Source: Clostridia bacterium
GTDB lineage: Bacteria; Bacillota; DAOUPZ01
Assembly: GCA_030625885.1 (NCBI GenBank)
Contig: DAOUPZ010000025.1
Coordinates: 1-48,654, forward strand
DNA length: 48,654 nucleotides
Reading direction: 5' to 3'
The position numbers were made by a program, and so were the translations under genes. The notes beneath the pieces are model-generated. The model was given only the letters and a program-made list of their open reading frames with translations. It had not been told where the DNA came from and made no database searches. Shown piece after piece: positions 1-48,654 of this stretch; position 1 is the stretch's first letter; each line of letters opens with the position of its first letter.

Positions 1-1
1 T

Positions 2-2185
2 ACCGACATGTATGCTCAAGGTTATTTCGTTTATGACTCTAAAAAATCTGGAGGTATTACCATTTCTCATTTGCGTTTTGGTCACTCTCCTATTCAATCA
101 CCCTATCTTATTAACCAGGCAGATTTAATAGCGTGTCATAATTCTTCTTATGTCACCCGTTATAATATACTGGATGGCATTAAAGATGGCGGTATATTCT
201 TATTAAATTCCAACTGGTCTGCTGAAGAGATGGCATATAAGTTACCAGCTGGTATGAAACAAATGATCGCGCGTAAAAACTTAAAGTTCTATAACATTGA
301 TGCTGTAAAAATAGCTGAGCAAGTCGGCTTGGGCAATCGTATTAACGTCATTATGCAAACCGCTTTTTTCAAAATTGCAAATGTCATCCCAGCTAAAGAT
401 GCCATTCAATACATAAAAGAAATGATTAAGAAGTCTTACGGCAAAAAAGGTGATAAGATTGTCAATATGAACTGGCAAGCCGTTGATGCCGCGTTAGATA
501 CCTTGCTAGAAATTGATTATCCTCAAGACTGGTCAGAAATTACAACAGGTGCGGAGCTGGCAGCAGCTGCTGAAGAAGTTCCGGATTATGTAAAAGATAT
601 TGTTTATCCGGTATTAGCCCTTGAAGGTGATAAACTTCCTGTTAGTGCATTTACCCCTGATGGCACGGTTCCCACTGGGACGACTAAATATGAGAAACGG
701 GGTATCGGACTCAAATTGCCTAAATGGCATGCTGAAAATTGTATCCAGTGTAACAAATGTTCCTTTGTTTGTCCTCATGCAGCGATTCAACCTTATTTAG
801 CCAGTGAGGAAAGTTTAACGGATGCGCCCGATACCTTTACGACCATCCCGGCAACTGGCAAACAAGCCAAAGGTTATCAATATCGAATTCAAATATCACC
901 ACTAGATTGTACCGGTTGTGGTAATTGCGAAGACGTTTGTCCATCTAAAACCAAAGCCTTAACAATGGTCCCAACTGATGAACTCGTTGAAGCAGATAAC
1001 GCTAATTATCAATTTGCAAGTATGCTGCCCGAAATAGAATCCGGCTTTGAACTCTCTACTGTCAAAGGAAGCCAATTCCAAAAATCATTGTTTGAATTCT
1101 CGGGTGCCTGTGCAGGTTGCGGTGAAACACCTTATGTTAAGTTGATTACACAGCTTTTTGGGGACCGAATGATTATTGCTAACGCAACGGGGTGTTCCTC
1201 TATTTACGGCGGCAGCGCACCAACTTGTCCTTTTACCGTCAACAGTGAAGGTCATGGTCCTGCCTGGGCAAATTCACTCTTTGAAGATAATGCCGAGTTT
1301 GGATACGGCATGGGATTAGCGATTGACCAACAAAGAGATAAATTAGAAGATCTTATAAATGAAGCATTAAATAAAGACATTTCTCCAGAACTCAAAGATT
1401 CCTTTAAGCTTTGGCTTCAAGGAAAAGTTCACGCGGAAGAATCAAAGAAAGCTGCCAATTTAATTAAAGCCCTTCTGCCTAAAGAAATGAACGCAGACCC
1501 CATATTAACTGAAATCAGCAATTTACAAGACCAGCTTGTGAAAAAGTCGGTCTGGATTGTTGGTGGCGATGGCTGGGCTTATGATATTGGTTTTGGTGGT
1601 TTAGATCATGTTATGGCTGCCGGTGAAGATGTCAATATTCTTATTCTAGATACAGAAGTTTATTCCAACACAGGCGGTCAAGCATCAAAAGCAACCCCAA
1701 CAGGTGCTGTTGCTAAGTTTGCTGCTTCTGGTAAAAAAACACGCAAAAAAGATCTTGGCTTAATTGCGATGTCTTATGGTTATGTTTACGTTGCCACCGT
1801 TTCAATGGGTGCTGATCATAATCAACTTATGAAAGCCCTGGTGGAAGCTGAAAATTACCCAGGACCCTCTGTCATTATTGCGTACTCACCTTGTATTAAT
1901 CATGGTATTAACATGGGTCGCAGCCAGGAAGAAGGAAAACGCGCCGTAGAAGCCGGTTACTGGCCATTATATCGTTATAACCCGGAATTAGTTGAAAAGG
2001 GAATCAATCCCTTTACCTTAGATTCCAAAGACCCAACAATCAATTACCGTGATTTCATTATGGGTGAAGTTAGATACGCTACGTTGAAAAAGCAATTCCC
2101 AGATTTACATGAAGCCTTATTTGCACAATCTGAAAAAGAAGCCAAAGCAAAATTATCCTATTACAAGCAATTGGCGGATGAATAG
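2..2185 (+). CDS. nifJ: Pyruvate:ferredoxin (flavodoxin) oxidoreductase, C-terminal part (5'-truncated by window edge)
   Basis: Converts pyruvate and CoA to acetyl-CoA and CO2, reducing ferredoxin; central cytoplasmic enzyme of anaerobes. About 728 residues are visible, against roughly 1170-1200 for the single-chain enzyme, so the first third lies upstream; the reading frame is open from base 2 and the ATG at base 8 is internal. Seen in order: end of the gamma/CoA-binding region, two 4Fe-4S motifs (CIQCNKCSFVCP near base 740 and CTGCGNCEDVCP near base 908), then the TPP-binding domain with its own cysteine motif (ACAGCGETPY near base 1106), GGDGWAYDIG and the loop YSNTGGQASKATPTGA. All ligand cysteines expected in this part are present. 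It is transcribed away from its neighbours and ends at a terminator. Confidence 0.97.
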   Translation, partial: TDMYAQGYFVYDSKKSGGITISHLRFGHSPIQSPYLINQADLIACHNSSYVTRYNILDGIKDGGIFLLNSNWSAEEMAYKLPAGMKQMIARKNLKFYNIDAVKIAEQVGLGNRINVIMQTAFFKIANVIPAKDAIQYIKEMIKKSYGKKGDKIVNMNWQAVDAALDTLLEIDYPQDWSEITTGAELAAAAEEVPDYVKDIVYPVLALEGDKLPVSAFTPDGTVPTGTTKYEKRGIGLKLPKWHAENCIQCNKCSFVCPHAAIQPYLASEESLTDAPDTFTTIPATGKQAKGYQYRIQISPLDCTGCGNCEDVCPSKTKALTMVPTDELVEADNANYQFASMLPEIESGFELSTVKGSQFQKSLFEFSGACAGCGETPYVKLITQLFGDRMIIANATGCSSIYGGSAPTCPFTVNSEGHGPAWANSLFEDNAEFGYGMGLAIDQQRDKLEDLINEALNKDISPELKDSFKLWLQGKVHAEESKKAANLIKALLPKEMNADPILTEISNLQDQLVKKSVWIVGGDGWAYDIGFGGLDHVMAAGEDVNILILDTEVYSNTGGQASKATPTGAVAKFAASGKKTRKKDLGLIAMSYGYVYVATVSMGADHNQLMKALVEAENYPGPSVIIAYSPCINHGINMGRSQEEGKRAVEAGYWPLYRYNPELVEKGINPFTLDSKDPTINYRDFIMGEVRYATLKKQFPDLHEALFAQSEKEAKAKLSYYKQLADE

Positions 2186-2285
2186 ATAGAACGGCTGAAG
2201 GCGAAAAGAAAAAAACAAAAGACGTAGAACGACGAACGAGTAACGAAAAAAGATAAATAAGGTAAAAACTTAAGGACAATATAAG

Positions 2286-2319
2286 AAGGAACGATTCGCT
2301 AGCGAATCGTTCCTTTTTT
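2286..2319. terminator. Bidirectional intrinsic terminator between nifJ and ligA
   Basis: Near-perfect palindrome AAGGAACGATTCGC / GCGAATCGTTCCTT followed by a T run on the plus strand and preceded by A-rich sequence. It lies between the convergent ends of nifJ (+) and ligA (-). Confidence 0.85.
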
Positions 2320-2421
2320 ACAGTCATGTAGATTATATTTATTTAATTTCCCTGTTTTTACTCTTCTGTTTTTAATCTCTTAATTGTGAATTATGAATTA
2401 TGAATTGTCAATTAAAAACAA

Positions 2422-4476
<2,055 letters not shown>

Positions 4477-7400
4477 TTAATACCCGCTTCTTATATCCAA
4501 TTGTGATAACATTTCTTCCAGAAAAACAGATGGTTTATTCAATTGGACTCTACCATAAAGCGTACGCTGCAACGCATTGCATACATATAGTTTTTCTTCA
4601 GCTCGAGTGATACCTACATAACATAATCGCCGTTCTTCTTCCATTTGCTTAGAGTCTTCCATGGCCCGTCCTAGAGGGAAAATACCATCCTCCATTCCTA
4701 CCATAAAAACGACGGGAAATTCTAACCCTTTAGCCGCATGGATTGTCATTAAAAGAACGCCGTTTTTCTCAGAAACTTTATCGATATCCGTTATAAGCGC
4801 AATCTGCTCTAAGAATTCGCTCAAACGTGGTTCTTCATGCGTTTCATCAAATTCTTTTGTTACGGACAAAAATTCATAAATGTTTTCTATACGGGTCTCT
4901 GCTTCAGGTGTTTGCTCCGCCGCCAACTGTTTTAAATATCCCGTTTGATCCAATACAGCTCGAGCAATTGCCGTAACCTTCATGGTATCTATGAGTTCCA
5001 TTAGTTGCATTAACAAACTTCGAAATCCTTTTATTTTTCCTTTAACATTTGCTGAAAGAACGGGCATGCTTTCAATATCACGAATCACATCAGCAGGATT
5101 GACCCCCATCTGATTAGCAAACAACTCTATTTTATCCAAGGTCGCCGGACCAATACCTCGTTTGGGTACGTTAATGATTCGCTTTAAACTGATATAATCC
5201 GTGGGATTACTAATCACACGCAAATAGGCAATCAAATCCTTAATTTCTTTACGCTCGTAAAATCGTAATCCACCCACCATCTGATATGGGATACCCTTTT
5301 TCATAAAGATATCTTCCAATACCCGCGACTGAGCATTGGTTCGATAGAGAACCGCCATATCTCCATAATGATACCGGCTGCGTAAACACTGCATTTCATC
5401 CGCAACAAACGAGGCTTCGTCATACTCCGTATACGCTTTATACCAAACGATTCTTTCGCCTGTTTTATTATCTGTCCACAAGGATTTATTGGCACGTAAA
5501 ATATTATTACAGATTACTTGATTGGCTGCCGCAAGAATATTAGTCGTAGAACGATAATTTTGCTCCAGTTTAATGACAGATGCATCTGGATAATCATGCT
5601 CAAATTGCATAATATTACGAACATCTGCCCCTCGCCATCCAAAGATAGAATTATGGACTACAACATCTTCACAAATATATTGCCTAAAATAAGGAACAGA
5701 TAAATCATAAACAAATCCATCATATTCTTCCACTGTAACTTCCTCAATAATATCTTCCACAATTTCCTCATTCTCCATAACAGGAATACTCATAAAAGGC
5801 TTCAGATGTGCAATTGGCATGTAAGCAAATGATTTATCTTTTGTCAATCTAGCCCTTTTATATATTTCTAGACAATCATCTAATTTTATAATATCCTTGG
5901 CATATATGTTAGCTTCATCATAATCCTTTCTTTCTGTCTCTATTCTCCATGTATTCCTATTGCCATCCCTAACCGGAAATTCTGCATTTAAAACTTTTTC
6001 TTTAAGATCCCCATCGGAAGTATTTAAACAGATTCTATGACTATGCCAGCTTGAATCCATTCCTGTTTTTCTGCCGCCAAAGAACGTAATATTCACAATT
6101 TTTCTAGAAACTTGTCCTCTTATTACTGCATTAGGTATATGGTGAGGATATTCCTCACAAATCATGAAATCATTCATTAATTTAAGTGCTGCTTTTTCAG
6201 TATCAATTTCCTTAAAAATATCGTCAACGTGTTTCTGGGTAAGAATAATTTTTCTGCCAACAACATGAAAAACAGTTGTCGGAATACCATATTTAAACCC
6301 CAGTAATTGTTCAAAGTATGCCGCTTCTTCTTTAGCTTGACAAACCTTTAAAATCCACATTTTATCCGCATGTTCTTGATTTAATCTCACACTCAATCCA
6401 TTAACAATTTCACCATCTCTACTTCTTATGCCTTGAGTTTGCCCTATACGATACCCAACCCCTTTTTTATACATTAAATACACATAATATATTCCTGGAA
6501 CTGGGTTAAGTTTCCCAAAAACCACGTGATTAGGGGTTGCTTTTATTTCTTTTCCTGTCCTAGTCTTTATTTTAACTACAGATCCTTGGTATTCTTTTCT
6601 CATCATTTTGTTTATAGTTCCTACCATAACTTCTCCACGCCCTGATGGTGAAACAACTGTTTGATCTACTTTAATTTTTTCCACTGGTACACTACCTTCA
6701 GGCGTATTAATTTTCATGCCCTCTACTATACATTGGTCCTCGTCGCCCACCACACAAATATTACGGTGATGCTTCGCTAAAAGGTTAATAAATTTATACT
6801 GTGCATGATTGGTATCCTGATACTCATCCACAAAAATGTGTTTAAATTTATGCTGGTAATAGTCTAACACGTCAGGTTTTTCCTCAAATAGTTTAACCGT
6901 AATCATAATTAAATCATCAAAATCCAAAGCACTGCTTTCAGTCAGTTTTTTCTGATAAAGACGATAAACTTTGGCAACGACTTCTTCAAAATACTCACTG
7001 GCCCTGCTTTCATATTTCTGCACACTCATTAATTTGTTTTTAGCATCACTAATCCCACTGAGCATACCGCGAGCCGGGAATTTTTTAGAGTCCATATTGA
7101 GTTCCTTTAAACATTGCCCGATTATATCCAGTTGATCCTTACTGTCTATAATATTAAATTGGTTGCTGTAGCCGATTTTACCAATCTCCCGTCGCAAAAT
7201 GCGCACACACGCAGCGTGAAACGTACTGACCCAAATATCAGCACTTTTTTCACTCAACAAGCGCTCTACACGCTCTTTCATCTCCCGTGCCGCTTTATTG
7301 GTAAAGGTAATCGCCAAAATTTGTTCTGGTTTAACCCCTGCTTCCTCAATTAAATACGCAATCCGATGCGTAAGTACCCGGGTCTTACCGGAACCTGCGC

Positions 7401-7479
7401 CTGCAAAAATAAGCAGCGGCCCCTCTGTATGCATGACCGCCTCTCTCTGTACTTCATTTAAATGATTCAGTAATTCCAT
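4477..7479 (-). CDS. pcrA: ATP-dependent DNA helicase PcrA/UvrD, interrupted by an intein
   Basis: SF1A 3'-5' helicase for nucleotide-excision and mismatch repair and for removing RecA or stalled complexes. The frame encodes 1000 residues, of which 250-610 are an intein; the spliced host is about 639 residues. Host motifs: Walker A GAGSGKT (about 27-33), motif Ia ITFTNKAAREM, motif II VDEYQDT (about 217-223), motif III GDEDQ-SIFGWRGA split by the intein, motif IV EQNYRST, motif V MTIHAAKGLEF and motif VI RRLCYVGITRAEEKL. The C-terminus stops soon after LNKPSVFLEEML, so the 70-100 residue tail with an RNA-polymerase-binding Tudor-like fold found in many PcrA proteins is missing. It is first gene of the pcrA-ligA operon. 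Confidence 0.97.
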   Translation of the reverse strand: MELLNHLNEVQREAVMHTEGPLLIFAGAGSGKTRVLTHRIAYLIEEAGVKPEQILAITFTNKAAREMKERVERLLSEKSADIWVSTFHAACVRILRREIGKIGYSNQFNIIDSKDQLDIIGQCLKELNMDSKKFPARGMLSGISDAKNKLMSVQKYESRASEYFEEVVAKVYRLYQKKLTESSALDFDDLIMITVKLFEEKPDVLDYYQHKFKHIFVDEYQDTNHAQYKFINLLAKHHRNICVVGDEDQCIVEGMKINTPEGSVPVEKIKVDQTVVSPSGRGEVMVGTINKMMRKEYQGSVVKIKTRTGKEIKATPNHVVFGKLNPVPGIYYVYLMYKKGVGYRIGQTQGIRSRDGEIVNGLSVRLNQEHADKMWILKVCQAKEEAAYFEQLLGFKYGIPTTVFHVVGRKIILTQKHVDDIFKEIDTEKAALKLMNDFMICEEYPHHIPNAVIRGQVSRKIVNITFFGGRKTGMDSSWHSHRICLNTSDGDLKEKVLNAEFPVRDGNRNTWRIETERKDYDEANIYAKDIIKLDDCLEIYKRARLTKDKSFAYMPIAHLKPFMSIPVMENEEIVEDIIEEVTVEEYDGFVYDLSVPYFRQYICEDVVVHNSIFGWRGADVRNIMQFEHDYPDASVIKLEQNYRSTTNILAAANQVICNNILRANKSLWTDNKTGERIVWYKAYTEYDEASFVADEMQCLRSRYHYGDMAVLYRTNAQSRVLEDIFMKKGIPYQMVGGLRFYERKEIKDLIAYLRVISNPTDYISLKRIINVPKRGIGPATLDKIELFANQMGVNPADVIRDIESMPVLSANVKGKIKGFRSLLMQLMELIDTMKVTAIARAVLDQTGYLKQLAAEQTPEAETRIENIYEFLSVTKEFDETHEEPRLSEFLEQIALITDIDKVSEKNGVLLMTIHAAKGLEFPVVFMVGMEDGIFPLGRAMEDSKQMEEERRLCYVGITRAEEKLYVCNALQRTLYGRVQLNKPSVFLEEMLSQLDIRSGY
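5650..6732 (-). mobile_element. Intein in PcrA helicase motif III with a GIY-YIG-like nuclease domain
   Basis: In-frame 361-residue insert (PcrA residues 250-610) between GDEDQ and SIFGWRGA. It starts with Cys1 in block A (CIVEGMKINTPEG), has block B (KEIKATPNHVVFG, with the TxxH motif), block F (DGFVYDLSVP) and block G ending VVVHN, with Ser as the +1 residue. These are all the splicing residues of a class 1 intein. Between B and F no LAGLIDADG or HNH motif is visible; instead residues 328-402 read as GIY-YIG: GIYYVYLMY, then GYRIGQTQG, an Arg/His helix (RLNQEH) and EEAAYFEQLLGFKYGIP. Residues 440-540 are of unknown role, perhaps target recognition. Splicing would restore an uninterrupted helicase. 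Confidence 0.93.
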
Positions 7480-7645
7480 TATGGTTATATCCTTTCTTCC
7501 AATATGATTACTTATAATTTCTATTTTTTTGAAAAATATCCTGCTTTATTCTTTGCTCTTTCATCTTTTCTGAGCAAACATCAAGTTTTATTTTGTACAT
7601 TTTTACTGTAAAAAATGAGTCATTTGGTTTCCTTCACCTTGACTC

Positions 7646-7673
7646 ACTATAAAACAAGACGAAATTTTATCAA
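7646..7673 (-). promoter_or_regulatory. Candidate sigma-A promoter for pcrA-ligA
   Basis: On the minus strand, TTGATA and TATAGT separated by 16 bases, about 165 bases before the pcrA ATG. The rest of the 336-base gap 7480-7815 shows only AT-rich sequence and the gdhA terminator. Confidence 0.4.
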
Positions 7674-7763
7674 TAAAAAGCAAAATTTTATTTAGGTCAT
7701 AAGAATAAATTATAGTAATATAGGAACCATATTATATATGCGCATAATAACCCCCTGCGTAAT

Positions 7764-7793
7764 ATAAAAAAGAGGGGGAACATTCCCCCTCTA
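7764..7793 (-). terminator. Intrinsic terminator downstream of gdhA
   Basis: Minus-strand hairpin AGAGGGGGAA-tg-TTCCCCCTCT followed by six T residues, directly after the gdhA stop. Confidence 0.9.
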
Positions 7794-7815
7794 AATAATC
7801 TAATCAATCAGTTTC

Positions 7816-9165
7816 TTATAATACAGCACCTTGTTGCAACATAGCTTCAGCAACTTTTAAGAAACCAGCAATGTTAGCACCATTTACATAGTTGCCAGGA
7901 GTTCCAACTTCGTCAGCAGCAGCAACACATGCATCATGGATACCTTTCATGATTTGTTGTAATTTTTCATCTACTTCTTCATATGTCCAGCTAAGTTTCA
8001 TAGCGTTTTGAGATTGCTCTAAACCGGAAACAGCAACGCCACCAGCATTGGAAGCTTTACCAGGAGCATAAAGAACGCCAGCTTCTTGAAGAGCTTCAAT
8101 AGCATCTAATGAACAGGACATATTGGAACCTTCGGAAACAGCAATACAGCCGTTAGCGATAAGAGCTTTTGCATCGTCGATTTCCAATTCGTTTTGAGTA
8201 GCACATGGAAGAGCAACGTCAACTTTAGCTTCCCAAGGTCTCTTACCAGCGAAGAATTCAACACCAAATTTATCAGCGTAATCTTGAACTTTGTTACGTC
8301 CACTAGCACGCATTTCAAGCATGTAGTTGAATTTCTCTTCAGTACCAACGCCGTCTGGATCATAAACGTATCCGTCTGGACCGGATAATGTAACAACTGT
8401 ACCACCAAGTTCAGTTGCTTTTTGAGCAGCACCCCAAGAAACATTACCGAAACCGGAGATAGCAACTTTTTTACCTGCAAAGCTGTCATCTTTAGTAGCT
8501 AACATATTTTGGCAGAAATAAACATTACCAAAACCAGTAGCTTCAGGTCTAGCTAAACTTCCGCCCCAAGCGCGGCCTTTACCAGTTAAAGTACCAGTAA
8601 ATTCGTTTACGATTCTCTTATATTGTCCGAATAAGTAACCAATTTCTCTTCCGCCAACACCTTGGTCACCAGCAGGGATATCAGTGTTTGGTCCAATATG
8701 TCTGAAAAGTTCAGTCATGAAGCTTTGGCAATAACGCATAACTTCAGCATCGGATTTTCCGTTTGGATCAAAGTCGGAACCACCTTTACCACCGCCCATA
8801 GGAAGTGTAGTTAAGGAGTTTTTAAGAATTTGTTCTAAACCTAAGAATTTAAGCATTCCAAGGTCACAGTTAGCAGCAAATCTTAAACCGCCTTTGTAAG
8901 CCCCAATTGCACTGTTGAATTCAACTCTCCAACCACGGTTGATTTGAATGTCGTTATTATCATCTAACCATGGTACTTTGAACATAATAGTTCTTTCAGG
9001 TTCAACAAATCTTTCAAGAATTTTAGCTTTTTCATATTTAGCATCTTTTTCAACTAATAAACCTAAAGAATTAAGAATTTCAGTTGCAGCTTGAAGAAAT
9101 AAAGGTTGCTCAGGATATTTTTCGTTTAATTCCCCTAGTACACGTTCAACATAAGCATTAGCCAT
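7816..9165 (-). CDS. gdhA: NADP(H)-type glutamate dehydrogenase
   Basis: Interconverts glutamate with 2-oxoglutarate plus ammonia in the cytoplasm. The protein has 449 residues, the normal length of the hexameric class. Seen: substrate-site segment YKGGLRF (Lys about 91), the catalytic-lysine segment LPMGGGKGGSDFDP (Lys about 127), DIPAGDQGVGGREIG, and the nucleotide-binding fold starting at KVAISGFGNVSWGAA (about residue 231). Cofactor preference is inferred from similarity to GdhA-type enzymes, not from a decisive residue. Codon use is strongly biased (GCT, GGT, CCA, AAC-rich), suggesting high expression. Its SD (AAGGGGGAG) lies inside the end of a small upstream ORF whose TAA overlaps this ATG (TAATG). 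It ends in a strong terminator. Confidence 0.97.
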   Translation of the reverse strand: MANAYVERVLGELNEKYPEQPLFLQAATEILNSLGLLVEKDAKYEKAKILERFVEPERTIMFKVPWLDDNNDIQINRGWRVEFNSAIGAYKGGLRFAANCDLGMLKFLGLEQILKNSLTTLPMGGGKGGSDFDPNGKSDAEVMRYCQSFMTELFRHIGPNTDIPAGDQGVGGREIGYLFGQYKRIVNEFTGTLTGKGRAWGGSLARPEATGFGNVYFCQNMLATKDDSFAGKKVAISGFGNVSWGAAQKATELGGTVVTLSGPDGYVYDPDGVGTEEKFNYMLEMRASGRNKVQDYADKFGVEFFAGKRPWEAKVDVALPCATQNELEIDDAKALIANGCIAVSEGSNMSCSLDAIEALQEAGVLYAPGKASNAGGVAVSGLEQSQNAMKLSWTYEEVDEKLQQIMKGIHDACVAAADEVGTPGNYVNGANIAGFLKVAEAMLQQGAVL

Positions 9166-9272
9166 TATTGACTCCCCCTTGTTAGATATAAATATTTTTT
9201 TGTAGCCCTTCTCAATAGAACCTTATACCAACCATTCATAAAAGATAACATTTTCCAAAATAATCGGTCCAT
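9165..9272 (-). CDS. Candidate 35-residue small protein coupled to gdhA
   Basis: No family recognised. The ATG is preceded by a near-perfect Shine-Dalgarno (AAAGGAGGTGAC, directly before ATG), better than that of most genes here. It encodes 35 residues starting MDRLFWKMLSFMNGWY, with a basic second half (RR, KK, R) and an amphipathic look. Its stop overlaps the gdhA start as TAATG, an arrangement typical of translational coupling. It could be a real small protein, a leader whose translation sets gdhA translation, or chance. The SD quality and the overlap are what support it; the coding content is too short to judge. Confidence 0.5.
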   Translation of the reverse strand: MDRLFWKMLSFMNGWYKVLLRRATKKYLYLTRGSQ

Positions 9273-9336
9273 GTCACCTCCTTTCTTTCTTAGTTGATTG
9301 TGAATATAAGGCCCAGTTTGAATAAAAACATTCTCA

Positions 9337-9354
9337 CTCAGATTATTATCTGAG
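9337..9354. promoter_or_regulatory. Operator-like palindrome upstream of the sORF-gdhA unit
   Basis: CTCAGAT-TATT-ATCTGAG, a perfect 7-bp inverted repeat with a 4-base centre, 65 bases before the small-ORF start. It could bind a dimeric regulator or fold as a short hairpin in the leader. A TTGACA sits just upstream on the minus strand (near 9380) without a good -10 at 17 bases. Confidence 0.4.
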
Positions 9355-9544
9355 AAGAACAAAATCTTCTTGTTTAGAATGTCAAATAGAGAATTCTATA
9401 TTACTTTTCAAAATCCTTCTTTGTTAAAAAAAAAATTCTAAAACAATTATTTTTTGTAAATATTTGTTCTCAATTGTAATAAAATATACATTTTTCCAAA
9501 CTCGATATCTATTATATTTTTCAAAAAATTTTTTATGACCAAAC

Positions 9545-10195
9545 TTACCTTTTTTTTCTTCTTTTTCTTAATTCTTCTTTTATTTCATTTAAACTAATAT
9601 CGTGGTAATTTAATAAGACAAGAAGATGATAGACTAAATCTGAAACCTCATATATGATTTCACCTTCTTCATTATTCTTTGATGCAATAATGACTTCTGC
9701 TGCTTCTTCACCCACTTTTTTCAGAATTTTGTCTTGTCCTTTTTCAAACAAATAGCAAGTATACGAACCCTCTTCAAGCTGATTTTTTCTATCTTTAATC
9801 AACTCGTAAAGCGCTTTCAAAATTTCCTTCTTTACGAAAGGGACGGTATCGTCATCTTTTAATTCTCCGCCTCCAACAACCTTGCGATAAAAACAAGAAG
9901 GTCGACCGGTATGGCAGGCAATCTCACCTTCCTGCTCAACTTGTATCAATAAGGTATCTCCATCACAATCGAGACGGATTTCACTTACTTTTTGAATATG
10001 ACCGGATGTTTCTCCCTTATGCCATAATTCTTCGCGGCTGCGGCTCCAAAACCATGTTTCACCCGTATCTAATGTTTTTTGCAATGATTCTTGATTCATA
10101 TAAGCCATCATAAGCACACACCCTGTTTTTTCTTCCTGTACAATTGCAGGAATTAAACCATCGGAATTAAATTTTATTTCCTCCCATATACTCAT
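9545..10195 (-). CDS. hisIE: Bifunctional phosphoribosyl-AMP cyclohydrolase / phosphoribosyl-ATP pyrophosphatase HisIE
   Basis: Performs histidine pathway steps 2 and 3: hydrolyses PR-ATP to PR-AMP, then opens the adenine ring. The 216-residue protein has an N-terminal HisI domain (about 1-110: [18 protein letters not shown], the metal-binding RLDCDGDT, and [11 protein letters not shown]) and a C-terminal HisE domain (about 115-205: [16 protein letters not shown] and [13 protein letters not shown]). Last gene of the his operon. Its ATG overlaps the hisF stop as ATGA, so the two are translationally coupled. Confidence 0.97.
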
Positions 10196-10956
10196 AGCCG
10201 TACACCAATCCCCCTTTCCTGTAAATAGGTTTTAGCTTCTTTCACTGAATACTCTCCATAATGAAAAATTGATGCAGCCAGTACAGCATCTGCTTTGCCT
10301 TCAGCCAATACTTCTAGTAAATCACGAGGGCATCCTGCGCCTCCAGACGCAATGACAGGAATACCGACCTGCTCGGAAATGACACGAGTCAACGGAATAT
10401 CATAACCTGCTTTCGTTCCATCTGCATCCATGCTGGTTAATAAAAACTCTCCTGCCCCTAATCCTTCTGCCTTTTTCGCCCAATTCACAGCATCCAATCC
10501 GGTTGGCTTTCGCCCCCCATGCGTAAATACTTCCCATCCTGAAATCGTGTTTTCAGTTCTTTTAGCATCAATAGCAACAACAATACATTGATTACCAAAT
10601 TTTTTTGCGCCCTGATAAATTAAATCAGGACTTAATACCGCAGCCGTATTAATACCTATTTTATCTGCTCCTGCCTGAAGAATTTTGCGCATATCTTCCA
10701 CACTTCTAATCCCCCCGCCCACCGTAAAGGGAATAAATACCTGCTGGGCTGTTCTGTTAACGATATCCAAGATGGTATCTCTTTCTTCCGCAGAAGCTGT
10801 AATATCTAAAAACACCAATTCATCTGCTCCCTCTTGATCATAAAAAGCAGCTAATTCAACCGGATCCCCGGCATCCTTTAAACCTTCAAAATTAATGCCT
10901 TTAACCACCCTGCCATCCTTTACATCTAAGCAGGGAATAATCCTTTTTGCTAGCAT
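10192..10956 (-). CDS. hisF: Imidazole glycerol phosphate synthase cyclase subunit HisF
   Basis: Uses ammonia delivered by HisH to convert PRFAR to imidazole glycerol phosphate and AICAR. TIM barrel of 254 residues. Catalytic Asp in [15 protein letters not shown] (about residue 11) and the second Asp in [14 protein letters not shown]; phosphate-binding ends IPFTVGGGI and VIASGGAG. An upstream in-frame GTG at 10965 is part of the SD (GAGGTG), so the ATG at 10956 is preferred. The SD overlaps the hisA stop. Confidence 0.97.
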
Positions 10957-10966
10957 AGATTTCACC

Positions 10967-11689
10967 TCACTGTGAGATACGGATCGCCTCTCTTAAGTCA
11001 ACCGCCTCATCATATAATGCTTTGCCTACAATAACCCCTTCAACACCATAATAATCCAACCCTTTGATATTTATGATATCTTCCATAGAGGATACCCCAC
11101 CGGATGCAATAACGGGAATATCGATCTCCCTGGCCAAAGATATCAGCGCATCCAAATTAGGTCCTTTTAACGTACCATCTCGTTTAATATCTGTGTATAT
11201 AATACGGGACACACCCACTTGAGCCATTTCTCTAGCCAAATCCAGAGCCTTTTTCTCTGTTTTATCAACCCATCCTTTAATTGCTACATAACCATCCTTA
11301 GCATCAATTCCCACCGCAATTTTTCCTGGATACTGATCACATAATTCCTTTACAAAAGCAGGTTCAGTGACAGCAATGGTTCCAAGCACAACACGGTTAA
11401 CCCCTATCGCTAACATCGCTTCTACAGCCTTTAATGTTCGCAAGCCGCCGCCATATTGAATTGACAATCCTGTTTTTTCAATCATTTGTTTGATGATATT
11501 TTGATTGCTGGGTTTACCCGCAAAAGCCCCGTCCAAATCCACAACATGAAGCCACTGTGCACCTGCTTCCTCCCATTTAAGTGCCATCGCGACAGGATCT
11601 GAGCTATAAACCGTTTCAGCTTCTGCTTTACCTTCTCTTAAGCGCACACAGTTGCCATTGCGAATATCAATAGCAGGATAAATAATCAT
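10967..11689 (-). CDS. hisA: ProFAR isomerase HisA
   Basis: Amadori isomerisation of ProFAR to PRFAR, step 4 of histidine synthesis. TIM barrel of 240 residues: [17 protein letters not shown] with catalytic Asp 8, the second Asp in [15 protein letters not shown], and phosphate loops QYGGGLR and VIASGGVSS. The frame is open further upstream into hisH, but the family N-terminus is MIIYPAIDI; its ATG overlaps the hisH stop as ATGA. The opposite arrangement, a long fused start, has no SD. Confidence 0.97.
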
Positions 11690-12297
11690 CGTTTCATCAA
11701 CTCCCCAAAATTCTTTAAAATAGCAAGACCCCATTCACCGCTTTTTTCCGGATGAAACTGAACAGCAAAAGTATTTTCTTGTTCAACGGCAGCCGTAAAA
11801 GAAATATCAGAATACGTTGTTTGGGCACTGATGACTTCTTGCATACTAGGAATGACATAATATGAATGAACAAAATAGAAATAGCTGTCTGAAGGAATCC
11901 CCTTAAATAACAAAGAATCTTTTTGCCATCTGACACTATTCCAACCCACATGCGGTATTTTCATATTACCCTCAAACCGCTTCACCAATCCCGGCACTAA
12001 GTCCAACCCCTTAACACCTTGGTCCTCTTCACTTTCTAAAAATAGCAATTGTAAACCTAAACATATACCTAAAAAAGGCTTTCCTTTTTTAACTTCGTCT
12101 AATAACGTTTCTATCATACCTGAGCGATTGAGGTTTTCCATTGCATCACCAAAAGCACCTACCCCAGGTAACACTAAAGCAGAACTATTTTTGAGTCCTT
12201 TAGCATCGGATATAATGGCTGTGGGAATATCCAGGTATTCAAATGCTTTTTTGACACTTCCTAAGTTCCCCATCCCATAATCAATGATACCAATCAT
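11686..12297 (-). CDS. hisH: Imidazole glycerol phosphate synthase glutaminase subunit HisH
   Basis: Class I glutamine amidotransferase that feeds ammonia to HisF. 203 residues. Seen: MIGIIDYGMGNLGSV, oxyanion-strand LPGVGAFGDAM, nucleophile Cys in FLGICLGLQLLF (about 78-80), and the His-Glu pair in VQFHPEKSGEWG. Good SD (CAGGAGG). It follows hisB by about 21 bases. Confidence 0.97.
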   Translation of the reverse strand: MIGIIDYGMGNLGSVKKAFEYLDIPTAIISDAKGLKNSSALVLPGVGAFGDAMENLNRSGMIETLLDEVKKGKPFLGICLGLQLLFLESEEDQGVKGLDLVPGLVKRFEGNMKIPHVGWNSVRWQKDSLLFKGIPSDSYFYFVHSYYVIPSMQEVISAQTTYSDISFTAAVEQENTFAVQFHPEKSGEWGLAILKNFGELMKR

Positions 12298-12318
12298 TTG
12301 TCTTCCTCCTGTATTTTC

Positions 12319-12912
12319 TTATAACATCCCTTTCGTCGACATCACACCCTCAATTCGAGGGTCTTGACTCACTGCAATACCCAATGCACGACCAAAAGCT
12401 TTAAATATAGCTTCTATCATGTGATGCGTATTTTTGCCAGACATGAGACGTACATGAAGTGTAATACCTGCAGTAACAGATACAGCGCGAAAAAATTCTT
12501 CTACGAGTTCCGTTGCCATTTCTCCAACTTTTTCACGTGGAAAAGCAGCTTCAAAAACTAGGAACGGCCGATTACTAATATCTAAACTAACCATGGCTAA
12601 GGATTCATCCATAGGCACAAAAGCAGTCCCATAACGGACAATTCCCTTCTTATCGCCTAATGCTTTCTTTAAAACAGCACCTAATACAATTCCAACATCT
12701 TCTACCGTATGATGATCATCAATTTCCAAATCGCCCTTTACCTCGACATTTAAATCGAGAAATCCGTGTCGTGCCATAAGTGAAAGCATATGATCAAAGA
12801 ATCCGATCCCTGTTTCAACTTCATATCGCCCTTCTCCATCCAGATTGAGGGAAAGTTCAATTTGAGTCTCCAATGTATCTCTCTTTATTGATGCTTGTCT
12901 GTTTTGAGTCAT
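12319..12912 (-). CDS. hisB: Imidazoleglycerol-phosphate dehydratase HisB
   Basis: Dehydrates IGP to imidazole acetol phosphate. 197 residues, the monofunctional bacterial form without the phosphatase domain found in enterics. Manganese-binding motifs DHHTVEDVGI and THHMIEAIFKAFGRAL, plus GIGFFDHML. Start chosen at the ATG 9 bases inside a GTG that forms part of the SD GAGGTG. Confidence 0.97.
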   Translation of the reverse strand: MTQNRQASIKRDTLETQIELSLNLDGEGRYEVETGIGFFDHMLSLMARHGFLDLNVEVKGDLEIDDHHTVEDVGIVLGAVLKKALGDKKGIVRYGTAFVPMDESLAMVSLDISNRPFLVFEAAFPREKVGEMATELVEEFFRAVSVTAGITLHVRLMSGKNTHHMIEAIFKAFGRALGIAVSQDPRIEGVMSTKGML

Positions 12913-12929
12913 ATTCGTCACCTCAAATT

Positions 12930-14228
12930 TTAAAAGTCAACACCCACTCGCACTTTAATCGATCGAGCATGTGCTTCAAGCCCTTCCATCTCCGCAAAGT
13001 GGATAATGGCATCCTTTTCTTTTTCAAGCCGCTTGCGTGAGTAACTAATGATACTGGTTTTCTTCATAAACGTATCTACATTCAACGCAGAATAGAATTT
13101 TGCGGTTCCCCCGGTAGGTAAAACGTGATTGGGTCCAGCCATGTAATCCCCTACTGGTTCAGGTGTGTTTTCACCTAGGAAAATTGCCCCTGCATTCTTA
13201 AGATAGGGTAACCACTCAAAAGGATTTTGTACCACCACTTCTAAATGCTCAGGCGCAAATTGATTGGAAAATTCCGCAGCTGCATATAAATCATCAACGA
13301 TCACGATTGCGCCATAATTCATTAATGATTGCTGGGCAAATTCTTTGCGAGGCAGTTTTTCCAGCTGAATACTTAATTCTTTTTCCACTGCTTGAGCTAA
13401 ATCGATTGACGTAGTCACTAAAACAGAAGATGCTAACGTATCATGTTCTGCCTGAGACAATAAATCAGCCGCGATATAGCTGGGGTTAGCAGTTTCATCC
13501 GCAATAATTAAAATTTCACTGGGACCAGCCAGCATATCAATATCCACATCCCCATATACAAGTTTTTTTGCTTTAGTGACATAGATATTGCCAGGTCCTG
13601 TAATGAGATTAACTTTAGGAATAGTTTCTGTTCCATAAGCCAGCGCTCCAACGGATTGAACACCACCTACTTTATAAATCTCCGTTACCCCGACTTCATT
13701 TGCGGTCACTAATGTAAAAGGATTGATATTCCCATTTTGATCCGTCGGTGAAACCATTACAATTTCTTTTACACCCGCTACTTTAGCCGGTATGGCATTC
13801 ATCAACACAGAGGATGGATAAGCCGCTGTTCCACCCGGTACATAAAGTCCCGCTCGCTCAATAGGTCTTACCATTTGCCCTAATATAACACCATCATCTT
13901 CGGGTGCAATCCATGAATTTTGCAGCTGTTTTTGGTGATAGGATGTAATATTTTTGATCGCTATTTTTAATGCATCAAGAAACTTTTCATCGACTGCTTC
14001 ATAGGCTTTTTCAATTTCATTTGTACTCACTCGCAGTTCAGTCGATTTAAGATCTGCACCGTCAAATTTCTTAATATAACCCAGTACAGCTTGATCTCCA
14101 TTTTGCTTGATATCTCGTAACATTTTCATTACATCATTTTCAATCTGTTCTTCATCGACATATACTTTGTTAAACAACGCCTGTATATCAGCATTTTTCG
14201 AAAATTCCGGTCTTTCAATAATCTTCAT
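12930..14228 (-). CDS. hisD: Histidinol dehydrogenase HisD
   Basis: Zinc- and NAD-dependent oxidation of histidinol to histidine in two steps. 432 residues. Seen: ERAGLYVPGGTAAYPSS, YKVGGVQSVGALAYGTETIP, DMLAGPSEILIIAD, LLSQAEHDTLASS (Gln-His zinc ligands) and FAPEHLEV, GPNHVLPTGG (further Glu/His ligands). The ATG at 14228 has a strong SD (AGGAGG); the frame is open 12 codons further up without one. Confidence 0.97.
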   Translation of the reverse strand: MKIIERPEFSKNADIQALFNKVYVDEEQIENDVMKMLRDIKQNGDQAVLGYIKKFDGADLKSTELRVSTNEIEKAYEAVDEKFLDALKIAIKNITSYHQKQLQNSWIAPEDDGVILGQMVRPIERAGLYVPGGTAAYPSSVLMNAIPAKVAGVKEIVMVSPTDQNGNINPFTLVTANEVGVTEIYKVGGVQSVGALAYGTETIPKVNLITGPGNIYVTKAKKLVYGDVDIDMLAGPSEILIIADETANPSYIAADLLSQAEHDTLASSVLVTTSIDLAQAVEKELSIQLEKLPRKEFAQQSLMNYGAIVIVDDLYAAAEFSNQFAPEHLEVVVQNPFEWLPYLKNAGAIFLGENTPEPVGDYMAGPNHVLPTGGTAKFYSALNVDTFMKKTSIISYSRKRLEKEKDAIIHFAEMEGLEAHARSIKVRVGVDF

Positions 14229-14622
14229 CTTTATTTTCCTCCTGTTTATTAAAATCACAAACACATAGGTTGTTCTTAATATTCATACAGTTTCTCTATT
14301 TAAAATTGTAGTTAGCAGTTAGCTCCTAGTAGTTAGGAATTCAAAAGATATAGACTGCTTTTTTTACAAGGTTTTTAATTATTTCATTTTTTATTTTTTT
14401 CTTTTCCTACCTGCTAACTCCTACCTGCTAATCCTTTTCTTCTTTTTTTAGCTTTAATCCCTTCCTTTAAGCTAATAGCTGATAACTGATAGCTAAATCT
14501 TTTATCCTTTATCTTTTTCGTTCCTCGTTCAGCAGTCCTAGCTGCGTTCTTTCCTCGTTCCTCGTATTTTAATCTTTTCCTACCTGCTAACCCCTACCTG
14601 CTACCTGCTCCTACCTGCTGTT
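14229..14622. repeat. Repeat-filled gap inside the his operon (hisG-hisD)
   Basis: 394 bases with no gene. It holds short words repeated several times: CCTACCTGCTAA-type words (14405-14432 and 14580-14620), AGCTGATAACTGATAGCTAA (about 14475-14494) and CGTTCCTCG words (14520-14565), between pyrimidine-rich runs. Similar words recur in other gaps of this window. No terminator or promoter is convincing here, so hisD probably shares the hisZ promoter. Confidence 0.6.
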
Positions 14623-15258
14623 TTATATCAACTCCCGCATTTGTTCCAACAAGGTATTCATACGGTCAAATTTAACTTTGTAACTCACTCGGTTGGCAAT
14701 TAATCGTGCTGTTACTGGCGCAATCATTTCTACTTCTTGCAGATTATTTTCCCGCAAAGTACGACCTGTAGAAACGATGTCAACAATGATTTCCGATAAA
14801 CCCACCAAAGGCCCTAATTCAATTGAACCATTCAGTTTAATCGCTTCCACCTGTATCCCTTTTTCTGTGAAATATTTTTCTGCTACTTTGGGATATTTAG
14901 TTCCAATTCGCACAGGTGACAAGCCGCGGGATAATTCTGCAAAAGACTTTTCTTGAGGAATAGCAACCATCAAATGACAGGTGCCATATTTTAAATCTAA
15001 CAATTCATAGACATCCTTTTCTGCTTCCATAATCACGTCTTTACCAACAATCCCTATATCCGCAGCCCCATATTCAACGTATGTTGGTATATCCGTTGGT
15101 TTAGCAATCATAAATGAAGCATTATTCTCTTCATCATCAAATATTAATTTACGTGAATCATCAGAAATCTGCTCACAATTAAAACCAACTTGTTTCAGCA
15201 ATTCAATAGCACGCCCAAAAAGTTTCCCTTTAGGCAGCGCAAAAACAATTCGATCCAC
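14623..15258 (-). CDS. hisG: ATP phosphoribosyltransferase catalytic subunit HisG (short form)
   Basis: First committed step of histidine synthesis, from ATP and PRPP. 211 residues: the short form, which lacks the C-terminal regulatory domain and needs HisZ, encoded just upstream. Seen: IVFALPKGKLFGRAIELL, ADIGIVGKDVI and the PRPP loop EIIVDIVSTGRTLRENNL. Start taken as GTG at 15258 because the SD (GGGGGAG) sits 6-7 bases before it; an upstream in-frame TTG at 15279 lacks an SD. Confidence 0.95.
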   Translation of the reverse strand: MDRIVFALPKGKLFGRAIELLKQVGFNCEQISDDSRKLIFDDEENNASFMIAKPTDIPTYVEYGAADIGIVGKDVIMEAEKDVYELLDLKYGTCHLMVAIPQEKSFAELSRGLSPVRIGTKYPKVAEKYFTEKGIQVEAIKLNGSIELGPLVGLSEIIVDIVSTGRTLRENNLQEVEMIAPVTARLIANRVSYKVKFDRMNTLLEQMRELI

Positions 15259-15271
15259 TCTTCTCTCCCCC

Positions 15272-16462
15272 TTATTCAATAATCAATAAATTTTTAAACA
15301 AACTTTCTTTAGCATAATTCAACGCTTTACTTTTTTCTCGTTCCACCACTTCTAGTTCTACACTATAGCCTTCGCGCCTTAAAGCAATCGCTTTTACAAT
15401 CGCTTCCTCACGTTTTTCCGGTGCAAAATAAATATAATAATCAACTGCAGGTAAAGACATTGATAACATTTGAGATTCCAATGCTAAAATAATCCGCTCA
15501 ATCCCTATAGCAAAACCCGTAGCACAACAAGGGTAACCGAAATCCTCCAATAAACTATCATATCGCCCGCCACCGCAAATGGGAAAACCAATGCTAGAGG
15601 TATAACCTTCAAAAATAATACCTGTATAATAGTCCAGCCCCCTGATGATTCCTAAATCAATCATTACATAATCTTCTAATCCGTATAACTTAAGTATTTC
15701 ATAAACTTCTTGAATGTTATTAATGGCTTCCTGCGTTTTATTTTGATAACAAATTTCTCTTGCTTTGCTCAAAATTTCCCCTTTTCCCCTTAAGCAAGGA
15801 ATTTGCAATAAAATTTCTTTTTGTTTATCTGGAATTGAAAAAGATGCTACTAATTCTTCTAAGAGAACGATATTTTTTGTTTCCAGTGCTTCTTTTACTT
15901 TTACTTCCTCTTCAACTGTTAAATCTGTTCCTTCCAATATGCCGTTAATAAAGTTCGTTTGCCCAATTGCAATCGTAAAATTTTTCAGTCCAACGTTCAT
16001 TAAGCTTTCAATAGCAACAGCGATTACTTCTGCATCAGCATCCACTTGTGAAGCCCCAAGCAATTCAACGCCCAGTTGATAAAACTCCCGTTGCCTTCCC
16101 GCTTGTGGTTGATCATAACGAAATAAATTACAGGAATAACAAAGACGTAGGGGTAATGAATCATTCTGCATTTTAGAAGCAACCAACCGGGCAATGGGCA
16201 TTGTCATATCGCTTCTTAACGTTAAAACGCGTCCTTTTTCTCTTTCAAAAAATTGAAATTGTTTTTCCTGATCTTTTACACTCGTTTCTAAATTAAAGGT
16301 TTCAATAAATTCATACGTTGGCGTTACAACCTCTCGATACCCAAACTGCGAAAAAACTTGCATGACTTGCTCTTCAATTTTTCTTTTGCCATAAGCATTA
16401 ATAGGCAAAAAATCTTTCACACCCTTAGGCAGTTGGATTCGACCGACACGATTAATCCCCAT
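15272..16462 (-). CDS. hisZ: ATP phosphoribosyltransferase regulatory subunit HisZ
   Basis: Histidyl-tRNA synthetase paralogue that assembles with short HisG and mediates histidine feedback. 396 residues. It keeps the class II core: PKGVKDFLP, RSDMTMPIARLVASK, LFRYDQPQAGRQREFYQLG, ICGGGRYDSLLEDFG and ATGFAIGIERI. There is no C-terminal anticodon-binding domain of full HisRS size, and it leads the his operon, so HisZ rather than HisS. SD GAGGTG before the ATG. Confidence 0.94.
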   Translation of the reverse strand: MGINRVGRIQLPKGVKDFLPINAYGKRKIEEQVMQVFSQFGYREVVTPTYEFIETFNLETSVKDQEKQFQFFEREKGRVLTLRSDMTMPIARLVASKMQNDSLPLRLCYSCNLFRYDQPQAGRQREFYQLGVELLGASQVDADAEVIAVAIESLMNVGLKNFTIAIGQTNFINGILEGTDLTVEEEVKVKEALETKNIVLLEELVASFSIPDKQKEILLQIPCLRGKGEILSKAREICYQNKTQEAINNIQEVYEILKLYGLEDYVMIDLGIIRGLDYYTGIIFEGYTSSIGFPICGGGRYDSLLEDFGYPCCATGFAIGIERIILALESQMLSMSLPAVDYYIYFAPEKREEAIVKAIALRREGYSVELEVVEREKSKALNYAKESLFKNLLIIE

Positions 16463-16523
16463 TTATACACACCTCTCGTTTATTTATTTATCACTTTAGT
16501 GTATTAAACAATTACTTTATGAA

Positions 16524-16552
16524 ATCATACTACTTATTTTTATATTTGTCAA
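16524..16552 (-). promoter_or_regulatory. Sigma-A promoter of the his operon
   Basis: Minus strand TTGACA (16547-16552), 17-base spacer, TATGAT (16524-16529); start expected near 16517, about 55 bases before hisZ. No leader peptide or T-box fits in the short leader. Confidence 0.8.
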
Positions 16553-16561
16553 TATATAGAT

Positions 16562-16597
16562 AAAAAAAAGACTATACTTCAAAGTATAGCCTTTCTC
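16562..16597 (-). terminator. Intrinsic terminator after the wall amidase
   Basis: Minus-strand hairpin GGCTATACTT-tg-AAGTATAGTC followed by eight T, just beyond the stop of the gene at 16602. Confidence 0.9.
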
Positions 16598-16601
16598 ATA
16601 T

Positions 16602-18377
16602 TTATATATCCGCTTTTATTAATGACTGACTCTTATCAATAAGGGTAAAATACTTTTCTATCCCTTGATAGATTCCCTCGGCTGATTGTTCATGAAATTC
16701 CGGGCTTAAAATCAGTTGTTCTTCCTCTGAATTTGACATAAATCCTAATTCAACCAATACCGCTGGCATTAAGGTATGACGTACCACATAAAGCCCTGAT
16801 GGAATTGTCTTTCGATTGAACAATCCAGTTTCTTGTATCAACCCCTGCTGGATTGCTGTCGCTGCCGTCAAGGTTTCTTCTGAAATATAATTCCGATAAT
16901 AATAAGTACCGATACCATTAGGCACAGGATTATTATCCATAGAATTATGATGAATACTGATAAAAAGATCTGCCATTTCATCATTGGCAATTTGTACTCT
17001 TTCTTCTAAACCAATATATTCATCTTTATCGCGAGTCATAATAACTTGATACCCAGCATCCATAAGCCTTTCCTCTAATAGTTGGGCAATCATTAAGGTT
17101 GTCGTCTTTTCATATGCACCCGAACAACCCGTAGCCCCGGGATCCTTTCCACCATGACCAGGATCTATCACAACCGTCTTCCCTGATATTTCTGAACTTG
17201 ATGATTCATATAGTTCTAGTACCATTTCATCCTCAGACTTATGTTTTAATCGATATCGTAACGGTTTTTCCGTTTCTAATACCACTCGTACAGTCGGAGG
17301 TGATAATTGATACTGTGCTGTTCTAATTTGTTTAACATACCCCTCCTCAATTTTCCAGTTCTTTGAAGGCAAATTATGATTAACATTTGGAATATCAATA
17401 ACAATCCGCTCAGGATTTGAGAGACGGAAAATTGAATATTGTTGAGAAATCGCACCTTGTATAGTCAACAAAGTAGAATTAGATAAAACTTCTGTTTCAA
17501 TGTTATTAATTTCCCCGACTATCGTATCATCGTCATTATCATCATTATCATCATTATTATCATCATTATTATCATTAATGTTATCCTCATCATAATCTTC
17601 GTCATCATTACTATTTGGATTGGATTTGTTTTCAAATTCTAATAAAATTTGATTATCTCCCGTCGTTATTTGCGGTGAAACGGGTTGAGACAAATCGAGA
17701 ACGACTCTTACTTGTGCCGGATCATTTTTAAATTGACTGGCACGTATTTGCAAAACATTATCACTATTAACAGGGATTTTATGGGTGTTTAATGCCATTT
17801 CAGCGTCAGGTATATCAATAATACAACGTTCTGGATTAGAAAGTGTAAACACACGAGGCGTCATGCCTCTTGTTGCCTTAATCTCTATAATTTCACGTTC
17901 ATTCTCTTGTTTCACATCAATATCAACGACTTTAGATAAATCCTTTTGTGGTTGCGTTATAAGAACCGTACGGGTATACTCGTCCCACTTCACAGTTGCC
18001 CCCAAACCTTCAGAAACAAAACGAAGAGGAACAAAAGTACGATCTTCTTTAATTATTGGTACAGTATCAAATTCAATTCCCTTATTATTAATAAATGCTT
18101 TTGACTGACCTATAATAAGTCTTATGTCCTTATCGGACATCGTTATAGAAACTTCCCGTTTTTCTCCATCCCAACCCACTTTAGCGTTAAGAGCTTCTGA
18201 AATAAAACGTACAGGAACCATAGTTCGGTTATCATTATTAATATAAGGCTTAGCATCAGGAAATATAATTTCTTTATTATTAACATTTATTGTAACATTT
18301 GAGCCAAAAGCAGTCTGAATACAGCAAATTATAAATATCATTAATATTATTCTTGTATATATTTTTTTATATCTCAT
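16602..18377 (-). CDS. Secreted N-acetylmuramoyl-L-alanine amidase with stalk and AMIN domains
   Basis: Zinc amidase that cuts the bond between MurNAc and the stem peptide. 591 residues. Order: signal peptide (about 1-25, hydrophobic IILMIFIICCIQ), copper-amine-oxidase-N-like stalk domain in two halves (MVPVRFISEALNAKVGWD and FVPLRFVSEGLGATVKWD), AMIN domain 1, a very acidic Asp/Asn linker (about 250-285), AMIN domain 2 (FRLSNPERIVIDIP), then Amidase_3: VIDPGHGGKDPGA (zinc His), Glu in AYEKTTTL, ISIHHNS and VLVELGFMSN (catalytic Glu). Complete and probably active. The role could be cell separation, or cortex or pilus-related wall remodelling; the sequence does not decide. Confidence 0.93.
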   Translation of the reverse strand: MRYKKIYTRIILMIFIICCIQTAFGSNVTINVNNKEIIFPDAKPYINNDNRTMVPVRFISEALNAKVGWDGEKREVSITMSDKDIRLIIGQSKAFINNKGIEFDTVPIIKEDRTFVPLRFVSEGLGATVKWDEYTRTVLITQPQKDLSKVVDIDVKQENEREIIEIKATRGMTPRVFTLSNPERCIIDIPDAEMALNTHKIPVNSDNVLQIRASQFKNDPAQVRVVLDLSQPVSPQITTGDNQILLEFENKSNPNSNDDEDYDEDNINDNNDDNNDDNDDNDDDTIVGEINNIETEVLSNSTLLTIQGAISQQYSIFRLSNPERIVIDIPNVNHNLPSKNWKIEEGYVKQIRTAQYQLSPPTVRVVLETEKPLRYRLKHKSEDEMVLELYESSSSEISGKTVVIDPGHGGKDPGATGCSGAYEKTTTLMIAQLLEERLMDAGYQVIMTRDKDEYIGLEERVQIANDEMADLFISIHHNSMDNNPVPNGIGTYYYRNYISEETLTAATAIQQGLIQETGLFNRKTIPSGLYVVRHTLMPAVLVELGFMSNSEEEQLILSPEFHEQSAEGIYQGIEKYFTLIDKSQSLIKADI

Positions 18378-18565
18378 TTATTTTCCTCCATTAATTGTTA
18401 ATCTCAAATTATTTTCGACAAATTTATTGATATTATTTCCTACTATCATATATTTTACATTTCTACTTAAAAATTAGATTTCCTACCATATTTAACAAAA
18501 TAATTTCGGTAATATTTCCCATTATGCTTGTGGAAAGCAAAAATATTATGTTAACTAACTATTCC

Positions 18566-18587
18566 AATTTTATTAAAAATTTGGTAT
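18566..18587 (+). promoter_or_regulatory. Extended -10 promoter for the membrane hydrolase gene
   Basis: TTTGGTATAATA with the TG-extended -10, about 45 bases before the ATG. The gap 18378-18629 also must hold the divergent amidase promoter, which I cannot place. Confidence 0.55.
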
Positions 18588-18629
18588 AATAAATTATTAG
18601 AAAAAAACAAATTAGAAAGAGGTAAAAAA

Positions 18630-19580
18630 ATGGATCCAATTACACATGCTTTTATTGGCATTTCAATTGCTGGTTTACATGGCGCAAATCCTTCCTTGCA
18701 AAATCCAATTTTTTTAGGAACGGTACTGGGTTCTATATCTCCTGATTTTGATTTTATCATGCAATCACGTGGAGACTTATCCTACCTAAAGCACCATCGT
18801 GGCAGTTCCCATTCTGTACCCGGGATGCTAGCGCTTTCAGGATGTATTGCGTTTTTACTAAAACTTTTTTTCCCAACGTATGCATTAGCAGAAATTTTTT
18901 TATGGACACTTTTAGGTACCTTCTCTCATGTATTGGTTGATTTATTTAATCTTCAGGGTGTACAAATTTTATGGCCTCTCAATAAAAAACGTTACTCCTG
19001 CCGTGCTTTAATGGCCTTTGATCCCATTCTCTTCACAGTATTAATCGGTACTTTTTTCCTGTTATCTAACCATATAACGTATTATAAGCTTATGTTAGTC
19101 ATCATTTTTCCAGCTTATTTAGCACTGCGTCTGTTAATTATGAAATGGACTAAAAGAACCATAAAAAAACAATATCAACATCATTACACGATTGAAGGCA
19201 TTTATCTTGTTCCAACTTTACATGGCCCGCAAAGCTGGGATTTTATCTTAAAAACAAATCACCATTTTCATCTAGGTAATGTCAATTTATTTAATAGACA
19301 CTCTTGTATTAAAAAGAGCTTGGAACTTGAAAATCATCCACTTGAAGAACAAGCTATGGAAAGTCATATGGGGAAATTTTTCCAAGGATTCTCCCCCTAT
19401 TTTCACATGACTTATCAAAAAACGGATCAAGGATTTACTGTCAACTTTTTAGATTTACGCTATTTTCTAAATAATCGTTTCCTTTATACTGCAACAGCAA
19501 TCTTTAATCATCATAGAGAGTTAATTGACGCAAATTTAACCCCTATTTATCGTCAAAAAAAATCAAAGGTTTCGGCGTAA
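18630..19580 (+). CDS. Membrane-bound metal-dependent hydrolase (DUF457/YdjM type)
   Basis: Inner-membrane protein of the LexA-regulated YdjM family, of unproven substrate. 316 residues. It has the family's N-terminal signature: DPITHAFIGISIAG (His), LGSISPDFDFIMQ (Asp), HHRGSSHSVPG (His cluster), followed by four to five hydrophobic segments to about residue 165 with the conserved SHVLVDLFN. The C-terminal 150 residues are soluble and not recognised. SD GAAAGAGG. It is one of few plus-strand genes and stands alone between a promoter and a shared terminator. Confidence 0.82.
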   Translation: MDPITHAFIGISIAGLHGANPSLQNPIFLGTVLGSISPDFDFIMQSRGDLSYLKHHRGSSHSVPGMLALSGCIAFLLKLFFPTYALAEIFLWTLLGTFSHVLVDLFNLQGVQILWPLNKKRYSCRALMAFDPILFTVLIGTFFLLSNHITYYKLMLVIIFPAYLALRLLIMKWTKRTIKKQYQHHYTIEGIYLVPTLHGPQSWDFILKTNHHFHLGNVNLFNRHSCIKKSLELENHPLEEQAMESHMGKFFQGFSPYFHMTYQKTDQGFTVNFLDLRYFLNNRFLYTATAIFNHHRELIDANLTPIYRQKKSKVSA

Positions 19581-19582
19581 AC

Positions 19583-19616
19583 AAAAAAGAACACCTGATA
19601 TCAGGTGTTCTTTTTT
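19583..19616. terminator. Shared terminator for the hydrolase gene and uspA genes
   Basis: AAAAAAGAACACCTGATATCAGGTGTTCTTTTTT, a perfect palindrome with A and T tracts on the two sides, between convergent genes. Confidence 0.92.
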
Positions 19617-19620
19617 GTTC

Positions 19621-20046
19621 TTATTTAACAACCATTACCGTTGTATTAGCATGATTTACAACCTTGTTGGAAACACTTCCAACAAGAAATTTCTTCAATC
19701 CTGTTAACCCTAAAGAGCCCATGATAATATAATCAGGCTTAATTTCATCAGCGAAATCCACGATCTGATCCGCTGGATCACCCCAAAGTATTTTTTTATT
19801 AATTGAATCGGACAATCCTTTAAATTCACTCGCCATATCTTCCAAAACATTATCTGCCATTTTTTCTAATTCTTCCTGATTGGGTATACGCGTATAGTGA
19901 AGGCCAAAACCTTCTGTATCAGCAATATACCCTTGAACATTGAGCAAAGTAAATTCATTATTAGAGTCACCAAATAGTTTTTTAGCTTCATTCACGGCTT
20001 TTCTAGAATGCTCAGAACCATCAACAGGTATTAAAATCTTGATCAA
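19621..20046 (-). CDS. Universal stress protein, UspA family
   Basis: Small cytoplasmic nucleotide-binding protein, 141 residues. N-terminal KILIPVDGSEHSRKAV and the ATP-binding motif GSLGLTGLKKFLVGSVSNKVV near the C-terminus, of the G-2x-G-9x-G(S/T) type that binds ATP. Its upstream neighbour is a paralogue, 57 bases away on the same strand; the pair looks like a tandem duplication that has diverged in the middle third. Target unknown. Confidence 0.93.
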   Translation of the reverse strand: MIKILIPVDGSEHSRKAVNEAKKLFGDSNNEFTLLNVQGYIADTEGFGLHYTRIPNQEELEKMADNVLEDMASEFKGLSDSINKKILWGDPADQIVDFADEIKPDYIIMGSLGLTGLKKFLVGSVSNKVVNHANTTVMVVK

Positions 20047-20103
20047 ATTAATTCCTCCTTTTAGCTAACTCATTTACAAATAATATATTGCCTCTCACTA
20101 CTA

Positions 20104-20544
20104 TTATTCTAAATTTTTAACAATCAAAACATTGGTATGTGCATGATTCACAACTTTATTAGAAACACTACCCATCAAGAAACGCTTAATTCCAGTTGCA
20201 CCTAAAGTACCTAATATGACTAAACCCGGTTTTACTTCATCAATTAGATTGAGTATTTGTTCAGCAGGCTCTCCCCACATTAACTTGGTTTGCGCTTCAA
20301 ATCCAAAATTTTCTTTCAAGTATGTAGCAGCTTCTTGTAATATTTTTTCTCCACGTTCTTTAGCTTCAGGATTCTTTTCTCCTGATTGAGCATATAAGGA
20401 TTTTGTATCTACACGTTGTGGTAAATATCCTTTTACATTAACTAGAATAAACTCTGAAGGCTCATACTTTCCAAACTTTACCCCTTCTTTAATACATTGT
20501 TTTCCATAGTCGGAACCATCAACAGCAATTAAAATTTTTGTCAT
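20104..20544 (-). CDS. Universal stress protein, UspA family (paralogue)
   Basis: 146 residues, same architecture as the next gene: KILIAVDGSDYGKQC at the N-terminus and ATP-binding GTLGATGIKRFLMGSVSNKVV near the end. Good SD (AAAGGAGGAAAAAATC before ATG). Probably cotranscribed with the downstream copy. Confidence 0.93.
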   Translation of the reverse strand: MTKILIAVDGSDYGKQCIKEGVKFGKYEPSEFILVNVKGYLPQRVDTKSLYAQSGEKNPEAKERGEKILQEAATYLKENFGFEAQTKLMWGEPAEQILNLIDEVKPGLVILGTLGATGIKRFLMGSVSNKVVNHAHTNVLIVKNLE

Positions 20545-20677
20545 GATTTTTTCCTCCTTTAATAATTGTATTTTATTTACAATAATTTGTATACAATATT
20601 AACAACTGTAGTATTAATATACCCTTAATCAGCAACTCCAAAACGATAAAGCGGACAATTTTTACCTAAAATTCTCT

Positions 20678-20706
20678 TTTACTTTTATCACATTTTATGA
20701 TATAAT
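20678..20706 (+). promoter_or_regulatory. Promoter of tRNA-Arg
   Basis: TTTACT, 17-base spacer, TATAAT (20701-20706), 18 bases before the mature tRNA. Confidence 0.7.
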
Positions 20707-20724
20707 AATTTTTGCAGTTGTTGT

Positions 20725-20799
20725 GCGCCCGTAGCTCAGTGGATAGAGCACTGGCCTCCGGAGCCGGGAGCGTAGGTTCGATTCCTATCGGGCGTACCA
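20725..20799 (+). tRNA. tRNA-Arg (anticodon CCG)
   Basis: 75 nt including encoded CCA. Acceptor GCGCCCG pairs with CGGGCGT (G1-U72 wobble), D arm GCTCAGTGGATAGAGC, anticodon stem CTGGC/GCCGG around loop CTCCGGA giving CCG, T arm GTAGG-TTCGATT-CCTAT. It reads the CGG arginine codon and stands alone with its own promoter and terminator. Confidence 0.96.
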
Positions 20800-20814
20800 T
20801 AATATAATGAATTC

Positions 20815-20850
20815 AAAAAAGCATTTGCTCTAGAGCAAATGCTTTTTTTC
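20815..20850 (+). terminator. Terminator of tRNA-Arg
   Basis: Hairpin GCATTTGCTC-TA-GAGCAAATGC followed by seven T; the A tract on the other side makes it usable for the minus-strand DUF896 gene too. Confidence 0.9.
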
Positions 20851-20873
20851 ATAAACATATTCAAACATAAACC

Positions 20874-21041
20874 TTATTCATTTTGTTCTTCTTCAGGTTC
20901 TAAATAGAATCGTATCTGTGATTTAATATTTTCAATATATTTTCTTCTTAATCCTTGTTGTTCTTCCTTTTCTTCCGGCGTCAATCCTTCTTCACGTGAT
21001 TTACGTGCTAAATAATTTATCTTTTCAATTAATTCTTTCAT
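20874..21041 (-). CDS. DUF896 (YnzC-type) small protein
   Basis: 55 residues beginning MKELIEKINYLARKSREEG and containing LTPEEKEEQQGLRRKYIE, the signature of the DUF896/UPF0291 family of small helical proteins in Bacillota; B. subtilis YnzC is the known member. The function is not established, though the family is linked with the SOS/stress regulon in B. subtilis. SD GAGGGA before ATG. It starts 9 bases after the mtnA stop, so likely an operon partner. Confidence 0.92.
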   Translation of the reverse strand: MKELIEKINYLARKSREEGLTPEEKEEQQGLRRKYIENIKSQIRFYLEPEEEQNE

Positions 21042-21050
21042 TAGTTTCCC

Positions 21051-22082
21051 TCACTTCTTATTCATTTCCATTAAGTTTTTTTCATAGGGTGGATAAATTA
21101 CGCCTTTTTCTGTGATAATCCCTGAAATTAGATGACAAGGTGTTACATCGAAAGCAGGATTACTAACTTTGATCCCCTCCGGTGCAACTTGCTTGCCTTG
21201 AACACAAGTGACTTCTTCGGGATTTCGTTCTTCAATAATGATTTCATGCCCGCTTTTTAGAGTAAAATCAACCGTTGAAAAAGGTGCTGCAATATAAAAT
21301 GGGATGCCATTTTCTTTTGCTAAAACAGAAAGTGAATACGTACCAATTTTATTAGCAACATCACCATTAGCGGTAATTCGGTCTGCACCCACAATGATCA
21401 AATCTACTTTCCCCTGCTGCATGAAATAACCTGCCATGTTATCGGTAATTAACGTAGCAGGAATACCTTCTTGGACCATCTCCCATGCCGTAAGTCGTGC
21501 GCCCTGAAGCAATGGACGGGTCTCATCAACATAAACGTGTATATTCTTACCTGCAGCAAAAGCGGATCGAATGACACCTAAAGCGGTTCCATAATCTACT
21601 GTAGCCAAAGCACCTGCATTACAATGGGTTAAAATACAATCTCCATTTTTAATTAGTGCTTGACCATAATGACCTATGTTACGATTCGTTTCTACATCCT
21701 CTTCCGCCATAATCAATGCTTCTTGTAAAAGCGCATTTTTTATTTCGCTAGAATCTTTATGTGAATTTACTCTGGCAATATCCATTATTCTTTCAATAGC
21801 CCAAAATAAATTAACAGCTGTAGGACGTGTCTTCTTCAATTCATCTGCGATCACCATTAAATCATTATGAAAGGCATTTCCTGTCGTCTTTATTTGTTTG
21901 CTGCCTAATACTAAACCAAAAGCTGCTGCCACACCGATGGCTGGTGCCCCTCTTACCTTCATCGTTACAATCGCATTCGCCACTTCTTCATATGTATGAC
22001 AGGTAATGACTTCAAAATGATGCGGTAATTGAGTCTGATCAATCATTTTTAGGACTTCATCATCCCAATAAACACTTTGCAT
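21051..22082 (-). CDS. mtnA: Methylthioribose-1-phosphate isomerase-type enzyme (MtnA family)
   Basis: Isomerises 5-methylthioribose-1-phosphate to the ribulose-1-phosphate, or acts on the 5-deoxyribose analogue. 343 residues. Family motifs: VRGAPAIGVAAAFG, catalytic Cys in LTHCNAGALATVDYG, DETRPLLQGARLTAWE and the catalytic Asp in GADRITANGDVANKIGTY. eIF2B-alpha homologues lack this combination. The gene upstream encodes a class II aldolase, suggesting a shortened salvage route rather than the full methionine cycle. Strong SD (GGGAGGAGGGAG). Confidence 0.93.
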   Translation of the reverse strand: MQSVYWDDEVLKMIDQTQLPHHFEVITCHTYEEVANAIVTMKVRGAPAIGVAAAFGLVLGSKQIKTTGNAFHNDLMVIADELKKTRPTAVNLFWAIERIMDIARVNSHKDSSEIKNALLQEALIMAEEDVETNRNIGHYGQALIKNGDCILTHCNAGALATVDYGTALGVIRSAFAAGKNIHVYVDETRPLLQGARLTAWEMVQEGIPATLITDNMAGYFMQQGKVDLIIVGADRITANGDVANKIGTYSLSVLAKENGIPFYIAAPFSTVDFTLKSGHEIIIEERNPEEVTCVQGKQVAPEGIKVSNPAFDVTPCHLISGIITEKGVIYPPYEKNLMEMNKK

Positions 22083-22104
22083 CTTCTCCCTCCTCCCTAC
22101 TTAA

Positions 22105-22170
22105 GGCACATTCAAAAAATAACTGGTCAGTATGCTAGTTTCTTTGACTTGTTATTTTCTTTCATATGCC
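22105..22170. repeat. 67-bp palindromic element, copy 1
   Basis: Imperfect inverted repeat starting GGCACATTCAAAAAATAAC and ending GTTATTTTCTTTCATATGCC. It lies between the class II aldolase stop (which it overlaps by one base) and mtnA. The other copies are at 25679-25745 and 34336-34494. Confidence 0.85.
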
Positions 22171-22742
22171 TAATCCTCTAATAATTTCACATAAATGTTC
22201 ATCATGGCAGTTTCTTCTACTAATTCCGCAAGATGAAAAGCATGATAAATGTCTTTTCCCATTGTTACCAACCCATGCTTTTCTAATAACACCACATTCG
22301 TATCTTGAATATTCTGTTCCACAGCCTCGGCTAATTCTTTTGTTCCATAACGAAAATAAGGTACAATAGGCATATCAGAAATAAGCATTTTACTCTCAGG
22401 ATTAAGTGGCATTATTTTACGATTAAGACAAGCAAAAGAAGAAGCTGCTTTTTGGTGAGTATGTACAATACCTCGTATTTCAGGACGTTGTTGATATATT
22501 TTCAAGTGCATCAACTTTTCTGAAGAAGGCTTATTTTTTCCATCTACCACTTGTCCCTCTAAATTAATAACCATTAAATCCTCTTGCTTCAACATTCCTA
22601 ACGGGAATCCACTTGGTGATATAATAATACGATCATCTACCCGAATACTAACATTTCCCCCATACGCAGTAACAAGATTTTGAGTATGTAATTTTTGGCA
22701 TACATCCAATAATTGTTGAACATTTTCATTATAATATTGCAT
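22170..22742 (-). CDS. Class II aldolase (fuculose-1-phosphate aldolase-like)
   Basis: Zinc-dependent retro-aldol cleavage of a ketose-1-phosphate to DHAP and an aldehyde. 190 residues from the ATG at 22742, the family length. Seen: YGGNVSIR, the phosphate-binding SPSG segment, catalytic Glu in KPSSEKLMH, zinc ligands in VHTHQKAASS and the third His in LLEKHGLVTMG. Placed directly before mtnA, so the likely substrate is 5-methylthioribulose- or 5-deoxyribulose-1-phosphate, but sugar-specific aldolases look alike. The SD AAAGGAG is about 10 bases before this ATG; an earlier in-frame start would lack an SD. Confidence 0.85.
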   Translation of the reverse strand: MQYYNENVQQLLDVCQKLHTQNLVTAYGGNVSIRVDDRIIISPSGFPLGMLKQEDLMVINLEGQVVDGKNKPSSEKLMHLKIYQQRPEIRGIVHTHQKAASSFACLNRKIMPLNPESKMLISDMPIVPYFRYGTKELAEAVEQNIQDTNVVLLEKHGLVTMGKDIYHAFHLAELVEETAMMNIYVKLLED

Positions 22743-22858
22743 GACATTACAACTCCTTTCGTACAATACTTTAGCAATTGGCTCGCTCGCTTGTAGCAGA
22801 TAACAGGTGGGAAAAGCTAATAACTACCCATTTCATTAGCTGAACTTATACTTCCATT

Positions 22859-23743
22859 CTACGGAACAAACACTTCAATCCGCTTAGGTATAACTTCAAA
22901 AGAAACCGGAAGCTGCACCCCCATTTCTCCATCCAAATCTATATTGATATGTTCATTCAAGGAAGACAGCATGAGTTCATGGGATTGAAAATATTCTATA
23001 GCAGGATGTAACCGATGGGTACGATTGAGCAATCTTAAGAATAAATCAGGAATATCTTTCCATAGGAACTGTTTTACAATATACACATCAAATAACCCAT
23101 CATCCATTTTAGCATCCGGTGCAATACGTGAAAACCCTCCAATGGTATTGCCATTGGTAATCATAAACAACATGACTTTTTCTATTCTTTCTTCTCGATC
23201 ATGCTGAACTTTTAATTCGAAAGGACGAAACTTGGGTATCTCCTCCAATCCCTTTGCGTAATATGCCATTTTGCCAAATAGTGTTTTAGCTTCACTAGAA
23301 ACTTTATAAGGAATATTCGTTAATAAACCGCCGGCTGCAACATTGATAAAGTATCTATCATTTGCTTTTCCAATATCAATAAGATGCTTCTTTCCATTAG
23401 TAATAATCGAACAACACCGGATAAAATCTTGAGAAATACCTAAATTATTTGCAACATCATTAGCCGTACCAGCAGGAAAAATACCAATGGGCAGCGGGAT
23501 TTCTTCATGAGCAATTCCGTTAATAATTTCATTAATGGATCCATCCCCTCCAGCAATCCCAATCATATCATATCCTTGTTCTTTAGCAGTCATAGCCAAT
23601 TGGCTTCCATGCCCCTTTGCTTCTGTTGGAAATGGTTCTGCCTCAATCCCGCCTTTATTCAGCGCTACTGCGATCTCTGGTAACTGATATGAAAAAGATT
23701 CATTCCCTGCTGTAGGGTTATAGATCAATTTCATTCTACACAT
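22859..23743 (-). CDS. YegS/diacylglycerol kinase-type lipid kinase
   Basis: ATP-dependent lipid kinase of the DagK/YegS/BmrU family. About 294 residues. N-terminal LIYNPTAGN, nucleotide-binding GIAGGDGSINEIINGIA and the second conserved block GIFPAGTANDVANNLG. C-terminal beta-sandwich with LDGEMG. The start is the ATG at MCRMKLIYNP, with GGGTGG as SD; the frame is open another 17 codons upstream. The lipid substrate cannot be told from sequence. Confidence 0.9.
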   Translation of the reverse strand: MCRMKLIYNPTAGNESFSYQLPEIAVALNKGGIEAEPFPTEAKGHGSQLAMTAKEQGYDMIGIAGGDGSINEIINGIAHEEIPLPIGIFPAGTANDVANNLGISQDFIRCCSIITNGKKHLIDIGKANDRYFINVAAGGLLTNIPYKVSSEAKTLFGKMAYYAKGLEEIPKFRPFELKVQHDREERIEKVMLFMITNGNTIGGFSRIAPDAKMDDGLFDVYIVKQFLWKDIPDLFLRLLNRTHRLHPAIEYFQSHELMLSSLNEHINIDLDGEMGVQLPVSFEVIPKRIEVFVP

Positions 23744-23822
23744 AAGCACTACCACCCTTGAACTTTTGTTATCATAACATACTCTATTCTTCAATTAAAT
23801 GCAAATTCCTACACAACATAAG

Positions 23823-23843
23823 AAAAACAGCAAAGCTGTTTTT
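23823..23843 (-). terminator. Hairpin downstream of the stress-protein gene
   Basis: AAAAACAGC-AAA-GCTGTTTTT, symmetric short terminator-like hairpin upstream of the lipid kinase. A second, longer hairpin lies at 23874-23911. Confidence 0.55.
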
Positions 23844-23873
23844 AGTAGGTAGCAATCAGCAGGTAGGAAAAGA

Positions 23874-23911
23874 TAAAAAAACAAGGTTGATAAACACTCT
23901 ATCAACCTTTA
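23874..23911 (-). terminator. Terminator overlapping the end of the YflT-like gene
   Basis: Minus strand AAGGTTGATA-gagtgtt-TATCAACCTT then seven T; the stem contains the TGA stop. Confidence 0.85.
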
Positions 23912-24435
23912 AAGTTATGCGCTTCTACATCCAGTGAACCATGATCATGTAGTACTTTTATTGCCTGCTCTTGATGATCTTTATCAGTATGAATGACAAC
24001 TAGTGTATAACCTTCTTTAATTTTTTCATCATAATATTGACCACGATTTTCACCTATACCAAAATCACCTAGTGCACCCATCATTCCTCCCGCTGTCATC
24101 CCCAAAACAACACCTGCTAAAGGACCCAATAATAAAGCAGTTGTTCCAGCTCCCAAGGTTAAATATGCTAAACCTGTAGCCGTCCCACCAAAAGCACCTA
24201 ATAGAGAACCATGAAAAATTCCTTCATCTATCGCTTCTCCTTCTATTCGACCTTCTTCCATTTCCACAACAGGAAGATTACCGGGATTCTGAACACAAGC
24301 CACTGATATTTGTTCCTGCCCAAAACCTTGGTGATAGACTAAATCTTGAGCCGTCTCTTCTGCTCCCGTACGATTCTCAAATAATCCTGTCACTGTTACC
24401 GGCCATTTTTCTATTAATGTATTGTTCATATTCAT
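23902..24435 (-). CDS. YflT-like general stress protein with a glycine-rich hydrophobic core
   Basis: About 177 residues. The N-terminus (VTVTGLFENRTGAEETAQDLV) matches the domain at the start of general-stress protein 17M/YflT, the middle (about 75-125) is a glycine-zipper-like hydrophobic stretch (GAFGGTATGLAYLTLGAG), and the C-terminus (YTLVVIHTDKDHQEQAIKVL) resembles the second ferredoxin-like half of such proteins. Function unknown; perhaps membrane-associated. It starts within 10 bases of the preceding lipoprotein gene, so cotranscribed. The start could be either of two adjacent ATG codons (24435 or 24429). Confidence 0.7.
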   Translation of the reverse strand: MNMNNTLIEKWPVTVTGLFENRTGAEETAQDLVYHQGFGQEQISVACVQNPGNLPVVEMEEGRIEGEAIDEGIFHGSLLGAFGGTATGLAYLTLGAGTTALLLGPLAGVVLGMTAGGMMGALGDFGIGENRGQYYDEKIKEGYTLVVIHTDKDHQEQAIKVLHDHGSLDVEAHNFKG

Positions 24436-24438
24436 CAC

Positions 24439-25062
24439 CTATTCCTTCTCAGACTTAACCAAACTGGTATCTCTCTTTAATGGCTCGGAAATATTAATAT
24501 GACCCCCTATAGACTCTACTTTTTCTCCATTAATTAATATCTGAACATTATTAATACCTGGAAATTCCGTTAACGTGTTGACAATGGAATATACTAATAA
24601 TTCTTCCACCTTTGACCCACCAGAAAAATCATCCTTAATCTTTTTATTAAAATTAACGGTAATCGTCCCATTTTCTTGTGATATATCTTTTACTTTTGTT
24701 GCTGGTGGAACCATTCTATCTAAATCCTCATCTTTGGGTCCTGCAATAAGCTGCTCTACTGTTTCTCGATAAAGTGTTTCTTTGGTTATCTGCCCTTGAG
24801 AAAGATCCCTTGACTCAGTAACAAGATAGCTATCATTTTCAATCTGCTTTGCAAAATATAGTTTAATCTGTTGTACCCTATTTTGATAGTCATCATATTC
24901 AGGGGTTCCTATCTCGTCATTCCCTAAATTTTCCGGATTATGTTCTAGCTCCTCTTGCTCCGGTTCCGGTTGTTGCTTGTTTCCCAAACATCCTGTCATC
25001 AATGTTCCAATAAGGAAAATACACAATAAAATTATTACTAATTGCCTACCGTATCTCACCAT
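24439..25062 (-). CDS. GerMN-domain lipoprotein
   Basis: About 207 residues. Signal peptide with lipobox LMTGC, then a Glu/Pro-rich linker and a GerMN (sporulation/spore germination) domain: KLYFAKQIENDSYLV, RETVEQLIAGPKDEDLDRMVP, TVNFNKKIKDDF and SIVNTLTEFPGINNVQILING. GerM itself has two such domains; this protein has one, as in many clostridial lipoproteins. It is exported and membrane-anchored, and the precise role is unknown. Start: ATG at 25062 after GGGAGG; an in-frame TTG lies 5 codons upstream inside the SD. Confidence 0.88.
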   Translation of the reverse strand: MVRYGRQLVIILLCIFLIGTLMTGCLGNKQQPEPEQEELEHNPENLGNDEIGTPEYDDYQNRVQQIKLYFAKQIENDSYLVTESRDLSQGQITKETLYRETVEQLIAGPKDEDLDRMVPPATKVKDISQENGTITVNFNKKIKDDFSGGSKVEELLVYSIVNTLTEFPGINNVQILINGEKVESIGGHINISEPLKRDTSLVKSEKE

Positions 25063-25310
25063 GATTTCCTCCCTCAAATTAATCTATATAGAACGCATTA
25101 AATATTTTTCATAGATTATAAGAATAATTATCTGGCTTCAATATTAGGATAAAGGTTAAAGAGGAAAGTTGGTTAGTTGGTTAGTTAGTTGGAAAGTTTA
25201 TCTGTCTCATATTCTACTATAAAGTTCATGTCATATATTTATTACGTTTCATATAGACTCTTTTAAAAATATTATCTCCAAAAAAGACTTGTTTATGCTT
25301 TAAAAAACCC

Positions 25311-25339
25311 TTGACAAAAATATGATATTAAAATAAAAT
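25311..25339 (+). promoter_or_regulatory. Promoter of the T-box-ilvA transcript
   Basis: TTGACA (25311-25316), 17-base spacer, TAAAAT (25334-25339), about 20 bases before stem I of the T-box. Confidence 0.8.
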
Positions 25340-25359
25340 AGTATATAATATATCTAAAA

Positions 25360-25669
25360 GCGATGAGCGGAAGAGTAAGTATTATATTATGAATGTTACA
25401 GAAAACTGGGAAGTGTGAGAACCAGTACAATCATTTAATACTGAAAATCATCCGTTAGCTGCAAACCGAACAGATTCTTTCCTAGTAGGTTATGCCGGGA
25501 CTCTTAAAGAGAATTAGCACCCGTTACTGTGCTGAAGTATCGAGTTTTAGACTCCGTACTTATTGAGATTGTTATCGCGAGATAGCAATGAAAAAAGGTG
25601 GTACCACGAGAAAAGAATCCTCTCGTCCTTACGTAATGATTAAATTGCGTGAAGACGAGAGGATTTTTT
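25360..25669 (+). promoter_or_regulatory. T-box leader (isoleucine specifier) controlling ilvA
   Basis: Stem I begins AGCGGA (pairs with TCCGTT) followed by the AGAGTA loop motif; the specifier loop on the 3' side reads TGAAAATCA, in which ATC (Ile) followed by A is the best specifier. The T-box sequence AAGGTGGTACCACGAG is at 25595-25610. The competing terminator is AATCCTCTCGTC ... GACGAGAGGATT plus T run (25616-25669). Uncharged tRNA-Ile would stabilise the antiterminator and allow ilvA transcription. Confidence 0.92.
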
Positions 25670-25678
25670 CGTTAATAA

Positions 25679-25745
25679 GGCACATTCAAAAAAATAACAA
25701 GTCAGTATGCTCGTATCTTTGGCTTATTATTTTCTTTCATATGCC
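25679..25745. repeat. 67-bp palindromic element, copy 2
   Basis: GGCACATTC...CATATGCC, almost the same as copy 3 outside the latter's insertion. It lies between the T-box terminator and the ilvA SD, so it is transcribed when the T-box reads through. Confidence 0.88.
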
Positions 25746-25779
25746 TAAGATATAATTTAGCCGAGAGGAGGAAATTATT

Positions 25780-26787
25780 ATGGAAATTTTACAACCTTGT
25801 GTAGAAAACAAAAGTGAAAAAGAAGCTGTCGTTGCCCTTAAAGATATTGTTCGAGCCAAAATGCTTATATCTCCCACAATACATCAGACCCCTCTTAACC
25901 ATTCCAAAACATTTAGTAAAATGACCGATAACGAAGTTTATTTGAAGCTAGAAAATTTACAAAAAACAGGTGCCTTTAAAATTAGGGGGGCCACAAATAA
26001 AATTTACAACTTATCACCTGAAGAAGCTCAAAATGGCGTCATCGCTGCATCAGCCGGAAACCATGCTCAAGGCGTCGCTCTCGCAGCAACTTCTCGAAAT
26101 ATTAAATCCGTTATTGTTATGCCCAAACACGCGCCAAGTGCTAAAATTATGGCAACACGAGGGTATGGGGCTGAGGTCGTTCTACACGGACAAAATTATG
26201 ATGAAGCTTACCAGCATGCACTAAACCTACAATGGGAAAAAGGATACACCTTTGTTCATGCGTTTGATGATTCAGAAGTCATTGCCGGTCAAGGGACGAT
26301 CTCCCTGGAAATACTTGACCAAATGCCTGATGTGAACATGATCATTGTCCCCATTGGCGGTGGTGGACTGATCTCCGGGATGGCCATTGCTGCCAAAGAA
26401 ATTAATCCTAAAATTAAAATAGTCGGCGTTCAAGCTTCCGGGGCAGCATCCATGTATCTTTCCCGTCATAATAACAAGGTATCACAATTACCCGGCGTAA
26501 AAACAATCGCAGATGGGATTGCTGTCCGCCAACCCGGTCATATGACTTTTAATTATGTTCAAAAATACGCGGATGATATTGTTACCGTCGAAGAAGATGA
26601 AATTGCGGATACGATTCTCACGCTCCTAGAACGCGGTAAGTTTATGGCTGAAGGTGCAGGTGTTGTGGGTCTTGCAGCTCTACTGAATGAAAAAATTTAT
26701 GTGAGGGGCGCTAAAGTGGCTGTCTTAATCAGCGGGGGAAATATAGATGCTTTGAGAATTTCTGAAATCATCAGGGAGATGAGGTAA
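25780..26787 (+). CDS. ilvA: Threonine ammonia-lyase, short form without ACT domain
   Basis: PLP enzyme that converts threonine to 2-oxobutyrate, the entry to isoleucine synthesis; serine is often also used. 335 residues. PLP lysine in LQKTGAFKIRGATNKI (about residue 67), substrate loop SAGNHAQGVALAA, phosphate-binding PIGGGGLISGMA, and a C-terminal SGGN. The allosteric ACT-like domain present in biosynthetic IlvA of many species is missing, giving the size of the catabolic TdcB type. The isoleucine T-box in front argues for a biosynthetic job with control moved to transcription. SD GAGAGGAGGAAAT. Confidence 0.92.
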   Translation: MEILQPCVENKSEKEAVVALKDIVRAKMLISPTIHQTPLNHSKTFSKMTDNEVYLKLENLQKTGAFKIRGATNKIYNLSPEEAQNGVIAASAGNHAQGVALAATSRNIKSVIVMPKHAPSAKIMATRGYGAEVVLHGQNYDEAYQHALNLQWEKGYTFVHAFDDSEVIAGQGTISLEILDQMPDVNMIIVPIGGGGLISGMAIAAKEINPKIKIVGVQASGAASMYLSRHNNKVSQLPGVKTIADGIAVRQPGHMTFNYVQKYADDIVTVEEDEIADTILTLLERGKFMAEGAGVVGLAALLNEKIYVRGAKVAVLISGGNIDALRISEIIREMR

Positions 26788-26925
26788 AGATCGCTCCGCC
26801 ATCTTTTCGAGGAAAGAGGAACGACCGCTCCTTGCAGTCGCTGAAAGAGGAAAGAAAAAGATAGAAATTTGGCTGAAGACTGAAGGTTAAAAGGTGAAGG
26901 CAAAAGATAATAGCTGGTATAATAA

Positions 26926-26951
26926 GAAAAACGGCATTAAGCCGTTTTTCA
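26926..26951. terminator. Terminator between ilvA and the M20 hydrolase gene
   Basis: GAAAAACGGC-ATTAA-GCCGTTTTTC, usable from both sides between convergent genes. Bases 26788-26925 carry GAGGAAAG/GAACGA and CTGAAGGTTAAAAGGTGAAGG words of the intergenic repeat type and no gene. Confidence 0.75.
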
Positions 26952-27007
26952 TCACAAACTTATCTTTTGCTTTAAGCCTAGAGCCTTCAGCTTTTAACAT
27001 CTTTTAC

Positions 27008-28183
27008 TTACGTCAAATACTCCAATGCCAAGGCCACATAAAACTTAATAGCATCCAAGTATTTCTCAATCTCTACATACTCATTAGGCTGATGTGCCAT
27101 CTTCTCATCGCCTGGTCCAAACAAGATTGTAGGCATCCCCGTTTTGGGCACAAATACCGAAGCATCCGTATAATAATTAACACCACAGGGGACTAATTTT
27201 ACATCTAAAGCCTCATCTGCTGCTTTAATCCCTTGCATCATAAATTCTGAATCAACGGGCGTTTCTACCGGAGGGCGATTATTCGTTACTTTGAATGTCG
27301 CTTGAAAACCAGAAATACTTTCAGATAACTGATCAATTATTTTTTCAAAATCATTAATAATTGCTTGATGTTCTTGACCCGGAACTGTACGCATATCAAT
27401 TGATAACGTACAAACATCAGGCACGACATTTGTTTTAACCCCGCCTTTAATCGTAGCAATATTTATTGTCGGACCACCCAAAAGATCATGCGGTGTATAA
27501 TCAAACTGATAACAATTAAGTTGATTTATTAAAGCATTCATTTGTATAATTGCATTATTCCCACAATCAGGCATTGACCCGTGTGCTGTTTTCCCTGAAG
27601 TGGTAACCTCTATCCATAATGCGCCTTTCGTGGCTGAGAATAGTTTTAAATTGCTGGGTTCCCCAATTACAGCAGCACCAACATTTTTTAAATAACCTTT
27701 TGCATAAAAATCGAATGCACCGATACTATCTACTTCCTCACCCGCTGTCCCAGCAATTAATAAATCCCCTTTTAATGGAATATCCGCTCGTGCAATAAGT
27801 GTGGCTGCCACAACCATAGCAGCAAACCCGCCTTTCATATCGGAAGCACCACGACCAAATACTTTTCCATCTTCAATAACCCCGCTAAAAGGATCATGTA
27901 TCCAGGAAATATCACCCGGCGGAACAACATCCAGGTGCCCATTAAACAGCAATCCCTGACGTTCATTTCCACCGTTTATTACGCCGATCACATTCCCCCG
28001 GCCGTCTGCCAAATCATCTGTATGACTCTCTATACCCAGTTGCGATAATTTTTCTGCTACATATTGCGCTAACGCCATTTCCTGTCCGGGTGGATTAACC
28101 GTATTGTAATGAAGCATTTCTTGTAAAACCTTGATCGCCTCAGCTTCATCTAATCTTTCAACCACTTTCATATATGGATTCAT
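27008..28183 (-). CDS. M20 family amidohydrolase (ArgE/DapE/aminoacylase type)
   Basis: Di-zinc peptidase-fold enzyme that removes acyl groups from amino acids. 391 residues. Metal-site motifs in order: FNGHLDVVPPGD (His, Asp), GRGASDMKGG (bridging Asp), AGTAGEEVDS (catalytic Glu pair) and VIGEPSNL, with a C-terminal His in KMAHQPNEYV. The dimerisation domain is present. The assignment to acetylornithine deacetylase versus succinyl-DAP desuccinylase is open. As last gene of the transporter operon (25 bases after livF) it more likely processes an imported N-acylated or dipeptide-like amino acid compound. SD GGAGGTGG. Confidence 0.88.
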   Translation of the reverse strand: MNPYMKVVERLDEAEAIKVLQEMLHYNTVNPPGQEMALAQYVAEKLSQLGIESHTDDLADGRGNVIGVINGGNERQGLLFNGHLDVVPPGDISWIHDPFSGVIEDGKVFGRGASDMKGGFAAMVVAATLIARADIPLKGDLLIAGTAGEEVDSIGAFDFYAKGYLKNVGAAVIGEPSNLKLFSATKGALWIEVTTSGKTAHGSMPDCGNNAIIQMNALINQLNCYQFDYTPHDLLGGPTINIATIKGGVKTNVVPDVCTLSIDMRTVPGQEHQAIINDFEKIIDQLSESISGFQATFKVTNNRPPVETPVDSEFMMQGIKAADEALDVKLVPCGVNYYTDASVFVPKTGMPTILFGPGDEKMAHQPNEYVEIEKYLDAIKFYVALALEYLT

Positions 28184-28207
28184 TTTTCCACCTCCATCTT
28201 ACTCAAA

Positions 28208-28933
28208 TTACACGGCTTTATCTACCGTTTTATGCAAATATGCATTTTCGATTCTTTCTTTACTGAGTGTATCTTCACCATGACTTTCCATAACAATTTC
28301 ACCTTTTTGCAAAACATAAACACGGTCCGCGATCGCAATCGCTTTATGCGCATTTTGCTCAATCAAAAGAATCGTCGTCCCATCTTCTTTATTAATTCTC
28401 ACAATGGTATCGAAGATTTCCTTAATAAGAATCGGTGCCAACCCAAGCGATGGTTCATCCATTAAAAGCAGCTTAGGCTCACTCATAAGGGCACGACACA
28501 TCGCCAGCATTTGCTGTTCGCCCCCGCTCAAAGTACCTGCAACCTGGGTTTTTCTTTCACCAAGCCGTGGAAATAGTTCATAGGACTTAAGCAAATTTTT
28601 CTCAATCCGTTTCTTGTCATCAATCATACATGCTCCTATTAACAAGTTATCTTCCACACTCAGTTTAGGGAAAACACGCCGCCCTTCAGGTACAATTGCG
28701 ATTCCTTTTTGCACAATTTGCGGTGTATTTAAATTGTCTATTCGCTGCCCTTCAAATAATACTTCTCCCTCACTGGGTTTAACAAGACCAATGATTGTTT
28801 TAATCGTTGTCGTTTTACCGGCACCATTACTGCCAAGCAAACAAGTTATTTCGCCTTTACCAGCTGTCATATTCATATTGCGTAAAACCCTTATTGACCC
28901 ATAGTGCGTCATTACATTTTTAAGCGCTAACAT
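28208..28933 (-). CDS. livF: Branched-chain-type amino acid ABC transporter ATPase LivF
   Basis: Cytoplasmic ATPase of a HAAT-family importer. 241 residues. Walker A GSNGAGKTTT (about 34-43), Q-loop region, signature LSGGEQQMLAMCRALM, Walker B LLLMDEPSLGLAP, H-loop LLIEQNAHKA. The first 14 bases overlap the end of livG, showing translational coupling. Confidence 0.95.
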   Translation of the reverse strand: MLALKNVMTHYGSIRVLRNMNMTAGKGEITCLLGSNGAGKTTTIKTIIGLVKPSEGEVLFEGQRIDNLNTPQIVQKGIAIVPEGRRVFPKLSVEDNLLIGACMIDDKKRIEKNLLKSYELFPRLGERKTQVAGTLSGGEQQMLAMCRALMSEPKLLLMDEPSLGLAPILIKEIFDTIVRINKEDGTTILLIEQNAHKAIAIADRVYVLQKGEIVMESHGEDTLSKERIENAYLHKTVDKAV

Positions 28934-29708
28934 GTTCTTCTTCCTCCCCTAAATAAGCCCGAACAACTTCCTTGTTCTTACTGACTTCTTCAAATAAACC
29001 TTCCGCAATTTTTTGACCGTAATTAAAACACATGACGCGATCAGCCAATCCTTCGATTAATCCCATATCATGTTCGATAACAATAATTGAAATATGGGGT
29101 TGAATATTATGTATTTTGCGAATATCTTTAACTAAATTTTCTGTCTCATTTGGATCCATTCCCGCTGATGGCTCATCTAAAATCAAAAGCTTAGGCTGGG
29201 AAATAAGAGCCCGACAAATCTCCAACCGCCGTCGATCAGCATACGATAAACTATTTGCCAATGTATCCTGCTCTTGTAGTAAATGCTCACTAAAATAGCC
29301 GATAATCTCACGCGCTTTCCCAATAGCCTGATTTTCCTCTTCACGTGCGCGGAGATTATGAGTGACTGCCTCCCATATGAAACTACGCTGTTTAGTATGT
29401 AAGCCAATCATGACATTTTCTAAAACATTTAATCCCCAAAACAATCTCCCATTTTGAAATGTTCGTGCAATACCCAACTTAAAGTTTTTATCCGGGCGTG
29501 CACCATTTATTAATTTCCCTTCAAAAAATATCTTTCCGTCTGCCGGCTCATAAATGCCAGTCAATAAATTAAAAAAGGTCGTTTTCCCTGAACCATTTGG
29601 TCCTATAACGCCAACCGTTTGCCCTTTATCAATACTAAAATCCACTTGATTTACAGCAGTCAAACCACCAAACTTCATGGTTAGTTTTTCCGTTCTTAAC
29701 AGTTCCAT
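28920..29708 (-). CDS. livG: Branched-chain-type amino acid ABC transporter ATPase LivG
   Basis: Second ATPase of the same importer, 262 residues. Walker A GPNGSGKTTFF, the LivG-type LARTFQNGRLFWGLNVLENV after it, signature-like LSYADRRRLEICRALI, Walker B LLILDEPSAGMDP, H-loop VIEHDMGLI. It follows livM by about 52 bases with a GGTTAGG-type weak SD. Confidence 0.95.
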   Translation of the reverse strand: MELLRTEKLTMKFGGLTAVNQVDFSIDKGQTVGVIGPNGSGKTTFFNLLTGIYEPADGKIFFEGKLINGARPDKNFKLGIARTFQNGRLFWGLNVLENVMIGLHTKQRSFIWEAVTHNLRAREEENQAIGKAREIIGYFSEHLLQEQDTLANSLSYADRRRLEICRALISQPKLLILDEPSAGMDPNETENLVKDIRKIHNIQPHISIIVIEHDMGLIEGLADRVMCFNYGQKIAEGLFEEVSKNKEVVRAYLGEEEEHVSA

Positions 29709-29760
29709 TGTATCAACCTAACCTTTCAATTTACTATAAGACCTATTCAAAGAATAAACC

Positions 29761-30984
29761 TTATGTATAAATTTTTGCCTCGTTTTCTTGATGTTCAACA
29801 TTTTTTTCAAGGTTTTCACCTTCTAAATTCCATGTCGATGTATATTTTCTCAAATGCGCAGAAATCAAACCGTCATTCTTAAAAAGAAGAATTGAAACAA
29901 TAACGACACCATAAAACATCACACGATAATCTGCAAATGCTCTAAACTTTTCCGGTACAATGGTCAGTAAAACAGCACCAAATATGACGCCGGGTATTGA
30001 ATCTATTCCCCCTAGCAATATCATGCTGAGAATAAGAATCGAATGAGAATAAGTAAAGTTTTCTGGCGCAATAAACCCTACCATGCTTGCATAAACAGCG
30101 CCAGCTATACCTCCAAATAATGCGCCAAATGCAAATGCCCAAAGTTTGTTCTTAGTCAAATTTATGCCATAGCATTGAGCTGCCAATTGATCTTCACGAA
30201 TTGCATTCCATGTTAATCCCGTTAACGAATTAGAAATTCTTGTGGCTACAATAATTGAAAGACAAACTAATACTAATATTAAATAATAAAAATTTGCATG
30301 AAATGGAAGACGAGTAAACCCTAAATCTAATGGCATATTAAAAGAATAATTACCGATATTCGGTGCGGGAATATTCATTAACCCATTTGTTCCTCCGGTT
30401 AAACCTTCCAAATTTATGGTTAATTGATACACTACTAAACCAAAAGCTATTGTAACAAGTGCCAGATAATGACCTTTAACCCGTAAGGCGGGCAAACCTA
30501 ATATAAAGCCAAAAATCATAACCATTAATCCTGATAATGGTAAACACAACCAAAAGGATAGTCCAAATTTAGTAGCTAATATGCCATAAGTATAAGCTCC
30601 AATAGCATAAAATGCAGCATAGCCTAAACATACAAGTCCTGCATTACCCACCATTACATTAAGACCCAGTGCCATTATGATATATAATCCAACCATGATT
30701 GCAACTTGAATCCAATATGGATTATTAGCTTGAAAGAAAGGAAATGTCATCAACAAGCAAACAAGGCTGATTTTTGCGATGCGCTTATTATCTCTAAACA
30801 TTGCTTGTATCTTTTCGATCAACCCCATATATTTTTTCTTCAGATAAATTACCAAAACACTAAAAAACAAAATAATACCACCACATATGGCATAATTTTC
30901 CACGCTGATAACAGCAAGTAACCCTAAAAACAAAATGAATTCTATCAGCAAAATGCTAAGAACATCTTTTGTTTTTCTATTCAT
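29761..30984 (-). CDS. livM: ABC transporter permease LivM
   Basis: Membrane permease, 407 residues, with about ten hydrophobic segments. The conserved LivM core is GLNVMVGNAGLVCLGYAAFY (about 105-125), the EAA-like loop is FTRISNSLTGLTWNAIREDQLAAQCYGIN-like (key residues RED..A..YGI), and FIAPENFTYSHSILILSMIL follows. Its N-terminus is about 70-80 residues longer than a minimal LivM, with two or three extra membrane segments. Starts 14 bases after livH. Confidence 0.94.
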   Translation of the reverse strand: MNRKTKDVLSILLIEFILFLGLLAVISVENYAICGGIILFFSVLVIYLKKKYMGLIEKIQAMFRDNKRIAKISLVCLLMTFPFFQANNPYWIQVAIMVGLYIIMALGLNVMVGNAGLVCLGYAAFYAIGAYTYGILATKFGLSFWLCLPLSGLMVMIFGFILGLPALRVKGHYLALVTIAFGLVVYQLTINLEGLTGGTNGLMNIPAPNIGNYSFNMPLDLGFTRLPFHANFYYLILVLVCLSIIVATRISNSLTGLTWNAIREDQLAAQCYGINLTKNKLWAFAFGALFGGIAGAVYASMVGFIAPENFTYSHSILILSMILLGGIDSIPGVIFGAVLLTIVPEKFRAFADYRVMFYGVVIVSILLFKNDGLISAHLRKYTSTWNLEGENLEKNVEHQENEAKIYT

Positions 30985-30998
30985 CTTAGCACCCCCTA

Positions 30999-31925
30999 CT
31001 ATACTTTCTCGTAAACTTTTTCATTAAATATGCCCGAAGGTTTAAATACCAAGAATAAAATTACAATTGCAAAACCAATAACATCCTGATATTGAGAACC
31101 ACCCGGGATAAATGCTGCAGCAAACATTTCCAAAAATCCGAGTAAAAATCCACCTACTATCGCACCATATATATTACCCAACCCACCGACTACTGCCGCA
31201 GAAAATCCTTTAATACCGATTAAAAATCCCATATTAAACTTAATAATGTTATAATACATACCATTCATTACACCGCCAGCCGCTCCTAATGCTGAACCAA
31301 CAATAAATGTAAATGTTATAATCTTATTAATATCAATCCCCATCATCATTGCCGCTTCACGGTCTTGAGAAATTGCCAACATATATCGTCCATACTTAGT
31401 TTTGTTAACTAAAACATGTAAAAGCAAAACCATTAACAAAGCAAAACCAATTACAAACATTTGTTCATATTTCAAAACAATCCCCATTAGATTAACACTA
31501 CCACCTGGAAATAAGTCCGGGAAAGCCTGAGGATTCGCACCATTTGGATAAAAAATCATAACGCCTTCGCGAATTATGATGGATACACCAAGCGTTAACA
31601 ACAACATCATTAAATCAGATGCACCACGCATGGGTCTAATAATCGCCCTTTCAATTATTGCCCCTGCCAAACCACTCACAACCATGGCGACAATAAGCAC
31701 AATAAACAACACTAAAATAAAATGGGAAGCTAACATCCCTGTTCCCGCAAAAAATCCTACTGTAATTAATCCTACAAAAGCACCCAGCATATATATTTCT
31801 CCATGGGCAAAGTTTATTAAATCAATAACACCAAAAAACAACGTAAACCCTACTGCAACCAATGAATACATTGATCCCAAAGTTAGTGCATTGATTAATT
31901 GCTGAATCACAACTGAAAAATCCAT
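30999..31925 (-). CDS. livH: ABC transporter permease LivH
   Basis: Partner permease, 308 residues from the ATG at 31925 (MDFSVVIQQLINALTLGSMY), preceded by SD AAAGGAG. Typical GFTLFFGVIDLINFAHGE and VGGLGNIYGAIVGGFLLG segments. About eight membrane helices. Confidence 0.95.
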   Translation of the reverse strand: MDFSVVIQQLINALTLGSMYSLVAVGFTLFFGVIDLINFAHGEIYMLGAFVGLITVGFFAGTGMLASHFILVLFIVLIVAMVVSGLAGAIIERAIIRPMRGASDLMMLLLTLGVSIIIREGVMIFYPNGANPQAFPDLFPGGSVNLMGIVLKYEQMFVIGFALLMVLLLHVLVNKTKYGRYMLAISQDREAAMMMGIDINKIITFTFIVGSALGAAGGVMNGMYYNIIKFNMGFLIGIKGFSAAVVGGLGNIYGAIVGGFLLGFLEMFAAAFIPGGSQYQDVIGFAIVILFLVFKPSGIFNEKVYEKV

Positions 31926-31955
31926 AACGTATTCTCCTTTCCAAAACAAGAGGAT

Positions 31956-31987
31956 GCAGGTTTCGATAAATATTCATCGAAACCTGC
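31956..31987 (-). promoter_or_regulatory. Intercistronic hairpin between livK and livH
   Basis: GCAGGTTTCGAT ... ATCGAAACCTGC, 12-bp perfect arms around an 8-base loop and without a T run. It is the kind of stem that protects the 3' end of an abundant binding-protein message or causes partial termination. The rest of the gap (31988-32185) is pyrimidine-rich with an AGCTGATAACTAATAACTG word, and no gene. Confidence 0.6.
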
Positions 31988-32185
31988 AAGTTTTACATGG
32001 TAAAAGCTAATCTATGATTTACAATAAATGTTTTTCATCCTTTTAGCTTTCATCTCATTTTTTTGTCTTTCCCTTTAAGCTGATAACTAATAACTGATAG
32101 CTAAACTTCATCCTTTATATTTGAATCCAACCCATCAAATTTTGATTGTGAGTTTCATGTTATATATTGCTTGCACGCTATAAAA

Positions 32186-33349
32186 CTATTTAATATATTG
32201 TTCTTTAAAACTGGATTTTTCCAACGGAATCCATTTACCATCTTCTACAACATATGTAATAACGCTGTTTAATTCCGTTTGTCCGCTTTCATCAAAAGAA
32301 GTCTTTCCTAATACACCATCAAAGTCTTCTGTATCTCGAATCGCTTGAGTGACACTTGCGCGATCAGGTGTACCAGCATCTCTTAAAGCTTCTATGATAA
32401 TATTCGCTGCATCATATGCAAAAGGTCCAAATGCTTCATGAGGTTCTTTAAATTCAGCTGCTTCATAGGCTTGGATATATTCTTGACCTTTAGGCAAGTC
32501 TTCTATAGGGCTGATCAAACCATGACACAAAGCGCCTTCACCTAACTCTCCGGCAATATCAACAAAGGTCTTCGTGTGAATACCAGAATCGCTCATGAAA
32601 ATGGCCGGAATCTTAAGCTCATCCATTTGACGTTTAATCAGTGCCGCTTCAGTCGCTAACCCGCCAAAGAAAATCATTTCTGGGTCTTCAGCTTTTATTT
32701 TCGTAAGTAGTGCTGAGAAATCTTGCTGTCCTACAGCTATTCCATCAAAACTGAGCATTTCCGCACCGTTTTCTTGAGCTTTTTGAATAAATTGCTCTGC
32801 ATTGGTTTTTCCATAGTCCGTTTGATCATGGATTACAGCAATATTTTTAGCACCAAATTTAGTCGTAGCTACATCACCAGCATACACATTTTGAATTTCC
32901 GATGCTGAAATAACCCGAGTAATCTCATCATAGCCATCTTGGGTAATTTTATCGTTAATCGCTGAAGCAATGACTGCAGGTAAGCCATACTTATGAAAAA
33001 CATCTTTTGTTGCTAAGGCACAACCGCTATTGAAGTGAGCCACAGCCCCCAAAACATCTGGATCAGAAGCAGCTTTATTAACAGCATTAACTGCTGTTGC
33101 TGGGTCACTTGCATCATCAAGTGGTACCAATTCTAATTCAAATGGTAAATCACCTTTATCATTGGCTTGTTTGACAGCAAGTTCTGCAGAATTACGCATT
33201 CCAAGTCCAATTGCTGCATTGGGTCCTGTAATCGGTGCAATAAAAGCAATTTTAACAACTTGGGATTGACTTTCTCCACCACACCCCGTTAAAACCATCG
33301 GTACAGTCAATACTAAAACTAACATTAATGTCAATAATTTTCTCTTCAT
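32186..33349 (-). CDS. livK: Substrate-binding lipoprotein of the LIV-type ABC transporter
   Basis: Periplasmic-binding-protein type I fold anchored to the membrane. 387 residues; signal peptide with lipobox VLTGC. Mature start KIAFIAPITGPNAAIGLGMRN is the LivJ/LivK signature; Leu/Ile/Val-type ligand site segments follow (VAHFNSGCALATKDV, FGAKNIAVIHDQTDYGK). The ligand is not readable from sequence; the glycine riboswitch upstream points to glycine, a small amino acid or a derivative of it. First gene of a livKHMGF-M20 operon. SD GGAGGT. Confidence 0.94.
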   Translation of the reverse strand: MKRKLLTLMLVLVLTVPMVLTGCGGESQSQVVKIAFIAPITGPNAAIGLGMRNSAELAVKQANDKGDLPFELELVPLDDASDPATAVNAVNKAASDPDVLGAVAHFNSGCALATKDVFHKYGLPAVIASAINDKITQDGYDEITRVISASEIQNVYAGDVATTKFGAKNIAVIHDQTDYGKTNAEQFIQKAQENGAEMLSFDGIAVGQQDFSALLTKIKAEDPEMIFFGGLATEAALIKRQMDELKIPAIFMSDSGIHTKTFVDIAGELGEGALCHGLISPIEDLPKGQEYIQAYEAAEFKEPHEAFGPFAYDAANIIIEALRDAGTPDRASVTQAIRDTEDFDGVLGKTSFDESGQTELNSVITYVVEDGKWIPLEKSSFKEQYIK

Positions 33350-33442
33350 CAAAATACCTCCATCATCATATAGTTTATTTTTTACTTAACGTGAAATAAA
33401 ATCTTCTTTAAATTTCGCCACCTTTCATCTTCAAATTTGCAT

Positions 33443-33476
33443 AAAAAAAGAGATTAAGCTTTTTGTGCTCAACCTC
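33443..33476 (-). terminator. Riboswitch-linked intrinsic terminator upstream of livK
   Basis: Minus strand GAGGTTGAGC-acaaaa-GCTTAATCTC (10-bp stem with two wobbles) followed by seven T. It sits between the glycine aptamers and livK, so it is the likely expression platform. Confidence 0.85.
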
Positions 33477-33581
33477 TGATTTCTAATCGATAATACGCAT
33501 CAAGAACCATTCATTAAAATAGCTAAAATTCATAAAGAGATGACGCCATAAAAAATGTCATCCTTTAGCATATAACTAAAT

Positions 33582-33800
33582 CCTGCGCATATCCTCTGTC
33601 CTTTTACCTGAGAGATTATCTGTTTTCACAGACTTGCTCCTTCGGTGCCTTTCTCTTGAACCTATCTAAGATGTCTATCCTTAAGTCTCTCCAGAGGCCA
33701 GTCCGGCTACAGTCCTTTTTCCTTACGGAAAGCCTGAGATTTTGAGCTGTACATACAGCCTTGTCCCTTCGGCAGAGGTTTCTCTCTTCTCCTGCAACCA
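33582..33800 (-). promoter_or_regulatory. Tandem glycine riboswitch
   Basis: Two glycine aptamers read from the minus strand. Aptamer 1 (about 33688-33800): GAGAGAAACCTCTGCCGAAGG, ATCTCAGG, AAAAAGGAC, CTCTGGAGAGAC. Aptamer 2 (about 33582-33660): AAGAGAAAGGCACCGAAGGAG, AATCTCTCAGGTAAAAGGACAG. The repeated GCCGAAGG/CACCGAAGG, ATCTCAGG and AAAGGAC blocks are the class signature. A 62-codon open frame across it is an artefact. Known glycine riboswitches with this layout usually switch genes on with glycine; direction here is inferred. Confidence 0.95.
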
Positions 33801-33827
33801 TCATCCTGTCTATTCAATTTTAAAGGT

Positions 33828-33856
33828 ATTATAACATATTGTACTAATATTGTACA
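33828..33856 (-). promoter_or_regulatory. Promoter of the glycine riboswitch-liv operon
   Basis: Minus strand TGTACA (33851-33856), 17-base spacer, TATAAT (33828-33833), about 25-30 bases before aptamer 1. Confidence 0.75.
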
Positions 33857-33916
33857 TGCCTAAAGCCTCAAAAAACTTTCCTAATCGACATGTCATCGAA
33901 AAAGATGTAAAAAAAT

Positions 33917-33943
33917 GCAAAAAACAGCCGATGACTGTCTTTT
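33917..33943 (-). terminator. Terminator after the DUF192 gene
   Basis: Minus strand hairpin ACAGTCATCGGCTGT (short stem ACAG/CTGT extended by GCCGA mispairs) followed by six T. Modest stem. Confidence 0.5.
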
Positions 33944-33961
33944 ATTAAGTGGCACACTCCC

Positions 33962-34312
33962 TTAATTCTCTTTAACAATATGAATCTGTTCGTTAATTGA
34001 AATATCAAATTTCTTAATCATACCTGCTGGAAGCTCTAGTACCTTATGTGCCTCTTTAATTAGCGGGCTTAAACGATAAGGTTTCAAATTATGCATTTTA
34101 TAAACCACTAGATTATGTTTATCCAGAAAAACAACATCAATGGGAAAACGCATAAAAAAAGTATGGACACCCTGACAGGGTACAATCAATAACCCACTAT
34201 TACAATCCAATTTTTTCTTTCCCATTAGGCCTATGAACCTCTTTAGAAAAGAATCAGCGATCTCTAAATGACTTGTCATTATGATATTTAGATTCATATC
34301 ATAGTTTCGCAT
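33962..34312 (-). CDS. DUF192 family protein
   Basis: 116 residues of the DUF192 family (ACR, COG1430). Seen: IADSFLKRFIGLMGKKKL (the RxxGLMgr signature), GLLIVPCQGVHTFFMRFPIDVVFLDK in shortened view (key: C.GVHTFFMRFPIDV) and LELPAGMI. Many homologues are exported, but no signal peptide is visible here. Function not established; in several genomes it lies near Tad pilus genes, as here. SD GGGAGGT. Confidence 0.88.
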   Translation of the reverse strand: MRNYDMNLNIIMTSHLEIADSFLKRFIGLMGKKKLDCNSGLLIVPCQGVHTFFMRFPIDVVFLDKHNLVVYKMHNLKPYRLSPLIKEAHKVLELPAGMIKKFDISINEQIHIVKEN

Positions 34313-34335
34313 AGGCTTACCTCCCTATAGAGTTA

Positions 34336-34494
34336 GGCACATTCAAAAAAATAACAAGTCAGTATGCTCGTCTATTTTATATCATACTGCATCAACAGAA
34401 CCCGCTGATAGAACCAACTATCAACGGAACCTATTTCTTTGTCTAATACAAAATATCCGCCGTATCCTTGGCTTATTATTTTCTTTCATATGAC
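34336..34494. repeat. 67-bp palindromic element, copy 3, with a ~92-bp insertion
   Basis: Starts GGCACATTCAAAAAAATAAC and ends CTTATTATTTTCTTTCATAT-GAC as in the other copies, but the centre is split after GTATGCTCGT by about 92 bases. It lies between the DUF192 gene and tadC; its end abuts the tadC stop. Confidence 0.85.
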
Positions 34495-35427
34495 TTATTT
34501 CATAAATGTTACAAAAATTTGTATCATTGCTGGTCCCAGTAAAACAATAAAAAGTGTAGGAAAGATAAAAACGACTAATGGTATCAGCATTTTTACTGGT
34601 GCTTTCATCGCTGTCTCTTCAGCACGCTGTTTTCGTTTCTGACGAATGGCTTCAGATTGCAAACGCAGTACATTACCAATACTAACTCCCAGTTGATCGG
34701 CTTGAATAACTGCACCAACAAACGCGCTGACATCCTCTACTTGAGTTCGATTTGATAAAGATCGTAATGCTTCCCGACGAGGTTTTCCCATTTGAATTTC
34801 TTGTAAAACCCGAGAAAACTCTTTCGCCAGTATTCCTTTACTTTTTTCTACTACCTTAGAAATAGCAGCATCAAACCCCAATCCCGCTTCAACACTCACT
34901 GTAAGAAGATCTAAAATATCCGGAAGTCGGCTTTGAATTTCTTTTTTCCTTTCTTTTAAGCAATGATATAAATAAAGATCCGGAAATTTCCAACCCAAAA
35001 TTGCTAGAATGATTATCCAAAACATCATTTTTAATAAATGCGTATTGTTCCAGTTATTTATAATAATTCCCATCAATATAAGAGCAACTGATATCACCAG
35101 TTTAAAAGCAAGAAACTCTTGAGGTGTCAATCCTTCAGGATTCCCTGCACCCTGCAGACGCTTTCGCGTTCGTTCAATATATGCTCCAGGTGTTAACTTA
35201 CTAAATGTGGTACCCAAATGGCTTAAAAAAAGACGCACAATTCTTTGTACCAACGGTTGTTTTAGTGTTTCGTCTCGCTCATCAAACTGCTTTTTTTCTT
35301 CTTCTTGAGCAGAAATATTCCGCAATCTTCCTATCAAAATACGTTTTTTAGTGGTTATCAAATACAATATAAATAGAGTGAAAAAGAACACAAACATTCC
35401 TGCTGTAATAACTAATGCCCATTCCAT
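34495..35427 (-). CDS. tadC: Tad pilus assembly inner-membrane protein TadC
   Basis: GspF-type platform protein, 310 residues. N-terminal membrane segment (about 5-25), cytoplasmic T2SSF domain with LPDILDLLTVSVEAGLGFDAA and FVGAVIQADQLGVSIGNVLR, and C-terminal membrane segments (MLIPLVVFIFPTLFIVLLGP). Last gene of the Tad locus. It interacts with TadB and the ATPase TadA. Confidence 0.93.
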   Translation of the reverse strand: MEWALVITAGMFVFFFTLFILYLITTKKRILIGRLRNISAQEEEKKQFDERDETLKQPLVQRIVRLFLSHLGTTFSKLTPGAYIERTRKRLQGAGNPEGLTPQEFLAFKLVISVALILMGIIINNWNNTHLLKMMFWIIILAILGWKFPDLYLYHCLKERKKEIQSRLPDILDLLTVSVEAGLGFDAAISKVVEKSKGILAKEFSRVLQEIQMGKPRREALRSLSNRTQVEDVSAFVGAVIQADQLGVSIGNVLRLQSEAIRQKRKQRAEETAMKAPVKMLIPLVVFIFPTLFIVLLGPAMIQIFVTFMK

Positions 35428-35439
35428 TCAACCACACTC

Positions 35440-36459
35440 CTATACTTCAATTGTAATGATTCTTTTGATTAACAATGTTCCTAGAACCATGTTAATCACG
35501 CCTCCTCCGATCATGGCTAAACCTATGGGATGACTAAATAACACACAGATGTACTGGGGGTTTACCAAATAAAGAATAATCCCTAATCCAATAGGCATTA
35601 ATCCTACAATAATGCCTGAAATTCTTCCTTGTGCCGTTAAAGTTTTAATTTCTCCACAAATACGTACCCTTTCACGAATGGTCTTTGAAATATTATCTAA
35701 AATTTCAGCTAAATTACCACCCACTTGACGCTGAATCAATAATGCCGTCACCACTAGATCAAGATCTTCACTACCCACCCTGACAGTCATATTTTTTAAA
35801 GCCTGTTCTGTTGCCATTCCTAGATTAATTTCTTGAATGACTCGACTGAATTCATTGCTAATGGGTTCCGGCATTTCTTTACTAACCATTTCCATAGCAT
35901 AAAGAAATCCATAACCTGCTTTTAAAGAATTTGAGATAATATCCAGTGAATCCCCAATTTGAGAATTAAAAATTTTAAGTCGTTTTTGTTTAGCCATTTT
36001 TATCCAAATCACTGGGATTATTAAAATAACCATAAAAACCATTAAGCTTACAATCCAATCATGGATAAGGAAATATACCAAACCTGTAGACATGATGTTG
36101 ATTAAAATTTCACCCATGATCATTTCTTCAACTCTTAAATGAATATTGGCTTGAAGCAACTGTTTTTCTATTAATATTGCCCAGTTCTTTTCAAATTTTA
36201 AGTTTATAAACATTTTTTTTACCTTTGCCATAGGACGTTTAGACCATCTAAATTCCCCTTTATTTTTCTTAGTCATTCCATCTTCTGAGGTATCATGTTT
36301 AAGGTTTTGTAAACGAGATGATAGATTTTTTTTATAGCCTTGTCTCCAATGAATTAAACTTAAACTTAATAACCAAACTGTAAAATAGGTACTTATAGCA
36401 ATCGATACTTTTATACCTTTACCGTTTAATAATTCACTTAAAGTGTTAATTATGATCAT
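35440..36459 (-). CDS. tadB: Tad pilus assembly inner-membrane protein TadB
   Basis: GspF-type platform protein, 339 residues from the ATG at 36459. Seen: N-terminal membrane helix, GDSLDIISNSLKAGYGFLYA and LVVTALLIQRQVGGNLAEIL (T2SSF), paired helices near 115-160 and at the C-terminus. The SD GGGAG lies in the last codons of tadA, 4 bases from that stop; a longer start inside tadA has no SD. Confidence 0.93.
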   Translation of the reverse strand: MIIINTLSELLNGKGIKVSIAISTYFTVWLLSLSLIHWRQGYKKNLSSRLQNLKHDTSEDGMTKKNKGEFRWSKRPMAKVKKMFINLKFEKNWAILIEKQLLQANIHLRVEEMIMGEILINIMSTGLVYFLIHDWIVSLMVFMVILIIPVIWIKMAKQKRLKIFNSQIGDSLDIISNSLKAGYGFLYAMEMVSKEMPEPISNEFSRVIQEINLGMATEQALKNMTVRVGSEDLDLVVTALLIQRQVGGNLAEILDNISKTIRERVRICGEIKTLTAQGRISGIIVGLMPIGLGIILYLVNPQYICVLFSHPIGLAMIGGGVINMVLGTLLIKRIITIEV

Positions 36460-36463
36460 ATCT

Positions 36464-37825
36464 TCATCTCCCAAATCCGACTTGAAAAATTTCATTAGGT
36501 AAGTGGATACCACTTAATTCCAAACGTTCCATAAATTTAGGACGAATACCCGTTGGTTTTAATTCACCTACAATATGTTTCCGCTCATCTATTCCTTCTT
36601 GCTTGTATAAGAATATATCTTGTAGAGTAATGATATCGCCTTCCATTCCTGCAACTTCAGTCACATAAGTTATTTTACGACTTCCGTCTTTAAGCCGGCT
36701 TTGCTGTACAATTAAATCAACTGCTGAAGCGATCTGCTGTCTAATGGCACGCAACGGCAAATCCATTCCTGCCATTAAAACCATTGTTTCCAGCCGAGAT
36801 AAAATATCACGCGGGCTATTAGCATGCCCCGTTGTCAAAGAGCCATCATGACCTGTATTCATCGCCTGAAGCATATCTAACGCTTCCCCACCGCGTACCT
36901 CTCCTACAACAACTCGGTCAGGCCGCATCCGCAGTGAATTTTTGACAAGATCACGCATCGTAATAGATCCTTTTCCTTCCACATTCGGCGGACGTGTTTC
37001 TAACGTCACCACATGATCCTGACGCAACTGTAATTCAGCAGCATCTTCAATGGTAACAATTCTTTCATCATCAGGAATAAAAGAAGAAAGAACATTTAAT
37101 GTCGTTGTTTTCCCTGAACCTGTTCCGCCAGATACAACAACATTTAAACGGGCCCTGACACAGGCTCTCAAAAATTCCGCCATTTCTTTCGTTAAAGTCC
37201 CAAAGCGAATTAAATCTTCAACAGTAAAAGGGTCTTTCGCAAACTTTCGAATGGTTAGTGACGGTCCTTTAAGCGCTAATGGAGGAATAATTGCATTAAC
37301 ACGAGAACCATCAGGCAAGCGGGCATCAACCATGGGCATGCTCTCATCAATACGTCTCCCAATGGGTGCTACAATTCGTTCTATAATATGTAAAATATGA
37401 TCTTCATCACGAAACGTAACATTTGATAATACTAGCTTTCCGTTTTTTTCCATGTAAACTTGCTTTGGTTGATTCACCATCACTTCAGATACTTCAGAAT
37501 CTTCTAACAAAGTATCCAACGGCCCATACCCCAATACCTCAGACAACAGTTCCTTGATAAGCCGCTGTCTTTCTGTCATTGAAAGATTTCCTGCAGTTTC
37601 TTCAACCAAACGCGTTGCTATATCCTTAACTTCTTCTTGTGATACGTTCTTTCCCTCTTTTTCTCTATTTTGTGACATATCCTCATCGATTTCCGCTAGA
37701 AGTTTTTCATGCAATGAAAACTTTAGTTGTTCATTAACTGGTTTATGAGATGATGAAAATCTTTCATTATTTGAAGAATTATGTTGTATTTCCTGTGTCT
37801 TTTCCAAGCGCCTTAATAAAGACAT
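36464..37825 (-). CDS. tadA: Tad secretion ATPase TadA/CpaF
   Basis: Hexameric traffic ATPase that powers Flp pilus assembly. 453 residues. Seen: [40 protein letters not shown] (Walker A), the Asp box [15 protein letters not shown], Walker [21 protein letters not shown], and the His box [14 protein letters not shown]. The first 100 residues are a charged, less ordered region. SD GAGGAAGGTGG. Confidence 0.97.
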
Positions 37826-37853
37826 CTTCTACCACCTTCCTCTTTTCATGCAC

Positions 37854-39062
37854 CTATCCAAACATTTTTTTTAATAATTTCTTTTTACTTTTTCGCTTTT
37901 GGGTTGAAGATTCAAGTAACATATGTGCTAGACTTCTTATTCCTTCAGATACCTTGCTTTTAGGGTAACTTAATAAAACCGGTATTCCGTAATTAACAGC
38001 TGAAACCGCACTTTTTTCATCACTTGATATGTAAGCATAAATTTTTATCCCTAAAGTTCTTTCTACATCCTGATAGCTTAAACCTAACTTTTCAGTTGCC
38101 TTATTCAAAATTAACTTTAATTTTTCATTAGAATAATTTAATTCTTTCATAACATCCAAACACAAACGAATATTTTTCAATGTTGAGAGATCAATTGTAG
38201 ATACAACTAATATTTCATCACTCATATCCAGTGCGTTGAGCGTATGATCATCGTAAGAGGGAGCGGTATCAACAAATACATAATCATAATTCATTCGTAA
38301 AATTTCTAAAATGTTTTTTATATCTTCAGGTTTAATCAATTCGCTATACGCAGGCTTTAAAGGTGCCGGCAAAACTTTTACTTTTGAAGAATGTTGGATT
38401 AAATAATTTTCAACTAATCCTTCATCCAGTTCTCCCTGTTCTTGCACAAGTTGAGCAACCGTCCGTTGTGGATTCAAATTAAGCATAATCGATACATCAC
38501 CAAATTGCAGATCAAGATCTAAAAGTGCAACACGCTTATGATATTTTTGTGCATATTGTACCGCCAAATTAATCGCCAACGTTGTTTTGCCTACCCCGCC
38601 TTTGGTACTAAATACAGTGATAATTTTTCCCTTATCTACTTCTCTTTCCTGAGCTGGACTGACCTGCGTCATCCTTTGCTGCTCCATCTGAAAAATTGAG
38701 TGAATCGTACTTTTCAACTCTTCACCACTAAAGGGTTTTGTCAAATATCCTCGCGCTCCAATAGCAAACGCCTTTTGCAAATATTCTTTGCCATCTTCAA
38801 TGGACATCATGATTACAGTAGTTGTAGGATAACGCTGCAAAATAACTTCGGTCGCCTCAACACCGGTCATATCCGGCATATTGATATCCATTAAAACAAT
38901 ATCAGGTTTTAAATCCTCAGTCTTTTGAATCGCTTCTTCTCCAGTGCCAGCCTGCCCCACTATAGAGATATCTTTCTGAAACATAAGTAATGTGCGAATA
39001 TTTTCGCGCATTTCAGTATTATCATCCACAATAACCAGGCGGATTTTATTTTCCATTTTCAT
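37854..39062 (-). CDS. TadZ/CpaE-like pilus localisation ATPase with an intact receiver domain
   Basis: About 402 residues. Residues 5-125 form a canonical response-regulator receiver: Asp13-Asp14, phospho-acceptor Asp59 (IVLMDINMP), Ser87 in the Thr/Ser position and Lys109 (LTKPF). Residues 145-390 are a ParA/MinD-type ATPase with Walker A FSTKGGVGKTT (about 151-161) and VDTAPSYDD. CpaE/TadZ proteins direct the Tad machine to a cell pole; in most the receiver-like part is degenerate, here it looks phosphorylatable. A short basic tail (KRKSKKKLLKK) may touch membrane or partner. Start ATG at 39062; alternative two codons in. Confidence 0.9.
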   Translation of the reverse strand: MKMENKIRLVIVDDNTEMRENIRTLLMFQKDISIVGQAGTGEEAIQKTEDLKPDIVLMDINMPDMTGVEATEVILQRYPTTTVIMMSIEDGKEYLQKAFAIGARGYLTKPFSGEELKSTIHSIFQMEQQRMTQVSPAQEREVDKGKIITVFSTKGGVGKTTLAINLAVQYAQKYHKRVALLDLDLQFGDVSIMLNLNPQRTVAQLVQEQGELDEGLVENYLIQHSSKVKVLPAPLKPAYSELIKPEDIKNILEILRMNYDYVFVDTAPSYDDHTLNALDMSDEILVVSTIDLSTLKNIRLCLDVMKELNYSNEKLKLILNKATEKLGLSYQDVERTLGIKIYAYISSDEKSAVSAVNYGIPVLLSYPKSKVSEGIRSLAHMLLESSTQKRKSKKKLLKKMFG

Positions 39063-39076
39063 CACCGTCCTTATTG

Positions 39077-39781
39077 TTAATGTGATAATGTTTTATAAGG
39101 GGTTTCGTTAGGTAACTCAACAAAACGCTGATCTTTCGCTTCACGTAGAGATAAGCGAACAGAACCTTTTTCATCAGCTAACACCAATACTTGTGCCTGA
39201 TCCGGCCACACGGAAAAAGTCAGTGTCGCAACTTGGGAAGCATTTTCTCCTGCTGCAGTCTTTATATCGTTATCTAAAACAAGAATATTTTGCAATACTG
39301 TTGAAGTAATATCTGCCTCGGCCGCCGCCACACCTTTGTTATAAGTTGTAATAATATCTACCCGATCGCCTGGAACAATGGCTCTATTCACACTTTGAAC
39401 TTCATTCACTGCAATGGTGACCGCTCGATGATTGGGCTCCAAACCATAGCTGAGAGGCAGATGCTTAATATCTCCTGTAACTTGAGACAGCAAAATTTGT
39501 TGTCCTTTTATGAAGTTAACCTTTGCATATTTCCCAACTACATCTTCTTTTTTACTTAAAGATTCATCAATTTTTAGCTCTTCAGGTACTTTAATGATCT
39601 CTATCATTTCAGGTTTGACTTGCGTTTTTGAAGCAATATCTTCTTTAGCCACAACAATCGGTACGAGTATTTCCTTATCTTTTCCCTGCTCCATCACATT
39701 CAACTGCCAGTAAATTAACCCAGCAGTTACAAGTCCAAATATGATTGAAACAAAAAGCAATTTCTTAGTTTTTCCATCCAT
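39077..39781 (-). CDS. cpaB: Flp pilus assembly protein CpaB/RcpC
   Basis: 234 residues. One N-terminal membrane helix (KLLFVSIIFGLVTAGLIYW) and an SAF domain (ILVPIVVAKEDIASKTQVKP), then the RcpC/CpaB region (HRAVTIAVNEVQSVNRAIVPGDRVDII). The family is thought to bind peptidoglycan or help pilus exit; in a monoderm it probably acts in the wall. SD AGGAGG. Confidence 0.93.
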   Translation of the reverse strand: MDGKTKKLLFVSIIFGLVTAGLIYWQLNVMEQGKDKEILVPIVVAKEDIASKTQVKPEMIEIIKVPEELKIDESLSKKEDVVGKYAKVNFIKGQQILLSQVTGDIKHLPLSYGLEPNHRAVTIAVNEVQSVNRAIVPGDRVDIITTYNKGVAAAEADITSTVLQNILVLDNDIKTAAGENASQVATLTFSVWPDQAQVLVLADEKGSVRLSLREAKDQRFVELPNETPYKTLSH

Positions 39782-39793
39782 AAATTCTGCCTC

Positions 39794-40711
39794 CTAATGT
39801 ATTAATTTTATTGCTCTAAGCCCGTAATCTGTTTGATTAATATCTATATCTCCTTGAGTTATGGTTTGAACAAAACGGCCCTGAACATAGCAATCATTCC
39901 CTGTTCCACCCACACTTTCAATAAAAAAGGCAGCAAATCCTACAATTTGAACATCACTTCGACCATTATCGAAATAGTCTATGACTGGAATGAGCATATA
40001 CCTGGGACAACCGCGCACAAAATGATCATATGTACAGTAAGGACAATGGGAACATTCATTAATTCTATATTGAACCCCTCGTATAGTAGGGTTAGACATA
40101 TTCCCCGTCTCAGTTGGTATCCAACTTCCAACTGTTAGTTTTTCATTATAGCCATATTTAAGTCTTTCTTCATAATTACTAGAACCTGTCCCTCCTAAAG
40201 CAATCGCACCATAATTCCCATTACTACCATCTCCCCCGCCTTCTTTTAACGTGTAAAGCTGCCCATAAACAAATTCTTGCCTTTCAATGCCAAATGGAAC
40301 AGCACCTGTAACGGAGGTAACAGATGCAACCAAAGCCGTCGCCTCTGCTGAAACATCCTTTTTCTGATGTCCCAATAATTTCGCAAAAAACAAAGCTGCT
40401 TCTCTTTGAACTTTTACGGTAATCTTATTGTTGTTCTCAACAGTAACGGTTAAATTTGCTACATCCACACCATTTTCTTGCGCATAAAGATTAGCTGTAT
40501 TAACAGCATTTGTTGCATCATTTGGTAAATCCTGAATACCGGCTAAAGCAGCTGCATCTACAGCATTGATAAGTTGATGCCGATTTATATACATAATTCC
40601 CACATCCGTCACCAACGCTGTAAATCCCAGTAAAGCCGTAATCGCTATCGTTACCAGTATTGTTGCAGTCCCTTCTTGACGCTTCATGATATGTAATAAC
40701 TTCGATTTCAT
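39794..40711 (-). CDS. TadG-like pilus-locus protein with a cysteine cluster
   Basis: About 305 residues. The N-terminus has the TadG signature: EGTATILVTIAITALLGFTALVTD in part (key: one membrane helix, then DVGIMYINRHQLINAVDAAALAGIQD-type DAAALAG). The remainder is not a classical TadG vWA region but a shorter secreted domain with CSHCPYC near residue 217 and another Cys in RGCPRY. Probably a minor pseudopilin-like or adhesion component. SD AAGGAGGT; first or second ATG possible. Confidence 0.83.
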   Translation of the reverse strand: MKSKLLHIMKRQEGTATILVTIAITALLGFTALVTDVGIMYINRHQLINAVDAAALAGIQDLPNDATNAVNTANLYAQENGVDVANLTVTVENNNKITVKVQREAALFFAKLLGHQKKDVSAEATALVASVTSVTGAVPFGIERQEFVYGQLYTLKEGGGDGSNGNYGAIALGGTGSSNYEERLKYGYNEKLTVGSWIPTETGNMSNPTIRGVQYRINECSHCPYCTYDHFVRGCPRYMLIPVIDYFDNGRSDVQIVGFAAFFIESVGGTGNDCYVQGRFVQTITQGDIDINQTDYGLRAIKLIH

Positions 40712-40721
40712 CATTACCTCC

Positions 40722-41123
40722 TTATTCCACCCTCATGGAGGTTATTGCCCTAAGCGGTAATGGATTAGGAATTACCTCACTAATTAATGGTGCAATCAAT
40801 TTCACCTGGTAATCTACACTTACAGCAACCTTTTCTCCTCTTGTACGCGTTGCCGGTGTAATAGAACAGGATAGTTGATCTTGCTTTAAGCTTATCCCTA
40901 TATCCTCAACACGTTGAATAATAGCTGCATCACTGCTACCTACAACAGCAATTCTTGCCCCTTCACGAGATGCATTGGTAATAACGAGATATGCATTAAA
41001 CACCCGCCCAAATTCAATAATTCCTAACAGAATCAAACATAAAAGCGGCATCAAGAGTGCGAATTCTACCATACTCTGACCCTTTTCTTTCTTTAGCATT
41101 TTTCTAATGACTTTTATCATCAT
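40722..41123 (-). CDS. tadE: TadE-like minor pseudopilin
   Basis: 133 residues. N-terminal KKEKGQSMVEFALLMPLLCL, the TadE signature with the conserved Glu after the cleavage site, followed by one hydrophobic helix and a small extracellular domain. Processed by the prepilin peptidase encoded next door. The SD GGAGATGATAA overlaps the cpaA stop. Confidence 0.9.
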   Translation of the reverse strand: MMIKVIRKMLKKEKGQSMVEFALLMPLLCLILLGIIEFGRVFNAYLVITNASREGARIAVVGSSDAAIIQRVEDIGISLKQDQLSCSITPATRTRGEKVAVSVDYQVKLIAPLISEVIPNPLPLRAITSMRVE

Positions 41124-41126
41124 TTA

Positions 41127-41618
41127 TCATCTCCATAACGCAATGATTGTTCCAATCGCCAGTGCAATTCCATAAGGAAATTTAATATTTGTAACATTTA
41201 TGCTCATTTTTATTTTCACTTTACTCATCTTAAAGCATAAAAGCATCCATAAATGATTTAAAACAGGAACGAGTCTTTTATTTCGAATTAATATTATGAT
41301 CGCAAAAGTGCCTCCTACAATAGCACCATAAAGTAATGACCATAACACATCATTTGGACCAACTACAGCGCCAATCGCTCCTAATAACTTTACATCTCCT
41401 GCTCCCATACCCCCGGTAATGAAAGGAATCAACAGAAGTACAATTCCCAATGCTAGTCCTTTAAAGGAAAATAATATTCCACTCCATCCTCCTCCTACGA
41501 CATGTAAAAATAGAGCAAGAATAATGACAGAAAATGTTAGTTTGTTGGGAATTCTACGGTAGCGATAATCAAAATATACTGCAAACCCTAATAATGGCCA
41601 CAAAAGCACATCCAGCAT
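41127..41618 (-). CDS. cpaA: Prepilin peptidase CpaA/TadV
   Basis: Membrane aspartyl protease that cleaves Flp, TadE and TadG leaders. 163 residues; A24 family without the N-terminal methylase domain, as usual for TadV. First catalytic Asp in DYRYRRIPNKLT, second in GGMGAGDVKLLGAIG (GxGD). ATG preferred to a GTG inside the SD GAGGTG. Confidence 0.94.
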   Translation of the reverse strand: MLDVLLWPLLGFAVYFDYRYRRIPNKLTFSVIILALFLHVVGGGWSGILFSFKGLALGIVLLLIPFITGGMGAGDVKLLGAIGAVVGPNDVLWSLLYGAIVGGTFAIIILIRNKRLVPVLNHLWMLLCFKMSKVKIKMSINVTNIKFPYGIALAIGTIIALWR

Positions 41619-41637
41619 AAATATCACCTCTTTATTT

Positions 41638-41670
41638 AAAAAGCCCTGCCTGTCATCAGGAGGGCTTTTT
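41638..41670 (-). terminator. Terminator between flp and cpaA
   Basis: AAAAAGCCCTCCTGATGACAGGCAGGGCTTTTT read on the minus strand: strong stem AAAAAGCCCT/AGGGCTTTTT. Partial read-through would yield much pilin mRNA and less machinery mRNA. Confidence 0.85.
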
Positions 41671-41715
41671 ATTCAAAAACAATTAATTAAAATACGAAAC
41701 TATTCTTTATCTGTT

Positions 41716-41886
41716 TTAGCTACTTGGTTTAATTGTATTTCCTATATCAGTAAAGCAACCTGCTATTTTATCTTTCAATCCAGTAAGACCTCCTATAAGT
41801 AATACTGCGATTAATGCAATAATTAGAGCATATTCCACCATGCCTTGCCCTTCTTCTTCCCGTACTAATCTTTTTACCAAATTCAT
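41716..41886 (-). CDS. flp: Flp pilin, major subunit
   Basis: 56 residues; too short for a typical ORF cut-off. The sequence starts MNLVKRLVREEEGQGMVEYA: the basic leader, then the cleavage site at G/Q-G-M-V-E-Y with the Glu and Tyr of the Flp motif, then the hydrophobic helix LIIALIAVLLIGGL and a short tail. A single Cys is near the C-terminus (AGCFTD). SD AAAGGAGGAGAG. First gene behind the c-di-GMP riboswitch. Confidence 0.95.
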   Translation of the reverse strand: MNLVKRLVREEEGQGMVEYALIIALIAVLLIGGLTGLKDKIAGCFTDIGNTIKPSS

Positions 41887-41937
41887 ACTCTCTCCTCCTT
41901 TGATTTTTTTAATGTCATTACATCTTCACCGATACAT

Positions 41938-41974
41938 TAAAAAATTCCGTCTCAGATTACCGAGACGGAATTTA
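41938..41974 (-). terminator. Riboswitch-linked terminator upstream of flp
   Basis: Minus strand ATTCCGTCTCGGTAATCTGAGACGGAAT followed by six T: stem TTCCGTCTC/GAGACGGAA. It lies between the c-di-GMP aptamer and flp. Confidence 0.88.
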
Positions 41975-42061
41975 AATTCCAAAATTATATTGATCAAGGA
42001 AACGTAAAATTCACATTGCCTAATAGCAATATAAAAATTACATTTCAAAAACAATATAAAC

Positions 42062-42148
42062 AACTTCGGTAACCCAGCTGCCATAGCTTAATAACCTTAG
42101 GCCTGTAGCTTTGCGTCCCTGCTTTTCAACAGGTTTGCCTTTATCGGT
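42062..42148 (-). promoter_or_regulatory. c-di-GMP-I (GEMM-I) riboswitch upstream of flp
   Basis: Minus strand, in order: AAAGGCAAACC, a 6-bp stem closed by the GAAA tetraloop (CCTGTT-GAAA-AGCAGG), GGGACGCAAAGC, GGCCTAAGG, TATGGCAGCTGGGTTACCGAA. CCTAAGG with TATGG is the 11-nt tetraloop receptor, so the GEMM-I fold is complete. The terminator lies about 90 bases downstream. Direction of switching is not decided by sequence. Upstream (42149-42391) is AT-rich and must hold the promoter, which I cannot place. Confidence 0.96.
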
Positions 42149-42391
42149 GATTTATTCAATTAAAAATATGACTGACGTTAATATTAATTATTGATAGGTT
42201 TTACAAAGTATATCATTTATACCATCATTATAACCTTTATATTAAAATCCGTATATAAGACTTCATGTCTATCTTTCTTATATTCTAGTCCTATATTTAT
42301 AAAGTCTTTATATTAATTAATAAGGCCTATAACAATTTCATTACTGTTGTATTTTCTGTCCTTATATCCGCTTTATATATGAATAAACCAA

Positions 42392-43021
42392 TTAGACGCC
42401 TTCTGGCAGAAAAAGCTGAAGGCCTATTTTAAATAATACATTATCATTCGTTAAATCCACTAATCTTTTTTTCATATGAAGTACATCATCTATTTTGACA
42501 AATACTTTTACTTCTACTTTATCCGAATAATTCATTCCCTTAATAACTTGGCCGCCATTTTCCAATTCTCGTTGCACGCTCCCCCATATTGGGTAATCCA
42601 CCGTTATGGTTATCTCTTGATATTTTTCCATGTTAACCATTTCACTGGCTTCAATTCCTGCTTTTGCCGTTTGTCCATATGCACGAATTAAACCACCAGC
42701 ACCTAATTTGATACCACCAAAATATCTGGTCACCACAATCACTATATTTTTTATTTTCTCCTTCTTAACCACTTCTAAAATAGGTTTTCCTGCTGTACCA
42801 GACGGCTCCCCATCATCACTAAGCCGCTGCATTTCTCTTTCGATCCCTATTGAATAGGCATAAACATTATGAGTCGCATTTTTGTGTTCCTGCCTTACCA
42901 TCTCTATAAATGCTAGGGCAGCTTCTTCAGTAGCCACAGACTTTACAGATGCAATAAAGCGAGATTTTTTGATATTAATTTCCGTAATTGATTCTTGGTT
43001 TATGGTACGATATGAATTCAT
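42392..43021 (-). CDS. yigZ: YigZ/IMPACT family protein
   Basis: 209 residues. N-terminal UPF0029 domain: EINIKKSRFIASVKSVATEEA, ATHNVYAYSIG, LSDDGEPSGTAGKPILEV and VVTRYFGGIKLGAGGLIRAYGQ, followed by the DUF1949 ferredoxin-like domain. Widely conserved; linked with translation control (Impact homologues), but the bacterial role is not settled. The ATG at 43021 follows SD AGAGGTG; the frame stays open upstream without a start signal. Confidence 0.95.
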   Translation of the reverse strand: MNSYRTINQESITEINIKKSRFIASVKSVATEEAALAFIEMVRQEHKNATHNVYAYSIGIEREMQRLSDDGEPSGTAGKPILEVVKKEKIKNIVIVVTRYFGGIKLGAGGLIRAYGQTAKAGIEASEMVNMEKYQEITITVDYPIWGSVQRELENGGQVIKGMNYSDKVEVKVFVKIDDVLHMKKRLVDLTNDNVLFKIGLQLFLPEGV

Positions 43022-43271
43022 AAGTTCACCTCTTTTTTTATTCCTCAATTTAATTTCTGTAAAAACAAATCTGTTTCCTTCTGTTATTATATGAAAAATG
43101 GATAATGTGTCTTTGAAGGCAAGTGGCACGCTCCCTGCGGTAACTGTGGCAAGTGGGAAAAGATTAAAACATCTTTCTATATCGCACAAATTTCTTTAGC
43201 TTAGAAGGTGGCAAAAGGCTATCATGCCTAAGCACAAACTTCACACTAAAAGTTTATACTTTATGATACAA
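43022..43271. other. Gene-free gap between yigZ and the oxoamine synthase gene
   Basis: No gene seen. It contains a TATAAT (minus strand, near 43088-43093) that could be the yigZ -10 and a word AAGTGGCACGCTCCCTGCGG related to AAGTGGCACACTCCC near 33949. The kbl-like gene's terminator closes it. Confidence 0.4.
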
Positions 43272-43309
43272 TAAAAAAGTGAAAACCTAAACGGCTTTCA
43301 CTTTTTTAT
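43272..43309 (-). terminator. Terminator overlapping the end of the oxoamine synthase gene
   Basis: Minus strand AAAAAAGTGAAAGCC-gttta-GGTTTTCACTTTTTT; the stop codon sits in the loop. Confidence 0.9.
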
Positions 43310-44567
43310 CAGAAATAGATTTTATAATCCCCAATTTTTTCCCAATAGATTCAAGAGAGTCTAAAACATAGTCCAATTGACACTTTGTATGAGCCGACAT
43401 CAAGCTCATTCGAACACGCGCTAAACGTTTAGGTACTGCAGGATATAGTACTGGATTAACATATACCCCCCGCTCATGCAGCATACGACACATTTCTTTT
43501 ACTTTCAAATCATCACCAATAATGATAGGAAAAATCGCCGTTTCTGAGCGGCCCAAATTAAACCCCAAATCTAAAAGCTGCTTGCGAAAATAATGAATAT
43601 TGTCCCAAAGCTTTTGCCGCAACTCCGGTTCTGTTTCAATGATATCAATTCCTGCAATTAAAGATCCCGCTACCTGAGGTGTGGGTGCTGTAGAAAACAT
43701 GTATGCCCTAGAATAATAATGAAGCAGCTCCACCAATTCATCACTGGCAGCGATAAATCCACCTACACAACCCAGACCTTTGCTAAAAGTCCCAGCAACA
43801 ATATCTACTTTTCCTTCCAAATTAAAATATTCCGGGGTACCACGTCCATTCTTGCCAATGACACCTGTTGCATGGGCTTCGTCTACCATCACATAAGCGC
43901 CATATTGTTTTGCCAAAGCCACAATTTGATCCAAAGGTGCAATATCACCATCCATAGAATAAACACCATCCACTGCAATTAATTTAGTACGATATTGATG
44001 TTGCACTTTCTTAAGTACTTTTTCCAACGAATCTATGTTATTATGACGAAAATATTCCACGTTCGCTCTCTGACAACCATCAATAATACTGGCATGATCC
44101 AATAAATCTAAAATAGCCACATCTTTTTCATCCAACATTGCAAGTAACGTACCCACATTGGAACCAAATCCCGAGGTATATAAAATAGCATTTTGACATC
44201 CTTTAAAACGGGCAATTTTTTTCTCTAACTCAATATGAATATCTAGAGTCCCACCCAAAAGGGGGACACTCCCAGCACCCGTCCCGTACTTTTCAAGTGC
44301 CTGTTTACCTGCCTCAATTGTCCTGGGATGCTTAGTTAAATTTAAGTAATCATTAGATGCCAGGTAAATCATCTCTTCTACATTTCCCGAATAGGGATCC
44401 ATTACCTCCATGATAGGTCTGGAACCTGACATAGATACTCGCCGATATTGCAAATGATGATTCGCTTTAATATCTTCCATATATTCGTTAAATACAACTG
44501 CTCTTTCCATAATATCTAAATCCGGTAAATCCATAAAATCTGCCAATGTCTTTTGGGTTGAATCCAT
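43287..44567 (-). CDS. Alpha-oxoamine synthase (Kbl/BioF type)
   Basis: PLP enzyme joining an amino acid with an acyl-CoA: glycine C-acetyltransferase (Kbl), 8-amino-7-oxononanoate synthase (BioF) or a relative. 426 residues, about 30-40 longer than Kbl or BioF at the N-terminus. Seen: YLASNDYLNLTKHP, GTGAGSVPLLGGTLDIHIELE in part (GTGAGS, G-T/L-H), MVDEAHATGVIGKNGRG and the PLP lysine in VAGTFSKGLGCVGGF. No biotin or threonine-degradation genes nearby, so the reaction is left open. Own promoter. SD AGGAGGGAG. Confidence 0.88.
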   Translation of the reverse strand: MDSTQKTLADFMDLPDLDIMERAVVFNEYMEDIKANHHLQYRRVSMSGSRPIMEVMDPYSGNVEEMIYLASNDYLNLTKHPRTIEAGKQALEKYGTGAGSVPLLGGTLDIHIELEKKIARFKGCQNAILYTSGFGSNVGTLLAMLDEKDVAILDLLDHASIIDGCQRANVEYFRHNNIDSLEKVLKKVQHQYRTKLIAVDGVYSMDGDIAPLDQIVALAKQYGAYVMVDEAHATGVIGKNGRGTPEYFNLEGKVDIVAGTFSKGLGCVGGFIAASDELVELLHYYSRAYMFSTAPTPQVAGSLIAGIDIIETEPELRQKLWDNIHYFRKQLLDLGFNLGRSETAIFPIIIGDDLKVKEMCRMLHERGVYVNPVLYPAVPKRLARVRMSLMSAHTKCQLDYVLDSLESIGKKLGIIKSISDKKVKAV

Positions 44568-44592
44568 ATAGATCTCCCTCCTAAAAATATTA

Positions 44593-44621
44593 ATCATATA
44601 AAAGGTATTATTTCCATTCAA
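44593..44621 (-). promoter_or_regulatory. Promoter of the oxoamine synthase gene
   Basis: Minus strand TTGAAT (44616-44621), 17-base spacer, TATGAT (44593-44598), about 30 bases before the ATG. Confidence 0.65.
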
Positions 44622-44687
44622 GAGGGATATATACTATAATTTTCCTATCTTTTACTAATAAGCTCCTTTTATTATATATTGAGAGAA

Positions 44688-45035
44688 TTACTTGATTTCA
44701 TTATTGTCATTCACCTGCACAACTTTAGGCTCAAAGTTGGCTGCTTCACTTTCACTCATTAGCGCATAAGAAATAATGATAACAATATCTCCCCGCTCAA
44801 CTAACCTTGCAGCTGCACCATTTAAACAAATTGCCCCGCTCCCGCTTTCTCCTGGAATAACATAAGTCTCAAACCGTTCTCCATTATTAATATTTACAAT
44901 CTGTACTTTTTCATGAGGGTAAAGATGTGCTGCTTTCATTAAGCTTTCATCAATAGTAATACTCCCCACATAATGTAAATTCGCATCTGTCACTGTTGCC
45001 CGATGTATCTTTGATTTCATGATTGTAATTTGCAT
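44688..45035 (-). CDS. panD: Aspartate 1-decarboxylase PanD
   Basis: Makes beta-alanine for pantothenate. 115 residues, at the short end of the family (about 115-127). Self-cleaving Gly-Ser pair in [10 protein letters not shown] (Gly at about residue 24), giving the pyruvoyl group on Ser; [18 protein letters not shown] and [11 protein letters not shown] follow. The start at [13 protein letters not shown] follows SD GGAGG within 3 bases of the panC stop. Confidence 0.95.
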
Positions 45036-45037
45036 TT

Positions 45038-45883
45038 TTATACCTCCACAAAAATATTATCAATTAACCGTGTTTTCCCAAACCAAACCGCTAATGCAAT
45101 CAATATTCTCCCACATACTTGTTCTACTTCTTTTAAGTTTTCGCTATCAACCATTTCAATATAATCAATTTCAGCTAAGGGCTGTGATGCAATCTTCTGG
45201 TGTATATCACTTAAAATTATTTGTTTGTCTCTTTCTCCATTAAGAATCAATTCTTTTGCACAAAATAACGACTGAGATAGAGATAATGCTTGATGACGCT
45301 CTTCAGAGCTTAAATAGACATTTCGAGAACTCATGGCCAAGCCATCTGATTCTCTTATAATTGGACAGGCACAAATTTCTATATTCATATTCAAATCACG
45401 AACCATCCTTTGAATGACGATCGCTTGTTGCGCATCTTTCTGACCAAAATAAGCTCGATTGGGTTCAACGAGATGAAATAACTTAGTCACAACAGTAGCA
45501 ATCCCTCGAAAAAAACCAGGACGAGAACCACCACACAAGTTTTCGGTCAACCTTTCTACCTCTACAAAGGTGGCATATCCTTTAGGATACATTTCCGAAG
45601 TCGCAGGCGCAAAAATCATATGAGCACCCGCTTTTTCAGCTAAACTAATATCTCTTTCTAAATCACGCGGATATTCTGCATAGTCCTCCTTAGGACCAAA
45701 TTGAGTGGGATTAACGAAAATACTAACCACCACAAAATCATTTTCACTCGCAGCATATTTAATAAGAGATAAATGCCCTTCATGAAGGTAACCCATGGTA
45801 GGCACAAAGCCAATCTCTTTTCTCGTCTTTTTACAATCTCTTATGTGTTTCTTAAGTTCTTCAATGGTTTTAACAACTTTCAC
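45038..45883 (-). CDS. panC: Pantothenate synthetase PanC
   Basis: ATP-dependent condensation of pantoate with beta-alanine. 281 residues from the GTG at 45883 (read as [10 protein letters not shown]), or 284 from a GTG three codons earlier. Motifs: [14 protein letters not shown] (HxGH-type), [36 protein letters not shown] and the KMSKS-like [13 protein letters not shown]. The start overlaps the end of panB by about 14 bases. Confidence 0.95.
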
Positions 45884-46730
45884 TTGTCCCACCCTCTCTC
45901 AACTGTTGCAAAACATCTTCATTCATTTTAAATCCATGTATCTCTTGAGGGAATGCACCGTTTTTTACTTCTTCAATATATTCATTAACAGCTCCTATTA
46001 TTTTACTTCCTAAATGACAATACTGTTTAACAAATTTAGGCGTAAAATCACCATACAAGCCAACCATATCATGAGTAACTAATATCTGCCCATCACAGTC
46101 TACCCCTGCACCAATTCCAATTGTAGGTATCGTTAATTTTTCTGAAATAAGTTTTACTAAAGGGGCAGGAACACATTCTAATACCACTGAGAACACGCCC
46201 GCTTCCTCCAATGCAAGTGCATCATCAATGATTTTTTGTGCCTGGTTTACTGTTTTTCCCTGCACTTTAAATCCTCCAAATACATTAATAGATTGTGGAG
46301 TAAGCCCTAAATGCCCCATAACCGGAATTCCAGCTTCTATAATTGCTTTAATATGCGGCACTACGTTATTGCCACCTTCCAATTTTACAGCTTGTGCCCC
46401 CGCTTCCTGAACCAAACGACCCGCATTACGAATGCTTTCAGTGATACTTAAATGATACGATAAAAAAGGCATATCTCCTACTACCATGGCACGATTAGCA
46501 CCACGAGATACTGCTTTCGTATGATGAACCATATCATCCATTGTTACCTTAGTTGTATCTTCATAACCTAATACAACCATTCCTAAAGAGTCCCCGACTA
46601 ATAAAGCATCTACTCCAGATTCATCTAAAATTTTAGCCGTTGGATAATCGTAAGCAGTAAGCATGGTTATCTTTTTTTGATCCTTTTTTCTCTTTTGAAA
46701 AGTTGAAACAGTTACCCTTTCCTTGTTCAT
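45870..46730 (-). CDS. panB: 3-methyl-2-oxobutanoate hydroxymethyltransferase PanB
   Basis: Adds a one-carbon unit from methylene-THF to 2-oxoisovalerate giving ketopantoate. 286 residues. Seen: [53 protein letters not shown] and [30 protein letters not shown]. Preceded by a structured leader with a terminator. Confidence 0.97.
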
Positions 46731-46764
46731 ATTTTTTCCTCCTTGTTTTTACTTCTGGCAAAAT

Positions 46765-46980
46765 GTTATACTTTTTTATAATAAAAAAACCTCTCGAACA
46801 ATGATCCGAAAGGCATAGAAATCCCCTAATAACTAAAAATAGGTATTGATTCTCCATTCCGTCCATGTCCCGTAAGCTCACAGCAGATTAGTAGAAATTG
46901 ATATGAAATTAGTATATCCATTATTACAAACAAACATCAGTGCTGCTCCGTAGATGCAACCCGATAAGTCATTTTATCAT
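46765..46980 (-). ncRNA. Candidate regulatory leader RNA of panBCD (terminator at 46774-46802)
   Basis: 255 bases without a gene between the panG-like gene and panB. A minus-strand hairpin CCTTTCG-gatcattgtt-CGAGAGG followed by seven T lies just before panB. Its 5' arm can instead pair with the start of the leader: TCGGGTTGCAT (about 46951-46961) with ATGCCTTTCGG, nine pairs with a small internal loop. That gives two exclusive folds around a roughly 150-base centre, the logic of an attenuator or riboswitch. Two TACGG words (TACGGAGCA, TACGGGACA) lie in the centre. A TATGAT at the panG end could be its own -10. Identity not established; the 'pan' RNA motif known upstream of panB genes is one candidate. 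Confidence 0.5.
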
Positions 46981-46985
46981 AAAAT

Positions 46986-47852
46986 TTATTCCTTTTGCAA
47001 TAAGTTTAATATTTCCTCACCTTTTTCTTTATTGATTGTTCCTTTCCGCAATGCTAAATCCACGGTCCACTGACCCAATTCTTCATACATTGGAAGTAAA
47101 TTGCTAGCTAATGTACTTAACGCGTCTATATGTTTCTGCACAGTTCCTTTATCTCCTCTTGCAATAGGACCCGTTAACGCTTTAACCGTTCCCATCTTAG
47201 AAATGTTATTAATCGTTCCTGTCACTAAAGGCCATAAAAAATGCTGCGCCTGTTCAGAAGGAATGCCAATTCTTTCGTAATATTGCAATGCATAATCAAC
47301 TAAAGCTACCATATAATTAGAAATAACACATGCCCCCGCATGATATAAAGGTTTTTGCTTTGCTGTCAGTTCTATATATTGATTGCCACACTGATTCATG
47401 ATTTGCCGAATACCATCTAAACCATCCGGTTCCCCTTCTAAGGAAAAGACTGTTAGAGGCAATTTAGCCAAGGCATCATCAGCATCTGCAAATGCTTGAA
47501 TAGGATGTAAAGAAAAAGTATGTGCACCTTGTCTTTGTGCTGATAAAAGCACCTCAGAAGTTGAAGCACCGCTCATATGCCCTACCCATTGGCCTTCTTG
47601 AAAAGAATAATGGTGACTAACAGCTTCACAAACCGTTTCAATGGCATCATCAGAAGTTGTAATAAAAAGAATATCACAATGAGATGCCAATTCCCAAGCC
47701 GTCTCGTATCTTTTTCCGCTAACTAATGATGCAGATAAAGCCGCTGTATCTTGCTTCAAATCATAATAGCCGATCACGTTAAAACCCTGCTGGGATAAAT
47801 ATTGCCCAAATGCAGTCCCCACTTTTCCAGCACCCACAAAACCAATATCCAT
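46986..47852 (-). CDS. panG: DUF2520 Rossmann-fold oxidoreductase, probable ketopantoate reductase PanG
   Basis: 288 residues. N-terminal NAD(P) fold MDIGFVGAGKVGTAFGQYL (GxGxxG) and DILFITTSDDAIE, followed by the DUF2520 helical domain with HMSGASTSEVLL, SLHPIQAFAD and AGACVISNYMVALVDYA. The family is related to F420-dependent NADP reductases and PanE; family members clustered with panBCD are annotated as the alternative ketopantoate reductase PanG. Position directly before panB fits, and no panE is seen here. Activity is inferred from family and context. Confidence 0.8.
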   Translation of the reverse strand: MDIGFVGAGKVGTAFGQYLSQQGFNVIGYYDLKQDTAALSASLVSGKRYETAWELASHCDILFITTSDDAIETVCEAVSHHYSFQEGQWVGHMSGASTSEVLLSAQRQGAHTFSLHPIQAFADADDALAKLPLTVFSLEGEPDGLDGIRQIMNQCGNQYIELTAKQKPLYHAGACVISNYMVALVDYALQYYERIGIPSEQAQHFLWPLVTGTINNISKMGTVKALTGPIARGDKGTVQKHIDALSTLASNLLPMYEELGQWTVDLALRKGTINKEKGEEILNLLQKE

Positions 47853-47893
47853 TTTTATCCTCCTATCTCATTTTTTATATCAAGTATTATCAG

Positions 47894-48361
47894 TCAATTC
47901 TTAACCGTCCGAACAATAATCTTAATAAGAATGAGAATAAATGGAGCAAAAATAACGCCTATTCCCCCAAATAACAGAAGCCCTGCAGCCATCGTAATAA
48001 ATAATAATAAAGGATGTAGGCCTAATTTTTTGCCTACTATAATAGGTTCCAAAATATATCGAACCACACTCATGATAACAAATAGAATAATCAACCCCAC
48101 TCCCTGCTTCATTCCACCTGTAACCAGGAGATAAATGGCCCATGGAATTAGGATAGCAGCAGGTCCTAACACGGGTAGCAAATCACAAAATGAGGTGATC
48201 ATGCTCATGACAACTGGATGGGGTAATTTCAAAAACCAAAGTCCTAGTAATACTTGCAAAAAAGTAACAAAAATTAAAATTCCCTGTGCGCCTATATACT
48301 TTTTTACATCACGAATAAATTCTTTTTCTATTAATATGAGTTTCTCAAAAAAATTCGACAT
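47894..48361 (-). CDS. Half-size AI-2E/YtvI-type membrane protein
   Basis: 155 residues from the ATG at 48361 (MSNFFEKLILIEKEFIRD), with SD AAAGGAG. It matches only the C-terminal part of the AI-2E (PerM/YtvI) family, which normally has 330-370 residues: FVTFLQVLLGLWFL, FCDLLPVLGPAAILIPWAIY, LEPIIVGKKLGLHPLLL and GLLLFGGIGVIFAPF. Four to five membrane helices. An intact start signal and no upstream remnant make it a short gene rather than an obvious fragment, though an ancestral deletion is likely. Confidence 0.8.
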   Translation of the reverse strand: MSNFFEKLILIEKEFIRDVKKYIGAQGILIFVTFLQVLLGLWFLKLPHPVVMSMITSFCDLLPVLGPAAILIPWAIYLLVTGGMKQGVGLIILFVIMSVVRYILEPIIVGKKLGLHPLLLFITMAAGLLLFGGIGVIFAPFILILIKIIVRTVKN

Positions 48362-48386
48362 ATGTTTTTCTCCTTTCAAATATAAA

Positions 48387-48415
48387 AAAACACCTACTTT
48401 ATAGTAGATGTTTTA
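48387..48415 (-). terminator. Terminator of the rRNA operon
   Basis: Minus strand ACATCTACT-ataa-AGTAGGTGT followed by eight T, about 75 bases after 5S rRNA and before the AI-2E-type gene. Confidence 0.75.
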
Positions 48416-48486
48416 TTTAACTATTATACCCTTACTTATTGATTATTTCTACATTATTCACTCTAATGTCTAAAAATAAAAAAAAA

Positions 48487-48598
48487 TCCGGCAATGACCT
48501 ACTCTCCCACGGAAAACCGCAGTACCATCAGCGCTGGAGGACTTTACTGTTGTGTTCGAGATGGAAACTAGTGTTACCCCTCCGCCATTATCACCGGA
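48487..48598 (-). rRNA. 5S ribosomal RNA
   Basis: Read from the minus strand: GGTGATAATGGCGGAGGGG, the conserved CCATCTCGAACAC, GTTAAG-equivalent AGTAAAGTCCTCCAGCGC, GATGGTACTGCGG and GTGGGAGAGTAGGTC, with ends TCCGG/CCGGA paired. About 112 nt. Probably the last gene of an rRNA operon whose 23S lies to the right of the window. Confidence 0.96.
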
Positions 48599-48654
48599 AA
48601 AATTAAACTTATTTAATTTTTAATTCATAATGCACAATTCATAATTATTAATTA

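Follow-up and report, generated by a model that had tools for sequence, protein, structure and literature searches.

Glycine riboswitches in the searchable literature stand mainly before glycine cleavage, symporter and glycine reductase genes, and before serine or malate-synthase genes. LIV-type importers are routinely annotated as leucine, isoleucine and valine (Leu/Ile/Val) transporters from homology alone. For a symporter leader of S. pyogenes, early termination has been measured with glycine (PMC5829553), and a survey of glycine riboswitches notes that OFF control is to be expected in a transporter context and ON control in a cleavage context (PMC6944388). In the part of the literature that could be searched, we found no glycine riboswitch before a LIV-type importer.

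Here we analyze such an arrangement in a contig of a Clostridia bacterium (DAOUPZ010000025.1; the whole stretch of 48,654 nt is referred to as the window). Conserved with an importer operon, as here in four families, an RNA sensor of known specificity offers separate evidence on what the importer carries. What is new is an expression platform predicted to work as an OFF switch. Since the importer would then be off when glycine is plentiful, its cargo is probably glycine or a glycine-releasing compound, and the glycine-riboswitch regulon would gain a LIV-type ABC importer together with a co-transcribed hydrolase.

A tandem glycine riboswitch upstream of livKHMGF-M20

The first-pass annotation had read a promoter, two glycine aptamers and a terminator ahead of a livK-H-M-G-F-M20 gene row. 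Both aptamers score above the RF00504 (glycine riboswitch) cut-off of 32 bits (Table 1), so that the Infernal search it had proposed with the glycine RNA model recovered the complete pair. A cmscan of the window gave one of the two, probably because they overlap by five bases, and aptamer 1 came from the single-model genome search. The ligand-pocket core motifs, GCCGAAGG, CUCAGG and those of the CUCUCAGG type, are retained in every LIV aptamer, which speaks against variants with a changed specificity. In folding, the leader outperforms 100 of 100 shuffles (z -3.7). The terminator hairpin was found as described, with a stem of 11 rather than 10 pairs. The promoter corresponds to a site that ends 24 nt ahead of aptamer 1 and matches the consensus at 10 of 12 positions, a kind of site that as a class is not above chance in the window (3 found versus 4.0 expected).

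The gene row follows in the order described, entirely on the minus strand, with livK starting at an ATG (33349) that has GGAGG 7 nt upstream. A Peripla_BP_6 protein, two BPD_transp_2 permeases and two ATPases in one operon identify it as a LIV/HAAT ABC importer. LivK scores 185.5 bits against the curated cut-off of 477 for the LivK model, and all five Liv proteins fall far under their respective NCBIfam cut-offs. The last gene encodes a protein with both M20 domains (Peptidase_M20 and M20_dimer) that belongs to the ArgE/DapE subfamily (TIGR01910, 307.8 bits, cut-off 217.6); none of the M20 equivalog models matched reaches its cut-off. M20 enzymes of this subfamily act on a wide variety of substrates. 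Outside the cassette, the M20 nearest in sequence (G111, 53%) adjoins an amidohydrolase-like gene that no NCBIfam model matched at the threshold applied. Between livK and livH, a gap of about 260 nt includes a long hairpin, TGCAGGTTTCGATGAATATTTATCGAAACCTGCA, which could perhaps set the level of the binding protein above that of the permeases.

Table 1. Features of the riboswitch leader, the operon and neighbouring RNA elements, in window positions
Feature	Position	Strand	Evidence or remark
Promoter-like TGTACA-17-TATAAT, extended -10 (TG before -10)	33828..33856	-	Consensus scan, 10/12 match
Glycine riboswitch aptamer 1	33700..33804	-	RF00504, 39.8 bits, single-model genome search
Glycine riboswitch aptamer 2	33586..33704	-	RF00504, cmscan, 58.3 bits, E 1.4e-9 over window
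P1 5' strand of aptamer 2, UGGCCUCUGG	33691..33700	-	Predicted partners: P1 3' strand or terminator 5' arm
P1 3' strand of aptamer 2, GGACAGAGG	33593..33601	-	Predicted to pair downstream when ligand-free (partial-transcript fold)
Terminator 5' arm and flank, UCAGAGGUU	33479-33471	-	Predicted antiterminator partner
Intrinsic terminator-like hairpin	33449..33477	-	11-bp stem, loop 7, TTTTTT; T run to 33443
livK-like solute-binding lipoprotein	32186..33349	-	Peripla_BP_6; best PDB match Atu2422 (sequence and fold)
livK-livH gap with long hairpin	31926-32185	-	
livH-like permease	30999..31925	-	Profile matches
livM-like permease	29761..30984	-	Profile matches
livG-like ATPase	28920..29708	-	Profile matches
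livF-like ATPase	28208..28933	-	Profile matches
M20 metallohydrolase, ArgE/DapE deacylase subfamily	27008..28183	-	TIGR01910
Threonine ammonia-lyase gene	25780-26787		Downstream of the T-box leader; convergent with the LIV operon
T-box leader	25354-25633	+	97.9 bits; specifier by eye looks like AUC (Ile)
c-di-GMP-I riboswitch	42149-42065	-	87.7 bits; adjoins pilus genes downstream
Prepilin-peptidase and tad-type pilus genes	41627 down to 34495		Gene row after the c-di-GMP-I riboswitch

Conservation of the riboswitch-operon link

LivK was searched in 61 relatives and then in 398 genomes of the phylum, which yielded only three close orthologues: G006 (75% identity), G027 (66%) and G035 (66%), each from a different family (range 65-75%). 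Tandem glycine aptamers and a terminator precede livK in all three, and with 4/4 close LivK genomes carrying the arrangement, a chance or isolated association is ruled out. The livKHMGF-M20 row is complete in G006 and G035; in G027 the cassette is divided between contigs C170 and C99, the latter holding the livM end, livG, livF and M20 in order. M20 is thus the final cassette gene in all four genomes, while the genes flanking the cassette differ from genome to genome. LivK homologues at 28-46% identity had no glycine riboswitch in the stretches searched. The four LivK proteins form a single clade (support 99/98), so the link was inherited by descent and does not represent four independent events. 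Sequence and conservation together establish the link between the riboswitch and the livKHMGF-M20 operon.

Glycine riboswitches as such are common in the phylum, being present in at least 215 of the 398 genomes. The genome studied here has four further tandem copies, before a symporter gene, before folD-gcvTHP-fhs and at two other loci. In G027 and G035, the riboswitch of the livK leader is the only one detected. GcvP was detected in G000 and G006 only, and a sodium:alanine symporter was not detected in G035, where the LIV system may therefore be the main regulated route.

Direction of control

We compared the four LIV leaders with two leaders of Na+:alanine-symporter genes, one from the same genome (C9) and one from G006 (C22). 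In all six, the terminator 5' arm and the P1 5' strand of aptamer 2 are complementary to each other. Five leaders have a complementary run of 7-10 bp, with duplex energies at p <= 0.003; in G035 the run is 5 bp, at p = 0.05 (2000 shuffles each). For the livK leader of the window it spans 10 bp, with a duplex of -12.7 kcal/mol against -10.8 for P1. At two pair positions of the antiterminator, the leaders show AU/GC versus GC/AU exchanges. When partial transcripts ending at the terminator 5' arm were folded, the antiterminator formed in 6/6 leaders and the P1 3' strand paired downstream in 5/6. The LIV leaders accordingly show the OFF-type architecture, an antiterminator built on the P1 5' strand and a terminator apart from P1, most weakly in G035. 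Full-length ligand-free equilibrium folds already prefer the terminator in most of the six leaders, and a working switch would therefore have to operate kinetically.

The aptamers group in the same way. Identity is 60-87% within the LIV and symporter set, reaching 87% between the two G006 leaders, versus 49-61% between LIV and gcv-type aptamers. The genome contains both ON and OFF designs, and its LIV leader groups with the symporter leaders. In its gcv leader and two others, the P1 3' strand is part of the terminator itself, whose stem has 24-28 bp, an ON design. Further observations concern two ON-type tandem riboswitches of this genome, whose aptamers carry substitutions within the CCGAAG motif. 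The one at L014 (C26; 1320-1515 and 1607-1717) is followed by a 36-codon ORF, MREIISNLGKFLLCGMLMYCHYNNVIPQQYCDNKEE, possibly a glycine-induced small protein, and a terminator-like hairpin; the one at L013 (C23; 131-325 onwards) is followed by another such hairpin and then by genes for GntR, an ectoine-hydrolase-like M24 protein, a TRAP transporter and an M20 protein.

The pairing of the terminator arm with the P1 5' strand, as in the symporter leaders and unlike the gcv leader, indicates that glycine should repress uptake, and we regard a transcriptional OFF switch as a well-supported prediction for the livK platform. The opposite possibility is that glycine induces the operon for glycine fermentation or detoxification. 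G000 and G035 do carry GrdB-family genes, and elsewhere glycine induces grd and gcv operons (PMC11477304). The livK terminator, however, lacks the P1 3' strand, which is part of the terminator in this genome's three ON-type leaders; on this ground we rejected an ON-switch reading of the leader, and induction for either purpose appears very improbable.

Binding pocket, hydrolase and candidate cargo

Thr102, Asp121 and an acidic residue at position 226 are usual in proteins that bind free amino acids, and the acidic residue holds the amino group of the ligand. A literature search for the role of Glu226 found no paper; in LivJ, Thr102 and Ser79 have been named as pocket residues (PMC6983066). The best match of LivK, both by sequence (E 5e-47) and by fold (TM 0.82/0.91), is Atu2422 (3ip5), which binds glycine, serine and GABA (PMC6819510). 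Phe77, the leucine-excluding residue of Atu2422, is kept in 4/4 LivK orthologues, and it was the F77A form of Atu2422 that was crystallised with leucine (3ipc). The four orthologues lack the LivJ/LivK pocket set: Thr102 is replaced by Ile, Asp121 by Ser, Ala or Ile, and the acidic residue 226 by Ser. Among 16 other binding proteins compared, all have an acidic residue 226, 14 have Asp121 and 13 have Thr102. Asp225 is invariant across the four and could substitute for residue 226, restoring amino-group binding.

A true branched-chain importer, with glycine acting indirectly, for instance as a sign of amino-acid plenty, would agree with the homology to LivKHMGF and with the T-box on the threonine ammonia-lyase gene beside the operon, which places Leu/Ile/Val metabolism under RNA control nearby. 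Against it stand the conserved Phe77, given that leucine was accommodated in the F77A form, the replacement of Leu77, Tyr202 and Glu226 of E. coli LivK, and the low scores of all five Liv proteins. We consider it improbable and the Leu/Ile/Val label doubtful, as the first-pass annotation had anticipated and as Phe77 and the replaced Glu/Asp226 suggest.

Import of free Gly, Ala, Ser or Pro under the same OFF switch, with M20 as an ancillary peptidase, is a serious contender, if short of even odds. It would account for the match to Atu2422, for Phe77, Ser79, Tyr150 and Leu202 as in that glycine/serine/GABA binder, and for a leader design common to glycine/alanine symporters. It accounts less readily for the replacement of Thr102, Asp121 and the acidic 226 together, and M20 would be retained in 4/4 cassettes without obvious need. 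The pocket replacements and the conserved ArgE/DapE-type hydrolase together suggest instead a ligand whose amino group is blocked and from which hydrolysis would release glycine, so that, judged from residues and gene content, a glycine conjugate is slightly favoured over free glycine. The first-pass annotation had predicted a transporter for glycine, a related small amino acid or a glycine conjugate. The riboswitch, conserved with the operon across four families, bears out the premise, and among these three alternatives the pocket and M20 lean towards the conjugate.

The same pocket replacements occur in two sister clades, joined to the four LivK proteins with 100/100 support; neither had a glycine riboswitch in the stretches searched. 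The Moorella-type clade lies beside xanthine dehydrogenase, dihydroorotase-type, carbamoyltransferase and carbamate kinase genes, and the Burkholderiales clade beside amidase and carbamoylase-type genes. Replacements and neighbours of this kind are in keeping with an N-blocked ligand for LivK. The neighbours would also fit an unrelated amide or ureide as cargo, with glycine arising only some steps later, and purine fermentation in Clostridium acidurici passes through glycine (PMC3519856). The cassette, however, is without purine, hydantoin or ureide enzymes, and it is the sister clades that are without the riboswitch, which makes such a cargo unlikely.

Proposed mechanism

Our main reading, to which we assign a probability of roughly 0.4, combines an OFF switch, import of a glycine-yielding solute and release of glycine by M20 in one explanation. 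Its computed basis consists of the aptamers, the terminator, the gene order, the conservation in four families and the complementarity. At low glycine, the P1 5' strand of aptamer 2 would pair with the terminator 5' arm (predicted pairing segments UCAGAGGUU and GGCCUCUGG), the P1 3' strand would pair downstream, and RNA polymerase would read into livKHMGF-M20. With enough glycine, P1 would close, the terminator 5' arm would be released and transcription would stop. LivKHMGF would take up a small glycine-yielding solute, candidates being an N-acyl or N-carbamoyl glycine, a glycine amide or a peptide, which we favour over free glycine. M20 would then set glycine free inside the cell, so that glycine, as the end product, would switch off its own supply. 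The more specific form of this proposal, a glycine-repressed salvage cassette for N-blocked glycine in which LivK has lost its amino-group site and M20 frees the glycine that is sensed, is put forward tentatively.

Comparison with known systems

The S. pyogenes leader of the sodium:alanine symporter family (PMC5829553) is an OFF leader that resembles the livK leader in its tandem aptamers, premature termination and transporter target. Its target is a symporter; here it is a LIV-type ABC importer with M20, and repression is predicted. The symporter leaders of this genome and of G006 share the antiterminator design and have aptamers 65-87% identical to those of the LIV leaders, differing in the gene controlled. 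The ON-type riboswitch of the same genome before folD-gcvTHP-fhs (C23:79984-80177) belongs to the same tandem aptamer class and differs in that its terminator contains the P1 3' strand in a 25-bp stem. Among binding proteins, Atu2422 of Agrobacterium has Phe77, Asn78, Ser79, Tyr150 and Leu202 in common with LivK, whereas its Thr102, Asp121 and Asp226 correspond to Ile, Ser and Ser. Finally, E. coli LivKHMGF has the same K-H-M-G-F order and domain make-up; the operon described here differs from it in the extra M20 gene and in a LivK with Phe, Ile, Leu and Ser in place of Leu77, Thr102, Tyr202 and Glu226.
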